A stretch of DNA of 64,000 nucleotides, taken from contig JAEUPB010000104.1 in assembly GCA_016789955.1 (NCBI GenBank), positions 1-64,000 on the forward strand. Direction: 5' to 3'. Every line of letters starts with the position of its first letter. The first letter of the stretch is position 1. This stretch comes from Rubrivivax sp. GTDB lineage: Bacteria; Pseudomonadota; Gammaproteobacteria; Burkholderiales; Burkholderiaceae_C. Positions 1 through 64,000 of the stretch are shown here, piece by piece. The position numbers and the translations under genes were made by a program. The notes beneath the pieces were generated by a model. The model saw only the letters and a list, made by a program, of their open reading frames with translations, was not told where the DNA came from and searched no databases.

Positions 1-1
1 G

Positions 2-562
2 TCGGTGGCCGATCTCAAGGGCCTGAAGGTGGGCGGCCCGACGCGCCAGGTCACCAAGCTGCTGGGCGCGGTGGGCGCCACGCCGGTGGGCATGCCGCTG
101 CCGCAGATCCCCGACGCGCTCTCCAAGGGCACGATCGACGCCTGCGTCATCCCGTGGGAGGTGGTGCCGTCGGTCAAGGTGCACGAGCTGACCAAGTTCC
201 ACAGCGAGTTCGACAACACCGGCGGCGCGCTGTACACCACCACCTTCGTGATGGCCATGAACAAGGCCAAGTACGACGGCTTGGCGCCCGACCTGAAGAA
301 GATCATCGACGCCAACTCGGGCCAGGCCACCTCGGCCTGGCTGGGCAAGACGCAGCAGGGCAACGACCCCGCCGGCCGCAAGACGGCGGTCGACCGCGGC
401 AATACGATCTACCAGTTCACCGCCGCGCAGCGCGAGGAGTTCATCAAGCTTTCGTCGCACAACGACGAGGAGTGGGTGGCCGACATGGACAAGCGCGGCT
501 TCAAGGGCAAGGCGCTGCTGGACACCGCCCGCGCGCTGATCGCCAAGCACGGCAAGGCGTAG
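2..562 (+). CDS. TRAP transporter substrate-binding protein (DctP family), C-terminal part
   Basis: This is the 3' part of a gene that enters the window already open, leaving 186 residues. The sequence KGLKVGGPTRQ followed by GATPVGMPLPQIPDALSKG is the typical centre of DctP periplasmic binding proteins of tripartite ATP-independent transporters, where the Arg (here in PTRQ) usually salt-bridges a carboxylate ligand. The C-terminal helical region (residues about 130-186) is intact. In this family the protein binds a small organic acid in the periplasm and hands it to a DctQM membrane pair. No dctQM follows, so those genes, if present, lie upstream. The signal peptide and N-lobe are outside the window. 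A GTG at position 5 is not the true start because the fold needs about 150 more residues. Confidence 0.88.
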   Translation, partial: SVADLKGLKVGGPTRQVTKLLGAVGATPVGMPLPQIPDALSKGTIDACVIPWEVVPSVKVHELTKFHSEFDNTGGALYTTTFVMAMNKAKYDGLAPDLKKIIDANSGQATSAWLGKTQQGNDPAGRKTAVDRGNTIYQFTAAQREEFIKLSSHNDEEWVADMDKRGFKGKALLDTARALIAKHGKA

Positions 563-578
563 CGCCCGCGGGGATCAC

Positions 579-602
579 GAAAGTCGGCGTGCGCTGACTT
601 TC
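579..602 (+). terminator. hairpin after the TRAP gene, terminator-like
   Basis: GAAAGTCGGC (579-588), a GTGC loop and GCTGACTTTC (593-602) form a 10-bp stem with one G-T pair, 17 nt after the stop of the TRAP gene. Only a short T-run (TTTCT) is present, so factor-independent termination is plausible but unproven. Confidence 0.5.
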
Positions 603-711
603 TGCGGAAGCCCCGAAAAATCGACACCGGCTGCGGGCGCGATGGAGCGATGGCTCCTCGGGCCAGCGGCCGGTGGCCCGTTCGGGCGATGAGCGCGCCG
701 CGCTCGATTCC

Positions 712-717
712 TACAGT
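712..717 (+). promoter_or_regulatory. candidate -10 element TACAGT
   Basis: TACAGT in the context CTACAGTGCAC lies 29 nt before the ATG of the lipoprotein gene. The same nonamer CTACAGTGC also precedes the pirin gene (9899) and the adenine deaminase gene (33915) at nearly the same distance. No convincing -35 hexamer is visible. Confidence 0.4.
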
Positions 718-746
718 GCACTGCATCGACACCCGAGGGGATTCCG

Positions 747-2795
747 ATGCAGACACGACACCTGTCCTCCTGGCTGAGCGGCTTGGCGATGGCCGCCGCG
801 CTGGTCGGCTGCGGCGGCGGCGACGCCGGCCCGACGCGGGCCACGGTCGCTGCCGCCGACCCGGCCGCCTCGATCACCGCAGCCGCCGACGCGCTGGCCG
901 ATGACGCCGGCACGCGCCGTCGGGCGCTGGCGGCGGCCACCGCCGCGGCACCGGCCGCGATGGTGGTGGCCGATCCGGCAGCGGCCGCCGAGCAGTTGCT
1001 GGACCACGCCGAAGCCACGTTCCCGGGCTACTTCCCGGGCCACCCGGCCACCGCGTCGCTGCCGCCCTTTGCATACCGCTACTACGCGGCCACCGGCATC
1101 TACCTCGGTGTGGTGCTGGACGGCGGCACCTCGTACACCCCGGGCGGTGTCTACGTGATGGGCGGCGACTTCGGCAACGCGCCGCGCTACGTCGGGCAGG
1201 TCACCGACTTCATCGTGCCGAACGGCTCCGGCTTCCGCGCCGCGCTGCCCACCGACAAGGCGGTGGTGCTGCAGGGGGCCGGCACCACGCTGCGGGTGGA
1301 CGTGTCGCGGCAAGCCGGCTGGGGCGGCCCGGTGCAGCTCACGCTCGCCGGGCTGCCGGCCGGCGCCAGCGCCGCGGCGGTGTCGGTGCCGGCGGGTGCC
1401 GCGTACGCCGAGATCCCGATCACCGCCGGCGCCGCCGCGCCGCACTCGCTGCCGACCACCGCCGAGCTGACCGTGAGCGCCCTCTTCGGCGCGCGCACGG
1501 CGCTGGCGAAGCAGGCGGTGACGGTGACGGTGCGCGGGCGCCCGGGCGTCGTCGACACGAGCTTCGGCACGCCGGGCGCGGTGCCGGCACCGGCCTTGCC
1601 CGGCGCCGTGATCACGCAGGTGGCGTCCAGCGAGGACTACGCCTGGGCGGTGGCGGTGCAACCCGACGGCAAGGTGCTCACCGTGGGCACCACGGCGATC
1701 TCCACCGGCACCGTGGTGGCCGTGACGCGCCACCTGCGCGACGGCGGCATCGACCCCAGCTTCGGCACCGGCGGCAAGGTCATCACGCAGGTCGGCACCC
1801 GCGGCGACAGCGCGCGCGCCGCGGCCGTCCAGCCCGACGGCCGCATCGTCGTGGCCGGCTGGACCGACTCGACCGGCATCGACGCCAACTTCCTCGTGCT
1901 GCGCTACCGCGCCGACGGCACGCCGGACCCGACATTCGCCGACGGCGGCCGCTACGTGCACGCCTTCGGCACCGGCACCGACCGGGCGCACGCGGTGGCG
2001 ATCCAGGACGACGGCCGCATCGTCGTCGGCGGCACCACGCTGAAGAATACCAGCACCACCGGGCAGGACTTCGCCCTCGTTCGGCTGATGCCGAACGGCG
2101 CGCTGGACACCTCCTTCGGCGACGGCGGCCAGGTGATCACGCCGATGCAGGCGCAGAGCGCCGGCGACGTCGTCTACGCGCTGGCGCTGCCGGTGGTGGC
2201 GGGCGAACAGCGCATCGTGGCGGTGGGCGGGGAGGGCAACTTCGTCGCGGCCCGCTACCGTGCGTCGGGGGCGCTCGACACCACCTTCGGCACCGGCGGC
2301 AAGGTGATCGGCCTGTTCGACGCCAACATCGGCGCAGCCCGCTCGGTGGCGCTGCTGCCCGGTGGCCGGATGGTGCTGGCCGGCGGCATCCTCAACGACT
2401 TCGCCGCGGCGCAGCTCACCGAATCGGGCCAGCTCGATGTGACGTTCGGCCAGGCCGGCCGCGTGATCGTGCCGGTGAGCACGACCAACTGGGACAACGC
2501 CACCGCCGTGGCGCGCCAGCCCGACGGCCGGCTCGTGCTCGGCGGCTGGGCCTACAGCGGCAACAGCTCGTCGGCCGATTTCGTGGCCGTGCGGCTGACG
2601 GCCGCCGGCGCGCTCGATGCCGAGTTCGGCACGAACGGCATCGCCATCCACCCGGTGGCCGCCGGCACGCGCAGCGACAGCGCACGCGGCCTCGTGCTGC
2701 AGCACGATGACCGCGTGCCCGCCGTGCGCGCCATCCTCGGCGGCGAGGCCAGCAGCAGCAACTACGACTACGCGCTGGTCAGGCTCTGGCTCTGA
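747..2795 (+). CDS. delta-60 repeat beta-propeller lipoprotein
   Basis: A 682-residue exported protein. The N-terminus is a hydrophobic signal ending in LVGC, a lipobox with Cys22, so it should be lipid-anchored. Residues about 80-150 carry a YRYYAATGIYLGV...VYVMGG segment that I recall from other Burkholderiales surface proteins. From about residue 265 to the end there are roughly seven delta-60 repeats of the type AVQPDGKxxVxG...LDxSFGxGGKV, about 55-60 residues each, expected to build a beta-propeller. The ATG at 747 is preceded by GAGGGG. Its last 28 bases overlap the 3' end of the converging DUF2087 gene. The function of delta-60 proteins is unknown; a surface or adhesive role is only an inference. 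Confidence 0.85.
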   Translation: MQTRHLSSWLSGLAMAAALVGCGGGDAGPTRATVAAADPAASITAAADALADDAGTRRRALAAATAAAPAAMVVADPAAAAEQLLDHAEATFPGYFPGHPATASLPPFAYRYYAATGIYLGVVLDGGTSYTPGGVYVMGGDFGNAPRYVGQVTDFIVPNGSGFRAALPTDKAVVLQGAGTTLRVDVSRQAGWGGPVQLTLAGLPAGASAAAVSVPAGAAYAEIPITAGAAAPHSLPTTAELTVSALFGARTALAKQAVTVTVRGRPGVVDTSFGTPGAVPAPALPGAVITQVASSEDYAWAVAVQPDGKVLTVGTTAISTGTVVAVTRHLRDGGIDPSFGTGGKVITQVGTRGDSARAAAVQPDGRIVVAGWTDSTGIDANFLVLRYRADGTPDPTFADGGRYVHAFGTGTDRAHAVAIQDDGRIVVGGTTLKNTSTTGQDFALVRLMPNGALDTSFGDGGQVITPMQAQSAGDVVYALALPVVAGEQRIVAVGGEGNFVAARYRASGALDTTFGTGGKVIGLFDANIGAARSVALLPGGRMVLAGGILNDFAAAQLTESGQLDVTFGQAGRVIVPVSTTNWDNATAVARQPDGRLVLGGWAYSGNSSSADFVAVRLTAAGALDAEFGTNGIAIHPVAAGTRSDSARGLVLQHDDRVPAVRAILGGEASSSNYDYALVRLWL

Positions 2796-3397
2796 GCCGT
2801 GGCGCGCACCCGGGCGCGCCACGCCGTCAGCAGCGCGCGCGCCTCGTCGTCGGGGCGCGCAGGCAGCTTGCGGTACTCGCTGCAGTCGCTCTTGCGGGCC
2901 ATCAGCTGGTGGTTGATCAGCTCGCGGCGCAGCGTCACGTGGTCGAAGAACAGGTTGGCGCGCTTGAGCACCGCGTTGACCTCGGCCTCGGTGTAGGTAC
3001 GCTTGGCGTCGAAGCGCGTCCACAGCACCCACATCGCGAGCTTCTGCACCGAGAACTTCACCGGCCAGCGCATCAGCCGGCCGTGGCGGTCGAAGTGCCC
3101 GAGCGCCTTGCGCGCGTTCTCGCTCAGCGGTGCGGCCGGCGCGTCGTCACCGCCGTCGGGCGGATCGAGCGCGTCGGCGTACCCGTCATCGGGTGCCGGC
3201 GGTTCGAGCACCGGCGGCGGCGCCGCGCGCAGCGCCTGGAAGTTGCGATGACCCGCGGCGCGGGCGATCAGGTTCAGCAGCTCCACGTGGCTCGGCGGAT
3301 CGAGCCGGTCGCGGTGGCGTTCGTGCAGGCTGCGGCCCAGCGAGCGCGCGAAGGCGCTCACGTCGGGCACGGCCAGGGGCAGGGCGGGAGAGGGCAT
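2768..3397 (-). CDS. DUF2087 domain protein
   Basis: A 209-residue protein. The start at 3397 is chosen because AGGAG stands just upstream of it; an in-frame extension to 3532 has no ribosome site and is poorly protein-like. The N-terminal third (PSHVELLNLIARAAGHRNFQAL) is a helical segment, followed by a Pro/Asp-rich linker at about residues 65-100. The C-terminal half is a DUF2087 domain: LMRWPVKFSVQKLAM...RTYTEAEVNAVLK...DHVTLRRELINHQLMARKSDCSEYRKL. DUF2087 resembles winged-helix folds and is often fused to regulators, so nucleic-acid binding is possible but not shown. The stop lies inside the 3' end of the converging lipoprotein gene. Confidence 0.75.
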   Translation of the reverse strand: MPSPALPLAVPDVSAFARSLGRSLHERHRDRLDPPSHVELLNLIARAAGHRNFQALRAAPPPVLEPPAPDDGYADALDPPDGGDDAPAAPLSENARKALGHFDRHGRLMRWPVKFSVQKLAMWVLWTRFDAKRTYTEAEVNAVLKRANLFFDHVTLRRELINHQLMARKSDCSEYRKLPARPDDEARALLTAWRARVRATAQSQSLTSA

Positions 3398-3562
3398 GTC
3401 AGCTCCTGCATGCGCGTCGAACCCCAGGGAGGGGCGCCGGTGGTTGCCGACTTCCGACTCTGCGCACGCGAAACCGACGTGGCACGAGGCGATATCTGTG
3501 GCAGGTTTAGCTCGTGGGGGACCACGCGGCAACGCCTGGGTGAACTGCCGACCGGAGCCGGA

Positions 3563-5602
3563 TCATAGCGCCGCGGCCGGCCCGCCATGCCGCTCGAGCC
3601 ACGCGAACACCTCGCCCACCCACTGCTTCGAGTTGCGCGCCTTCAGCACCCAGTGGTTCTCGTCGGGGAACCACAGCAGCCGCGCGTCGACGCCGCGCGC
3701 CTTCAGCGTGTTGAAGTAGGCGAGGCCGTTGTGATCGGGCACGCGGTAGTCCTGGGCGCCGTGGGTGACGAGCGTGGGCGTGTCCATCGCGTGGGCAAAG
3801 GCGTGCGGGCTCTGCGCCTCGACCTTCGCGCGGTCTTCCCAGTAGCGGGCGCCGAGGTCGCGCGGGCGCTGCGTGTACGAGTCGGCGCTCCAGGTGGCGA
3901 TGCGGTCGTACACGCCGGCATGGCAGACGTACGCGCGGATCGGCCCCCGCGGCCACGGCTTCCAGTGGCCGTTGAGCCAGGCCACGAGGTAGCCGCCGTA
4001 GCTGGCGCCGGCGGCATAGGTGCGGTTCGCGTCGGCCCAGGGCTGCGCGCCGACCCAGTCGACGGCGGCCTGCAGGTCCTGCATCTCGAGCTGCCCCTGG
4101 CGGCCCATGATGCTGGCGCGGAAGTCCTCGCCGAAGCCGCTGGAGCCGTGGTAGTTCAGCTCCACCACCACGTGCCCGCGGCTGGCCAGCAGGTGCGCGT
4201 TCCAGCGGTAGCTGAAGCTGTCGCCGCTGGCGGTGTAGGGCCCGCCGTGGATCACGTGCAGCACGGGCTGCTGCCCGCGCTTGCCGCGTGCCTTGGCGGT
4301 CACGCCCGCCGGCGGGTGCACGAGCCACAGCTGCACGCGCTCGCCCAGCGCGCCGAGGATCCAGTGCTCCTCCACGCGGCCGAGGTCCAGCTTCGCCAGC
4401 AGCGCATCGTTGAAGGTCTCGATGCGCCGCGGCGGCGCATCGCTGCGGTGCACCGACACCTGCGCCGGATGGCTCGCGCCGTCGGCCAGCGTGACGACCA
4501 TCTCCGCATCGGGCGGGCCTGCGAGCGCGAACGCCTGCACCGAGCCCCCGCGCGCTGAGACCTCGAAGTCGCCGCCGGCCACGTCGTGCCGCCACACATG
4601 GCAGCGGCCGTGCTCCTCGGCCGTAAAGCAGATCGAGCCACCGTCGGCCGACCAGGCGAGGTCGCTGCCGACATCGTGCGTCCAGGTGCGGGCATCGGCC
4701 GGGCGCCACGAGCGCTTCACGGGCCAGATCGAGAGCTGGCCGAACGCCGTGTGCCGGCGGCCGACCTCGGCGGCCACTGCGGCGATCTGCGTGCCGTCCG
4801 GGCCGTAGCGCGGCGCCGAGTAGTCCCAGCCGGCCTGGTCGGCCAGCCTGCGGAAGCGCTTGGTGCGCAGGTCGAGTTCGGTCAGCACGAGGCGGTTGCT
4901 GCCGGCCTTCACCGGCTCGGGGTCGTGCGCGAAGGCGATGCGGCGGCCATCGGGGCTCACGTCGATGTGCGCCAGGCCCGGCTCGAAGCGCGGCAGCTCG
5001 TGCCGCGTGCCTTCGAACAGGTCGGTGATGCGGCCGTTGCGCGTGTCGAGCAGCAGCAGGTGCGGCACACGGCCCATCGGAAGGTTCGAGTCCCAATACC
5101 GGTACTGGCCTTCGCTGGTGGCGTAGCCCGATTCCTTGCGCTCGTCGAAGGCGCGCTGGCGTTTGTTCTGCGCCGCCGCGCCGCGCGCGTCTGGCCACAC
5201 CCACGCGATGCACAGCAGCCGCCTCGAGTCGGACATCCAGCGGAAGGTGCTGATGCCCGGCGCGTAGGTGCAGACGCGGCGTGCCTCGCCGCCGTCGGGG
5301 GCGATCAGGTAGACCTGCGCGGTCTTGTCGGCGTCGTCGCCCTGGCCGCGGCGGGCCAGGAAGGCGATCTGCTGGCCGTCGGGCGACCAGCGCGGCTGGC
5401 CGTCCTTGTCGCCGCAGGTGGTGAGGGCGCGCGCCTCGCCGCCGAGCGTGGACAGCAGCCACAGCCGCGTGGCGGCCTTGTTGTCGTCCATCGACCACCG
5501 CGTGACAGAGCAGGCCACCTGCGTGCCGTCGGGCGACGCGGTGATGCTGCCGATGCGTTCGAAGGCCCAGACGTCGTCGACGGTGATCGGTTTGCGGCGC
5601 AT
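3563..5602 (-). CDS. S9 family peptidase (acylaminoacyl-peptidase/prolyl-oligopeptidase type)
   Basis: A 679-residue serine peptidase. Residues 1 to about 400 form a beta-propeller with repeated WSPDGxQIAF/VSPDGRRIAF (PD40/WD40-like) blades; the rest is an alpha/beta hydrolase domain. The catalytic triad reads clearly: Ser534 in GASYGGYL, Asp618 in HGAQDYRVP and His650 in DENHWV. HVIHGGPY near residue 455 is the oxyanion-side HGGP motif. There is no signal peptide, so it is probably cytoplasmic and removes N-terminal residues from short peptides. A GATACT hexamer ends 6 nt upstream of the ATG, suggesting a very short or absent leader. It is transcribed away from the divergent helicase gene. 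Confidence 0.92.
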   Translation of the reverse strand: MRRKPITVDDVWAFERIGSITASPDGTQVACSVTRWSMDDNKAATRLWLLSTLGGEARALTTCGDKDGQPRWSPDGQQIAFLARRGQGDDADKTAQVYLIAPDGGEARRVCTYAPGISTFRWMSDSRRLLCIAWVWPDARGAAAQNKRQRAFDERKESGYATSEGQYRYWDSNLPMGRVPHLLLLDTRNGRITDLFEGTRHELPRFEPGLAHIDVSPDGRRIAFAHDPEPVKAGSNRLVLTELDLRTKRFRRLADQAGWDYSAPRYGPDGTQIAAVAAEVGRRHTAFGQLSIWPVKRSWRPADARTWTHDVGSDLAWSADGGSICFTAEEHGRCHVWRHDVAGGDFEVSARGGSVQAFALAGPPDAEMVVTLADGASHPAQVSVHRSDAPPRRIETFNDALLAKLDLGRVEEHWILGALGERVQLWLVHPPAGVTAKARGKRGQQPVLHVIHGGPYTASGDSFSYRWNAHLLASRGHVVVELNYHGSSGFGEDFRASIMGRQGQLEMQDLQAAVDWVGAQPWADANRTYAAGASYGGYLVAWLNGHWKPWPRGPIRAYVCHAGVYDRIATWSADSYTQRPRDLGARYWEDRAKVEAQSPHAFAHAMDTPTLVTHGAQDYRVPDHNGLAYFNTLKARGVDARLLWFPDENHWVLKARNSKQWVGEVFAWLERHGGPAAAL

Positions 5603-5650
5603 CGGCGCAGTATCCGTGCGCCACCGCTGCGGGAAAACCCGGAATGCCGC

Positions 5651-5799
5651 TAGAATGCGATCCGCGGCGCCTACGTGGCGCCGTTTCGTTTCATCTCCCT
5701 GACCGGATCTTTCGTGCCGCAGCTCGCGGCGTCTCGTGGTTGGTGGCGATGCCCTACCGACCCTGCCGCGGCCCTGCGCCCCGGCGAAAGACCGATCCC
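5651..5799 (+). promoter_or_regulatory. promoter and long 5' leader of the DEAD-box helicase gene
   Basis: TAGAAT at 5651-5656 is a good -10 element. Transcription would start near 5663, leaving a leader of about 135 nt before the ATG at 5800. The leader would open almost at once with a perfect hairpin, GGCGCC (5666-5671), TACGT loop, GGCGCC (5677-5682). Long structured leaders are common on genes for cold-induced or self-regulated RNA helicases; that role here is inference. Confidence 0.5.
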
Positions 5800-7071
<1,272 letters not shown>

Positions 7072-7089
7072 ACCCGCGCTCAGGCCGCT

Positions 7090-7596
7090 CTACGGCTTGC
7101 GCTGGGTCGGGTTGAAGCTGAAGGCGCCGGCGCGTACTTCCCCGGGGGCCATGCCCGCTGGGCAGGCGCCCTTGTGCTGCGCCTGGAAGGTCATCTGCAT
7201 GCCGCTCTGCCCGCCGCGCGGCGGGTCGAACTTCATCTGGCTTTCCATCGTGTAGCGGGTCTGGAAGTCGCCGCTCATCTTCGTGGTGCCGCTCATGCGG
7301 CCTTCGGGCGTGGTGCAGTCGATCGCCATCTCGTAGCCGGCGCCGACCTTCTTCACCTGCACCGGCTTGCACTGGGCGCGCGGGTCGGGGTTGAGCGCCT
7401 TGCGCATCGTGTCGGCGTCGGTGCGCGCGTCCACGCACTGCTGCGTGGTCATCGCGCCGGCCGGCATGCCGGGCATCTGCACCGCCATCTCCCACAGGCC
7501 GGCCTTGCGCTGCGGGAAGTCCTGCGCAGCGGTGATCGCCGGCAGCACCGCGAGGGCGGCCAACAGGCCGCGCAGCAGGGGCGTGGCGGGTCGCAC
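7090..7596 (-). CDS. DUF3617 family exported protein
   Basis: A 168-residue protein with a signal peptide (LLRGLLAALAVLPAITAAQ) and the DUF3617 pattern: RKAGLWEMAVQMPGM, then QQCVDARTD, CKPVQVKKVGAGYEMAIDC, MSGTTKMSGDFQTRYTMES. These are small periplasmic or lipoprotein-like proteins of unknown function, common in proteobacteria. The GTG start at 7596 lies 2 nt after the TGA of the FKBP gene, so translation is probably coupled. Conserved cysteines (in QQCV, QCKP, IDCT and GACP) could form disulphides. It converges on the helicase gene. Confidence 0.82.
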   Translation of the reverse strand: MRPATPLLRGLLAALAVLPAITAAQDFPQRKAGLWEMAVQMPGMPAGAMTTQQCVDARTDADTMRKALNPDPRAQCKPVQVKKVGAGYEMAIDCTTPEGRMSGTTKMSGDFQTRYTMESQMKFDPPRGGQSGMQMTFQAQHKGACPAGMAPGEVRAGAFSFNPTQRKP

Positions 7597-7598
7597 GG

Positions 7599-7958
7599 TC
7601 AGACCCCCAGCAGCTCGACCTCGAACACCAGCGTGGCGTTCGGGGGGATCACGCCGCCTGCCCCGCGCGCGCCGTAGCCGAGCTGGGCCGGGATGGTGAG
7701 CACTCGGGTGCCGCCGATGCGCATGCCTTGCACGCCTTCGTCCCAACCCTTGATCACCATGCCCTCGCCGAGGCCGAAGGCGAACGGCTGGCCGCGATCC
7801 TTGCTGGAGTCGAACTTGCGGCCGCGCTGGTTGTCGGCCTGGGGGTCGTGCAACCAGCCGGTGTAGTGCACGGTGACGTGCTGCCCGGCGCGGGCTTCGG
7901 CGCCGTCGCCGACGGTGAGGTCTTCGTAGATCAGGCCGGACGCGGTGGTGGTGGGCAT
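7599..7958 (-). CDS. FKBP-type peptidyl-prolyl cis-trans isomerase
   Basis: A 119-residue, single-domain FKBP. The family landmarks are present: VTVHYTGWL, KFDSSKDRGQPFAFGLGEGMVIKGWDEG, GYGARGAGGVIPPNATLVFEVELL. It has no signal peptide and no extra domain, so it should be a cytoplasmic prolyl isomerase that assists protein folding. Length fits the minimal FKBP fold (about 110 residues). It is followed by the DUF3617 gene with a 2-nt gap and preceded by the gluQRS gene about 40 nt upstream on the same strand, so the three may be cotranscribed. Confidence 0.94.
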   Translation of the reverse strand: MPTTTASGLIYEDLTVGDGAEARAGQHVTVHYTGWLHDPQADNQRGRKFDSSKDRGQPFAFGLGEGMVIKGWDEGVQGMRIGGTRVLTIPAQLGYGARGAGGVIPPNATLVFEVELLGV

Positions 7959-7997
7959 CGGGGTACTCGCAGATGGGAAGTCGGAAGAGGGGGCGGA

Positions 7998-8849
7998 TCA
8001 TGCCACCCAGCGCGCGGCCCAGGCCCGCACCGCGGCGGCGAGCCATTCCGGGGGCGTGGCGGCGGTCACGGGGGGGAGCCCCAGCACGGCGGCCGCGGCC
8101 TGCAGGGCGGCCACCGGGTCGGCGAGGTCCAGTGGCGCCGCGCCGTTCTGCTTCGATAGCTTGAGCCCGTCGGCCGCCAGCACCAGCGGCGTGTGCAGGT
8201 AGCGCGGCGTCGGCAGCCCGAGTGCGCGCTGCAGGTGGATCTGCCGCGGCGTGTTGTCGGCCAGGTCCTCTCCGCGCACGACGTCGGTGATGCCCTGGAA
8301 CGCGTCGTCCACCACCACCGCGAGCTGGTAGGCCCACAGGCCGTCGGCCCGGCGCAGCACCACGTCGCCGACCTCGCGCGTCACGTTCTGGTTCTGCGGG
8401 CCCAGCCGCCTGTCGGTCCAGTCGATCGCCACGTCGCGGCCGTCGTCGCCCTGCATCAGCAGCCGCACGGCACGTGCCGGCTTGCCGTGCAGCCCGTGGC
8501 GGCAGGTGCCGGGGTAGGGTCCGTCGCCCACCTCGCGGCGCGTGCATGCGCAGTCGAAGACCCGGCCCGCCGCGCGCAGCCGCGCCAGCGCCTCCGCGTA
8601 CGCCGCGCCACGCGTGGACTGCACCAGCGGCTTCTCGTCGGAGACCAATCCGCAACGTTCGAGCTGACGCAGGACTTCTTCGGCGGCACCGGGCACGCAG
8701 CGCGGCGCATCGACATCCTCGATGCGCACCAGCCAGCGCCCGCCATGCGCGCGCGCATCGAGCCAGCTCGCCAGCGCCGCCACCAGCGAGCCCGCGTGCA
8801 GCGGCCCGGTGGGCGACGGCGCGAAGCGGCCGACGTGGGGCCCGCGCAC
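7998..8849 (-). CDS. gluQ: glutamyl-Q tRNA(Asp) synthetase
   Basis: A 283-residue truncated relative of glutamyl-tRNA synthetase. It keeps the catalytic domain: [12 protein letters not shown] (HIGH-like) near the N-terminus and LKLSKQNGA (KMSKS-like) near residue 230, and lacks the anticodon-binding domain. The zinc site of the YadB/GluQRS family is visible as CAC...Y-PGTC at about residues 95-118. The enzyme attaches glutamate to queuosine in the anticodon of tRNA(Asp). The start is a GTG at 8849, one base after the TGA of the LysR gene, which suggests translational coupling. An upstream in-frame extension overlaps the LysR gene and lacks family sequence. Confidence 0.93.
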
Positions 8850-8850
8850 G

Positions 8851-9837
8851 TCAGTGCGCCGCGCCCAGCAGCGCCTGTCGCGTCTTGGCGCTGGCGAGCT
8901 GCGCCAGCCACCACTGCAGCGCCAGCCCGCCCGGGGGCTTGCGCGTGCCGCGCGGGCCCATCGGGCAGCGCCACGCGTACGACAGCGGCCCTTGCTGCGG
9001 CGTGCGCTGCGGGCGCCGCGTGACGAGCCGCCCATCGGCCAGCGCCTGCCGCGCCCACGGCTCGGCCACGTAGCCGCAGCCGATCCCGCGTGCGATGGCC
9101 TCGACCTTCTCCGCCATGCTCGACACGGTGAACACGTCCTGCCCCGGCAGCAGGTTCACGGTCATCGGGTCGAGCCGGCGCGCCGAATCGGCCACCGCCA
9201 CCGCGCGGTGGCGCAGCAGCTCGCTCTCGCTGACCGGCCCGTCGATCGCCGCGAGCGGGTGGTGCGGCGCCACCACGAACACGAACGGCAGCTCGCCGAG
9301 CTTGTCCATCGCCACGCCGGGTGGCGGCGTCATGCCCAGGCCGACGCCGATGGCGAGGTCGGCCTGCCCGCTGGTCAGCGCCTCCCACGTGCCGGCCATC
9401 ACCTCGGTGGACACGCGCAGCCGCGTGCCGGGCCCGCCGGCCCCGGGGCTGGCCTTGCCGTGCGGGTCGAGCGCGTAGAACGCCTCGCACAGCTCGTAGA
9501 CGGTGGTGCGGTCGATGATGTCGTCGATCACCACCGTGAGCTGCGCCTCCCAGCCGCTGGCCACGCGGCGCACGCGGTTGGCCACCGCGTCCATCTCCAC
9601 CAGCAGCCGGCGGCCTTCCTCGAGCAGCTCCTGCCCGGCCGCGGTGAGCTGCGCCTGGCGCGACCGGCGGTCGAACAGCAGCACGTCCAGCGCGTCCTCG
9701 AGCTGGCGCACGCTGTAGGTCAGCGCCGAGGGCACCTTGCCCAGCTCGCGCGCCGCGGCAGCGAAGCTGCCGGTGCGGGCGATGGTGTCGATCATCACGA
9801 GCGCGTCGGGGGTCAGCGCGAGGTGTCGCAGCGGCAT
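8851..9837 (-). CDS. LysR family transcriptional regulator
   Basis: A 328-residue LysR regulator. The winged helix-turn-helix lies at residues about 10-70 ([33 protein letters not shown]), followed by the linker helix and a two-lobed effector domain ([24 protein letters not shown]). It is divergent from the pirin-doxX pair, an arrangement repeatedly seen in Burkholderiales and Pseudomonas, so it probably regulates that pair. TAGACT on the minus strand (9849-9844) ends 6 nt before the ATG, suggesting a leaderless or nearly leaderless transcript. The ligand is unknown. Confidence 0.92.
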
Positions 9838-9899
9838 GGCTTCAGTCTATTTGAACGAGGACTTCGATCCGCCAGCCCCCGCCATGCGGCCGTGTTGCC

Positions 9900-9905
9900 T
9901 ACAGT
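9900..9905 (+). promoter_or_regulatory. candidate -10 element TACAGT for pirin
   Basis: TACAGT in the context CTACAGTGCCG lies 30 nt before the ATG of the pirin gene, with AGGAG between them. The spacing and sequence match the elements at 712 and 33916. Confidence 0.4.
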
Positions 9906-9935
9906 GCCGACATCGCCATTCACCAGGAGACCCGG

Positions 9936-10658
<723 letters not shown>

Positions 10659-10678
10659 TGGGCCGGAAAGGAACCGTG

Positions 10679-11119
10679 ATGACCTCGACCGCCTCTTCCG
10701 TTCCGGCCTTCGTGTTCCCGCTCGCCCGGCTGCTGCTGGCTGCGATGTTCGTGCAGTCGGGCTTCGACAAGCTGACCCACTTGGACGCCACGGCTGCGTT
10801 CATCGCGGCCGGCGGCCTCCCGCTGGCCCCGGTGATGGCGCCGCTGGTGGGTGCCTTCGAACTGCTCGCCGGCCTCGCGGTGGTGGTGGGCTGGCAGGCG
10901 CGCACGGCCGGCCTGCTGCTGGCCCTCTTCACGCTGGTCGCATCGTTCCTGTTCCACCGCTACTGGGCCGTGCATGCCGAACAGGCCTTCACGCAGCAGC
11001 TGCTGTTCATGAAGAACGTCGCGGTGGCCGGCGGCATGCTGCTGCTGTTCGCGGCGGGTCCGGGGGCCTTGAGCCTGAGAGTGCGTGGGGGCGTTGAATC
11101 GCGGGCGGCTGGAGACTGA
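10679..11119 (+). CDS. DoxX family membrane protein
   Basis: A 146-residue integral membrane protein with four hydrophobic segments (FVFPLARLLLAAMFVQSG, APVMAPLVGAFELLAGLAVVVG, TAGLLLALFTLVASFLF, MKNVAVAGGMLLLFAAG) and the DoxX landmark FVQSGFDKL near the N-terminus. The ATG at 10679 is preferred because GGAAAGGA stands just before it; an earlier ATG at 10658 overlaps the pirin stop. DoxX-like proteins near pirin genes are thought to act in quinone or thiol redox chemistry, but the reaction here is unknown. Confidence 0.9.
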   Translation: MTSTASSVPAFVFPLARLLLAAMFVQSGFDKLTHLDATAAFIAAGGLPLAPVMAPLVGAFELLAGLAVVVGWQARTAGLLLALFTLVASFLFHRYWAVHAEQAFTQQLLFMKNVAVAGGMLLLFAAGPGALSLRVRGGVESRAAGD

Positions 11120-11237
11120 GCTCGTCAGCAAAGCGAGAGTCAAGGCTCCTTGCTGCTAGAGTGGGTTGGCGGGAGCGTTCTGCGCCACGAAGGGGACGGT
11201 TCATGCGATCAGTGGCGGCGGCAAGGGAGGATGGCAA

Positions 11238-11741
11238 TTGAGCGAGGACGATCCATTCAGTGAGATCTTGGGCTTGGCGGCCGTGCGGAAGCGAATGCTG
11301 AGTCCAAGCGGTCGACGGGTGATCAAGTCGGGCCGTTCCGTTGAGGAGATCAACGCGGCCGCGAAGGCGGGTTTCAGGCCACTGGTCAAGCCGGTACGTC
11401 CTGGCAAAGATGTCTACGCCGAATTGGACGTCTATCAGGATCCGGAGTCTGGGATGATTCACGTTCCGGGTGACCGCCGCTTTCCCGGCCCGGGTGTACC
11501 AGTGATCCGCAATGTGCAGTACTACCCGTACCGATTCCCGAACCCGTTCGCCGCATATCTTGTACCCAAAGATATCTCTGTCAACGAAGAGGTCTGGTTG
11601 GAAGACTTGATCGAAGACCTGGTGGGCTTCCGGGGTCCCCAAGGAAACGAAAGGCTCCGTGCGGCGCCCGCAGTCTGGAACGGATCGGACTTCGAAATCC
11701 TGTTCGATCCGCGGCGCGACGCTGACGAGTGGGTCGGATAG
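11238..11741 (+). CDS. hypothetical protein in a lower-GC patch
   Basis: A 167-residue protein whose biochemical function I do not recognise. It starts with TTG at 11238, which has an ideal AGGGAGGA 6 nt upstream; no ATG is usable in this frame. Visible features are a basic N-terminal segment (VRKRMLSPSGRRVIKSGRSVEEINAAA), a Pro-rich centre with YYPYRFPNPFAAYL, an acidic VWLEDLIEDLVGF helix, and an end WNGSDFEILFDPRRD. No signal peptide or membrane segment is present. The local GC content is clearly lower than the flanks and the codon use is less G/C-biased at third positions, a sign of transfer. The next gene begins about 15 nt downstream and looks cotranscribed. I vaguely recall similar uncharacterised proteins in other proteobacteria. 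Confidence 0.65.
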   Translation: MSEDDPFSEILGLAAVRKRMLSPSGRRVIKSGRSVEEINAAAKAGFRPLVKPVRPGKDVYAELDVYQDPESGMIHVPGDRRFPGPGVPVIRNVQYYPYRFPNPFAAYLVPKDISVNEEVWLEDLIEDLVGFRGPQGNERLRAAPAVWNGSDFEILFDPRRDADEWVG

Positions 11742-11756
11742 CGCATAGGGGCAGCC

Positions 11757-12098
11757 ATCAAGTTCAACCCCCTCACACAAAGACTCTTTACCGACACTGG
11801 CGAGTTGGTAAAGGTACTCGAGTGTCCGCTGCGGATGCGATGGGAGCAGCTTGCTGCTCGTGTGGGTTCGCCGCATCGGGCTTGCGATGAGTGTGATCGC
11901 GCTGTTCTCGATACCGCAACCTTGTCCGACGCGGAAGTCGTGGCGGCGGTACGCTCTGATGCATCGACCTGCCTGCGCGTTCAAGCCAGCCAGAAGAACT
12001 TGACTTTGATCTCCGAATGGGATCCCGAACCAAGAGGCACATCAGATCGCGTCGTCGAAAGTGCTCCTTCCAGCGGGCGCTCCACGTCAGCTGGTTGA
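11757..12098 (+). CDS. small Cys-rich hypothetical protein, possible ATC start
   Basis: About 113 residues. The reading frame opens after a stop at 11741 and has no ATG, GTG or TTG until TTG at 11805, which would cut off a protein-like N-terminus (FNPLTQRLFTDTGEL). AGGGG lies 5 nt before ATC at 11757, so initiation at ATC is the best fit; TTG at 11805 is the conservative alternative. Counting from ATC, Cys23, Cys43, Cys46 and Cys72 form CP-x19-CDEC-x25-C, a possible zinc site. Two acidic helices (LSDAEVVAAVRSD) follow. Function is unknown. It shares the lower GC of the preceding gene and probably its transcript. Confidence 0.55.
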   Translation: MKFNPLTQRLFTDTGELVKVLECPLRMRWEQLAARVGSPHRACDECDRAVLDTATLSDAEVVAAVRSDASTCLRVQASQKNLTLISEWDPEPRGTSDRVVESAPSSGRSTSAG

Positions 12099-12161
12099 TC
12101 TTGGCGTGCAGTGTCTTCATGTCCACCGCCAACGCTGGTCACCCCATTTGCGCCCAGGGCG

Positions 12162-13865
12162 TCAGTCGTCCCCGCCGCGCCCCGTCCACACCGCGGCGAA
12201 GGCTTTGACCTTGGTCCACGCCGACAGGCGCTCGTCGGACATCACGTCGAGGAAGTCCGACAGCCGCTTGGACTTGGCGATCGTGTAGAAGGTCAGCGCC
12301 AGCGTCGCCGCCATCACCAGCGCGAAGAAGACGACGCGGCTGGCCATCGGGGCCTCGGCCTCGGCGATCAGGTTCATGCCGAGGAAGCCCGTGGTCACGG
12401 TACCGATGAGGCCGAAGATCGTCACCACCGTCAGCCGCACGACGGTGTTGGCCTGACGGCGCAGCGCGTCGGCGTCGAGGTAGCCGTTCATGTCGTGCAC
12501 GCGCTCCTTGACCTCGCGGTACAGGGTCTCGCTCTCCAGGTGCGTGCGGCACAGCGCGTACAGCGCCTTGGCGTGCGCCTGCTCGCTGACCTCCTGGAAC
12601 CAGTAGCCGTGCGTGAAGCTGAGGAAGGTCACGTAGGTCTGGCGGATCAGGCGCTTGAAGCGGCGGATGCTGTCGGCGCTGCTGATGTCCAGGTCCGCCA
12701 GCGTTTCGGCCAGGCGGTCGTTGAACATCAGCAGCGTGGCCTTCTGGAAGTGCGCGATCAGGAACAGCAGGAAGTGCTGGTGGCGGAACTGCGCCAGCAC
12801 GCCACGGTCGCGGCAGCCGTAGAACTCGCTGCCGGCCTGGCCGATGACCACCATCGACAGTCCCGTGCACAGGTAGCGCGTGTTCGGCGCGGAGCCGCCG
12901 TCGGACCAGTAGCGGTCGTAACAGTAGCGGGTCTCGAAGTCGGACAGGTGATGCTCGGCGTAGGGCAATGCGTCGCCCTGCGGGCCGTGCCCGCCGCCGG
13001 TGACGAGCCCGAGGCGGACGAAGTCGGCCCGCGTCAGCGCGCGCGGGTCGTCCACGGCCAGCCACGCCATCATCGGCATGCGGTAGTACTCGATCTGCTG
13101 CACGCGGGGGCCGGCGGGCTCGGCGCCCCCCTCGGAGCGGCTGTGCTGCCACACCAGCGGCGCGAGCATGAACTCCCAGTGGCGCGCGATGCGCGGCGCT
13201 CGGTGCTCGGCCACGTGGGCGATGAAGCGGTCGCGGTCGCGCGCATCGCTCTCGGCGAGCACGCGGCCCTCGGCGTCGAGCCACTCGACGCTGGCCATGC
13301 AGTGCAGCGCCTGCCCGCTGGCATCCCAGCCCGCCGGGTAGGCGCGGCCGAAGCGGTACAGCACCTCCTGCGCCACCGACAGCGGCAGCCCGGCCGCGGC
13401 CAGCTCGACGTTGAACAGCACCACGTCGATGTTGGCGAAGAAGTACAGGTCGACGTGCACCACGGTCAGCGTGACCGGAGCGTCGCCGTCGCGCGCCGTC
13501 ACGCGCACCGCGGCCACGTCGCGGCGGCGGAAGATGCGCATCGGCGAGCGCAGCGCGCCGCCTTCGGCACCGCGCCGCTGCCGCCCTTCGCCGTACAGGA
13601 AGCGCTGCACGTAGGGCAGGAAGGTGACGAACTCGTTGTAGTGGCGCTCGTGGAAGTCGTGCGCGTCGCCGGTGTACTCGTCGACATGCTCGCGCCACGG
13701 CGTCGCATCGCCCGCATCGCGCAGCATCTGCCATGGCGGCTCGTTGCGGTGCGCGGCCTGCGGGTCGGGCCGCAGGCGCAGCGGCCACAGCAGCACCTGG
13801 CGCAACTCGTGCACGGTCTGTTCGCCGGCGGGTGCCGTGCGCCGGAGGTCGGCGGCCTGCAGCAT
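12162..13865 (-). CDS. CorA-like membrane protein with GMN motif
   Basis: A 567-residue protein. The last 90 residues look like the CorA magnesium-channel pore: a long helix region, then TVVTIFGLIGTVTTGFLGMN with the signature GMN at residues 496-498, a short acidic loop (AEAEAP) and a second membrane helix (VVFFALVMAATLALTFYTI). The N-terminal 400 residues are far longer than in CorA (about 320 residues in total) and contain an unfamiliar cytoplasmic domain with several Trp/Tyr/His-rich stretches (YCYDRYWSDGG, MPMMAWLAVDDPR). I therefore infer a divalent-cation channel fused to a sensor-like domain. The ATG at 13865 is chosen because upstream sequence lacks protein-like composition. Confidence 0.7.
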   Translation of the reverse strand: MLQAADLRRTAPAGEQTVHELRQVLLWPLRLRPDPQAAHRNEPPWQMLRDAGDATPWREHVDEYTGDAHDFHERHYNEFVTFLPYVQRFLYGEGRQRRGAEGGALRSPMRIFRRRDVAAVRVTARDGDAPVTLTVVHVDLYFFANIDVVLFNVELAAAGLPLSVAQEVLYRFGRAYPAGWDASGQALHCMASVEWLDAEGRVLAESDARDRDRFIAHVAEHRAPRIARHWEFMLAPLVWQHSRSEGGAEPAGPRVQQIEYYRMPMMAWLAVDDPRALTRADFVRLGLVTGGGHGPQGDALPYAEHHLSDFETRYCYDRYWSDGGSAPNTRYLCTGLSMVVIGQAGSEFYGCRDRGVLAQFRHQHFLLFLIAHFQKATLLMFNDRLAETLADLDISSADSIRRFKRLIRQTYVTFLSFTHGYWFQEVSEQAHAKALYALCRTHLESETLYREVKERVHDMNGYLDADALRRQANTVVRLTVVTIFGLIGTVTTGFLGMNLIAEAEAPMASRVVFFALVMAATLALTFYTIAKSKRLSDFLDVMSDERLSAWTKVKAFAAVWTGRGGDD

Positions 13866-14015
13866 GCGGCGCAGTGTAGGAAAGATTCCGACACGCGGGC
13901 GAGCGCTCAGCGGACGCCGCGAGTGGCGCCGAGCCGGCCGCGCCCGGCGCGGGGCCGCCGCAAGATGGCGACATCGCACACCACGTGCACGCAGTCCCCG
14001 AGAGCTGGAACCGCC

Positions 14016-14264
14016 ATGTCGTCGCTGTCCACCGCCGTCCATCCCGTCACCACCGGCCGGCTGCTGCCTGCCGGCAGCGCGCTGTTCCGCCTGCGATTCC
14101 AGTCGCTCTTCCACCCGGGCCGCGGCCTGAGCTTCCCGTGCGATGCCGAGGGCGTGGTGACGCTCGACGCGCTCAGCGAGCGCGCGCGGCAGAACTACCT
14201 GTACGCCCGCGCCGTGGTGGGCCGCGAGTACGCGAGCCCCGCGGTGGAGTTGGCGGACGCCTGA
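14016..14264 (+). CDS. conserved small hypothetical protein
   Basis: An 82-residue protein without membrane segments or known motif. The pattern TTGRLLPAGSALFRLRFQSLFHPGRGLSFPCDAEG...LSERARQNYLYARAVVGREYASPAVE is one I recall as a conserved Burkholderiales orphan family. GAGAGCTGG stands upstream of the ATG at 14016. It is divergent from the CorA-like gene with 150 nt between the starts, a gap in which I see no clear operator. Function is unknown. Confidence 0.65.
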   Translation: MSSLSTAVHPVTTGRLLPAGSALFRLRFQSLFHPGRGLSFPCDAEGVVTLDALSERARQNYLYARAVVGREYASPAVELADA

Positions 14265-14289
14265 CGCGACCGCGTGCCCGGCAAGGTGC

Positions 14290-14706
14290 TCAGCGCAGCG
14301 CCTTGCGCACCACCAGCTTCAGCCCCGACCAGGTCGCGTCGACGGCGCAGACCTTGACATCGACGAACCCCAGCGGCAACGCCACCTCGCGCACGACGTC
14401 CTCGGTGATGTCGGTCGGCACCTTGGCGCTCTTCTTGGGCCATGACACCCACACCATCGCCTCGGGCCCGAGCGTGCGGCGAAAGGCCTGCAGGCGTTCC
14501 GAGAGTTCGCGGCGCTCGGTGGCAAAGAGCTGCACCAGAGCCACGTCCGCCGACAGGCGCGAGGCGAACACCACACCCGGCGGCAGCGGGGCCAGCATGT
14601 CCGCGTAGCCCTCGGGCACCGCCCCCTGCAGCAGCGCGCGCTGGCCGTCCTTGAAGCCGAGCTTCTTCGCCAGCGGCGTGCCGGAATAGCCGGCGGGCGC
14701 GGGCAT
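14290..14706 (-). CDS. DUF3052 family protein
   Basis: A 138-residue cytoplasmic protein. It opens with the DUF3052 signature GYSGTPLAKKLGFKDGQRALL, then LPPGVVFASRL, DVALVQLFATER and AMVWVSWPKKSAKVPTDITEDVVREVALPLGFVDVKVCAVD. Members of this family are widespread and uncharacterised. The start at 14706 lies 4 nt after the stop of the coiled-coil gene on the same strand, so the two are probably cotranscribed. Confidence 0.85.
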   Translation of the reverse strand: MPAPAGYSGTPLAKKLGFKDGQRALLQGAVPEGYADMLAPLPPGVVFASRLSADVALVQLFATERRELSERLQAFRRTLGPEAMVWVSWPKKSAKVPTDITEDVVREVALPLGFVDVKVCAVDATWSGLKLVVRKALR

Positions 14707-14710
14707 GGCG

Positions 14711-14914
14711 CTATCGGTTCTGCGCCGCCTTGCCGAGTTCGGCCACCTTCCGCTCCAGCGCGTTGACGTCGCCGAGGATGGCGTTGTCGCGGTTCTGCGA
14801 GCTGGTGCCGCACTCGCCGATCATCGCCTTCAGGCGCTTCTCCAGCTCGGCGATCTGCTTGTTCACGTAGCCCTGCAGCGACTGCAGGTCCTTCTGGGTC
14901 ACTTCACCGGCCAT
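14711..14914 (-). CDS. small coiled-coil protein
   Basis: A 67-residue protein with heptad-like spacing through most of its length (LQSLQGYVNKQIAELEKRLKAMI, then ILGDVNALERKVAELGK), predicted to form an oligomeric coiled coil. No membrane segment or signal. Its single cysteine (GECGTSS) lies in the hinge between the two helices. The gene is directly upstream of the DUF3052 gene with a 4-nt gap. Function is unknown. Confidence 0.65.
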   Translation of the reverse strand: MAGEVTQKDLQSLQGYVNKQIAELEKRLKAMIGECGTSSQNRDNAILGDVNALERKVAELGKAAQNR

Positions 14915-14986
14915 GGGATGCTCCGTTCGAGGGACGCCGCGGATTGTGGCCGCGGTCTGCCGCCCTCGCGGCGAAGCCGGCCGTCG

Positions 14987-16015
14987 ATGGTCCAATCGCA
15001 CGCCGTGCCGAGCATACCGACCCCCCCTTCTCCGACCCTCCTGCTGGCCCCGATGGAAGGGCTGGTGGATCACCACCTGCGCGCCGTGCTCACGCAGATG
15101 GGCGGCGTGCGGCGTTGCGTGTCGGAGTTCATCCGCATCACCGACCAGCGGCTGCCCGACCGCGTGTTCACGCGCGTGATGCCCGAGCTGCTGCAGGGCA
15201 GCCGCACCAGCGCCGGCACGCCGGTGCGCGCGCAGCTGCTGGGCTCCGACCCGGCGTGTCTGGCCGACAATGCCGCCACGCTGGCCGCCCTCGGCGCCGA
15301 GGGCATCGACCTGAACTTCGGCTGCCCGGCGCCCACCGTCAACCGCCACCGCGGCGGCGCGGTTCTGCTGGACGATCCGGAGCTGGTGCATGCCATCGTG
15401 GCGGCCGTGCGCCGCGCCGTGCCGGCGGCGCTGCCGGTGTCGGCCAAGATGCGGCTGGGCCACCGCGACCGTTCGCGCATGCTCGACAACGCGCACGCCA
15501 TCGCCGCGGGCGGGGCTGTCGAACTCGTCGTGCATGCGCGCACCAAGGTCGACGGCTACCGGCCGCCTGCGTACTGGGAGCTGATCGCCCCGATCCGCGA
15601 AGCGCTGCCCATCCCGGTGGTGGCCAACGGCGAGATCTGGACCGTGCACGATGCGCTGCGATGCGCGCGCATCACCGGCTGCGACACGCTGATGATCGGC
15701 CGTGGCGCGGTGGCCGATCCGATGCTGGCGCAGGACATCCTGCGGGCTGCGTCGAAGGGAGGCCTCGACCGCACGGGCGGGGCCGACGCCGAGCGTGATG
15801 CGCACGGCTGGGCGCAGGTGCGGCCGCTGCTGTCGACGTACTGGCATCGCGTCGCCGCGCAGGTGGCCCCGCGGCACAGCGCCGGGCGGCTCAAGCAGTG
15901 GCTGAACCTGCTGCGCCGCCGCTATCCGCAGGCGCAGCGGGCGTTCGACGAGTTGCGTACGGTCACCGACCCGCGTGACGTGACCGCCTTCCTGGAACGC
16001 CCGCTGGCGGACTGA
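14987..16015 (+). CDS. dusC: tRNA-dihydrouridine synthase, DusC-like
   Basis: A 342-residue flavoenzyme that reduces a specific uridine in tRNA with FMN and NADPH. The Dus landmarks are present: LLLAPMEGLVDHHLRAVL, then DLNFGCPAPTVNRHRGGAVLL with the catalytic Cys, VSAKMRLGHRD, VVHARTKVDGY, PVVANGEIW and IGRGAVADP, all in a TIM-barrel order, followed by a helical C-terminal domain (about residues 250-342). APMEGLVD at the N-terminus is typical of DusC, which acts on U16. The start could also be GTG at 15005; neither has a strong ribosome site. The gene converges on xdhC with a 6-bp gap. Confidence 0.92.
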   Translation: MVQSHAVPSIPTPPSPTLLLAPMEGLVDHHLRAVLTQMGGVRRCVSEFIRITDQRLPDRVFTRVMPELLQGSRTSAGTPVRAQLLGSDPACLADNAATLAALGAEGIDLNFGCPAPTVNRHRGGAVLLDDPELVHAIVAAVRRAVPAALPVSAKMRLGHRDRSRMLDNAHAIAAGGAVELVVHARTKVDGYRPPAYWELIAPIREALPIPVVANGEIWTVHDALRCARITGCDTLMIGRGAVADPMLAQDILRAASKGGLDRTGGADAERDAHGWAQVRPLLSTYWHRVAAQVAPRHSAGRLKQWLNLLRRRYPQAQRAFDELRTVTDPRDVTAFLERPLAD

Positions 16016-16021
16016 ACGGAC

Positions 16022-16819
16022 TCACCCGCCTGGCGGGTGGAGGGCCAGCAGCTGCGCAACCACCGCCACCGCCAGCACCTCGGGCTCCTTGCCGACGATG
16101 CCCGGCAGCCCGATCGGGCAGGTGAGGCGGTCGATGGTCGCCAGCGGGATGCCGCGCGCCTCGAAGCGGTGGCGGAAGCGCTGGTACTTGGTCTTCGAGC
16201 CGATCAGCCCGGCATAGCCGAAGTCGCCTCGCTCGAGGATCGCCTGCGTGATCGCGAGGTCGAGGTCGTGGCTGTGCGTCAGCACCAGGTAGGCGCTGCC
16301 GGGAGTGGCCTGCGCCACTTCGGCCGCCACCGGCTCGACGCAGAGCTTCTCGATGTGCGGCGGCAGCACATCGGGCGGGAACTCGGCCTCGCGCTCGTCG
16401 ATCCAGGCCACGCGGCAGGCGATGCCCGAAAGCAGCCGCACGATCGCGCGGCCCACGTGCCCCGCACCGTAGAGCTGCAGCTCGAAGCGCGGCGCGGGCT
16501 CGGCCCATGCGGCCACGTCGGCCTGCGGCAACGGCGTGTGGCGCAGCGTCAGCGCACCGCCGCAGCACTGGCCGAGCGTCGGCCCGAGTGCGATGCGGCG
16601 TTCGACGATCTCTTGCGTCAGCAACGCCGCGCGCGCCTGCTGGATCGCCTGCAGCTCCAGGTGCCCGCCGCCGATGGTGCCGAGAACCGCATCGGCGCTC
16701 ACCATCATGCGCGTGCCGCGTTCGCGCGGCACCGAGCCGCTGTGCGACGTGACCTCCACCACCACCGCCTGCCGCCCTTCGACGAGCCAGCGCAGCGCGG
16801 CGGCCTTCAGGCCGAGCAT
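16022..16819 (-). CDS. xdhC: xanthine dehydrogenase accessory protein XdhC
   Basis: A 265-residue maturation factor. It binds molybdenum cofactor, helps insert the terminal sulfur ligand and delivers the cofactor to the XdhB subunit. The N-terminal XdhC/CoxI region has SHSGSVPRERGTRMMVS and LGTIGGGHLELQAI, with GQCCGG (tandem Cys, the likely cofactor-side residues) at about residue 86. The C-terminal half is a Rossmann-like domain (LQLYGAGHVGRAIVRLL...VAWIDERE...VLTHSHDLDL...AGLIGSKTKYQRF). It follows xdhB with a 12-nt gap in an xdhA-xdhB-xdhC operon. Confidence 0.95.
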   Translation of the reverse strand: MLGLKAAALRWLVEGRQAVVVEVTSHSGSVPRERGTRMMVSADAVLGTIGGGHLELQAIQQARAALLTQEIVERRIALGPTLGQCCGGALTLRHTPLPQADVAAWAEPAPRFELQLYGAGHVGRAIVRLLSGIACRVAWIDEREAEFPPDVLPPHIEKLCVEPVAAEVAQATPGSAYLVLTHSHDLDLAITQAILERGDFGYAGLIGSKTKYQRFRHRFEARGIPLATIDRLTCPIGLPGIVGKEPEVLAVAVVAQLLALHPPGG

Positions 16820-16831
16820 GGTGCTGCCGCT

Positions 16832-19144
16832 TCAGCCAGCCGAACCGGTGGCCGCCTGCCGCACCGCGGTGATCGCTCGCAGGATCGCCTCGCTGGTGGC
16901 CGGTGCCTGCAGCGGCGGGTCGATGCGGTGGCTGCCCACCGCCGAGATCGCGTCGCGGATCGCGAAGAACACCGAGAACGGCAGCAGCAGCGGCGGCTCG
17001 CCGACGGCCTTGCTGCGGTGGATGCTGTCGTGCACGTTGGCGCCGTTCCACAGGTGCACGCGGAAGTCGGCGGGGCAGTCGTTGGCCGTGGGGATCTTGT
17101 AGGTCGACGGCGCGTGCGTGGCGAGCATCCCCGTCTGCGGATGCCACACCAGCTCCTCCATCGTCAGCCAGCCCATGCCCTGGATGAAGGCACCCTCGAC
17201 CTGCCCGATGTCCACCGCCGGGTTCAGCGAGTTGCCCACGTCGTGCAGCACGTCGGCGCGCAGCAGCTTCCACTCGCCCGTGAGCGTGTCCACCACCACC
17301 TCGCTGACGGCGGCGCCGTAGGCGTAGTAGTAGAACGGCCGCCCCTGCATGGTCTGCCGGTCCCAGTGCAGCCCCGGCGTGGCGTAGTAGCCGTCGCTCC
17401 ACAGCTGCACGCGGGCGAGGTAGGCGGCTTGCACCAGGTCTTCCCACGGCAGCGCCGCGCCGCCGGGCGTGCGCTGGGCGTAGGCGTCGAGCCGCTCGCG
17501 GATCTGCCGCGCCGCGTCCTGCGCCGCCTTGCCATTGAGATCGGCGCCGGTGGAGGCCGCGGTCGCCGAGGTGTTGGCGACCTTGTGCGTGTCGGTGGCC
17601 GACACGCGCACGCGCTCGAAGGGCACGCGCAGTTCGTGCGCGACGACCTGCGCGACCTTGGTGTTCAGCCCCTGGCCCATCTCGGTGCCGCCGTGGTTCA
17701 CGAGCACCGAGCCGTCGGTGTAGACGTGCACCAGCGCGCCGGCCTGGTTCAGGTGCGTGACGTTGAACGAGATGCCGAACTTCAGCGGCGTCAGCGCCAA
17801 CCCCTTCTTCAGCACCGGGCTCGCGGCGTTGTACGCGGCCAGCGCCGCGCGCCGCGCGCCGTAGTCGCTGGTGGACTCGAGCTCGGCGACCAGCTCGTGC
17901 ACGATGTTGTCGTCCACCGTCTGGCCGTAGGGCGTGACGTTGTTCGACGTGGTGCCGTAGAAGTTGGCACGCCGCACCGCCAGCGGGTCGCGGCCCAGGC
18001 GCCGGGCCACGGTGTCCATCAGGTATTCGATCGCGATCGCGCCCTGCGGCCCGCCGAAGCCGCGGAACGCGGTGTTGCTCTGCGTGTTGGTCTTGCCGGA
18101 GTAGCCGTGCATCGCCACGTCGGGCAGCCAGTAGGCGTTGTCGAAGTGGCACAGCGCGCGCGTCATCACCGGGCCTGACAGGTCGGCGCTGTGGCCGGCG
18201 CGCGAGACCATCGTCACCTCGACGCCGACGATGAGGCCGTCGTCGTCGTGGCCCACGTCCATCTCGTACCAGAAGCAGTGGCGGCGGCCGGTGATCAGGA
18301 AGTCGTCGTCGCGGTCCACGCGCAGCTTCACCGGCCGGTTCAGTCGCGCCGCGGCGATGGCGGCCACGCAGGCGAACAGCGCAGACTGCGACTCCTTGCC
18401 GCCGAAGCCGCCGCCCATGCGGCGGCACTCCACCTGCACCGCCGCGGCGCTGACGTGCAGCGCGTGGGCCACCAGGTGCTGCATCTCGCTGGGGTGCTGC
18501 GTCGAGCACCAGACCTTCATGCCGCCGTTCTCGGTGGGCATGGCGTAGGAGATCTGGCCTTCCAGGTAGAACTGCTCCTGCCCGCCGACGGAGAGTTCGG
18601 TGCGGAAGCGGTGCGGCGCCCGCGCCAGCGCGACCTGCGCATCCCCGCGCGCCAGGTGCATCGGCGGCACCACGTACTGCTGCGCGGCGTGGGCCTGCTG
18701 CGGCGTCAGCGTCGGCGGGCGCGGCTCGGCGTCGATCACCGCCTTGGCCAACGCGGCGGCACGGCGGGCGGCATCGCGCGTCGTGGCGATCACCGCGAAC
18801 ACGGGCTGGCCGAGATAGCGCAGCACGTCACCGCTCTCGCCGGCCAGGATGGGGTCGTCCTTCACGAGCGAGCCGCACTCGTTGACGCCCGGGATGTCCT
18901 TCGCGCTGAACACGTCCACCACGCCAGGCAGCGCGCGGATGCGGTCGAGGTCGAGCTTGCGGATCACGCCGTGCGCGATGGGCGAGAGGCCCAGCGCCGC
19001 GTGCAGCGTGCCGGCGATCTCGGGGAGGTCGTCGGTGTACGGTGCAGCGCCCTGCACGTGCAGGTGGGCCGATTCGTGCGGGCGCGACTGGCCGACGACG
19101 GGTGAGGTCGTCGCGGTGCCAGGCAAGTCGACGGGCTTGTTCAT
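16832..19144 (-). CDS. xdhB: xanthine dehydrogenase molybdopterin-binding subunit
   Basis: A 770-residue catalytic subunit that hydroxylates hypoxanthine and xanthine to urate at a molybdenum centre. Typical segments: GAAPYTDDLPE at the N-terminus, GGQEQFYLEGQ, RRMGGGFGGKESQ (Mo-pterin contact), AFRGFGGPQG with the substrate-binding Arg, HGGTEMGQGLNTKV, and KAVGEPPLLLPFSVFFAIRDA with the catalytic Glu in GEPP. Length matches the family (about 770-780). The ATG overlaps the TGA of xdhA by 4 bp. It works with the FeS/FAD subunit XdhA and the maturation factor XdhC. Confidence 0.96.
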   Translation of the reverse strand: MNKPVDLPGTATTSPVVGQSRPHESAHLHVQGAAPYTDDLPEIAGTLHAALGLSPIAHGVIRKLDLDRIRALPGVVDVFSAKDIPGVNECGSLVKDDPILAGESGDVLRYLGQPVFAVIATTRDAARRAAALAKAVIDAEPRPPTLTPQQAHAAQQYVVPPMHLARGDAQVALARAPHRFRTELSVGGQEQFYLEGQISYAMPTENGGMKVWCSTQHPSEMQHLVAHALHVSAAAVQVECRRMGGGFGGKESQSALFACVAAIAAARLNRPVKLRVDRDDDFLITGRRHCFWYEMDVGHDDDGLIVGVEVTMVSRAGHSADLSGPVMTRALCHFDNAYWLPDVAMHGYSGKTNTQSNTAFRGFGGPQGAIAIEYLMDTVARRLGRDPLAVRRANFYGTTSNNVTPYGQTVDDNIVHELVAELESTSDYGARRAALAAYNAASPVLKKGLALTPLKFGISFNVTHLNQAGALVHVYTDGSVLVNHGGTEMGQGLNTKVAQVVAHELRVPFERVRVSATDTHKVANTSATAASTGADLNGKAAQDAARQIRERLDAYAQRTPGGAALPWEDLVQAAYLARVQLWSDGYYATPGLHWDRQTMQGRPFYYYAYGAAVSEVVVDTLTGEWKLLRADVLHDVGNSLNPAVDIGQVEGAFIQGMGWLTMEELVWHPQTGMLATHAPSTYKIPTANDCPADFRVHLWNGANVHDSIHRSKAVGEPPLLLPFSVFFAIRDAISAVGSHRIDPPLQAPATSEAILRAITAVRQAATGSAG

Positions 19145-20613
19145 GCGGTCACCTCGCGGGCGTGCACGCTGATTGAACCCTCCGGCATCGGATCGTCGCG
19201 GCGCGTCTCCAGCCAGTAGCGTTCCAGCAGGTTCTGCGCCACCTGCAGCCGATAGGCCGCCGATGCGCGCATGTCGGTGAGCGGCTTGAAATCGGTGGCC
19301 AGCGCGGCCTGCGCGGCACGCAATGTCGCCTCGGTCCACGGCTGGCCGCGCACGGCCGCCTCGGCGGCGGCGGCGCGCTTGACGATGGCCGCCATGCCGC
19401 CCCAGGCGAAGCGGGCCTCGCGCACGACGTCGCCGTCCAGCGTGAGCGCCAGGCCGACGGAGACGGCCGAGATGTCGCAGTCGAAGCGCTTGCTGATCTT
19501 GTAGGCGCGCACTGCGACGGCTGCATCGGGCGCCGGCACGACGATCGCCTCGACGAACTCGCCGGGCTCGAGCGCGTTCTTCATGTAGTCGAGATAGAAC
19601 GACTCCAGCGGCACGCTGCGCTGGCGCTCTCCACGCCGCAGCACCAGGCTGGCGCCGAGGGCCATCAGCACCGGCGCCGAGTCGCCGATCGGCGAGCCGT
19701 TGGCCACATTGCCGCCCATCGTGCCGGCCTGCCGGATCGGCAGCGACGCGAAGCGCAGCCACAGGTCGCGCAGCGTGGGCCAGCGCTGCACCAGCGCCTG
19801 CCACGCCGCCTCCAGCGACGCGCCGGCGCCGATGCGCAGCTCGCCGCCCACCTCCTCGATGCGCTGCAGCTCGGCCACGTCGCCGAGGTAGATCAGCTCG
19901 GGCAGCGCCTTGAACTGCTTGGTCACCCACAGGCCGATGTCGGTGCTGCCGGCCAGCAGCCGCGCCTGCGGACGGGCCTTGCGCAGGATCGCCAGCTCGG
20001 CCAGCGTGCGCGGCGCGTGGTATCCGTGCCAGTCGGACAACGGCGGATCGGCGCGCAGCGCGATGAGCGCCTGCACCACCGGCGCCATGTCGAAGGCCGG
20101 CGCGGGCAGCTCGAACATGCGCTCGCCGGCGTCGAGGATGGGTCGGTAGCCGGTGCAGCGGCACAGGTTGCCGGAGAGGTCGTCGGCGAGCTGCTGCCGC
20201 GTGGCGCGCGTGCCGGCGTCGGTGTGGCGGCGGTGGCAGGCCCACAGCGACATCACGATGCCGGGGGTGCAGAAGCCGCACTGCGAGCCGTGGCAGTCGA
20301 CCATCGCCTGCTGTGCCGGGTGCAGCGCGCCGCCGGGGCCGGCCAGGTCTTCCACCGTGTACAGAGCCTTGCCGTCGAGCGTGGGCAGGAACTGGATGCA
20401 GGCGTTCACCGGCTGCAGCTGCAGCGCGCCCGCCTCGTCGAGCCGGCCCACCACCACGGTGCATGCACCGCAATCGCCTTCGGCGCACCCCTCCTTGGTG
20501 CCGGTGCAGTGCGCATCCTCGCGCAGCCACTCCAGCACGGTGCGGGTCGGCGCGGCGTCGTGCACTTCGGCGATGCGGCCGCGGTGGAGGAAGCGGATCG
20601 GTCGGGTGCTCAT
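19141..20613 (-). CDS. xdhA: xanthine dehydrogenase FeS/FAD subunit
   Basis: A 490-residue electron-transfer subunit. The N-terminal ferredoxin-like domain has Cys43, Cys48 and Cys51 (CAEGDCGAC) for one 2Fe-2S cluster; the helical domain has CGFC...CRC for the second. From about residue 190 there is an FAD domain with LLAGSTDIG and TMGGNVANGSPIGDSAP. Electrons pass from the Mo site to the clusters, then FAD and NAD+. Many bacterial enzymes have the same split into XdhA and XdhB. The start at 20613 faces a LysR gene, with the CATAC motifs at 20687-20728 between them. Confidence 0.96.
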   Translation of the reverse strand: MSTRPIRFLHRGRIAEVHDAAPTRTVLEWLREDAHCTGTKEGCAEGDCGACTVVVGRLDEAGALQLQPVNACIQFLPTLDGKALYTVEDLAGPGGALHPAQQAMVDCHGSQCGFCTPGIVMSLWACHRRHTDAGTRATRQQLADDLSGNLCRCTGYRPILDAGERMFELPAPAFDMAPVVQALIALRADPPLSDWHGYHAPRTLAELAILRKARPQARLLAGSTDIGLWVTKQFKALPELIYLGDVAELQRIEEVGGELRIGAGASLEAAWQALVQRWPTLRDLWLRFASLPIRQAGTMGGNVANGSPIGDSAPVLMALGASLVLRRGERQRSVPLESFYLDYMKNALEPGEFVEAIVVPAPDAAVAVRAYKISKRFDCDISAVSVGLALTLDGDVVREARFAWGGMAAIVKRAAAAEAAVRGQPWTEATLRAAQAALATDFKPLTDMRASAAYRLQVAQNLLERYWLETRRDDPMPEGSISVHAREVTA

Positions 20614-20686
20614 GCGCGGACTGCCATTGGCTCGGAGGTTGCTCTCGGGACTAACCCGAAAGGTAGCGTGTCGCGCCTTTCGTGAC

Positions 20687-20728
20687 CATACGTCCCGGCG
20701 CATACTGTGTATGCGGAGTGCCATATGG
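20687..20728. promoter_or_regulatory. candidate LysR operator between xdhA and lysR
   Basis: The gap between the divergent genes holds a perfect inverted repeat, CATAC-TGT-GTATG (20701-20713), preceded by a further CATAC half-site (20687-20691) and followed by the palindrome CCATATGG overlapping the LysR start codon. Clustered half-sites next to a LysR gene are the usual pattern of an autoregulated activator site. Binding by this particular regulator is inferred. Confidence 0.55.
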
Positions 20729-21708
20729 TCAAGCGTCTCGAATTCGACACCATCGACCTCTACCTGATCCGCGTCCTGCACACCTTGATCACCGAACGCA
20801 GCGTCTCGAAGGCCGCGATGCGGCTGGCGAGCACCCAGCCGGCCGTGAGCGCGCAGTTGAAGAAGCTGCGTGCGCTCACGGGCGACCCGCTGCTGGTGCG
20901 CTCGGGCCACCGGATGCAACCCACCGAGCGTGCGCTGCAGTTGGTGGCGCCGGCCACCAACCTGCTGCACGAGGCCGAGCGCATGTTCTCGTCGCGCATG
21001 CGCGCAGCCACCTTCGATCCGTCGCGCAGCGAGGCGATGTTCCGCGTGGCCGCCAGCGACTACCTCGACCCGCTGTTCCTGCCGGCGCTGGTGGCGCACC
21101 TGAAGCGCGCGGCACCGCTCGTGCGGCTGGAGCTGATGCCGCTGACGCAGGACTACGACTACCGCCGCCACCTGGCCACCGGCGACGTCGACCTCGTCAT
21201 CGGTAACTGGCTGTACCCGCCCAGCGAGCTGCACCAGGGCAAGCTGGTCAACGACGAGATCGTGTGCCTGGTATCCGAGCGCCACCCGGCGGCCCGCAAC
21301 CCGCGCGGCTGGACGGCGCAGAAGTACCTCGCCAGCGAGCACGTGGCGCCGATGCCCACGCACCCGGGTGCCTCCGGCGTCATCGACGAGCACCTGCACG
21401 AGCAGGGCCTGGAGCGCGACATCGCCGTGCGCGCCTCGCACTTCAGCCTGATACCGCTGATGGTGGCCGACAGCCTGCTGGTGCTGACCACCGGGCGGCT
21501 CTTCTGCAGCCGCTACGTCGAGCAGCTGCCGGTGCGCGTCGTGCGCTGCCCGGTGGCCTTCCCGCCGCTCACCTACTACCAGCTCTGGCACGACCTGACG
21601 CACAACGCCGGCGCGATGCGCTGGTTCCGCGAGCAGGTGCGCGAGGTGGCGCGCGGGCTCGAGCGCCGCGCGATGCCGCAGCGCGTGGCGATGCGGGGAG
21701 CAGCCTGA
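20725..21708 (+). CDS. LysR family regulator of the xdh/guaD region
   Basis: A 327-residue LysR protein. DNA-binding domain at residues 10-65 (VLHTLITERSVSKAAMRLASTQPAVSAQLKKLRAL), then effector lobes (RVAASDYLDPLFLPALVAHL, GDVDLVIGNWLYPPSELHQGKLV, MVADSLLVLTTGR). The ATG at 20725 has GCGGAG at a good distance; a GTG at 20707 would read through the operator. It is divergent from xdhABC and its stop overlaps the guaD start (TGATG), so it sits within the purine cluster and probably controls xdh and guaD. A purine intermediate as ligand is inference. Confidence 0.93.
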   Translation: MVKRLEFDTIDLYLIRVLHTLITERSVSKAAMRLASTQPAVSAQLKKLRALTGDPLLVRSGHRMQPTERALQLVAPATNLLHEAERMFSSRMRAATFDPSRSEAMFRVAASDYLDPLFLPALVAHLKRAAPLVRLELMPLTQDYDYRRHLATGDVDLVIGNWLYPPSELHQGKLVNDEIVCLVSERHPAARNPRGWTAQKYLASEHVAPMPTHPGASGVIDEHLHEQGLERDIAVRASHFSLIPLMVADSLLVLTTGRLFCSRYVEQLPVRVVRCPVAFPPLTYYQLWHDLTHNAGAMRWFREQVREVARGLERRAMPQRVAMRGAA

Positions 21709-23008
21709 TGCTCGCGCTGCGCGCCGACCTGCTGGACTTCACCGCCGCGCCGACGTGGGGCCATGCGCGCAGCGAGGCCGTGCGCTGGCGGCCCGACCAC
21801 TGGCTGCTCGTCGGTGACGACGGCCGCATCGCCGGCGTCCAGCCGCCGTCGTGGCAGCCCGGCCCCGGGCATGCGGTTCGAGACGAGCGCGGCCGGCTGC
21901 TGATGCCGGGCTTCATCGACACGCACGTGCACAGCCCGCAGCTCGACGTGATCGGCAGCTACGGCTCGCAGCTGCTCGACTGGCTGGAGAGCTACACCTT
22001 CCCCGCCGAGGTGGCGCATGCCGACCCGGAGGTGGCGGCGGCAGGTGCCGAGCGCTTCGCCGACGCGCTGCTCGCGCACGGCACCACCACCGCGGTCGCG
22101 TTCCCCACCGTGCACAAGGTGTCGGCGGAGTCGCTTTTCGCCGCCGCCGAGCGCCGCGGCATGGCGATCGTCACCGGCAAGGTGCTGATGGACCGCCACG
22201 CGCCCGACGGCCTGCGCGACGACGTGACGCGGGCCGAGCGCGACTGCGTCGACCTCATCGCGCGCTGGCATGGCCGCGGCCGCTCCCGCTATGCGGTGAC
22301 GGTGCGCTTCGCGCCGACCAGCACTCCGGAGCAGCTGGCGATGGCAGGCGCGCTGGTGCGCGCCGATCCCAGCCTGTACGTGCAGACGCACGTGGCCGAG
22401 AACCGCGACGAGGTGCGCTGGGTGGCCGAGCTGTTCCCCGAGGCGCGCAGCTACCTCGACGTGTACTCGCGCGCCGGGCTGCTGCATCGGCGCTCGGTCT
22501 ACGCGCACGGCATCTGGCTCGACGACGGCGACCGCGCGCGCATGGCCGAGGCCGGCGCGCAGGTGGCGCACAGCCCGAGCAGCAACCTGTTCCTGGGCAG
22601 TGGCCTGTTCGACTGGCGCCAGGCGCTGCACGCCGGCGTGCCGGTGACGCTGGCCAGCGACGTCGGCGGCGGCACCAGCCTGTCGATGCTGCGCACGATG
22701 GCCGACGCCTACAAGGTGCAGGCGATAGCGGGCCAGCGGCTCACCGCGTGGTGCGCGCTGCACGCTGCCACCCGCGGGGCTGCGCAGGCGCTGGAGCTCG
22801 ACGCCGAGATCGGCACGCTCGAGCCCGGCCGCCAGGCCGACCTGTGCCTGTGGGACTGGCACCGCGGCATCGTCGACGAGCGCCGGCTGGCGGTGGCCTC
22901 CGACTTGCATGAACGGGTCTTCGCGTGGCTGACGCTCGCCGACGACCGACACCTGGCGGCGGCCTTCGTGGCCGGCCGCGAGGCCTACACGCGCAGGAGC
23001 AACGAGCG

Positions 23009-23012
<4 letters not shown>
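21708..23012 (+). CDS. guaD: guanine deaminase
   Basis: A 434-residue amidohydrolase converting guanine to xanthine. The zinc motif HVHSPQLD, the GuaD landmark FPTVHK, QTHVAENRDEV (His), YAHGIWLDD (His) and SDVGGGTSLSMLRTM (catalytic Asp) are all present. Length matches bacterial GuaD. The ATG at 21708 overlaps the LysR stop, and its stop overlaps the ABC ATPase start, giving a tightly coupled lysR-guaD-ABC transcript. The product feeds directly into the XdhABC enzyme encoded next door. Confidence 0.95.
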
Positions 23013-24551
<1,539 letters not shown>

Positions 24552-24565
<14 letters not shown>

Positions 24566-25670
24566 AGCCCGCCCGCAGCCGTCGAAGCTGCTGTCGATGA
24601 CCTCGCCGCTGATCGCGCTGGCCATCACCGTGGTGATCGGCGTGCTGCTGTTCGTGTTCCTCGGCAAGGACCCGGTGCGCGGGCTGCAGGTGTTCTTCGT
24701 CGAGCCGGTTAAGAGCCTCTACGCGCTGTCGGAGCTGTCGATCAAGGCGACGCCGCTGGTGCTGATCGCGCTCGGGCTGGCGGTGTGCTTCCGCTCGAAC
24801 GTGTGGAACATCGGTGCCGAAGGGCAGTTCATCCTGGGCGCGCTGGGCGGCGGCTGGATGGCGATGCAGGCCGGCGAGCCGTGGGTGGCGCCGCTGGGCG
24901 GCGGCATCGTGGTGCTGATCCTGGTGGCCGGCGTGCTCGGCGGCATGCTGTGGGCGGGCATCGTGGCGCTGCTGCGGGACCGCTTCAACGCCAACGAGAT
25001 CCTGGTCAGCCTGATGCTGGTTTACGTGGCCACGCTGCTGCTGTCGTACCTGGTCTACGGGCCGTGGAAGGATCCCAAGGGCTACAACTTCCCGCAGACC
25101 ATCACGTTCCTGGCCGACACGAAGATCCCGCGCCTGACGAGTGGCCTGCGCGCCAACATCGGCTCGCTGATCGCGCTGGCCGCGGTGGCCGGGTTCTGGG
25201 TGTTCCTGTTCCGCAGCTACCGCGGCTTCCAGCTGCAGGTGGGCGGGCTGGCGCCGGCGGCGGCACGCTATGCCGGCTTCTCCTCGCGCGTGGCGCTGTG
25301 GACGGCACTGCTGCTCTCCGGAGGCATGGCGGGCCTGGCGGGTGCACTGGAAGCGGCCGGGCCGCTCGGGCAGCTCACGCCGTACGTGCCGGCCGGCTAC
25401 GGCTTCGCCGCGATCATCGTGGCCTTCGTCGGCCGGCTGCACCCGGTGGGGATCATCTTCTCGGGCGTGCTGATGAGCATGTTCTACATCGGCGGCGAAC
25501 TCGCGCAATCGCGCCTGGGCCTGCCCAAGTCGCTGACCGGCGTGTTCCAGGGGCTGCTGCTGTTCACGCTGCTGGCGTGCGACACGCTGATCCACTACCG
25601 CGTGCGCTGGAAGGGCGCCGCCGTGAAGCCGGCATCCAAGCCCGTGGCGGTGAAGGCGCAGGAGGCTTGA
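24552..25670 (+). CDS. purine/nucleoside ABC transporter permease 1
   Basis: A 372-residue integral membrane protein of the BPD_transp_2 family, partner of the upstream ATPase and of the permease at 26318. It has about nine to ten hydrophobic segments and the family signature NVWNIGAEGQFILGALGG, plus NANEILVSLMLVYVATLL and GYGFAAIIVAFVGRLHPVGI. GGAGG stands 4 nt before the ATG at 24552, inside the end of the ATPase gene. The protein ends with a basic tail (KPASKPVAVKAQEA). Downstream, 647 nt of repeat-filled DNA separate it from the second permease, an unusual gap for this operon type. Confidence 0.93.
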
Positions 25671-25711
25671 GGTGCGGTGCCAAACTCTCGATGCGCCGAT
25701 GCGCGCGGCAA

Positions 25712-25948
25712 GGCTGACGGTGGGCGATTGCGCCCGCGCAGCGGGAGGCGATGCGTGGCGCTACCGCGCCACGTCCCCTGCGGTGCTCGGACTTGCGACC
25801 CCGCCGGGAAACTCGCTCCGCTCACTGCGCTCGCTGTGCTCGAACAATCCCGGCGAGTCAGCTGACGATGCGCGCTGCGCGCGCGGGTCGCAAGTCCTGT
25901 GCTCCTCGGCACCTCCCCATGCGCGCGCGCAATCGCCCACCGTCAGCC
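25712..25948 (+). repeat. long palindromic element, copy 1 (plus orientation)
   Basis: A 237-bp palindromic element in the non-coding gap between the two permease genes. A 22-bp perfect inverted repeat closes it (25712-25733 with 25927-25948). Inside are a small hairpin CGTGGCGC-TACC-GCGCCACG (25754-25773), a 13-bp perfect stem (25789-25801 with 25885-25897) and a core (25810-25861) whose ends pair as ACTCGC/GCGAGT. The core matches copy 2 in 50 of 52 positions in the opposite orientation, yet the closing stems of the two copies are unrelated. No open reading frame in it looks like a protein. Confidence 0.85.
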
Positions 25949-25999
25949 ATGCAGAGACATCTGCGCGGCATCTCGCTTGCACGCCACCTCCTTTCCACC

Positions 26000-26246
26000 A
26001 AGGTCGTGGGCGGAGCCGCGGGCCGGCAGCGCATGGCGCAGCGCCCGAGGAGCACAGGGCGACCGGCCGCGCGCGCAGCGCGCTTCGTGAACTGACTCGC
26101 CGCGATTGTTCGAGCACAGCGAACGCAGTGAGCGGAGCGAGTTCCGCGGCGGGCCGATCGACCGAGCACCACTGGGGAACGTGGCCCACAGGGCCACGCA
26201 CGAGCGGAGCGCTGCGCGGCCGGCCCGCGGCTCCGCCCACGACCTT
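26000..26246 (-). repeat. long palindromic element, copy 2 (minus orientation)
   Basis: The second, inverted member of the same element, 247 bp, separated from copy 1 by 51 nt. It is closed by a 28-bp perfect inverted repeat (26000-26027 with 26219-26246). The small hairpin is GTGGCCC-ACA-GGGCCAC (26181-26197), the inner stem pairs 26057-26068 with 26152-26163 (10 of 12 canonical plus one G-T), and the core is 26092-26143. The order and spacing of all parts match copy 1 to within one or two bases. The remaining gap up to 26317 holds only the GTG-linked ribosome site AGAGGA of the next gene. Confidence 0.85.
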
Positions 26247-26317
26247 GGCGCGCCGGTCTCCGCACGCTGGCGGAACCGACCAACGCACCCACCAACCCGG
26301 CAAGAGGACCCCCTGAC

Positions 26318-27238
26318 GTGGAATCCTTCGCCCTCCTCATCGCCGCCACGCTCAACGCCGGCACCGTGCTGGCGATCGCCGGCCTCGGGTTGCTCATCAA
26401 CGAGCGCGCCGGCATCGTCAACCTCGGGGCCGAGGGGATGATGCTGGTGGCGGCCATCGCCGGCTTCGCCACCGCGGTGGTCACCGGCAACGACTGGATC
26501 GCCTTCGCGGCCGGCGCGGGCGCAGGCGCATTGCTCGCCGCTGCGCTCGGCGTGCTGGTGATCTGGCTCAACACCAACCAGTACGCCACGGGCCTGGCGC
26601 TGAGCCTCTTCGGCACCGGCTTCTCGGCCTTCGCCGGCATCCGCTTCGTGCAGGAGAAGCTCGGGCCGCGGCCGCAGTTCCACATCCCCGTGCTCGGCGA
26701 CATCCCGTTCGTCGGCCCGGCACTGTTCCGCCATCACCCGATGGTGTACCTCGCCATCGCGCTGACCATCTGCATGGGCTGGTTCCTGTACCGCTCGCGT
26801 GCGGGCCTGGTGCTGCGCTCGATCGGCGAGTCGCCGGAGTCGGCGCATGCGCTGGGCTACCCGGTGCGGCGCATCCGGCTGCTGGCGGTGGTCGTGGGCG
26901 GCGCGCTGTGCGGCGTGGCCGGCGCCTACCTGTCGGTGATCTACACGCCGCTGTGGGTCGAGGGCATGGTGGCCGGCAAGGGCTGGATCGCGCTGGCGCT
27001 CACGACGTTCGCCACGTGGCGGCCGGCGCGCGTGCTGCTGGGGGCGTACCTGTTCGGCGGCGTCACGATGCTGCAGTTCCACCTGCAAGGCGAGGGCGTC
27101 GAGATCGCGAGCCAGTTCCTGTCGATGCTGCCCTACGTGGCCACCATCGTCGTGCTGGTGCTGATCTCGCGCAATCCGGCGTGGATCCGCATCAACATGC
27201 CCGCGTCGCTGGGCAAGCCGTTCTTCCCGGGCTCGTGA
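26318..27238 (+). CDS. purine/nucleoside ABC transporter permease 2
   Basis: A 306-residue integral membrane protein, the second permease of the BMP-type importer. About eight hydrophobic segments are visible and the family signature reads INERAGIVNLGAEGMMLVAAIAGF, with GYPVRRIRLLAVVVGGALCGVAGAYLSV and AGKGWIALALTTFATW. It starts with GTG at 26318, 9 nt after AGAGGA. The two permeases form the membrane channel of the importer; the ATPase and first permease are upstream, the lipoprotein is downstream. Why the repeat pair splits the operon here is unknown. Confidence 0.93.
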   Translation: MESFALLIAATLNAGTVLAIAGLGLLINERAGIVNLGAEGMMLVAAIAGFATAVVTGNDWIAFAAGAGAGALLAAALGVLVIWLNTNQYATGLALSLFGTGFSAFAGIRFVQEKLGPRPQFHIPVLGDIPFVGPALFRHHPMVYLAIALTICMGWFLYRSRAGLVLRSIGESPESAHALGYPVRRIRLLAVVVGGALCGVAGAYLSVIYTPLWVEGMVAGKGWIALALTTFATWRPARVLLGAYLFGGVTMLQFHLQGEGVEIASQFLSMLPYVATIVVLVLISRNPAWIRINMPASLGKPFFPGS

Positions 27239-27250
27239 GGGGCCCCGGCA

Positions 27251-27256
27251 TACACT
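27251..27256 (+). promoter_or_regulatory. candidate -10 element TACACT for the BMP gene
   Basis: TACACT in the short gap upstream of the BMP lipoprotein gene, followed by AGGAGAGAG before the ATG at 27301. An own promoter would allow excess binding protein over permease, as is usual for such systems. No clear -35 element is seen. Confidence 0.35.
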
Positions 27257-27300
27257 TTCCGTTTCACTGCACCACCACACCACCACAGGAGAGAGCGTCC

Positions 27301-28452
27301 ATGTCCCGTACCACCCTGGCCGGCTTGTCGGTCATCGCGCTGGCCGCAGCGCTCGTGGGTTGCGGCAAGAAGGAAGAGGCCAAGCCGCAGGCCGCCGCGC
27401 CCGCATCGGCACCGGCTTCGGCCGCCGCGCCGAAGCCCGAGCCGCTGAAGATCGCCTTCGCCTATGTCGGCCCGGTGGGCGACGGCGGCTGGACCTTCGC
27501 GCACGACAACGGCCGCAAGGCGATCGAGAAGGAATTCGGCGACAAGGTCGTCACGAGCTTCGTCGAGAAGGTGCCCGAGGCGGCCGACGCCGAGCGCGTG
27601 TTCCGCGACATGGTGGGCCAGGGCAACAAGCTGATCTTCGGCACCACGTTCGGCTACATGGAGTCGATGCAGAAGGTCGCTGCCGACACCAAGGACGTCA
27701 AGTTCGAGCATGCCACCGGCTACAAGCAGGCCGAGAACATGCGCACCTACGATAGCCGCACGTACGAGGGCGCCTACATGGCCGGCGTCATCGCCGGCGG
27801 CATGACCAAGACCAACACGCTGGGCGTGGTGGGCTCGATCCCGATCCCCGAGGTGATCCGCAACATCAACTCGTTCACCCTGGGCGCGCAGAGCACCAAC
27901 CCGAAGATCAAGGTCAAGGTCGTGTGGGTGGACGAGTGGTTCAACCCGCCCAAGGAGACCGAGGCCGCGCAGGGCCTGATCAACCAGGGCGCCGACGTGC
28001 TGTTCCAGAACACCGACTCGTCGGCCGTGCTGCAGACCGCCGGCAAGAACAAGAAGTTCGCCTTCGTCTGGGACAGCGACATGACCGCCTACTCGCCCGA
28101 GGCGCACCTGGCCTCGGCCGTCATCAACTGGGGCCCGTACTACGTGAAGGCGACGCGCGACGCGCTCGAAGGCAAGTGGCAGGGCGGCGGCCACACCTGG
28201 TGGGGCGTGAAGGAAGGCGCCATCGACATCGTCTCGATCAACGAGAAGGTGCCGGCCGAGCTGAAGGAGAAGGTCGAGAAGGTCAAGGCCGGCCTGAAGG
28301 ACGGCAGCTTCTCCATCTGGAAGGGCCCGCTCGTGGGCACCGACGGCAAGGAACTGCTGAAGAAGGACGAGGTCGCCGACGACAAGTTCCTCTCCGGCAT
28401 CAACTTCTACATCAAGGGTGTCGACGGCAAGGTGCCGTCGGGCAAGAAGTAG
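27301..28452 (+). CDS. BMP family ABC transporter substrate-binding lipoprotein
   Basis: A 383-residue lipoprotein: signal peptide with lipobox LVGC (Cys21), then an Ala/Pro-rich linker and a Bmp domain (KIAFAYVGPVGDGGWTFAHDNGRKAIEKEF, FGTTFGYMESMQKVAAD, YEGAYMAGVIAGGMTKTNTLGVVGSIPIPEV, DVLFQNTDSSAVLQTA). BMP proteins bind nucleosides or purine bases; the neighbouring guanine deaminase and xanthine dehydrogenase support a purine ligand. It hands substrate to the permeases encoded upstream. AGGAGAGAG precedes the ATG. Confidence 0.94.
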   Translation: MSRTTLAGLSVIALAAALVGCGKKEEAKPQAAAPASAPASAAAPKPEPLKIAFAYVGPVGDGGWTFAHDNGRKAIEKEFGDKVVTSFVEKVPEAADAERVFRDMVGQGNKLIFGTTFGYMESMQKVAADTKDVKFEHATGYKQAENMRTYDSRTYEGAYMAGVIAGGMTKTNTLGVVGSIPIPEVIRNINSFTLGAQSTNPKIKVKVVWVDEWFNPPKETEAAQGLINQGADVLFQNTDSSAVLQTAGKNKKFAFVWDSDMTAYSPEAHLASAVINWGPYYVKATRDALEGKWQGGGHTWWGVKEGAIDIVSINEKVPAELKEKVEKVKAGLKDGSFSIWKGPLVGTDGKELLKKDEVADDKFLSGINFYIKGVDGKVPSGKK

Positions 28453-28464
28453 CCTGGGGTGACG

Positions 28465-28487
28465 GGCCGGGCGTGCGCGGCCCGGCC
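28465..28487 (+). terminator. GC-rich hairpin after the BMP gene
   Basis: GGCCGGGC (28465-28472) and GCCCGGCC (28480-28487) form an 8-bp stem around a 7-nt loop, 12 nt after the BMP stop. No T-run follows, so it may only mark the 3' end or protect it. Confidence 0.35.
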
Positions 28488-28657
28488 GCACGCAGCACTC
28501 CTTCAGCCCCTGGTCGGCCACGAGGACTGCACCGTGAAGGCCAGGGTCAGCGAAGGGATCTCGTCGCTGTCCGATTGCCGCGAGCGCGTCGTGGCGGCCT
28601 ACCGCGATGGCCGTGCGAGGGGCTCGAGGCGCGCCACTTCCCGTCGCCCTGCAGAGG

Positions 28658-29296
28658 CTAGCCCGCCGAGGGCAGCCGGATCCACCCGCGCGCCACCGCG
28701 CGCGCTACGGCTTCGGCGCGCGTGCCGGCCTCCAGCCGCGCGTAGGTCTCCTGCAGGTGGTACTTCACCGTGCGCTCGGCGATGCCGAGTTCGGCGGCGA
28801 TGTCACGGTTGGCATGGCCGCTCGCGCAGCGTTCGAGGATCAGCGCCTGGCGCGGCGTGATGCCCGGTTCGGCCGGCGTCGCCGCCGATGCCGGGAACCA
28901 GGGCTCGCCGCCGAGGATGCGGGCCAGCGCCGCCAGCCACTGCGGCGGTTCCAGCGCCTTCGGGATGTAGCCCAGGCAGCCGGCGCGCCGGGCGTGCGCG
29001 GCCAGGTGCGGATCGCCGCTGCCGGAGACGAGCACGCGCGCGGCGGTCGGGAACTCGCGTCCGACCCGCTCGAGCAGCGACATCCCGTCCATCGCGCCGG
29101 GCAGGTGCTGGTCGGCCAGCACGAGATCGATGTCGGGCTGCCGGCGCAGCCGCGCCAACGCGTGGTCCGCACGATCGACGGCGTCGCAGCGCAGCGCACC
29201 GGCGTGGCGCTGCAGCATGGCGAGCAGGCCGTCGCGGTACAGCGGGTGGTCCTCGACGATGAGGAGGCGGGCGGCAGGCAAGGGAGGCTGGATCAC
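28658..29296 (-). CDS. NarL/FixJ-type response regulator
   Basis: A 212-residue two-component regulator. Receiver domain at residues 10-125 (LLIVEDHPLYRDGLLAML, LVLADQHLPGAMDGMSLLERV, VLVSGSGD, GYIPKA with the conserved Lys) and a LuxR-type helix-turn-helix at about 145-205 (ITPRQALILERCASGHANRDIAAELGIAERTVKYHL). It starts with GTG at 29296. The expected partner kinase is encoded divergently at 29655. The palindrome ACTGTCCG-AA-CGGACAGT lies about 35 nt upstream of the start and is a good candidate for its binding site. Confidence 0.9.
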   Translation of the reverse strand: MIQPPLPAARLLIVEDHPLYRDGLLAMLQRHAGALRCDAVDRADHALARLRRQPDIDLVLADQHLPGAMDGMSLLERVGREFPTAARVLVSGSGDPHLAAHARRAGCLGYIPKALEPPQWLAALARILGGEPWFPASAATPAEPGITPRQALILERCASGHANRDIAAELGIAERTVKYHLQETYARLEAGTRAEAVARAVARGWIRLPSAG

Positions 29297-29330
29297 GGCC
29301 TGCGATGCTAGGGTGCGCCGGCCCACCGGC

Positions 29331-29348
29331 ACTGTCCGAACGGACAGT
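29331..29348. promoter_or_regulatory. palindromic operator ACTGTCCGAACGGACAGT
   Basis: A perfect 8-2-8 palindrome in the 358-nt gap between the divergent regulator and kinase genes. A third CGGACAGT half-site occurs at 29464-29471, and GTCCGGAC at 29577-29584 is a related palindrome. The rest of the gap holds no reading frame that I can support. LuxR-type regulators bind such inverted repeats; control of its own and the kinase promoter is inferred. Confidence 0.6.
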
Positions 29349-29654
29349 CGCGCGGCGAGTCGGGGCCTGGGGATGCGGGGTCCGTGGCGTTGTGCGCACC
29401 GCGGGCCGGGCGGGCCGGTGGCGACCCCCGCGGCCGGGTGGCCCGGCGATGCACCTGCCCGTGCGGACAGTGACCTGCCGGCGCGCGCTGCCGACACTGC
29501 GGGCAGCCGCCGACCCCTCCGCACCTTGCCGCTGAACCTCGATGATGACCCGCCGAGCCGCGCCCGACTGGCGGCCGTCCGGACACCTGCTGCGGCTCGC
29601 CTCGGGTGCACGGCCGGGCGCGGGCGCGAGCAGGCGCTGGATACGATCGCAGGG

Positions 29655-32060
29655 GTGACCCCACCCCGGCCCGAATCTCACGAGCCCCTCCCCGCCGAGG
29701 CCCGGGTGCTGCTCGAACAGGCCTGGCGCGAGCACAGCCGCGACCCGCAGCAACTCGTGCCGCTGGGCCTGGCGGCGGTGGAGGCCGCCGGCGAAGGCAC
29801 CGAAGGGGCCGCGCTGGGCTGGCTGCACGTGGCCTGGGGCCGCCGCTACCGGGGAGAGCTGGAGGCGGCGCAGCACGCGCTGACGCACGCCCAGCGGCTG
29901 GCCGAGCGCCTCGGCAGCGTGACCGCGGCAGCCAACGCGCGCGACCTGCAGGCGATGGTCTGGAGCGGCCAGCGGCGGTGGGCCGAGGCGCTGCAGCTGC
30001 TCGATGCCAACCTCGCGGTCGATCGCGCGCTGCGCAGCGCCCACGAGCGCAGCAGCACGCACCTGCGCCGCGCGGGCCTGTTCGACCAGCTTGGCCGGCG
30101 CGACGACGCGCTGGCCGAGCGCTATGCCTACGCTGCCTGTGCGCGCGAGAGCGGCGACGATGCGCTCGTCGCGCATGCGCTGGGCCTGCTCGGCGGGCAG
30201 CACGCCGACCTCTACAACCTCGAAGAGGCCGAGCGCCTGTGCGCCGAAGGCGCCCTGCTGGCCGAGCGGGCAGGTGCCTTCCACGCTTGGGTGATCGCGA
30301 GCCTGAACCGCCTGAACGCCCACGTCGGCCTGGCGCGCTGGGCCGACGCGCTGCCGGTGGTGCGCGCGCTGCAGCAGGCCGAGCCGCGCATGAACCGGCG
30401 CGCGCGCGAGCAGCGCCTGATCGTCTACGCCGACGTGCTGGCCGGTGCCGACCCGGCGCACCTGTGCGGCGAGGCGATGGCGCTGCTCGACGAGAGCCGG
30501 GCGCTGCGCCACCTGGGCAGCGAGAGCCTGCTGAGCTGGACCACGGCGCGCGTGTGCGTGCTGCTGGCGCAGGGCCGCGCCGCAGAGGCGGCCGAGGTGG
30601 GCGAGGCCTGGCTGGCCGATCCCGTGGCCGGCACCGACCCGGCGCAGGTGCCCAGCGAGCAGCTGCGGCTGCTGCGCGCACTGGGCCGCGCGCACCAGCA
30701 GTGCGGCCGGCTCGAACACGCTCTGCAGCGCGAGCGCGACGCCTTCGACGTGCACGAGACGCTGGTCGGCCGCAGCGCCCGCGCGCGGCGGCTGGCGCTG
30801 GAGATCGCGCACCAGCTCGAACGCGAGCGCTGGCAGCGCGAGCAGGCTGAACAGCGCGGGCGCAGCGCCGAGGCCGCGCGTGCGCGGCTCGACGAGCTGA
30901 ACCGCGCGCTGGCCGAGGCCAGCGCGGCCAAGACCCGCTTCCTCGCCGCCGCCAGCCACGACCTGCGCCAGCCGGTGCAGGCGCTGGCCCTGTACCTGGC
31001 CTCATTGCAGCGCGAGGCGCTGGCCGAACCGGCGGCGGACCTGGTGGCGCACATGGGCCAGTCGCTGCAGGCGCTGGTGGCGATGTTCGAGGTGCTTCTG
31101 GACATCTCGCGGCTGGATGCCGGCGTGGTGCAGAGCCACCCGCAGCCGGTGGCGCTGCCGCTGCTGCTGCAGCGCCTGGTCGACGAGCACCGCGCGGCCG
31201 CCGATGCGGCCGGGCTGCGGCTGTGGCTGCGGCTGCCGCCGGGCGCTTCGGCCGCCACCACGCGCAGCGACCCGGTGCTGCTCGAGCGCTGCCTGCGCAA
31301 CCTGCTCGACAACGCGCTGAAGTACACGCGGCGCGGCGGCGTTCTTCTCGGGCTGAGGCCGGTGGCCGACGGCTGGCGCATCGACGTCACCGACACCGGC
31401 ATCGGCATGAGCCCCGACGAAAGCGCCCGCGCCTTCGAGGAGTTCTACCAGGCGCAGAACAGCGAGCGCGACCGCAGCAAGGGCCTCGGACTGGGGCTGG
31501 CCATCGTGCAGCGATTGGCGCAGCTGCTCGGGCACCGCGTCAGCCTGCGCTCGCGCCGCGGGCGCGGCACGCGGGTCAGCGTGCTGCTGCCGCGCAGCCT
31601 GCCGGCAGCGGCACCTGTCGAGTCGGCCGCCGATGCGGACCGGCCCGGTGCGGCAGGCGGCCGGCGGCTGATCGCCGTGGTGGATGACGACGCCGCCGTG
31701 CGCGACAGCCTCGCCGGGCTGCTGCAGCGCTGGGGCCACCGCGTGCTGGCGGCGGCCGGCGCGCAGGAGCTGCTGCAGGCCTGGCGCGACGCCGGCCAGC
31801 CGCCGCTGGACGGCGTGCTCGCCGACCTGCGGCTGCGCGACGGCGGCGACGGCATCGCCGTCATCGCCGCGATGCGGGCGGCCTGCGGTGCGGCGCTGCC
31901 GGCGCTGGTGATCACCGGCGACATCGAGCCCTCGCGGTTGCAGAGGCTGCAGGCGACGGGCTTGCCGTGGCTGCCCAAGCCCGTGATGCCGATGCGGCTG
32001 CGCAGCTGGCTGGCAGGGCTGCGGCCAGGCGGGGGTCCGCACCCGGCCGACGACCCCTGA
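29655..32060 (+). CDS. TPR-containing hybrid sensor histidine kinase
   Basis: An 801-residue soluble kinase. Residues 1 to about 370 are repetitive Ala/Leu/Arg-rich helices resembling TPR units (GELEAAQHALTHAQRLAERLGS, RRWAEALQLLDANLAVDRA, YNLEEAERLCAEGALLAERAG). A coiled coil at about 370-420 leads to the dimerisation domain with the phospho-His near residue 435 (ASHDLRQPVQALALYLASL), the ATPase domain (NLLDNALKYT, DTGIGMSPDE, GLGLGLAIV) and a C-terminal receiver (VVDDDAAVRDSLAGLL, ADLRLRDGGDG, WLPKPV). No membrane segment is seen. A TACGAT hexamer ends 7 nt before the GTG start. It probably phosphorylates the divergent NarL-type regulator. Confidence 0.88.
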   Translation: MTPPRPESHEPLPAEARVLLEQAWREHSRDPQQLVPLGLAAVEAAGEGTEGAALGWLHVAWGRRYRGELEAAQHALTHAQRLAERLGSVTAAANARDLQAMVWSGQRRWAEALQLLDANLAVDRALRSAHERSSTHLRRAGLFDQLGRRDDALAERYAYAACARESGDDALVAHALGLLGGQHADLYNLEEAERLCAEGALLAERAGAFHAWVIASLNRLNAHVGLARWADALPVVRALQQAEPRMNRRAREQRLIVYADVLAGADPAHLCGEAMALLDESRALRHLGSESLLSWTTARVCVLLAQGRAAEAAEVGEAWLADPVAGTDPAQVPSEQLRLLRALGRAHQQCGRLEHALQRERDAFDVHETLVGRSARARRLALEIAHQLERERWQREQAEQRGRSAEAARARLDELNRALAEASAAKTRFLAAASHDLRQPVQALALYLASLQREALAEPAADLVAHMGQSLQALVAMFEVLLDISRLDAGVVQSHPQPVALPLLLQRLVDEHRAAADAAGLRLWLRLPPGASAATTRSDPVLLERCLRNLLDNALKYTRRGGVLLGLRPVADGWRIDVTDTGIGMSPDESARAFEEFYQAQNSERDRSKGLGLGLAIVQRLAQLLGHRVSLRSRRGRGTRVSVLLPRSLPAAAPVESAADADRPGAAGGRRLIAVVDDDAAVRDSLAGLLQRWGHRVLAAAGAQELLQAWRDAGQPPLDGVLADLRLRDGGDGIAVIAAMRAACGAALPALVITGDIEPSRLQRLQATGLPWLPKPVMPMRLRSWLAGLRPGGGPHPADDP

Positions 32061-32091
32061 CGCGCACGGCGCGCGCCACTGCCTGGCGGCG

Positions 32092-33756
32092 TCAGGCGAC
32101 CGCGGCAGCGTCGGTCGCCGGTGCGGCGTGGCGCGATGTGCGCGCGGCGCGTCGCAGCGCCACCGCATCGGGCGCTGGCTGCGCGTCGTCGCCGTCGAGC
32201 CGGAACACGCGCACCGCGCTGGTCACGGTGTGCATGCGCGCCTCCAGGCCGGTGGACGACGCGGCGAGCTGCTCGACCATCGCCGCGTTCTGCTGCGTGA
32301 TGCTGTCGAGCTGGGCGATGGCGCTGTTGATCTGCGAGATGCCGGTGAGCTGCTCGGACGCGCCGCCGTGGATCTCCTCGATCAGCGTGTCGACCTGCTC
32401 CACCGCCTGCAGCGCCTCGCTCATGCTGGCCTGCGCGCCCTGCGTGGAGCGGGTGCCGGCCTCCACCTTCTGCATCGAGTCCTGGATCAACGTGGCGATC
32501 TCGCGCGCCGCGTGGCCGCTGCGCTGGGCCAGCGCGCGCACCTCGCTGGCCACCACCGCGAAGCCCTTGCCCTGCTCGCCGGCGCGCGCCGCCTCCACCG
32601 CGGCGTTGAGCGCCAGGATGTTGGTCTGGAACGCGATGCTGTCGATGGTGCGGATGATCTCGCTGATGCGGTTGGAGGCATCCTGGATGTCGAGCATCGA
32701 GCGCGACACCGTGGCCACCGCCTCCGAGCTGCCGCGCGCGATGCCGCGGGCGCGGGCGGCGATCTCCTTGGCGCGCTCGGCGGTGCCGGCGGTCTGGCGC
32801 ACGGTGCCGGTGATCTGCTCCATCGTGGCGGCAGTCTGCTGCAGGCTGCTGGCCTGCGATTCGGTGCGCGACGACAGGTCGTGGTTCCCGGCGGCGATCT
32901 CGTGCGTGGAGACGCTCATGCCGTCGACCTCGGTGCGCGCGTCGCGCACCATCGAGCGCACGTTGACGCAGGTCTGCGTGAGCGCCCTTGCCAGCCGCCG
33001 CACCGCGGCGTTGCCGCGCACATCCGACAGCAGCTGCGTCAGGTCGCCCGCAGCCATGCGGTTGGCGTAGGCGAGCAGCGCGTCCAGGCCGGCCTCGGAA
33101 CGCGCCGAGGCCCAGCCCGCCAGCGCGGCCGAGGCCAACGCGGCGGCGGCGGCTGCACCCGCCATCACCGGCCACCCGCTGCCGCCGAGCGCGCCGCCCA
33201 GCGCCACGCCGCCGCCGACCATCACCGCGGCGCCGATCGCGAAGGCGCCGTGCGTGCCCGGCCGCAGCGCACGCGCCAGCCGCGCCGGCCAACGGCCGTC
33301 GACCACATCGCCGCCGCGCAGCACGTGCACGAGGCGCCCGGCGCGGGCCTCGTCGCGCATCGTCGCGTACAGGGCCTCGGCCGCCTCGACCTGCGCGCGC
33401 GCCGGCTCGGTGCGCACCGACAGGTAGGCCACCGGCCGCCCGTCGCGCATCAGCGGCGTGACGTTGGCCAGCACCCAGTAGTGGTCGCCATCCTTGCGAC
33501 GGTTCTTCACCAGGCCGGTCCACGGCAGGCCGGTCTCGATGGTGGCCCACAGGTCGCGGAACGCCTCCTCGGGCATGTCGGGGTGGCGGATCAGGTTGTG
33601 CGGCTGGCCCATCAGCTCCCCGGCGGCATAGCCGCTCAGGTGCACGAAAGCCGGGTTGCAGTGGGTGATGCGACCCTTGAGGTCGGTGGTCGAGACCAGC
33701 GTCTCCCCGGTCGGGAAAGGGAACTCGCGCTGGCTGACGGGATGGTTGACGCGCAT
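32092..33756 (-). CDS. Aer-like PAS-domain methyl-accepting chemotaxis protein
   Basis: A 554-residue receptor. It has no periplasmic domain; the N-terminus is a PAS domain of the aerotaxis type ([66 protein letters not shown]), which in Aer binds FAD and reports redox state. Two adjacent hydrophobic segments follow (about 160-210), then HAMP-like sequence and the signalling hairpin with the tip [50 protein letters not shown]. The C-terminus is Ala/Arg-rich without a CheR tether. AGGAG precedes the ATG at 33756. It stands apart from the che genes further right. Confidence 0.92.
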
Positions 33757-33915
33757 GCTCGGGACTCCTGCGTCGGTGTACGGGGGGCTCGGGCCTCTGC
33801 GGGCCCTGGCCGGCACTGTGCCCGCAGAGGCCCTCGCCCGCGCGCAGATATGTGCCATGGCGGCTGTGCAGCTCTTCCGCAAGCCGCGCCGCCGAGAGCG
33901 CGGCACGAGTCTGGC

Positions 33916-33921
33916 TACAGT
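33916..33921 (+). promoter_or_regulatory. candidate -10 element TACAGT for the deaminase gene
   Basis: TACAGT within CTACAGTGCGC, 25 nt before the ATG of the deaminase gene. It matches the elements at 712 and 9900. Confidence 0.4.
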
Positions 33922-33946
33922 GCGCCATCCACCCGCGAGGACCGCC

Positions 33947-34984
33947 ATGACCCACCCGCCCGCCGACCCGTCGCTGCCCGCGCTGCTGCAGCGCATGCCC
34001 AAGGCCGAGCTGCACATCCACATCGAGGGCTCGCTCGAGCCCGAGCTGATCTTCAGGCTCGCCGAGCGCAACGGCGTGAAGCTGGCCTACCCGAGCGTCG
34101 AGGCGCTGCGCGCGGCCTACGCGTTCACCGACCTGCAGAGCTTCCTGGACATCTACTACGCCGGCGCCAGCGTGCTGCTGAAGGAAGCGGACTTCTTCGA
34201 GATGGCGTGGGCCTACTTCGAGCGCGCCGCCGCCGACAACGTGGTGCACGCGGAGCTGTTCTTCGACCCGCAGACCCACACCGACCGCGGCGTGCCGATC
34301 GAGGCGGTGATCGTCGGGCTCACGCATGCGTGCCGGCGTGCGCATGCCGAGTTCGGGATCAGCGCGAAGCTGATCCTGTGCTTCCTGCGCCACCTGAGCG
34401 AGGAGGCCGCGTTCGCCACGCTCGAGGCCGCGCTGCCCTACCGCGAGCACTTCATCGGCGTGGGGCTGGACAGCTCCGAACGCGGCCATCCGCCGGAGAA
34501 GTTCTCGCGCGTGTTCGCGCGTGCCCGCGAGCTGGGCCTGCACGTGGTGGCGCACGCCGGCGAGGAAGGGCCGGCCGCCTACATCGAGACGGCGCTCGAC
34601 GACCTGAAGGTCCAGCGCATCGACCACGGCGTGCGCTGCGTCGAGAGCCCGGCGCTGGTCCGGCGCCTGGCGGCGAGCCGCGTGCCGCTGACGGTGTGCC
34701 CGCTGTCCAACGTGAAGCTGTGCGTGTTCCCGACGCTGGCCGCGCACACGCTGCCGCAGCTGCTGGCCGCCGGCCTGTGCGTGACCATCAACAGCGACGA
34801 CCCGGCCTACTTCGGCGGCTACATCAACACCAACTTCGTCGAGACCTTCGCCGCGCTGCCGCAGCTCGGCCGGGCCCATGCGCGGCAGCTCGCGCTGAAC
34901 AGCTTCGAGGCGAGCTTCGTCGACGTGGCGCACAAGGCGCGCTGGCGCGCGCAGCTGGACGCGGTCATCCCGGCGGACGCCTGA
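33947..34984 (+). CDS. adenine/adenosine deaminase family protein, probably adenine deaminase
   Basis: A 345-residue zinc hydrolase. Motifs: [16 protein letters not shown] (two His zinc ligands), [10 protein letters not shown] (His and catalytic Glu), RIDHGVR (His) and [11 protein letters not shown] (Asp). The wording [20 protein letters not shown] and [13 protein letters not shown] matches the Pseudomonas PA0148/yeast Aah1 branch that I recall as true adenine deaminases, rather than classic adenosine deaminase. Adenine would become hypoxanthine, a substrate of the XdhABC enzyme encoded in this window. No signal peptide. Substrate choice is an inference from these motifs. Confidence 0.9.
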
Positions 34985-35489
34985 TCGTCATCAGCAGCGC
35001 CGGGCCGTCCGGCGTCTGCACCACGCCCACCGCGGCGAAGCCGGCGGCGCGACAGCAGGCGATGGCGCGCCGGTTGTCGGGGTGCGGATCGGTCTGCACC
35101 ACGGTGGCGTGCGGGTCGGTCTCGAACAGCCACGCCACGAAGGCTCGCACCATCGCCCGGCCCAGCCCCTGGCCGAGGCGCCCGCCGTCGGCAAGGTACT
35201 GATCGATGCCGCGCGCGCCGGGGTCGGTCTCGTCGGTCCACCAGCCGTCTTCGCCCATCACCCGGTAGCGCTGGATGAAGCCGGCCGGCTCGCCATGGAG
35301 CCGGGCCACGTAGCCACGCACCTGGTCGCCGGCCAGGTCCTCGCGCAGGTCGGCCTGCAGCTCCTCCAGCGTCGGCGGCCCGCCCCACCACGCCTGCACG
35401 TGCGGGCGGCCGAGCCACTCGCGCAGCATCGGCAGGTGCGCTTCGGTGACCGGCTCGAAGGTCCAGTTCGCCAAGGCGTCGCCGCTCAC
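34965..35489 (-). CDS. GNAT acetyltransferase resembling AAC(6')-Ib aminoglycoside acetyltransferases
   Basis: A 174-residue GNAT enzyme. Its order of motifs follows AAC(6')-Ib closely as I remember it: [17 protein letters not shown], then [57 protein letters not shown] (acetyl-CoA loop), [21 protein letters not shown] and [13 protein letters not shown]. Such enzymes acetylate the 6'-amine of aminoglycosides; chromosomal relatives often have other amine substrates. It starts with GTG at 35489, overlapping the dioxygenase stop by 4 bp, so the two are cotranscribed. No integron or transposon sequence is nearby. Confidence 0.87.
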
Positions 35490-36346
35490 GACGCCGGCAG
35501 CGCCGCCTGCAGCGCCGCGGCGCCGCTGCCGAACGCGTAGGCGTCCATCGCCAGGCAGCCGAAGGTGAGGCTGGCGTGCAGCCGCCGCGCCTGCGCGCCG
35601 TCGTCGGCCGCGCCTTCGGCCGGGTACCAGGGCAGCCAGTGCTCGTCGGTCGGGTGCATCAGCGCGGCGTGCGGGGCCTGCCGGCGGTAGTCGAGCAGCG
35701 CGGCGGTGTCGCCGTGCTCGGCACGCTCGTGCACCCAGGCGCGGAAGGCGGCGGCCTCGGGGATCTCGGCCGAGTCGATCGGCGGGCGCGTGCCGCCGCC
35801 GAACACCATGCGCAGGTTGTGCGTGAGGCTGCCGCTGCCCACCACCAGCACGCCGTCGTGCGTGAGCGGCTCCAGCGCGCGGCCGAGCGCCTGCAGCTGC
35901 GCCGGCGGCGCGTACGGGTCGAAGGCCAGCGGCAGCACCGGAACATCGGCGTCGGGGTAGACGTAGCGCAGCGGCGTCCAGATGCCGTGGTCCAGGCCGC
36001 CCTGGTCCACCACCTGCGGTGCGAACCCGGCTTCGGTCAGCAGCGCGGCCACGCGGCGGGCCAGCTCCGGCGCGCCGGGGGCGTCGTAGCGCAGCGTGTA
36101 GAGCTTCGGGTCGAAGCCGCCGAAGTCGTACACCGCCTCGTGGCGGGCGCCGGCCAGCAGCACCGGCACGCGTGCCAGCGTGTGCGCCGAGAGCGCCACG
36201 ATGGCCTTCGGGCGGCTCCAGGTGGCGTCGATCGCCGGGCCGAGCTGGCGGAAGAAGGCCCCGGCCTCGCGCGGCTCGAGCGCCGTCATCGGCGAGCCAT
36301 GCGACAGGTAGAGGGTGGGCAGCGGCATCGTGTTCATGGGCGGCAT
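35486..36346 (-). CDS. DODA-type extradiol dioxygenase (YgiD/LigB family)
   Basis: A 286-residue non-haem iron or zinc enzyme of the LigB fold. Metal-site and catalytic segments: YLSHGSPMTAL (His), ALSAHT (His), GLDHGIWTPLRYVYP (His) and VVGSGSLTHNLRMVF (His). E. coli YgiD of this family opens the ring of DOPA; the natural substrate here is unknown. The start at 36346 is not certain: ATG codons at 36337 and 36328 are also possible and none has a strong ribosome site. Its stop overlaps the start of the acetyltransferase gene. Confidence 0.9.
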   Translation of the reverse strand: MPPMNTMPLPTLYLSHGSPMTALEPREAGAFFRQLGPAIDATWSRPKAIVALSAHTLARVPVLLAGARHEAVYDFGGFDPKLYTLRYDAPGAPELARRVAALLTEAGFAPQVVDQGGLDHGIWTPLRYVYPDADVPVLPLAFDPYAPPAQLQALGRALEPLTHDGVLVVGSGSLTHNLRMVFGGGTRPPIDSAEIPEAAAFRAWVHERAEHGDTAALLDYRRQAPHAALMHPTDEHWLPWYPAEGAADDGAQARRLHASLTFGCLAMDAYAFGSGAAALQAALPAS

Positions 36347-36424
36347 TGCAGCATGGCCTGCGCCTGCCGGGGTTCAAGCACGTTGCACGCAGCGTTCGCG
36401 GGGCCGTTGCGCTACCGTCGCGCG

Positions 36425-38980
36425 ATGAGCGCTGCCGCCACCCCCCTCAAGCCCCCGTCGCTGACCGCGCTGGCCTGGCGCCAGACGGTCCGCGATTTCC
36501 GCGCCGGCGAACTGCGCCTGCTGGCGGTGGCGGTGATGCTGGCGGTGGCCGCGCTGACGGCCGTGGGCTTCTTCGCCGACCGCCTCTCGGCGGGCCTGAC
36601 GCGCGACGCCGCCGCCTTGCTCGGCGGCGATGCCGTGGTGGCCAGCGACCGCCCGACGCCGCCCGAACTCGTCGCCCAGGCGCGCACGCTCGGGCTGGCG
36701 GTCGCGGCGACGACGAGCTTCCCGAGCATGGCCCGTGCACCCGATGACAAGGGCGGCGGCACGCGCCTCGTGGCGGTGAAGGCGGTGACCGACGCCTATC
36801 CGCTGCGCGGCCAGCTGCAGACGCGCCGCGCGGCCGATGCCCCGGTGGAAGCCACGACACGCGCGCCCAAGCCGGGCAATGTGTGGGTGGACGCCGCGCT
36901 GCTCGACGCGCTCGGTCTCTCGATCGGCGACCGGCTGCTGCTGGGCGACGCCAGCCTCGTGATCGAGCGCACCATCGTCATCGAGCCCGACCGCGGCGCC
37001 GGCTTCATGAGCTTCGCCCCGCGCGTGATGCTGGCCGAGGCCGACCTCGCCGCCACCGCGCTGATCCAGCCCGCCAGCCGTGTGACGTACCGGCTCGCCG
37101 TGGCCGCGCCGGCCAATGCGACGGCCGCGGTGGGCGAGTTCGTGCGCCGCGCCGAAGCGCAGATCGCCTCGGTGCCGCTGCGCGGCGTGCGCGTGGAATC
37201 GCTGGAGAACGGCCGCCCCGAGATGCGCCAGACGCTGGACCGCGCCGAGAAGTTCCTGAACCTCGTGGCGCTGCTGGCGGCGCTGCTGGCGGCGGTGGCG
37301 GTGGCGATCGCCGCGCGCGACTTCGCGCAGCGCCACCTCGACGACTGCGCGATGCTGCGTGTGCTGGGCCTGTCGCAGCGGCGCATCGCCGGCGCCTACG
37401 CCATCGAGTTCGCGTGGGTCGGCGTGATCGCCAGCCTGGCCGGTCTGCTGGTGGGGCTGGCGGTGCACCAGGTGTTCGTGTGGCTGCTCGCCGGGCTGGT
37501 GCAGGCGAGCCTGCCGGCGCCGTCGTGGCGGCCGGCGCTTTTCGGCGCGGGCGTGGGCTTCACGCTGCTGGTGGGCTTCGGGCTGCCGCCGGTGCTGCAG
37601 CTGGCGCGCGTGCCGCCGCTGCGCGTGATCCGGCGCGACGTGGGGGCGCTGAAGGCGTCGTCGCTGCTGGTGCTGGCCGCGGGCATCGGCGGCTTCGTGG
37701 CGCTGCTGCTGGCGGTGTCGCGCGACCCGAAGCTGGGGCTCATCGCGGTGGGCGGCTTCGCGGCGGCGATCGTCGTGTTCGCGGGGCTGGCGGCCCTCGC
37801 CGTGCAGGTGCTGAGGCGCACGGTGCCCGAGGCGCGCGCACCGCGCTGGCTGGTGCTGGCCACGCGCCAGATCGCGGCGCGGCCGGCGTTCGCGGTGCTG
37901 CAGGTCTCGGCGCTGGCCGTGGGGCTGCTGGCGCTCGTGCTGCTGGTGCTGCTGCGCACCGACCTCATCGCGAGCTGGCGCCAGGCCACGCCCAAGGACG
38001 CGCCCGACCGTTTCGTCATCAACCTGCAGCCCGAGCAGGGCGAGCCGTTCCGCAGCGCGCTCACCAGCGCCGGCGTGCAGCGCTACGACTGGTTCCCGAT
38101 GATCCGCGGGCGGCTGGTGGCGATCAACGGCCGCGCGATCACGCCGCAGTCGTTCGCCGACGAGCGCGCCCAGCGGCTGGTCGACCGCGAGTTCAACCTC
38201 AGCCACGACGCGAAGCTGCCCGACCACAACACGCTGGCCGGCGGCCGCTGGACGGCCGACGAGGCCGACGCCATCTCGGTCGAGGAGAGCCTGGCCCAGA
38301 CGCTGCAGCTCAAGCTCGGCGACAGCCTGTCGTTCGACATCGCCGGGCAGGTGCGCAGCGCGCGCATCACCAGCCTGCGCAAGGTCGACTGGGGCTCGAT
38401 GCGGGTGAACTTCTACGTGCTGTTCCCGCTGGCGCAGATGACCGACGTGCCGGTGAGCTACATCAGCGCGTTCAAGGCGCCGGCGCAGGCGGGCTTCGAC
38501 GCGAAGCTGGCGCGCGAATTCCCCAACATCACCAACGTCGACGTGTCGGCGTCGATCGCGCAGGTGCAGCGCGTGCTGGACCAGGTGATCCGCGCGGTGG
38601 AGTTCCTGTTCGGCTTCACGCTGGCCGCCGGCCTCGTGGTGCTGTTCGCCGCGGTGACGGCCACGCGCGAGGCGCGCTCGCGCGAGTTCGCGATCATGCG
38701 TGCGATGGGTGCGGGCGCACGACTGCTGGCGCAGGTGCAGCGCACCGAACTGCTGGGCGTGGGCGCACTGGCCGGGCTGCTGGCCTCGGTGGCCGCGCTG
38801 GTCGTCGGCTGGCTGCTGGCGCGCTATGCGTTCGAGTTCACGTGGCGCCCGCAGGCCTGGGTGCCGCTGGCCGGTGCGGCCGCCGGCGCGTTGCTGGCGC
38901 TGGCGGCCGGCTGGTGGGGCCTGCGCGACGTGCTGCGCCGCCCGGTGCTGGAGACGCTGCGGCGCGCCGGCGCGGTGTAG
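36425..38980 (+). CDS. FtsX-like ABC transporter permease (YbbP type)
   Basis: An 851-residue membrane protein with two MacB/FtsX core units: an N-terminal helix (LRLLAVAVMLAVAALTAVGFF), a large extracytoplasmic domain, a three-helix block (FLNLVALLAALLAAVAVAIAAR, FAWVGVIASLAGLLVGL, GAGVGFTLLVGFGL), two central helices, a second extracytoplasmic domain and a final three-helix block ending at residue about 845. The architecture matches YbbP, which works with the ATPase YbbA and lysophospholipase TesA. No ATPase gene adjoins, so the partner must be encoded elsewhere. Function in lipid or lipoprotein handling is inferred. Confidence 0.9.
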   Translation: MSAAATPLKPPSLTALAWRQTVRDFRAGELRLLAVAVMLAVAALTAVGFFADRLSAGLTRDAAALLGGDAVVASDRPTPPELVAQARTLGLAVAATTSFPSMARAPDDKGGGTRLVAVKAVTDAYPLRGQLQTRRAADAPVEATTRAPKPGNVWVDAALLDALGLSIGDRLLLGDASLVIERTIVIEPDRGAGFMSFAPRVMLAEADLAATALIQPASRVTYRLAVAAPANATAAVGEFVRRAEAQIASVPLRGVRVESLENGRPEMRQTLDRAEKFLNLVALLAALLAAVAVAIAARDFAQRHLDDCAMLRVLGLSQRRIAGAYAIEFAWVGVIASLAGLLVGLAVHQVFVWLLAGLVQASLPAPSWRPALFGAGVGFTLLVGFGLPPVLQLARVPPLRVIRRDVGALKASSLLVLAAGIGGFVALLLAVSRDPKLGLIAVGGFAAAIVVFAGLAALAVQVLRRTVPEARAPRWLVLATRQIAARPAFAVLQVSALAVGLLALVLLVLLRTDLIASWRQATPKDAPDRFVINLQPEQGEPFRSALTSAGVQRYDWFPMIRGRLVAINGRAITPQSFADERAQRLVDREFNLSHDAKLPDHNTLAGGRWTADEADAISVEESLAQTLQLKLGDSLSFDIAGQVRSARITSLRKVDWGSMRVNFYVLFPLAQMTDVPVSYISAFKAPAQAGFDAKLAREFPNITNVDVSASIAQVQRVLDQVIRAVEFLFGFTLAAGLVVLFAAVTATREARSREFAIMRAMGAGARLLAQVQRTELLGVGALAGLLASVAALVVGWLLARYAFEFTWRPQAWVPLAGAAAGALLALAAGWWGLRDVLRRPVLETLRRAGAV

Positions 38981-39004
38981 CGGCAGCGGCGCGGGGGAGC
39001 GACG

Positions 39005-40936
39005 TCAGCCTTGCTGCAGGGTCAGGCGGAACACCGCCACCGCGTCGACGAGCCGCGCCGCCTGCTGGCGCAGGCTCTCGGCCGCGGCTGCCGACTCCTC
39101 GACCAGCGCCGAGTTCTGCTGCGTGACCTGGTCCATCTGCGAGACCGCCTGGCCCACCTGGACCACGCCGTTGGCCTGCTCGCTGCTGGCGTGGCTGATC
39201 TCCGCGACGATGTCGCTGACGCGCTTGATCGCCGCCACCACCTCGTGCATGGTCTCGCCGGCGCGGTCGGCCTGCACCGACCCTTGCTCGACGCGATCCA
39301 CCGAGGCGCCGATCAGCGACTTGATCTCGCGCGCCGCGCCGGCCGCGCGCTGCGCGAGGCCGCGCACCTCGCCGGCCACCACCGCGAAGCCGCGGCCGTG
39401 CTCGCCGGCGCGCGCCGCTTCCACGGCGGCGTTCAGCGCGAGGATGTTGGTCTGGAACGCGATGCCGTCGATGGTGCCCGTGATCTCGGCGATGCGGCGC
39501 GCGGCCTCGTCGATGCGGTGCATGGTCTGCACCACGTCGGCCACCACGCTGCCGCCGCGCTGCGCCACCTCGCTGGCCGACTGCGCGAGCTGATCGGCCT
39601 GGCGCGCGTTGTCGGCGTTGTTGCGCACGGTGGACCCGAGCTGGTCCATCGTCGCCGCGGTCTGCTCCAGCGAGGCCGCCTGCTCCTCGGTGCGGCTGGA
39701 GAGGTCGTGGTTGCCCTGCGCGATCTGCATGCTCGCGGTGGCCACGCTCTGCGCGTTGCCGCGCACGAGGCCGACGACGTCGACCAGCCGCTCCTGCATG
39801 TCCTTCATCGCGCGCAGCAGGTCGGCCATCTCGTCGCGGCCGCTCACCACGATCGCGCCGGTGAGGTCGCCCGAGGCCACGCGGTGCGCGACCTCGACCG
39901 CCTCGCGCACGCTGCGCAGCATCGTGCGCACGATCACCCAGCCGAGCGCGAAGCCCACGCCGCCCAGCAGCAGCAGTGCCGCCAGCGTCACGCCCATCTG
40001 CCGCCGCGAGTCGACCACGCGGTCGTCCAGCAGCGTGCGCAGCGTGGCCGAGGCAGCCTCGGCGATCTTGAACTGCGCGTCGATGTGCGCGGTGGTCTCG
40101 CGGTAGTAGTCGGGCGGCGCCATCGTCGGGCGCTCGGCCTGCACGAGCTGGCGCTCGACCAGCTCGATGGCCGCGCCGGCGGCCTTCGCACCCTCGTCGA
40201 TGATCGGCCGGGCCGCGCGCTGCAGGCCGGCATCGGCGGCGGCCGCCTTGGTCAGCGCCGCCTGCGCCTGCTGCTGCGCCGAGCGGGCGCGGTCGGCCAG
40301 CGCTGCCATCTGCGCGCGGTCGAGTGCGCCGATCTCGCCCCTGGTGATCAAGCCCACGCCGCGGCCGCGCGCCTGCCCGAGCGCCTCGGTCAGCATCGGC
40401 AGGTGCACGAACGTGGCCTGGATCAGGTAGTAGGTGGCGGTCTCGGGGTCCAGCATCATCCCGGACACGTCGAGCACCGCGTCGAGCAGCGCGAGCTGGT
40501 CGGCCAGCAGCCCGGTGTGCCGCGCGAAGCTGTCGGGACCCTTGATGCGCCGGGCCGCGACGTCACCGGCCAGCGCCTTCCACGCCGCGGAGACCTTCTC
40601 CAGCGCCGGCAGCTGCGCCGCGTAGCCGGCCTGCTGCAGCGCCGTGCGCAGGCGCTCCAGCGTCTGCTCGGCCTCGGTGGCACGGGCCTCGCGCTCGGCG
40701 CGCAGCGCATCGTTGCCGGCGAGGAAGCCGGCCGACGAGCCGCGGTGCTTTTGGGTCAGCTGCACCAGCGCCAGCGCCGCCAGCGCGGGCGGGATGCCGC
40801 CGGCCTCCTGGCTGGCGACCTCGACGTTGCGCAGCTCGCTGCGGACCATCAGCGCGGACGGCACGAGCGCGCACAGCAAGGCCAGCAGGCCGACGATCGA
40901 GAACTGAGCGGACAGCCTCAGGTTGCGGACGAACAC
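39005..40936 (-). CDS. methyl-accepting chemotaxis protein with large N-terminal sensor
   Basis: A 643-residue receptor: N-terminal membrane helix ([19 protein letters not shown]), a periplasmic domain of about 285 residues that is mostly helical and contains [19 protein letters not shown], resembling nitrate/nitrite-sensing (NIT) domains, a second helix ([23 protein letters not shown]), HAMP ([16 protein letters not shown]) and the signalling tip [48 protein letters not shown]. The GTG start at 40936 follows AGGAG. It is the last gene of the chemotaxis series. Ligand is unknown; no CheR tether is present. Confidence 0.92.
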
Positions 40937-41034
40937 GGGGACTCCTCGGATGGCCCGCCCAACGCGGACCCCACCCCTGCATTGACGGCCGTCCGCACCT
41001 GGTCGATTCGAGCGAAATGAGAGGATCGGGACGA

Positions 41035-43056
41035 TCAATCGTCCGCTTGCAGCAGTCGGTCGACGAGCGCCAGCAGTTCGACCAGGTCCAGCGGCTTGGC
41101 CAGGTAGTGCTCGAAGCCTGCGGCCAGCGCGGCCTGCACGTCGGCGGCCATCGCGTTGGCGCTCACCGCCACCACGGGGATGGCGGCGGTCTCGGGGTCG
41201 GCGCGCAGGCGCCGCAGCACTTCGTAGCCGTCGATGCCGGGCAGCTGGATGTCCAGCAGCACGAGGTGCGGCCGCTCGCGCCGGGCCAGCGCCAGCCCTT
41301 CCTCGGGCCAGGTCGCCATCGACAGCGCGACGCCCGGCCGCTGGGCCAGCATGCCTTCCATCAGCACCTGGTTGGTCGGGTTGTCCTCGATGTAGAGCAC
41401 GCGGCGGCGCAACGGCGGCGGCAGGTCGGCCGCGGCCGGCGCGCCCGAGGTGGCGGGCGCGACCGGCGCCCCGGCCATGGGCGCGGAGGCCACGCGGGGC
41501 AGGCGCACCCAGAACGTCGCGCCGGGGTCTGCGGCATCCTCGATGCCGATCTCGCCGCGCATCGCCTCGGTGAGCTGCTTGGACAGCGCCAGCCCGATGC
41601 CCGAGCCTTCGACGGCGCCATGCTGCGCCGACAGCCGCTCGAACGCCTGGAACAGCCGCGGGCGATCGGCGGCCGCGATGCCGGGCCCGTCGTCGCTGAC
41701 GGCGATGCGCACGCGGCTGCCCTCTCCGCGCACCGACAGGCGCACCTCGCCGCCCGGCCGGTTGTACTTGATGGCGTTGCCGAGCAGGTTCAGCAGCACC
41801 TGCTTCAGCCGCACGGCATCGGCGTGCACGTGCAGCGTGCCGCCCGGTGCCCGCGCCGGCAGCCGCACGCCGCAGGCCTGCGCCATCGGCGCCACCAGGT
41901 GCAGGCAGTCGTCCACCAGCGGCGCCACGGCCACCGGTTCGGGCACCAGCGTCAGCGCGCCGGTCTCCACGCGGGTGACGTCCAGCACGTCGTTGATGAG
42001 CGCGAGCAGGTGGCGGCCGCCGCGCAGCAGCTCCTGCACGCGCGTGGCCTGCACGGCATCCAGGGGGTGGCGCGGGTCGGACTCGAGCAGCTGCGCGAAA
42101 CCGAGGATCGCGTTCATCGGCGTGCGCAGCTCGTGCGAGATGCGCGACAGGAAGTCCGACTTGGCGCGGTTGGCGCGCTCGGCCTCCTCCTTCGCAGCGA
42201 TCAGTGCCTGCTCGCCGTCCACGCGCGCGGTGATGTCGCTGTAGGTGCGCACCAGACCGCCGTCCGGCCCCGGGAACGTGGTGATCTCGATCTCGCGGCC
42301 GTCGGGCGTGGTGCGGCGGTAGTGGTCACGGGGGACGACGCCCAGCGGTCGGGGAGAGCCGTCGGCCTGGCGCATCGCCACCAGCCGCTTGCGGCTGATC
42401 TCGAGCTCGGCGCCATCGAGCAGCCCGGCGTCGATCTGGTAGGCGATGATGTCGATGAACGACGGGTTGCCCTCCATCAGCGATTCGGGCAGCTTCAGCA
42501 GTTCGAGGAACCGGCGGTTCCAGGCGTTGACGCGGCCGTGCGCATCGATGCTCAGCACGCCCTGGTCGAGGGTGTCGAGCGTGCGCTCGAGCACGCGCGA
42601 CTCGTGCGCCAGCAGCTCGCTGGTCAACCGCACCTGGCGCTCGGCGCGCCGCTGCGCGCTGATGTCGGAGAACAGGCCGATGGCGCCGATCTTGCGGCCG
42701 TCGCCGTCGAACACCGGCGTGGCGTTGTTGTAGCAGTCCACCAGCGTGCCGTCGGCCCGCCGCAGCGCGATCGTGTAGCCCTCGGCCACGCCCTGGGCGC
42801 GCAGCATCACGTGGTGGCGGAAGATCGCCTCGTTCTCGGCGTCGACCCAGTCGTAGATCGTGGTGCCCAGCATCGCCTCGCGCGTGGTGCGCAGCATGCG
42901 GCACATCGCCGGGTTGGCGTCGATCGTCAGCAGGTCGTTGTCGATCAGCCAGTAGCCCTGCTCGGTGCGTTCGAGCAGCAGCGTGAGCATGTCCTGCCGC
43001 GCCAGGCGCGACAGCGCCCCGTCGCGGGCGGCGCTGTCGTCGGGAGGCACGGACAT
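41035..43056 (-). CDS. PAS hybrid sensor histidine kinase with receiver domain
   Basis: A 673-residue soluble kinase: PAS domains at about 25-145 ([22 protein letters not shown]...[17 protein letters not shown]) and 160-285 ([22 protein letters not shown]...[11 protein letters not shown]), dimerisation domain with [17 protein letters not shown], ATPase domain ([29 protein letters not shown]), and a C-terminal receiver ([39 protein letters not shown]). It lies between cheW and a chemoreceptor gene, so a role near motility is likely. Start at 43056 (MSVPP) is chosen; ATG at 43065 is also possible. Confidence 0.88.
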
Positions 43057-43126
43057 GGGGCGCATTGTCGCGCCCGACGCCGCAAGGACCTGCAGGGGCC
43101 GCACGGACGCACCGGCCCGGGGCGTA

Positions 43127-43684
43127 TCAGTGCTTGATCAGCCCCATCTCGGCGCTGCTCATCAGGCCTTCGATGTCCATCAGGATCAGCATGCGCTCGC
43201 CGGCGTCGTCGCCCTGGCCGGTCTTGATGCTGCCGATGCCGGTGATGTAGCCGCTGTCGATGGCGCTGTCGAGTTCCGGAGCCGGCTTGATGTGTTCCTT
43301 CTGCAGCTCGAGGACGTCGGACACGGAGTCGACCACGGCGCCGATCACGCGGCCCTTGACGTTCAGCACGATGACGACGGTGAAGTCGTTGTACTCGGCC
43401 TTCTCGCAGTTCAGCTTCAGGCGCAGGTCGATGATCGGCACGATCACGCCGCGCAGGTTGACCACGCCCTTGATGAACGACGGCGCATTGGCGATGCGCG
43501 TGGGCTGCTCGTAGGAGCGGATCTCCTGCACCCGCAGGATGTCGATGCCGTACTCCTCGGCGCCGAGCTTGAAGGTGAGGAACTCGCCACCGCTGGCGCG
43601 CGCCTCGCCGGCGGCGGGGCCTGCTGCCGCGGCGCGGCTGGCTTCGTGGCGGGCGACGACGTTGGCTTCGGCAATCATTTCCAT
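43127..43684 (-). CDS. cheW: chemotaxis coupling protein CheW
   Basis: A 185-residue adaptor joining chemoreceptors to CheA. The SH3-like CheW fold is clear: [21 protein letters not shown], then [22 protein letters not shown] (receptor- and CheA-binding face), [24 protein letters not shown] and [27 protein letters not shown]. The N-terminal 30 residues are an Ala-rich extension. GGAG stands 7 nt before the ATG at 43684. It lies between an MCP gene and a kinase gene in the chemotaxis series. Confidence 0.96.
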
Positions 43685-43781
43685 GGCGTTCTCCGGGGGC
43701 AGGTGCGGCGCGGAGGCTCCGCGCGGATTCGGTATATCGGCAGCCGGGTGGCGTACTTGAGGGCGGGCCGGCAGGAGGGGC

Positions 43782-45644
43782 TCAGAAGGTTTCCCAGTCG
43801 CCGTCGTCGGAGGCCGGGGCGGCGGCCAGCGGCCGGGCCGCGGGCTCGGCGGCCGCTGCGGGGCGGCTGGCAGGCGATGGCGAGCGGGGCGTGCTGGCGG
43901 GTGAACTGTCGGACGCGAACGACGCACCCGGCGCCGGGGCCGGGGCCGCGGCCTTGGACAGCACCTGCTGCGTGGCGGCGCGCGGCGTCAGCGACGCGGG
44001 CGCTGCGGCCTTCGCCGGCACCGGCGATGCGGCAGCGGCCGGCGCGCGGACGGGAGCGGGCGAGGTGAACGTCGACGGCGTGGCACGCGGCGCCGCGGCG
44101 GTCACCGCGGTGCGGAAGCGCGAAACGGTCTCGGCCAGGCGCGCGGCCTGTTCCTTCAGGCTCTCGGCGGCGGCGGCCGACTGTTCCACCAGCGCGGCGT
44201 TCTGCTGCGTCATCTGGTCGAGCTGCGACACGGCGCTGTTGACCTGCCCGATGCCCTGGCTCTGCTCGCTGGCGGCGGCGCTGATCTCGCCGATGATGTC
44301 GGAGACGCGCTGCACGCTGGCGACGATCTCGGTCATCGTGCTGCCGGCCTCCTGCACGAGGCGCGAGCCGCTCTCGACCTTTTCGACGCTGGCGCCGATC
44401 AGGCTCTTGATCTCGCGCGCGGCCTCGGCGCTGCGGCCCGCGAGGCTGCGCACCTCGCCGGCCACCACCGCGAAGCCGCGCCCTTGCTCGCCGGCGCGCG
44501 CGGCTTCCACCGCGGCGTTCAGCGCCAGGATGTTGGTCTGGAACGCGATGCCGTCGATGGTGCCGATGATGTCGGCGATGCGCTGGCTGCTGGCGTGGAT
44601 CGACTCCATCGTCTGCACCACCTGCGAGACGACCTCGCCGCCGCGCTGAGCCACCGCGCTGGCCGAGCCGGCGAGCTGGTTGGCGGTGCGCGCCGAGTCG
44701 GCGGTCTGCGCCACCGTGCCGGTCAGCGTCTCCAGCGAGTTCGACGACTCCTGCAGGCGGCTGGCCGTGGTCTCGGTGCGCTGGCTCAGGTCGCTGTTGC
44801 CGCGGGCGATCTCCTCGGCCGCCGAGCCCACCGACTGGATGCCGGTGCGCACGTCGGACACCAGCGTCGCCAGCCGCGCCTGCATCTCGGAGAGGGCGCG
44901 CAGCAGCTCGGCGGTCTCGTCGCGGCCGTCGGCGCGGATCTCGCGCGTCAGGTCGCCCGAGGCCACGTGCCGCGCCACCGCGAGCGCTTCCTCCATCGGC
45001 CGCACGATCGAGCGGGCGATGGCCACCGCCAGGCCCGTGCCGGCCAGCAGCGAGACCAACCCCAGCGCGATCAGGATCGACTGGTTGCGCTTGGCATCCG
45101 CCTGGATGCGGGCACCGGCCTCGTCGATGGTCTTCTGCTGCAGGTCCAGGAAGGCCTGCACGCTGGCGAGATAGACGTTGGCGGCGCTCAGGAAGTCATT
45201 CGCGAAGAGGCGGTTGGCCTCGTCGGTCTTGCCGTCCTTCTTGGCGTCCAGCACCTTCTGGCGCGCGCCGAGGAAGACCTTGCGCAGCTCGGCCGAGTTG
45301 GAGAGCATCTTCTGCTCCTCGGCGTCGGCAACCTTGCCGAGCTGCTCGAACACGGCGTTGGTGCGCGCGGTGGTGGCCTTGATGTCCTCGGCGAACACCG
45401 CGTCCAGCGAGGTGTCGCTGCTCTTGGCGATGGCGGTGGTGCGCTTGACGCCGGCGGTGATGTTGCGGAACCACTCGTGCGCGAGCCTCTCCTTCACGAG
45501 CGGGTCGCTCATCATCGTGGCGGCGTCGCCGGCGGCGGAGCGGATGCACCACAGCGCCACCAGCGAGGCCAGCAGCACCAGCGCGAGCACCGCGCCGAAG
45601 CTGACGCTCAGGCGCTGCGAGATGCGGAGTCGGTCGAGGATCAC
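43782..45644 (-). CDS. methyl-accepting chemotaxis protein with C-terminal DWETF tether
   Basis: A 620-residue receptor: N-terminal membrane helix ([21 protein letters not shown]), a four-helix periplasmic sensor of about 155 residues, second helix ([23 protein letters not shown]), HAMP and the signalling hairpin ([35 protein letters not shown]). After the hairpin comes a flexible Ala/Pro/Ser linker of about 100 residues ending in DGDWETF. This xWxxF pentapeptide is the docking site for CheR and CheB in E. coli Tar/Tsr (NWETF). The start is GTG at 45644 with AAGGA upstream. It is encoded directly after cheA. Confidence 0.94.
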
Positions 45645-45680
45645 GGCGCGTTCCTTGTCGTTGTGGGTGCGGGGGCTGGT

Positions 45681-47816
45681 TCAGTGGCGCGAGCGGCGCA
45701 CCAGCGAGCCGACGTCCAGGATCAGCGCGACGCGGCCGTCGCCCATGATCGTGGCGCCGGAGACGTCCTCGACCTTGCGGTAGTTGCTCTCGAGGTTCTT
45801 CACCACGACCTGCTGCTGCCCGAGCAGCTCGTCGACCAGCAGCGCCACGCGCCCGCCCTCGGCCTCGACCACCACCATGATGTTGGAGACGTGCTCGAAG
45901 TCGAAGCGCGGCACGTCGAAGACCTTCTCGAGGTCCAGCACCGGCATGTACTCGTCGCGCACTTCCACCACGCGGCCGGAGCTGCCGATCGTGCGGATCA
46001 TGCCGTCGCGCACCTGGAACGACTCGACCACCGACGACAGCGGCAGGATGTAGCACTCCTCGCCCACGCCGACGCTCATGCCGTCCATGATCGCCAGCGT
46101 CAGCGGCAGCCGCACGCGCACGGTCATGCCGTAGCCCTCGGCGGAGTCGATCTCCACGGTGCCGCCCAGCGACGCGATGTTCTTCTTCACCACGTCCATG
46201 CCCACGCCGCGGCCGGACACGTCGGTCACCTGCTCGGCGGTGGAGAAGCCCGGCGCGAAGATCAGCGCGTAGACCTCCTGGTCGGTCATCGAGTCGGGTG
46301 CGTCCAGGCCGCGCTCGCGCGCCTTGGCCACGAGCTTGGCGCGGTTCAGGCCCTTGCCGTCGTCGCGCACCTCGATGACGATGGAGCCGCCCTGGTGCGA
46401 CGCGATCAGCGTGATCGTGCCGTGCTCGGGCTTGCCCTTGGCCAGCCGTTCGGCCGGCGTCTCGATGCCGTGGTCGCAGCTGTTGCGCACCAGGTGGGTG
46501 AGCGGATCGGTGATCTTCTCCACCAGCCCCTTGTCGAGTTCGGTGGCCTCGCCCTGCGTGACCAGCTCGACCTTCTTGCCGAGCTTGCCCGCCAGGTCGC
46601 GCAGCATGCGCGGGAAGCGGTTGAAGACCATCGACATCGGGATCATGCGGATCGACATCACGGCTTCCTGCAGGTCGCGCGTGTTGCGTTCCAGGTCCGC
46701 CAGGCCCGAGGCGAGCTGCTGGTACAGCGCCGGGTCGACCTGCTTGCCGTTCTGCGCCAGCATGGCCTGCGTGATGACGAGCTCGCCCACCAGGTTGATC
46801 AGCTGGTCGACCTTGTCCACCGACACGCGCAGCGTGGCGTCGGGCGTGGTCGGTGTCGGCTTCTCGGCCTTCACGCCGGCGGCCTTGGCCACCGGGGCGG
46901 CCACCGGCACGGGCTCGGCCCTGGGCGCGGCGGGCGCGGCGTCCTGGCCCTGCACCGGCGCGCCGGGCGCGTCGTCGAAGAAGCCGTAGCCGGGGTCCTT
47001 GGCGGGTGCGGCCTCGGCGGGCGGCGCGCCGGGCGCGCCCTCGTGGAAGCCGTAGCCGTCGTTGAGCGCGGCGAGCTTGACGCGGTCGCGGTCGACGTGG
47101 AAGGTGAACAGGTCCAGCAGGTCCTGGTCGCTGGAGCTGGTCAGCACCTTGTAGCGGCGCACGCCGTCGGCCGGGCGGCCGCCGTCCAGCGGCTCGATGG
47201 TGCCGAGGTCGGTGATCTCCTTGAACAGATCGACGAGGTTGTCGGCCTGCGACAGGTCCTCCAGCGGCCCGACGGTCAGCTCGAGCTGGCGCAGCATCTT
47301 CGACTTGGCCGCCGGAGCGACCGGAGCCGGGGCCGGCGCGGCCGCGCGCGGCGCCGCCGCGGCGGGTGTGGAGGGTGCCAGCACCGGCGCTCTGCCGCCC
47401 TCGGCCATCGCCTTGATGCCGAACAGCAGTTCGGTGGTGTCGATCGGTGCGCTGCCGTTGCCCTGGTGGCGCGCCAGCATCGCCTTCAGCGCGTCGCCCG
47501 AGGCGAGCAGCACGTCGACCATCGGCGCGGTGGGTGCCAGCTCGCGGCGGCGCAGCTTGTCCAGCAGCGTCTCCATCTCGTGCGTCAGCTCGGCCACGTC
47601 GGAGAAGCCGAAGGTGGCCGCACCGCCCTTGACCGAGTGCGCGCAGCGGAAGATCGCGTTCAGCGACTCGTCGTCGGCGTTCTCGAGGTCGACGTTCAGG
47701 AGCATCTGCTCCATGTTCTCGAGGTTCTCGCCGGCCTCCTCGAAGAAGACCTGGTAGAACTGGCTGAGATCGATGCCGGCGGACAGGTGGCCGCCTTCGT
47801 TGGTCATTTCGCCCAT
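45681..47816 (-). CDS. cheA: chemotaxis histidine kinase CheA
   Basis: A 711-residue kinase. P1 (HPt) holds the phosphorylated His60 in AHSVKGGAATFGF. A P2-like region and long Ala/Pro linkers follow at about 130-350, then P3 dimerisation (VSVDKVDQLINLVGELVITQAML), the P4 ATPase (LTHLVRNSCDHGIE, DDGKGLN, GRGVGMDVVKKNI) and the P5 CheW-like domain (LPLSSVVESFQVRDG, LLVDELLGQQQVVVKNL). It phosphorylates the CheY encoded just upstream. The ATG at 47816 follows GGAG; MTNEGG at 47807 is an alternative start. Confidence 0.96.
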   Translation of the reverse strand: MGEMTNEGGHLSAGIDLSQFYQVFFEEAGENLENMEQMLLNVDLENADDESLNAIFRCAHSVKGGAATFGFSDVAELTHEMETLLDKLRRRELAPTAPMVDVLLASGDALKAMLARHQGNGSAPIDTTELLFGIKAMAEGGRAPVLAPSTPAAAAPRAAAPAPAPVAPAAKSKMLRQLELTVGPLEDLSQADNLVDLFKEITDLGTIEPLDGGRPADGVRRYKVLTSSSDQDLLDLFTFHVDRDRVKLAALNDGYGFHEGAPGAPPAEAAPAKDPGYGFFDDAPGAPVQGQDAAPAAPRAEPVPVAAPVAKAAGVKAEKPTPTTPDATLRVSVDKVDQLINLVGELVITQAMLAQNGKQVDPALYQQLASGLADLERNTRDLQEAVMSIRMIPMSMVFNRFPRMLRDLAGKLGKKVELVTQGEATELDKGLVEKITDPLTHLVRNSCDHGIETPAERLAKGKPEHGTITLIASHQGGSIVIEVRDDGKGLNRAKLVAKARERGLDAPDSMTDQEVYALIFAPGFSTAEQVTDVSGRGVGMDVVKKNIASLGGTVEIDSAEGYGMTVRVRLPLTLAIMDGMSVGVGEECYILPLSSVVESFQVRDGMIRTIGSSGRVVEVRDEYMPVLDLEKVFDVPRFDFEHVSNIMVVVEAEGGRVALLVDELLGQQQVVVKNLESNYRKVEDVSGATIMGDGRVALILDVGSLVRRSRH

Positions 47817-47836
47817 CGCAACTGCTCCGTCCGTCT

Positions 47837-48199
47837 TCAGCGGATGACCTTGCCGATCACCTCGATCAGCTTGGTCGGATCGAACGGCTTGACGAGCCAG
47901 CCGGTGGCGCCCGCGGCGCGGCCGGCCTGCTTCATCTGGTCGCTGGACTCGGTGGTCAGGATCAGGATCGGCGTGGCCTTGAACTTGGGGTTCTCGCGCA
48001 GCTTCCTGGTCAGGCTGATGCCGTCCATGCGCGGCATGTTCTGGTCGGTCAGCACGAGGTTGAAGTCGCGCGTGTTGGCCTTCTCCCACGCGTCTTGGCC
48101 GTCCACGGCCTCCACGACGTTGAAACCGGCGTTCTTCAGCGTGAAGGACACCATCTGGCGCATCGAGGCGGAATCGTCGACGGCGAGGATCGAATGCAT
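47837..48199 (-). CDS. cheY: chemotaxis response regulator CheY
   Basis: A 120-residue single receiver domain. Acidic pocket VDD (residues 8-9), phosphorylated Asp52 in LTDQNMPRMDG, Thr in LTTESS and the conserved Lys in LVKPFDP are all present. Phosphorylated by CheA, it binds the flagellar motor switch. It lies between cheA and the FQDM-motif gene, with 20 nt to cheA, in one transcript. Confidence 0.96.
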   Translation of the reverse strand: MHSILAVDDSASMRQMVSFTLKNAGFNVVEAVDGQDAWEKANTRDFNLVLTDQNMPRMDGISLTRKLRENPKFKATPILILTTESSDQMKQAGRAAGATGWLVKPFDPTKLIEVIGKVIR

Positions 48200-48233
48200 G
48201 GTCAGAGCTCCGGTGGTCTTGTGGGGCGCGGGG

Positions 48234-48701
48234 TCAGAACAACTCGATGGAGCCCGCGTCCATCTCGTCCTGGGTCACGGGATTCGGGCGCAGCGGCGCT
48301 TCGTCGACGACGGTCTCGCCGTCCTCGTCGTCGCCCATCGCCTCCAGGGCCAGCCGGTCGGCGCAGCTGCGCAGCCTCCGCGTGGTGTGCGCGATGAGCT
48401 GCGTGGCCATGTCCTGGAACTGCATGGCGGTGATCGCGCCGCCCAGCGTCTGCTGGGTGTCGCTGAGCGTCTCGAGCGCGTCGGACGTGAGCGTCTCGCT
48501 GTCGATCTCGCTCATCACGGCCGCCAGCCGGGCGCTGGCGCCCGTGAAGTGGCCCATCAGCGCCTGCCCGGCATCGTCCAGCAGGCGCTGCAGGCGTTCG
48601 AGGTCGTTGCTGGCCACCAGCAGGTGGTCCTGCAGGTCCGCGGCGGTGAACAGGGCCATGCCCGCCGGGGGGTCTCCGGCCGCACTGTCCAGGTTGATCA
48701 T
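48234..48701 (-). CDS. conserved chemotaxis-operon protein with AMQFQDM motif
   Basis: A 155-residue helical protein at the head of the chemotaxis series. Features: two long helices (TAADLQDHLLVASNDLERLQRLLDDA and SARLAAVMSEIDSETLTSDALETL), then AMQFQDMATQLIAHTTRRL, and an acidic tail ending ELF. The FQD-M--Q segment resembles the active-site-bearing helix of CheZ phosphatases and a motif in other helical chemotaxis-linked proteins, but the overall length is shorter than CheZ (about 200). I therefore do not assign CheZ. AGGAT precedes the ATG at 48701; MALFTA at 48659 is an alternative start. Confidence 0.6.
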   Translation of the reverse strand: MINLDSAAGDPPAGMALFTAADLQDHLLVASNDLERLQRLLDDAGQALMGHFTGASARLAAVMSEIDSETLTSDALETLSDTQQTLGGAITAMQFQDMATQLIAHTTRRLRSCADRLALEAMGDDEDGETVVDEAPLRPNPVTQDEMDAGSIELF

Positions 48702-48762
48702 GGGGATCCTGTGGTTGCGTGTCGCCCCGTCCGGATCGCTTTCGTCCAGGGCTCGAACCCAT

Positions 48763-48770
48763 TTTTCGGC
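48763..48770 (-). promoter_or_regulatory. GCCGAAAA, possible sigma-28-like -10 of the che series
   Basis: On the minus strand, GCCGAAAA lies 62 nt before the first gene of the chemotaxis series and resembles the flagellar sigma-28 -10 consensus GCCGATAA. A matching -35 (TAAAG) is not clearly present, so this is tentative. Confidence 0.25.
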
Positions 48771-48794
48771 AGGGGTCGGCCCGACATTGACCCG

Positions 48795-48817
48795 AACACC
48801 GGGGTGAAGCCGGTGTT
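48795..48817. promoter_or_regulatory. inverted repeat in the che/kinase divergent gap
   Basis: AACACCGG (48795-48802) and CCGGTGTT (48810-48817) form an 8-bp inverted repeat with a 7-nt spacer, midway between the divergent starts at 48701 and 48866. A terminator is unlikely in this position, so it may be a regulator-binding site. The protein is unknown. Confidence 0.4.
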
Positions 48818-48865
48818 TCTCGACTCCGGGGAGCCCGACGGCCTCCTGGCGGATACTCCCGCGGC

Positions 48866-49963
48866 ATGACTGCACCGCCGCTGCGGCTGCTGCATCTGGA
48901 GGATGCGGAACTCGATCACGAACTGGCGCTGGCGCACCTGCGCCGCGGCGGCCTGGTGGCCGAAACCCGAAGGGTGGAGACGCGCGAGCAGTTCGTCGCG
49001 GCGCTGGCCGAGCCGTGGGACGCGGTGATCTCCGACTTCAACCTGCCGAACTTCAGCGGCCTGGAGGCGCTGACGCTGCTGCGCGAGCGCGACCCGATCA
49101 CGCCGTTCGTGCTGGTGTCGGGCGAGATCGGCGAGGAGGTGGCGGTCTCGGCGATGCGCTCGGGCGCCAGCGACTACCTGCTGAAGAACAACCTGGCGCG
49201 GCTGGCGCCGGCGCTCGAGCACGCCATCGCCGCCGGGCGCACGCAGCGCGCCAAGGTGGCGGCCGACGCGGCGCTGGCCGAGTCGCGGCTGCGGCTGTCG
49301 GAGCTGGCACAGCACCTGCAGAGCAGCGTCGAGGGTGAGCGCGCGGCGATCGCCCGCGAGATCCACGACGACGTCGGCGGCACGCTGACGGCGCTGAAGT
49401 TCGAGCTCGACTGGATCCGCCGCCACTCCACGCAGGACGCCGTGAAGGACCGGGCCGCGGCGGCGCTCGAGTCGGTGACGCAGGCGATCGAGGCCAGCCA
49501 GCGCATCATGCAGAACCTGCGCCCGGCGATCCTGGAGCAGGGGCTGGTGGCGGCGCTGCAGTGGCTGGCCACGTCGTTCACGCGCCGCACCGGCATCGAC
49601 TGCGCGTTGTCGACCTCGCCCGAGGGCACCGAGCTGCCGCCGCTGGTGCCGCTGGTGGCCTACCGCACGGCGCAGGAGGCGCTGACCAACATCGCCAAGC
49701 ACGCGCAGGCCTCGCGCGTGACGATCGAGCTCAGCGTGGGCGCCGGCGTGCTGACGGTGGAGATCACCGACGACGGCCGCGGCCTCTCGCCGGCCGACCT
49801 GGCCAAGGCGCGCAGCTTCGGCATCCGCGGGCTGCACGAGCGGGCCTCGACCGTGGGCGGCTGGATCGACCTGACCAGCCGACCGGGCTCGACGACGCTG
49901 ATCCTCACCGTTCCGCTGACCGACGACGTAGCATCGACCCATGATCCGGGTGCTGCTGTGTGA
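48866..49963 (+). CDS. receiver-HisKA_3 sensor histidine kinase
   Basis: A 365-residue soluble kinase with reversed hybrid order: receiver domain first (LRLLHLEDAELDHELAL, VISDFNLPNFSGLEAL, FVLVSGEIGEE, YLLKNN), then a NarX/DesK-type dimerisation domain with the phospho-His in REIHDDVGGTLTALKFEL, and the ATPase domain (RTAQEALTNIAKHAQA, DDGRGLSPADL, FGIRGLHERA). The start follows a GATACT hexamer by 8 nt. It overlaps the following NarL-type regulator by 23 bp, the obvious phosphorylation partner. Confidence 0.93.
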   Translation: MTAPPLRLLHLEDAELDHELALAHLRRGGLVAETRRVETREQFVAALAEPWDAVISDFNLPNFSGLEALTLLRERDPITPFVLVSGEIGEEVAVSAMRSGASDYLLKNNLARLAPALEHAIAAGRTQRAKVAADAALAESRLRLSELAQHLQSSVEGERAAIAREIHDDVGGTLTALKFELDWIRRHSTQDAVKDRAAAALESVTQAIEASQRIMQNLRPAILEQGLVAALQWLATSFTRRTGIDCALSTSPEGTELPPLVPLVAYRTAQEALTNIAKHAQASRVTIELSVGAGVLTVEITDDGRGLSPADLAKARSFGIRGLHERASTVGGWIDLTSRPGSTTLILTVPLTDDVASTHDPGAAV

Positions 49964-50582
49964 CGACCACGCGCTGATCCGGCGCGGCATCCGCGACACG
50001 CTGGCGGATGCGCCGGACATCAGCGTCGTCGGAGAGGCCGCCGACTACGGTGAGCTTCGCGCCTTGCTGCGCCGCGAGATGGTCGACGTGCTGGTGCTGG
50101 ACATCAACCTGCCCGGCCGCAGCGGTCTGGACGCGCTGCACGCGCTGAAGGACGAGGGCTCGCCGGTCAAGGTGCTGATCGTCAGCATGTACCCGGAAGA
50201 CCAGTACGCCTTGCGCGCGTTGCGCGCCGGTGCCTACGGCTACGTCAACAAGGGCGGCGACCCGCAGATGCTGGTGGCGGCGGTGCGCACGGTGGCGCAG
50301 GGACGCAAGTACGTCACGCCCGAGATCGCGCAGATGCTGGTGGAGAGCCTCACCGCGCCGGTCACCGAGCACCTGCACGAGAAGCTCTCCGACCGCGAGC
50401 TGCAGACGCTGACCAAGATCGCGTCGGGCAAGCGGCTGTCGGACATCGCCGAGGAGCTGATGCTCTCGCCCAAGACGGTGTCGGTGTACCGCGCCCGGGT
50501 GCTGGAGAAGCTGCAGCTCACGAACAACGCGGAGCTGACGGTCTACGCCATCCGGCACGGGCTGGTGGGGGATGCGACGTGA
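49941..50582 (+). CDS. NarL/FixJ-type response regulator
   Basis: A 213-residue regulator. Receiver domain (VLLCDDHALIRRGIRDTL, VLVLDINLPGRSGLDAL with the phosphorylated Asp, LIVSMYPEDQ, GYVNKGG) and LuxR-type DNA-binding domain (LSDRELQTLTKIASGKRLSDIAEELMLSPKTVSVYRARVLEKLQL). The start is inside the end of the kinase gene, so the pair is translated together. Target genes are unknown; the EgtB-like gene begins 22 nt downstream and may be in the same transcript. Confidence 0.94.
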   Translation: MIRVLLCDDHALIRRGIRDTLADAPDISVVGEAADYGELRALLRREMVDVLVLDINLPGRSGLDALHALKDEGSPVKVLIVSMYPEDQYALRALRAGAYGYVNKGGDPQMLVAAVRTVAQGRKYVTPEIAQMLVESLTAPVTEHLHEKLSDRELQTLTKIASGKRLSDIAEELMLSPKTVSVYRARVLEKLQLTNNAELTVYAIRHGLVGDAT

Positions 50583-50604
50583 CGGCCTACGCCGAGGATC
50601 GGTC

Positions 50605-51801
50605 ATGACGGCCTACGCCGTCCGGGCTTCAACGATCGACGACCCGGTCGCGATGCGCCGGGCCACGGCCGAGGTGCTGTCGCTCGCGCTGATCGACGCG
50701 CGCAACCGGCTGCTGCAGTCGCTGGCGGTGTTCGACCAGCACGGCTCGCTGGCGGCCGGGGCGACGACCTCGCCGCTGTGGCTGGCGGGGCATGCCGGCT
50801 GGTACCAGGAATACTGGATCGCGCGCCACGTGCAGCGCCAGCGCGGCGAGGCCTGCGACCTGCGTGCGCCGCGGCTGGCCTCGATCCACCCGCGCGCCGA
50901 CGAATGGTTCGCCGGGCCCGAGCGCCGATGCGACGGGCTGGACGCCGACACGCTGCGCGCCTACCTGGCCGAGACGCTGGAGACCACGCTCGACCTGCTC
51001 GGCAGCGGCGCCGCCGGCGACGACGCGGGCCTGTACTTCTGGCGCGCCGCGCTGCTGCACGAAGACCGCTCGTGCGAGACGCTGGCGGCGCTGATCCTCG
51101 AGCGCGGGCTGCCGCAGGCGCTGCCCACGCCCACCGCGCGCGCCGACCGCGAGCCGCTGTGGGTGCCGGCCACGCGCTGGATGCTCGGCTCGGTGCCCGG
51201 CGGCCTGGTGCCCGAGAACGAGCGCTGGGGCCACGCCGTCGACATCCCCGAGTTCGAGATCGACGCGCTGCCGGTGAGCTGGGCGCGCTACGTCGCCTTC
51301 GCCGAGGACGGCGGCTACGACCATCGCGACTGGTGGAGCGACGACGGCTGGGCCTGGGTGCAGCTCGAAGGCCGCCGCGCGCCGCGCTACGTCGAGCAGC
51401 TGCGCGGCAGCGTGCTGGCGATGCGCCAGGGCCAGCTGATGCGGGTGCCGTCGTCGCAGCCGGCGGTGCATGTCACGCGCCACGAGGCCGAGGCCTGGTG
51501 CCGCTGGGCCGGCCGGCGGCTGCCCACCGAGCCCGAGTGGGAGTGCGCCGCCGCCACCGCCGTCTCGCGCGGGTTCGTGTGGGGCGACGTGTTCGAGTGG
51601 GTGGGCGGCAGCGCCCGCGCCTGGCCCGGTCACGCCCCCACGCCCGACGGCCTCGACCGCATCCCGCCCGCCCGGGCCCAGGGCGTGCTGCGCGGCGCCT
51701 CGTGGATCACCCGCAGCCGCTTGAAGCATCCCAAGGCGCGCCGCTACGCGCCACTGCAAGCCGACGGCCTCTTCTGCGGCTTCCGCAGTTGCGCGATCTG
51801 A
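50605..51801 (+). CDS. EgtB-like protein (DinB_2 plus FGE-sulfatase domain), altered iron site
   Basis: A 398-residue member of the ergothioneine-synthase-like family. N-terminal DinB-like helical domain, then a formylglycine-generating-enzyme fold from about residue 175 ([89 protein letters not shown]). EgtB binds iron with three His; here His63 (GHAGW) and His152 are present, but the usual HExxHxE is HEDRSCE, with Ser156 where the third His is expected. This could mean a lost or different metal site. The selenoneine synthase SenA branch is possible, but no senB or senC gene is nearby. Confidence 0.82.
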
Positions 51802-51846
51802 CCCTGCCATCCTTCCATCACCGACCACGAGACTGACGCCCATCCC

Positions 51847-52322
<476 letters not shown>

Positions 52323-52326
<4 letters not shown>

Positions 52327-54656
52327 GCGCCGGGACGGATGACTCGGTCGTCGGCCGCTACGGATCCGGCCGCACGGTGCGCCGCGTGGAAGACCCGGCG
52401 CTGGTGCAGGGGCAGGGCCAGTTCACCGACGACGTGGCGCCCGAGGGGCTGCTGCACCTGGCCTTCGTGCGCTCGCAGCAGGCGCATGCCGACATCGCCG
52501 GCATCGACCTCGCCGCCGCGCGCGCGATGCCCGGCGTGGTGGCGATCTGGACCGGCGACGATCTGATCGCCGCCGGGGTCAAGCCGATGGCGCTGGCGCC
52601 CGCGTTCAAGCGCCCCGACGGCACGCCGATGACTTCGGCACCCAAGCGGGCGCTGGGCCAGGGCCGCGTGCGCCACGTCGGCGAGGCGGTGGCGATGGTG
52701 GTGGCGCAGACCCGCGTGCAGGCCAAGGCTGCGGCCGATGCCGTGGTGCTCGACCTGCGCGAGCGGCCCGCCGTCACCGACCCCATCGCCGCGCTGGCGC
52801 CCGACGCGCCGCGCCTGTGCGACGCGCCCGACAACGTCTGCGCCGTGGCGGCGCACGGCGACCCCGCCGCGGTGGCCGAGGCCTTCGCGCGCGCGGCGCA
52901 CACGGTGAAGCTGCCGATCGTCAACCAGCGCGTCGCGCCGGTCACGATGGAGCCGCGCACCGTGCTCGCCAGCCACGACGGCCAGCGCCTGACGGTGCGG
53001 CTGTCGAGCCAGATGCCCAGCGGCGTGCGCGGCGGGCTGGTCGAATGCCTGCCCGGCCTCACGCCCGAGCAGGTGCGCGTGGTGGTGGGTGACGTCGGCG
53101 GCGGCTTCGGCATGAAGACGGGGATCTACCCCGAGGACATCGCGGTGGCCTTCGCGGCGATGCAGCTGCAGCGGCCGGTGAAGTGGCGGCCCGATCGCCT
53201 GGAGGACTTCCTCACCGCCGTGCACGGCCGCGACGTGCAGGGCGATGCCGAGCTGGCGCTGGACGCCGCCGGCCGCGTGCTGGCGCTGCGCGTGCGCTCG
53301 GTGGCCAACGTCGGCGCCTATCCGGGCGTGGTCTCGGTGGTGATCCAGGCCTTGATCGGCCCGTGGGTCAGCACCAGCGTCTACGACATACCGCTGATCG
53401 ACCTGCAGTACACCGCGGTGCTGACCAACAGCGCCAGCACCGGCGCGTACCGAGGCGCCGGCCGGCCCGAGGCCATCTACATCATCGAGCGGCTGATGGA
53501 TGCCGCCGCGCGCAAGAGCGGCATCGAGCGCAGCGCGCTGCGCCGGCGCAACCTCGTGCAGCCGTCGCAGATGCCCTACAAGAACCCGATGGGGCAGGTC
53601 TACGACAGCGGGAACTTCGAGTCCATCCTCGACCAGGGCCTGGCGCTGGCGCAGTGGGCCGACGAGGCCGGCTGGCAGGCCCGCGTGGCGGCGTCGCGCA
53701 AGGCCGGCAAGTGGCGCGGCCGCGCGGTCTCGACCTTCCTCGAGTGGACCAGCGGCAACGCCTTCGACGAGCGCGTCACGGTCGAGCTGCAGCCCGACGG
53801 CATGATCGAGATCTTCAGCGCCACGCAGGGCATGGGGCAGGGCATCGCCACCAGCTACGTGCAGCTCGCGGTGGACGCCTTCGGCGTGCCGCCCGAGCGC
53901 ATCCGCGTGGTGCAGGGCGACACCGACCGCGGCAACGGCTTCGGCAGCGCCGGCAGCCGCTCGCTGTTCACCGGCGGCTCGGCGGTGGTGGACGCCTCGC
54001 ACAAGACCATCGACAAGGCGCGCGAGCTGGCCGGGCAGGCGCTGGAAGTGCCGGTGGCCGACCTCGAGTACCGCGCCGGCCGCTACACGGTGGCCGGCAC
54101 CGATGTCTCGATCGACCTCGGCGAGCTGGCCGCGCGCCAGCCCGAGAAGCGCGTGGTGGTCGACGCCACCACCACCGTCTCGGGCCCGAGCTGGCCCAAC
54201 GGCTGCCACTGCTGCGAGGTGGAGGTGGACGCCGCCACCGGCGTGGTGACGATCGACCGCTACACGTCGGTGAACGACATCGGCCGCGTCGTCAGCCCGC
54301 AGATCGTGCAGGGCCAGGTGGAAGGCGGCGCGGTGCAGGGCATCGGGCAGGCGCTGTGCGAAGGCATCGCCTACGACGACGCCGGGCAGCTGCTGTCGGC
54401 CAGCTTCATGGACTACGCGCTGCCGCGCGCCGACGGTTGCATCGCCTTCCAGACGCGCTTCGACACCTCGGTGCCGTGCCTCACCAACCCGCTGGGCGCC
54501 AAGGGCGTCGGCGAGCTGGGCACGATCGGCGCCACGCCGACGGTGGTCAACGCGGTGATGGACGCGCTGGCATCGGCCGGCGCCAGCGAAGCGGCGCGCA
54601 CGGCACTGCAGATGCCGCTGACGGCCCCGAAGGTCTGGCAGGCGCTTCGCGGGTAG
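52323..54656 (+). CDS. coxL: molybdopterin-binding subunit, form II CoxL-like
   Basis: A 777-residue catalytic subunit of the xanthine oxidase family. It starts with GTG overlapping the coxS stop by 4 bp. Landmarks: [37 protein letters not shown], the active-site loop [28 protein letters not shown], and [25 protein letters not shown] with the catalytic Glu. True CO dehydrogenases have AYRCSFR; AYRGAGR marks form II enzymes, whose substrates are generally aldehydes or N-heterocycles and often unknown. The FAD subunit gene faces it from the opposite strand. Confidence 0.93.
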
Positions 54657-54698
54657 GCTGCGGCGGCCCGGCGCCCGGCCCTGCCCGCCGCCTGACGA

Positions 54699-54842
54699 TC
54701 AGCCCGGCTTCGGCATCAGCCACGCGGCGATGTGCGGGTGGCCGACGCCGCCGAAGTCGGCCTTGAGCAGCGCCAGGGCCGCCACCAGGGCGATGAGGGC
54801 GACGATCCAGAAGAGCCAGGTGCTGAACGAGGTCTTGGGCAT
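54699..54842 (-). CDS. 47-residue single-pass membrane microprotein
   Basis: MPKTSFSTWLFWIVALIALV begins a 47-residue protein with one strong hydrophobic helix (residues 9-26), followed by LLKADFGGVGHPHIAAWLMPKPG outside the membrane. GGGGTGTGCC lies just upstream of the ATG at 54842. It sits between the coxL end and the coxM gene. Two His residues in GHPHI might bind a metal or haem, but this is speculation. The remaining 178 bases up to coxM hold no supported gene. Confidence 0.55.
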   Translation of the reverse strand: MPKTSFSTWLFWIVALIALVAALALLKADFGGVGHPHIAAWLMPKPG

Positions 54843-55020
54843 GGCACACCCCAAGGTGGTGTCGGGACCGCCCGATGCAAGCCTCTCGGGGAGTACGTGC
54901 GCCGGTGCGACACCGTAGCACTGCCTCGGCGGTGCTGCCGTCCTGCAGGCTAGGGACGCTGCGCCGTGAATGCGCACGCGGCCCGAGGCCGAACTCGTCC
55001 GAGCCCGCCCGGCCGTGTGC

Positions 55021-55800
55021 TCAACCGCCGACCGCGCGGCCCGCCAGCACCGGGATCATCGCGGCGCGGTACTCGGCGCTGGCGTGCAGGTCGCTCGAAA
55101 GGTCGTCGGCGGGCACGGCCACGCCTTCGCAGGCCGCGGCGGCCCAGCGCGCCGACAGCGCGGCCTCCAGCGGGGCGCAGCGAAACACGCCGTTGCCGCC
55201 GCCGGTCACGGCCACCCGCCCGCCCGAGGCATGGCGGGCGACGAACACGCCCACCAGCGCGAATCGGCTGGCCGGCTGCTTGAACTTCTGCCAGCCGTCC
55301 GCCTGCGGCACCGGGAAGCTGACGCGGGTGATCAGTTCACCCGGTTCCAGCGCGGTGGTGTACACGCCGACGAAGAAGTCGTCGGCGGCGATCGTGCGCC
55401 GCGTGGTGTGTACGGTGGCGTTCAGCGCCAGGACCGCGGCCGGGTAGCACGCGGCCGGGTCGTTGTTGGCGAGGCTGCCGCCCAGCGTGCCGCGGTGGCG
55501 CACCTGGCGGTCGCCGATCATGCCGGCCAGGTCGGCCAGCGCGGGGATGGCGCCGCGCACCACCTCGCTGGCGGCCACTGCCGCATGCGTGACGCCGGCG
55601 CCGATGACGATGGCGTCGCCGGTGCGGGTGATGCCTTGCAGCTCGGCCAGGCCGCCCACGTCGACGAGCGCGTCGGGTGCGGCCAGCCCCAGCTTCATCG
55701 CCGGCAGCAGCGACTGGCCGCCGGCCAGGGCCTGGGCGGTGCCCGCGTGGTGGGTGGCGTCGGCGAGCGTGGAGGCGCGGTGGTAGTCGAAGCTCTGCAT
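55021..55800 (-). CDS. coxM: FAD-binding subunit of the molybdenum hydroxylase (CoxM type)
   Basis: A 259-residue FAD subunit. The two FAD motifs are visible: LAGGQSLLPAMKLG (residues about 25-38) and RHRGTLGGSLANNDPAACYPAAVLAL (about 103-128), with TALEPGELITRVSFP and a C-terminal FKQPASRFALV. It passes electrons from the FeS subunit to the acceptor. Unusually, it lies on the opposite strand from coxS-coxL. It follows the ModE-type regulator with a 10-nt gap and is probably cotranscribed with it. Confidence 0.94.
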   Translation of the reverse strand: MQSFDYHRASTLADATHHAGTAQALAGGQSLLPAMKLGLAAPDALVDVGGLAELQGITRTGDAIVIGAGVTHAAVAASEVVRGAIPALADLAGMIGDRQVRHRGTLGGSLANNDPAACYPAAVLALNATVHTTRRTIAADDFFVGVYTTALEPGELITRVSFPVPQADGWQKFKQPASRFALVGVFVARHASGGRVAVTGGGNGVFRCAPLEAALSARWAAAACEGVAVPADDLSSDLHASAEYRAAMIPVLAGRAVGG

Positions 55801-55810
55801 GCGCCGGAGT

Positions 55811-56917
55811 TTAGGACTTGGCGGTGCGGAAGCGCCACCACGGCAGCGCTCGCGTCAGGCTCAGCACCTCGCCGGCGGATGCCGCGGCATAGCCGGGCAG
55901 CGTCTGCACGGCCTGCGGCCACTGCGCGGAGTCCAGCGCGTCGCGCAAGGCCCCCACCTCGGGCGACTCGAGCTGGTCGGCCAGGCAGACGAGGAAGTAG
56001 TCCTCCTCGACCAGCGGCAGGAAGGCCAGGCCGAAAGCCGCGGCCGCGGCCTGCAGCCCGATGCCGGCATCGGCGGCGTCGCTGGCCACTGCGGCGGCCA
56101 CCGCGAGGTGGCTGTCCTCCACCAGCGTGGCCGGGCCGACCAGCGCATCGGGCGCCAGGCCGGCGCGCTGCAGCAGGTGGTCGGTGAGCAGCCGCGTACC
56201 GGAGCCCGGCTGACGGTGCACGAAGCGGGCGTGGCGCGGCGGGAGGTCGGCCAGCGACGTGATGGCCAGCGGGTTGCCATGTTGCAGCATCAGCCCCTGC
56301 CAGCGTCGCGTGCAGCCGATCAGCTTGTGCACCCCGGGCTTCAGCAGCGGCTTCAACGCACCGGCGAACACGTGGCGCGCGTCGGTGAGCGGCGGCACGT
56401 GGAAGCCGGCCACCATGCAGCGCCCTTCGGCCAGCGCGCGCAGCGCATCGATGCTGCCGGCGAAGCGCAGCTCCAGGTGCAGCGCGTGGTTGCGCCGCGC
56501 CTGCTCCTGCAGCAGCGGCAGCGCGAGGTCGTGGCTGGCCCAGACCGTCAGCGGCAGCTGCGTGCCGTCCACCGCCTCGGCGATCACGCGCTCCAGCTCC
56601 AGCCGCAGCGCCTCGATGTGCGGCACGAGCCGCGTGCGCGCACGCGCCTCGGCCCACAGCAGCCGCTGCGCGAACGGCGTCAGCCGCGCCGGCTGGCCCT
56701 TGGCCCAGACCACCAGCGGCTCGCCGATCTCGGATTCCCAACGTTTGAGCTCACCCCACACGTGGCGGTAGGACTGCCCCAGCGCTGTGGCGGCGCGCTG
56801 TATCGAGCCCGACTCGTGCACGGCCTTCAGCAGGTCGAACAGCGGATGGTCGATCTGCGCGCCGCGCTGGTCGGCGGCCACGAAGCGGTAGGCGAGCTGG
56901 ACGGCGCGGGCTTTCAT
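55811..56917 (-). CDS. ModE-type helix-turn-helix regulator with substrate-binding-protein-like domain
   Basis: A 368-residue regulator. N-terminal ModE/LysR-like winged helix (LFDLLKAVHESGSIQRAATALGQSYRHVWGELKRWE), then a two-lobed domain like periplasmic binding proteins (LTVWASHDLALPLLQEQARR, AGFHVPPL, FVHRQPGSGTRLLTDHLLQ, EDSHLAVAAAVASDAADAGIGLQAAA). Proteins with this pairing are usually linked to molybdate or tungstate enzymes. The start at 56917 (MKARAV) is used; an in-frame extension to 57025 lacks family sequence. An FNR-like box lies about 65 nt upstream. It probably controls the cox-like genes. Confidence 0.87.
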   Translation of the reverse strand: MKARAVQLAYRFVAADQRGAQIDHPLFDLLKAVHESGSIQRAATALGQSYRHVWGELKRWESEIGEPLVVWAKGQPARLTPFAQRLLWAEARARTRLVPHIEALRLELERVIAEAVDGTQLPLTVWASHDLALPLLQEQARRNHALHLELRFAGSIDALRALAEGRCMVAGFHVPPLTDARHVFAGALKPLLKPGVHKLIGCTRRWQGLMLQHGNPLAITSLADLPPRHARFVHRQPGSGTRLLTDHLLQRAGLAPDALVGPATLVEDSHLAVAAAVASDAADAGIGLQAAAAAFGLAFLPLVEEDYFLVCLADQLESPEVGALRDALDSAQWPQAVQTLPGYAAASAGEVLSLTRALPWWRFRTAKS

Positions 56918-56978
56918 CGGCAGGCGCGATGATGCCTCGTCCCGCCGAACGCCCGCCGCATGCCCGGCGACCCGCCGG

Positions 56979-56992
56979 CTGATCCACGTCAA
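56979..56992. promoter_or_regulatory. FNR/Anr-like box CTGATCCACGTCAA
   Basis: CTGAT-CCAC-GTCAA matches the FNR consensus TTGAT-N4-ATCAA in 8 of 10 positions and is nearly the TTGATCCACGTCAA form that I recall from betaproteobacterial oxygen-regulated promoters. It stands 62-75 nt before the ModE-type gene (start 56917) and about 50 nt before the hybrid kinase gene (start 57040). Confidence 0.45.
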
Positions 56993-57024
56993 GCCCGGCT
57001 CCGCCGCGCGGGGAAGGCTGCGCA

Positions 57025-57030
57025 TACGAT
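57025..57030 (+). promoter_or_regulatory. candidate -10 element TACGAT of the hybrid kinase
   Basis: TACGAT ends 9 nt before the ATG at 57040. The same hexamer stands 7 nt before the GTG of the kinase at 29655. The mRNA would begin at or beside the start codon. Confidence 0.35.
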
Positions 57031-57039
57031 CCGCGCACG

Positions 57040-59082
<2,043 letters not shown>

Positions 59083-59106
59083 GACGCAGGCGCGCCGGCG
59101 CCGCGG

Positions 59107-60759
59107 TCAGTCCTTCGGCAGCTTGAAGCGCTCGACCTCGGCCGCCAGCGCGTGCGCCTGGTCCTTCAGCGCTGCGGAGGCGGCCGCGGTCTGCTCGACC
59201 AGCGCGGCGTTCTGCTGCGTCATGCGGTCGAGGTCCTGCACCGCGCGGCCGACCTGGGCCACGCCCTGGTTCTGCTCGTCGGCGGCGGTGGCCACCTCGC
59301 CGAGCAGCTCGTCGACACGGCGCGCAGATGCGACGATGGTCTCGATGGTGCTGCCGGCCCTGCGCACGATCTCGGCGCCAGACTCGACCTGGTCGACGCT
59401 GCTGCCGATCAGCGTCTTGATCTCGCGGGCGGCGGCGGCGCTGCGCTGCGCGAGGCTGCGCACCTCGCCGGCGACCACCGCGAAACCGCGCCCCTGCTCA
59501 CCGGCGCGGGCCGCCTCGACGGCCGCGTTGAGTGCCAGGATGTTGGTCTGGAAGGCGATCGCGTCGATCGTGCCGATGATCTCGCCGATGCGCGCCGACG
59601 ACGTGCGGATGCCGTCCATCGTGGCCATCACCTCGCCCATCACGCGGCCGCCCTCGGCCGCGGTCTCGGCGTTGTGGCGGGCCATGCGCGACGCTTCCCG
59701 CGTGTGCTCGGCGCTGTTGCGCACGGTGGAGGCGATCTCCTCCATCGACGCGGCCGACTCCTCCAGGTTGCCGGCCGCCTGCTCGGTGCGCGCCGAGAGG
59801 TCGAGCGCGCCGCTGGCGATCTCGCCGCTGGAGTTCACGATCTCGTCGCTCGCGTGGCTGACGCGGCGCACCATCTGGCGCAGCGAGGTCTGCATCGCGC
59901 GCAGGTCGAGCATCAGCTGCGCCGCCTCGTCGCGGCCCCACGGCGTGGGCGACGACGTGAGGTCGCCGTTGGTCATGGCCTGCAGGTGCCGGCGCGTCTC
60001 CTTCAGCCCGCCTTCCATCACGCGGTAGAAGCTGAGGAACAGGTAGGCGGCGGCCAGCAACGCGGCGGCGACCACCGTGCTCGACACGATGATGCGCTGC
60101 AGCAGCAGCTGCTGCAGGTCGCCGGTGTACAGGCCCGAGCCGATCACCCAGCCCCAGGGCTTGAAGCCCATCACGTACGACACCTTGTCCACCGGCTGCT
60201 CGCTGCCGGGCTTGGGCCACTGGTAGGACACGAAGCCCTGGCCGTCGCGCTGCACGGTCTCGACGAAGGCCTTGAACAGGCGCAGCCCGTTGGGGTCCTT
60301 CATGTCGCCGACGTCCTTGCCGTCGAGCTCGGGCTTGATCGGGTGCATCACGACACGCGGCTGCATGTCGTTGATCCAGAAGTATTCGCGCGTGTCGTAG
60401 CGCAGGCCGGAGATGGCCTTGCGCGCCAGGTTCTGCGCCTGCGTGCGGTCGATCGTGCCGGCGGCCTCCAGGCCGTGCGCCCACACCAGCAGCCCGTGCG
60501 CGACCTCGACCTGCTGGCGCACCTGGTCCTTGCGCGCCTGCATCGCCCGCTCGCCCTCGGCCCACAGGCCCTGGGCGATCAGCCCCACCAACGGCACCAC
60601 GAAGGCCAGCGAGACGATCAGCGCCTTGGTGGCGAAGCGCAGCCGGCGGAACAGCCGCACGCCGGGCGCCCAGACGCCGTGGTACCGGAAGAAGCCCTCC
60701 AGTGGGGCGGCACGATCGGTGGCGGTCGCGCCGGGCGTCCCGGCAAGGGCAGTCGACAT
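59107..60759 (-). CDS. Cache-domain methyl-accepting chemotaxis protein
   Basis: A 550-residue receptor: membrane helix (ALIVSLAFVVPLVGLIAQGLW), a single Cache domain (about 80-225) with REYFWINDMQPRVVMHPIKPELDGKDV, GQGFVSYQWPKPG and GFKPWGWVIGSGLY, second helix (IVSSTVVAAALLAAAYLFLSF), HAMP, and the signalling hairpin ([35 protein letters not shown]). Single Cache receptors of this type often sense small organic acids. The start at 60759 follows GGAAG. No CheR tether is present. Confidence 0.94.
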   Translation of the reverse strand: MSTALAGTPGATATDRAAPLEGFFRYHGVWAPGVRLFRRLRFATKALIVSLAFVVPLVGLIAQGLWAEGERAMQARKDQVRQQVEVAHGLLVWAHGLEAAGTIDRTQAQNLARKAISGLRYDTREYFWINDMQPRVVMHPIKPELDGKDVGDMKDPNGLRLFKAFVETVQRDGQGFVSYQWPKPGSEQPVDKVSYVMGFKPWGWVIGSGLYTGDLQQLLLQRIIVSSTVVAAALLAAAYLFLSFYRVMEGGLKETRRHLQAMTNGDLTSSPTPWGRDEAAQLMLDLRAMQTSLRQMVRRVSHASDEIVNSSGEIASGALDLSARTEQAAGNLEESAASMEEIASTVRNSAEHTREASRMARHNAETAAEGGRVMGEVMATMDGIRTSSARIGEIIGTIDAIAFQTNILALNAAVEAARAGEQGRGFAVVAGEVRSLAQRSAAAAREIKTLIGSSVDQVESGAEIVRRAGSTIETIVASARRVDELLGEVATAADEQNQGVAQVGRAVQDLDRMTQQNAALVEQTAAASAALKDQAHALAAEVERFKLPKD

Positions 60760-60822
60760 GGGTACTTCCGGATACGGCAACACCCGGATATCGGCCGCAG
60801 AGGGGCAGGCTTGAGCGGGCCG

Positions 60823-61869
60823 TCAGGCCCTGGCGCGGCCCTCGTACCAGGGCTTCGTGCGATTGACCACGTGCACGACGAGCAGCATCACCGGCACCTC
60901 GATCAGTACGCCCACCACGGTGGCGAGTGCCGCGCCCGACTCGAACCCGAACAGGCTGATCGCCGCAGCCACGGCCAGCTCGAAGAAGTTGCTCGCGCCG
61001 ATCAGCGCCGACGGGCAGGCGACACTGTGCGACTCGCCGAGCCGGCGGTTCAGCCAGTAGGCCAGCGCCGAGTTGAAGAACACCTGGATCAGGATCGGCA
61101 CCGCCAGCATCGCGATCACCAGCGGCTGCTCCAGGATCGCTTCGCCCTGGAAGGCGAACAGCAGCACCAGTGTGGCCAGCAGCGCCGCGATCGACCACGG
61201 CCCGATCTTCGCCAGCATGGCCTCGAAGGCGGCCTGACCCCGGGCCAGCAGCGCCTTGCGCCAGGCCTGTGCGATCAGCACAGGGATCACGATGTAGAGC
61301 ACCACCGAGGTCAGCAGCGTGTCCCACGGCACGGTGATCGACGACAGGCCCAGCAGCAGCGCGACGATGGGCGCGAAGGCGAACACCATGATGGTGTCAT
61401 TCAACGCCACCTGGCTGAGCGTGAAGAGCGGATGCCCCTGGGTCAGCCGGCTCCACACGAACACCATCGCCGTGCAGGGCGCCGCGGCCAGCAGGATCAA
61501 ACCGGCCACGTAGCTGTCGAGCTGTTCGACCGGCAGGTACGGTGCGAACACATGGCGGATGAAGATCCAGCCCAGCAGCGCCATCGAGAAGGGCTTGACC
61601 GCCCAGTTGACGAACAGAGTGACGCCGATGCCGCGCCAGTGCTGCTTCACCTGATGCAATGCGCCGAAGTCGACCTTCAGCAGCATCGGGATGATCATCA
61701 CCCAGATCAGCAGGCCCACGGGCACGTTGACCTGCGCGACCTCCATGCGGCCGACGGCCTGGAACGGGCCGGGCAGCAGCCGGCCGAGCGCGATGCCCAC
61801 AACGATGCACAGGAACACCCACACGGTGAGGTAGCGCTCGAAGATGCTCATCGGGGCCGGAGTCGTCAT
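60823..61869 (-). CDS. acr3: arsenite efflux transporter Acr3
   Basis: A 348-residue membrane protein with about ten hydrophobic helices. Acr3 (BASS superfamily) landmarks: YLTVWVFLCIVVGIALGRLLP, VPVGLLIWVMIIPMLLKVDFGAL, LAAAPCTAMVFVWSRLTQGHP with the essential Cys, ALNDTIMVFAFAPIVALLLG and CPSALIGASNFFELAVAAAISLFG. It exports arsenite using the membrane potential or proton gradient. It is divergent from arsR, whose operator lies just upstream, so arsenite should induce it. Confidence 0.94.
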   Translation of the reverse strand: MTTPAPMSIFERYLTVWVFLCIVVGIALGRLLPGPFQAVGRMEVAQVNVPVGLLIWVMIIPMLLKVDFGALHQVKQHWRGIGVTLFVNWAVKPFSMALLGWIFIRHVFAPYLPVEQLDSYVAGLILLAAAPCTAMVFVWSRLTQGHPLFTLSQVALNDTIMVFAFAPIVALLLGLSSITVPWDTLLTSVVLYIVIPVLIAQAWRKALLARGQAAFEAMLAKIGPWSIAALLATLVLLFAFQGEAILEQPLVIAMLAVPILIQVFFNSALAYWLNRRLGESHSVACPSALIGASNFFELAVAAAISLFGFESGAALATVVGVLIEVPVMLLVVHVVNRTKPWYEGRARA

Positions 61870-61901
61870 GGCGGGAGGCGGAGTTGGGGATGGGCGGGGT
61901 G

Positions 61902-61935
61902 TTGACGGATCCAGTTTACTTCAAGTATTCTTGAA
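61902..61935. promoter_or_regulatory. arsR promoter with overlapping ArsR operator
   Basis: TTGACG (61902-61907) and TATTCT (61926-61931) form a -35/-10 pair with an 18-bp spacer. The perfect 6-4-6 palindrome TTCAAG-TATT-CTTGAA (61920-61935) covers the -10 element, the classic position for an ArsR repressor site. The ATG at 61939 follows the -10 by only 7 nt, so the transcript would be leaderless. Confidence 0.7.
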
Positions 61936-61938
61936 TTC

Positions 61939-62268
61939 ATGGATCAATCTCTCGCCGTTCTATCGCTGGCCGCGCTGGCCCATCCCGTCCGGCTCGAGGC
62001 CTTCCGCGCGCTGGTGGTGGCCGGGCGCGACGGGCTGGCGCAGAAGGCCCTGGCAGAAGCCGTCGGGGTCGGGCCGACCAACCTCGCCTTCCACCTGAAG
62101 GAGCTGTCGGCCGCGGGCCTCGTCACGCAGGCCCAGGTCGGCCGATTCGTCATGTACCGGGCGGCCTACGAGCGCATGAACGAGTTGCTCGGCTACCTCA
62201 CCGAAAGCTGCTGCGCCGGCCCTGGCCAGGTGGCTGCAGCGCGCACCTCCGACGCCTGCGGGTGCTGA
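61939..62268 (+). CDS. arsR: ArsR family arsenic-responsive repressor
   Basis: A 109-residue winged-helix repressor (LAALAHPVRLEAFRALVVAG, GVGPTNLAFHLKELSAAGLVTQAQVGRFVMYR). The usual ELCVCDL arsenic motif in helix 3/4 is absent; instead the C-terminus has Cys91-Cys92 (TESCCAGP) and Cys107 and Cys109 (DACGC), which resembles repressors that bind As(III) with C-terminal cysteine pairs. It should leave its palindromic site when arsenite binds, derepressing itself, the downstream fusion gene and possibly acr3. Confidence 0.93.
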   Translation: MDQSLAVLSLAALAHPVRLEAFRALVVAGRDGLAQKALAEAVGVGPTNLAFHLKELSAAGLVTQAQVGRFVMYRAAYERMNELLGYLTESCCAGPGQVAAARTSDACGC

Positions 62269-62312
62269 ACGCCGCACCGCAGGCCCTCCACACCACTCCC
62301 CCGAGGAACCCC

Positions 62313-64000
62313 ATGTCCAAGATCTCCCTGCGCCAGGCTCATCCGACCGACTGGCCTGCCGTCGAGGCGTTGCTGAAGGCCCACCAGTTGCCGCTGGCGG
62401 GTGCACGCGAGCATCTGTCCACCTTCGTGATCGCCGAGGCGGGGCGCGAGATCGTCGGCTGCGCCGGTGCCGAGCCGCGCGGCGATGTCGCGCTGCTGCG
62501 CTCGGTCGCGGTGGCACCGGGGCTGCTGCGCCAGGGCATCGGCGGCCAGATGGTGGCGCTGGTGCTGCAGGAGGCCCGGCGGCGCGGTTTCCGGGCGGTC
62601 TACCTGCTGACCGCCACGGGGAGGGACTACTTCCTGCGCCAGGGCTTCGTGCTCGCCGACCGCGCGGCGGCACCGCAGGCCCTGCGGTCGTCGGCCGAGT
62701 TCCAGGGCGCCTGCCCGGCCGATGCCGACCTGATGGTGCTGGCCTTCCGGCAGCACGAGACCGTCACCCTGGAAGGCCTGCCCGTGGCGGTGCTCGGTGC
62801 TGGCCCGGTCGGCCTGGCGGCTGCCGCGAAGCTGATCGAACGTGGCCTGCCGTTCTTCATCCTCGAGGCGGCGCCGACCGTCGGCGCGAACCTCGTGGAC
62901 TACGGACATGTGCGCCTCTTCTCCCCATGGCGCTGGGACATCGACCCGACGATGGCGCAGTTGCTGGAGCCCACCGGCTGGCGCGCACCCGATCCTGATC
63001 GCATCCCGCTGGCCGCCGAGGTGGTCGAGCGCGTGCTCGAACCGTTCGCGCGGCTGCCGCAAGTGGCGTCGGCCCTGCACCTGGGCACGCGTGTGGTCGC
63101 GGTCAGCCGCGAGGGCTGCGACAAGGTGAAGAGCGCCGGCCGCGAGCAGTCGCCGTTCGTGATCCGCGCCGTGCGCGGCGCCGAGACCTTCGAGCTGAAG
63201 GCCCGCGCGGTGATCGACTCGACGGGCACCTGGACCCACCCGAACCCGCTGGGCGCCAGCGGGCTGCCCGCCGTCGGCGAGCCCGAGGCGGCGGCCCGAA
63301 TCGCCTACGGCATCCCGGACGTGCTCGGATCCGCACGCAGCCGCTACGCCGGCAAGCGCACGCTGGTGGTCGGCGCCGGCCACTCGGCCGCCAACGCGCT
63401 GCTCGCCCTGGCCGAGCTGGCGCAGCAGGCGCCCGGCACGCGGCTGGTGTGGTCGGTGCGCTCGCCGTCGCTGGCGCGCGTGTTCGGCGGCGGCGATGCC
63501 GATGCGCTGCCGGCGCGCGGGGCGCTCGGCACGTCACTGCGCCACCTGCGCGACACCGGCGGGCTGGAGTTCCACGCCGGCCTGCGCATCGCCCGCATCG
63601 ACGAGGTCGACGGCCGCCTGCGCGTGCATGGCGTCGACGCCGAGGGCCGCGAGCGGTCCATCGAAGGGCTCGACGAGATCATCTGCGCCACCGGCCAGCG
63701 GCCCGACCTGTCGCTGACCCGCGAGCTGCGCGTCAAGCTCGACCCGTGGCTGGAGTCGAACGAGGCCCTCGGCCCGCTGATCGACCCCAACCTGCACAGC
63801 TGCGGCACGGTGCGCCCGCACGGGCACCGCGAGCTTGGGCATCCCGAACCGGGGCTCTACACGGTGGGCGTCAAGAGCTATGGCCGCGCGCCCACGTTCC
63901 TGATGGCCACCGGCTTCGAGCAGGTGCGATCGGTCGTCGCGGCGATCGCGGGTGACCTCGCCGCGGCCGACCGCGTGGAACTCGATCTGCCCGAGACCGG
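62313..64000 (+). CDS. fusion of ArsN2-like acetyltransferase and FAD/NAD(P)-binding oxidoreductase, 3' end outside window
   Basis: One uninterrupted frame of 562 codons, running off the end. GAGGA precedes the ATG. Residues 1 to about 145 form a GNAT acetyltransferase like ArsN2: LRSVAVAPGLLRQGIGGQMV (acetyl-CoA loop), VYLLTATGRDYFLRQGF and a tail FQGACPADADLMVLAF. After a short linker, residues about 155 onward form a flavoprotein monooxygenase-like domain: first Rossmann motif VAVLGAGPVGLAAAAKL, FILEAAPTVGANLVDYGHVRLFSPW, second Rossmann motif TLVVGAGHSAANALLALAEL (about 350-370) and IICATGQRPDLSLT. It lies 44 nt after arsR. A role in arsenic handling is inferred from context. Confidence 0.88.
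   Translation, partial: MSKISLRQAHPTDWPAVEALLKAHQLPLAGAREHLSTFVIAEAGREIVGCAGAEPRGDVALLRSVAVAPGLLRQGIGGQMVALVLQEARRRGFRAVYLLTATGRDYFLRQGFVLADRAAAPQALRSSAEFQGACPADADLMVLAFRQHETVTLEGLPVAVLGAGPVGLAAAAKLIERGLPFFILEAAPTVGANLVDYGHVRLFSPWRWDIDPTMAQLLEPTGWRAPDPDRIPLAAEVVERVLEPFARLPQVASALHLGTRVVAVSREGCDKVKSAGREQSPFVIRAVRGAETFELKARAVIDSTGTWTHPNPLGASGLPAVGEPEAAARIAYGIPDVLGSARSRYAGKRTLVVGAGHSAANALLALAELAQQAPGTRLVWSVRSPSLARVFGGGDADALPARGALGTSLRHLRDTGGLEFHAGLRIARIDEVDGRLRVHGVDAEGRERSIEGLDEIICATGQRPDLSLTRELRVKLDPWLESNEALGPLIDPNLHSCGTVRPHGHRELGHPEPGLYTVGVKSYGRAPTFLMATGFEQVRSVVAAIAGDLAAADRVELDLPET

Follow-up and report, generated by a model that had tools for sequence, protein, structure and literature searches.

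The 647-nt gap that separates two permease genes in the 64,000-nt stretch of Rubrivivax sp. DNA analyzed here (the window) holds one member of a dispersed family of non-coding elements, and we consider it likely, at a probability of roughly 0.6, that this copy is a non-autonomous palindromic mobile DNA element that moves in trans as a folded strand. The unit, as we propose it, is a head-to-head doublet of two ~240-nt modules, each with a nested outer stem, small hairpin, box helix, inner stems, and core. Members of the family are dispersed, keep their pairing by double changes, and stand in head-to-head order; a sister genome lacks the element at some orthologous sites, and at others it alternates with an unrelated palindrome. 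We infer that the form read is a folded single strand and that it is moved by a trans-acting enzyme.

The initial annotation had placed two inverted copies of one element at 25712-26246, and this holds to within a few bases: modules A and B lie in opposite orientation and span 25708-26248. The features, in window positions, are as follows.

24552..25670, + strand: first permease gene, with a permease profile match; flanking, outside the element
25671..25707, no strand: gap left of module A; no CGGCCCGTTGCGGTCGTTC-type terminal repeat found
25708..25952, + strand: module A, whole hairpin unit; outer arms 25708-25748 and 25912-25952, 90% complementary
25751-25913: match of model R2 in module A, E 2.5e-26
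25754..25773, + strand: small hairpin of A, the model's first helix; double changes in 7/7 pairs (alignment A2)
25776..25790, + strand: box 1 of A, pairing antiparallel with box 2
25810..25861, + strand: core of A, identical to the core of B at 50/52 positions
25896..25910, + strand: box 2 of A, partner of box 1
25953..25997, no strand: A-B spacer, 45 nt
25998..26248, - strand: module B, an A-type unit in opposite orientation; outer arms 25998-26042 and 26204-26248, 89% complementary
26040-26201: match of model R2 in module B, E 3.5e-25
26092..26143, - strand: core of B, its complement matching the core of A (50/52)
near 26178-26198: small hairpin of B, the counterpart of that of A
26249..26317, no strand: gap right of module B; no CGGCCCGTTGCGGTCGTTC-type terminal repeat found
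26318..27238, + strand: second permease gene, GTG start, with a permease profile match; flanking, outside the element

The inverted similarity extends beyond the cores, with longer arms (25800-25886 and 26067-26153) identical at 80 of 87 positions. Within 1-kb tiles of the window, the best 52-nt inverted match outside the two element tiles is 39/52, and the median over all tiles is 34. A and B are also the only clear R2 matches in the whole window, the next having an E value of 0.19. Compared to shuffled sequences, the segment 25700-26255 folds with z -15.1 as DNA and z -15.3 as RNA, with 0/100 shuffles as good in each case. Mismatches and bulges fall at regular places in the box 1/box 2 helix of A, and the A-B spacer has a length of 43 nt in locus L092. 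The region had been described as encoding no visible protein. A 214-aa GTG frame is in fact open across the whole gap (25672-26316, + strand), but high G+C probably explains it, because copies differ in box-to-box length by non-multiples of three and because the observed constraint acts on base pairs.

A core search of the genome and its relatives, proposed in the initial annotation as a check for further copies, found many. The 5.26-Mb draft of this genome has at least 15 strong places for a 93-nt core (E at most 8.9e-13; 40 of 119 candidates scored), several of them at contig ends, as expected of a repeat that breaks assembly. By BLAST, module A is matched in 28 of 37 genomes of the genus and in one of 24 others (E 6e-4). 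Model R1 matches at least 32 of 41 genus genomes, with up to 27 matches in one, and at least 84 of 399 genomes of the order, in 43 of 159 genera; these counts are lower bounds, with few candidates scored per genome. The broader model R2 matches 18 of 398 genomes of the phylum at E 1e-5, including five outside the order and within the class. Weaker R1 matches are shorter, and those inspected keep the small hairpin, boxes, and core. We located 100 copies in 76 loci, of which 79 were anchored on both boxes and 21 were not; from the 79, five were skipped for length, and 52 were left after removal of similar ones. Distant copies (L283, L284, and L287-L291) carry AAAGAAAG/CTTTCTTT palindromic arms on their flanks. 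The window unit matches no plasmid or phage. Units of two relatives match five plasmid records (Comamonas, a 2.5-Mb Variovorax replicon, and three short Pasteurella matches) and no phage.

Among 54 loci selected for holding a doublet, the modules run + then - in all 54, with a median of 120 nt between matches. Other loci include exceptions in orientation (L288, - then +; L295, + + -; L212, + - -), and single modules occur too. Arm types I and II are clearly paired in 17 of 24 doublets of a Piscinibacter-type group, where most of the remainder are left unclassified by the arm-type rule, and in 8 of 19 doublets of the window's own genus. In G017 units, a hairpin of another kind adjoins an A-type module. 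Core likeness within units is 0.80 versus 0.70 in the own genus (p 0.0005) and 0.774 versus 0.828 in the Piscinibacter-type group (p 0.999), a comparison of A and B cores for concerted evolution that is confounded by relatedness and by the two module types.

The stems differ in sequence among copies yet remain complementary. In a sequence-only alignment (A1, 52 copies), 36 of 44 consensus pairs show compensated changes. The corresponding figures from alignment A2 (76 copies) carry the limit that it was fitted to the structure: double changes in 43/44 pairs, 95.3% of cells paired, and a covariation score of 0.561 versus 0.147 in shuffles, with slid controls also far lower. In A2, 768 cells have changes on both sides. 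Such compensatory changes are equally expected of structured RNA and of DNA palindromes, and template-switching palindrome correction could be an alternative source of double changes, which our analysis does not separate from selection.

Selection on a folded RNA should make wobble pairs commoner on one strand, so we counted mismatches in the outer stems. On the AACTCGCT strand, there are 44 G.T and 112 A.C mismatches before grouping (71 copies), a skew to be expected if the opposite strand folded as RNA or DNA. After similar arms are grouped, the counts are 39.5 and 55.7 (38 groups), and the skew is 21 versus 10 groups (p 0.07). The stems show no clear RNA signature on either strand. Complementary stems with no clear wobble excess are better explained by DNA hairpins than by RNA. 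Rfam gave no match to the window region up to E 1 and none to 10 other loci at gathering scores.

These results bear on the proposal that the gap holds a structured RNA or regulatory hairpin selected at operon junctions, where it would set, for example, the expression ratio of two permeases. We regard this as quite improbable, although the very strong covariation is what it would lead one to expect, since a clear wobble excess and an Rfam match are both absent. The permease junction itself speaks to the same proposal. As the initial annotation had supposed, genes of this kind normally almost touch: the two genes share a contig in 51 other genomes of the genus, and in 47 of these the gap is at most 15 nt, so that most junctions do without any insert, a point against the regulatory proposal. 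Among the remaining genomes, it is 69 nt in G815, about 249 nt in G026, and about 368 nt in G017. Conservation at the syntenic site was also looked for, as had been suggested: G063 has an A+B doublet at the same junction, G006 has an A module inside which the contig breaks, and most genomes lack the element. The outcome named in the initial annotation as a refutation, with no other copies and an unconserved site, was not observed. Of 80 loci from named genomes, 79 with both permease genes, only L092 and L098 have an element match. Two reading frames beside the element in L098 (1736-2967) resemble what we take to be an IS3-type insertion.

Several kinds of hairpin occupy this junction in different genomes, which favors the regulatory proposal. 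The G026 and G017 inserts resemble, by eye, other hairpin elements and have no R2 match, and an unrelated ~80-nt hairpin of GCCCCCCGAGGGGG type is present in four records (L112, L128, L144, and L168). Of the inserts L349 (G017) and L328 (G026), one has AAAGAAAG arms and the other CGGCCCGTTG-type ends around a AAGTAAAGGAGGAG hairpin.

Outside the window's operon, too, three loci (L178, L193, and L220) have a unit flanked by two ABC permease genes, again in keeping with regulation. The family of the window's permease (PF02653) accounts for 11 of 149 nearest neighbors of units. With a permease profile built for this analysis, the count is 10/149 compared to 4/321 genes of two relatives (p 0.002), and with one neighbor per orthologous site it is 7/146 (p 0.04). 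The enrichment, which is modest and comes from few independent sites, is also compatible with regulation at such junctions. It is suggestive either of preferential insertion there or of transporter operons making use of the element.

Evidence of movement comes from a comparison of ten sites in two genomes from the same genus, G304 and G826. Sister genomes differ in presence at most of these sites, which argues further against selection for a regulatory hairpin. Five sites are empty in the sister genome (L307, L272, L275, L386, and L428), with original gaps of 1, 37, 6, 7, and 3 nt, respectively, between tandem genes. L307 was chosen for its close genes; when it is left aside, three of four sites are in tandem gaps no longer than 20 nt. 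Counted per nucleotide, this preference is strong, as such gaps make up 837 of 24,822 intergenic positions (p 1.5e-4); counted per junction, it is unremarkable, as they make up 124 of 312 (p 0.18). Genes flanking 99 units are tandem in 53 cases, convergent in 17, and divergent in 6, with 23 cut by contig ends; the 312 junctions of the two relatives are tandem in 223, convergent in 46, and divergent in 43. At the empty sites of L272 and L386, some 40-60 nt beyond the terminal repeats are missing too, and the two sides have no clear similarity; plain insertion of a unit does not account for this loss.

A different palindromic family replaces the element at four of the ten sites. At L276, G826 has a palindrome of that family between similar ends, and at L387, L388, and L410 the same replacement is found with the genomes reversed. 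The replacing elements all belong with L403-L407 in a single family that has no R2 match at E 0.1; its members in G304 (L403, L404, L405, and L407) are about 460 bp, palindromic, and have GCGGCCCGTTGC ends. Across 332 kb and 312 junctions of G304 and G826, its only three copies are at compared sites, and the fourth copy, L377, is outside the surveyed 332 kb. Its presence at 4 of 9 sites has P about 1e-6. The tenth site, L409, holds 1.9 kb of other sequence without this family. L404 and L405, at unlinked sites of one genome, are 99.6% identical, which indicates recent movement of the replacing family, and their ends are like the element's. Together, the empty sites and the exchange show that the element moves. 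The alternation could reflect shared hot spots or interior replacement. A broader idea, that folded-DNA elements throughout the class occupy fixed junction slots, with unrelated interiors swapped between similar ends by a shape-reading enzyme that none of them encodes, appears doubtful to us.

Many units are bounded by terminal inverted repeats, among them twelve similar G017 units with repeats around CGGCCCGTTGCGGTCGTTC. These repeats also bound units of the window's own genome, such as one of 634 bp on contig 51, and Piscinibacter-type units have related ends. In the window unit, no terminal repeats were found at up to three mismatches and none that convinced at seven; we propose that they were lost from this copy or that its subfamily lacks them. 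Units at L273, L275, and L307 likewise yielded no such repeats. Terminal repeats with varied interiors would suit an ordinary MITE with DDE-type ends and a transposase from elsewhere, its inner palindromes being passengers corrected by template switching. Double changes far outnumber one-sided ones (the 768 A2 cells), as palindrome correction would give, and a 9-bp overlap at one empty site, the only one, hints at a 9-bp duplication. Still, we judge this account unlikely. Around the terminal repeats of 29 units there is no signal of target duplication (best z 2.5 of 217 tests), and the units at the window, L273, L275, and L307 lack such ends. A long copy with the same ends was not seen among the end pairs formed in G304 and G826 at up to two mismatches, all of which are at most about 690 bp apart; some ends stayed unpaired. 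Nor does template switching by itself explain why boxes, mismatch pattern, and head-to-head order persist across families. Palindromic layers beyond the terminal repeats gave no signal.

For a mover, we looked to the neighboring genes. When 396 ORFs were clustered, 10 representatives sampled from the clusters found in at least three loci included no transposase; they are ABC transporter, dehydrogenase, regulator, permease, hydratase, GGDEF, aminotransferase, and MFS proteins. Similarly, no transposase or mobility family is among the 25 commonest of 177 Pfam families in the 149 nearest neighbors. A REP doublet (REPIN/BIME-like) moved by a RAYT (Y1) transposase would account for inverted extragenic doublets, which REP doublets form according to the sections consulted of PMC2817692, and a Y1 match occurs in 21 of 41 genus genomes, including the high-copy G008, G025, G027, and G035. 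We nevertheless find this reading very improbable. There is no Y1 match in G000 (this genome, an incomplete draft, 79.6% complete), in G017 (94% complete, with a recent expansion), or in the carriers G016 and G062. Inspection of the invariant columns and outer arms revealed no GT(A/G)G head at the module base, and the modules are far larger than REPs. A strict REP/RAYT system is thus not supported, with no Y1 match in G000 or in the copy-expanded G017. Of the three readings that had been left open, namely a MITE-like passenger, a REP-like genomic family, and a structured RNA, what stands is a dispersed non-coding mobile palindromic family. The strict REP reading finds no support, and the RNA reading, though still conceivable, has neither a clear wobble excess nor an Rfam match behind it.

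Under our preferred reading, a non-autonomous element moving as a folded strand, the unit would fold when single-stranded, and an enzyme supplied in trans would recognize the folded shape. The unit would then be inserted between genes, and selection would leave copies in gene junctions. This explanation is weakened by the failure to find an enzyme, by the absence of target duplication in 29 units, and by the flank loss at L272 and L386. Once in place, the element may act as an mRNA hairpin on the second permease gene, an effect made plausible by likeness to ERIC and NEMIS, which, in the sections consulted of PMC2229807, can be cotranscribed and affect mRNA.

If correct, this reading makes the element a common, apparently undescribed part of Burkholderiales and related genomes, with at least 20 copies in some species, that breaks assemblies and occupies operons. 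It would also account for the differing gaps that close relatives show in operons that are otherwise compact. The fact that sister genomes carry unrelated palindromes at the same sites makes it testable how repeats that lack an enzyme spread and whether a mobility enzyme reads folded DNA shape rather than sequence.

We consider the element new in architecture and, judging by our literature search, apparently undescribed. With mosaic MITEs such as TIMEs it shares common terminal repeats and differing interiors. TIMEs have Tn3-type ends and are set beside the element here by description; unlike in TIMEs, whole palindromic interiors alternate at orthologous sites. Box C/intrastrand triplex repeats (PMC4666352) are, like the element, dispersed intergenic repeats able to fold, and the Box C consensus, as given in the sections consulted, is unlike the element's modules or ends. 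The sections consulted of PMC2817692, PMC4666352, PMC2229807, PMC10969869, and PMC2267715 do not describe the element, a term search of the accessible part of PMC3733652 had no matches, and the literature search found no paper with the exact motif.

REPs, REPINs, and BIMEs are closer in that they, too, are extragenic palindromes, often in inverted doublets and in many dispersed copies (PMC2817692, sections consulted). A REP is a short palindrome that has a GT(A/G)G head and an associated Y1 transposase. The element's modules, in contrast, measure about 240 nt, their stems are nested, and inspection showed no head of this kind; two copy-rich genomes have no Y1 match. ERIC and NEMIS/Correia are, like the element, small non-coding extragenic repeats that fold into long hairpins. 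They are single hairpins of about 100-200 bp, whereas the element is a doublet of ~540-630 bp and, unlike them, has a box helix kept by covariation across several bacterial families.
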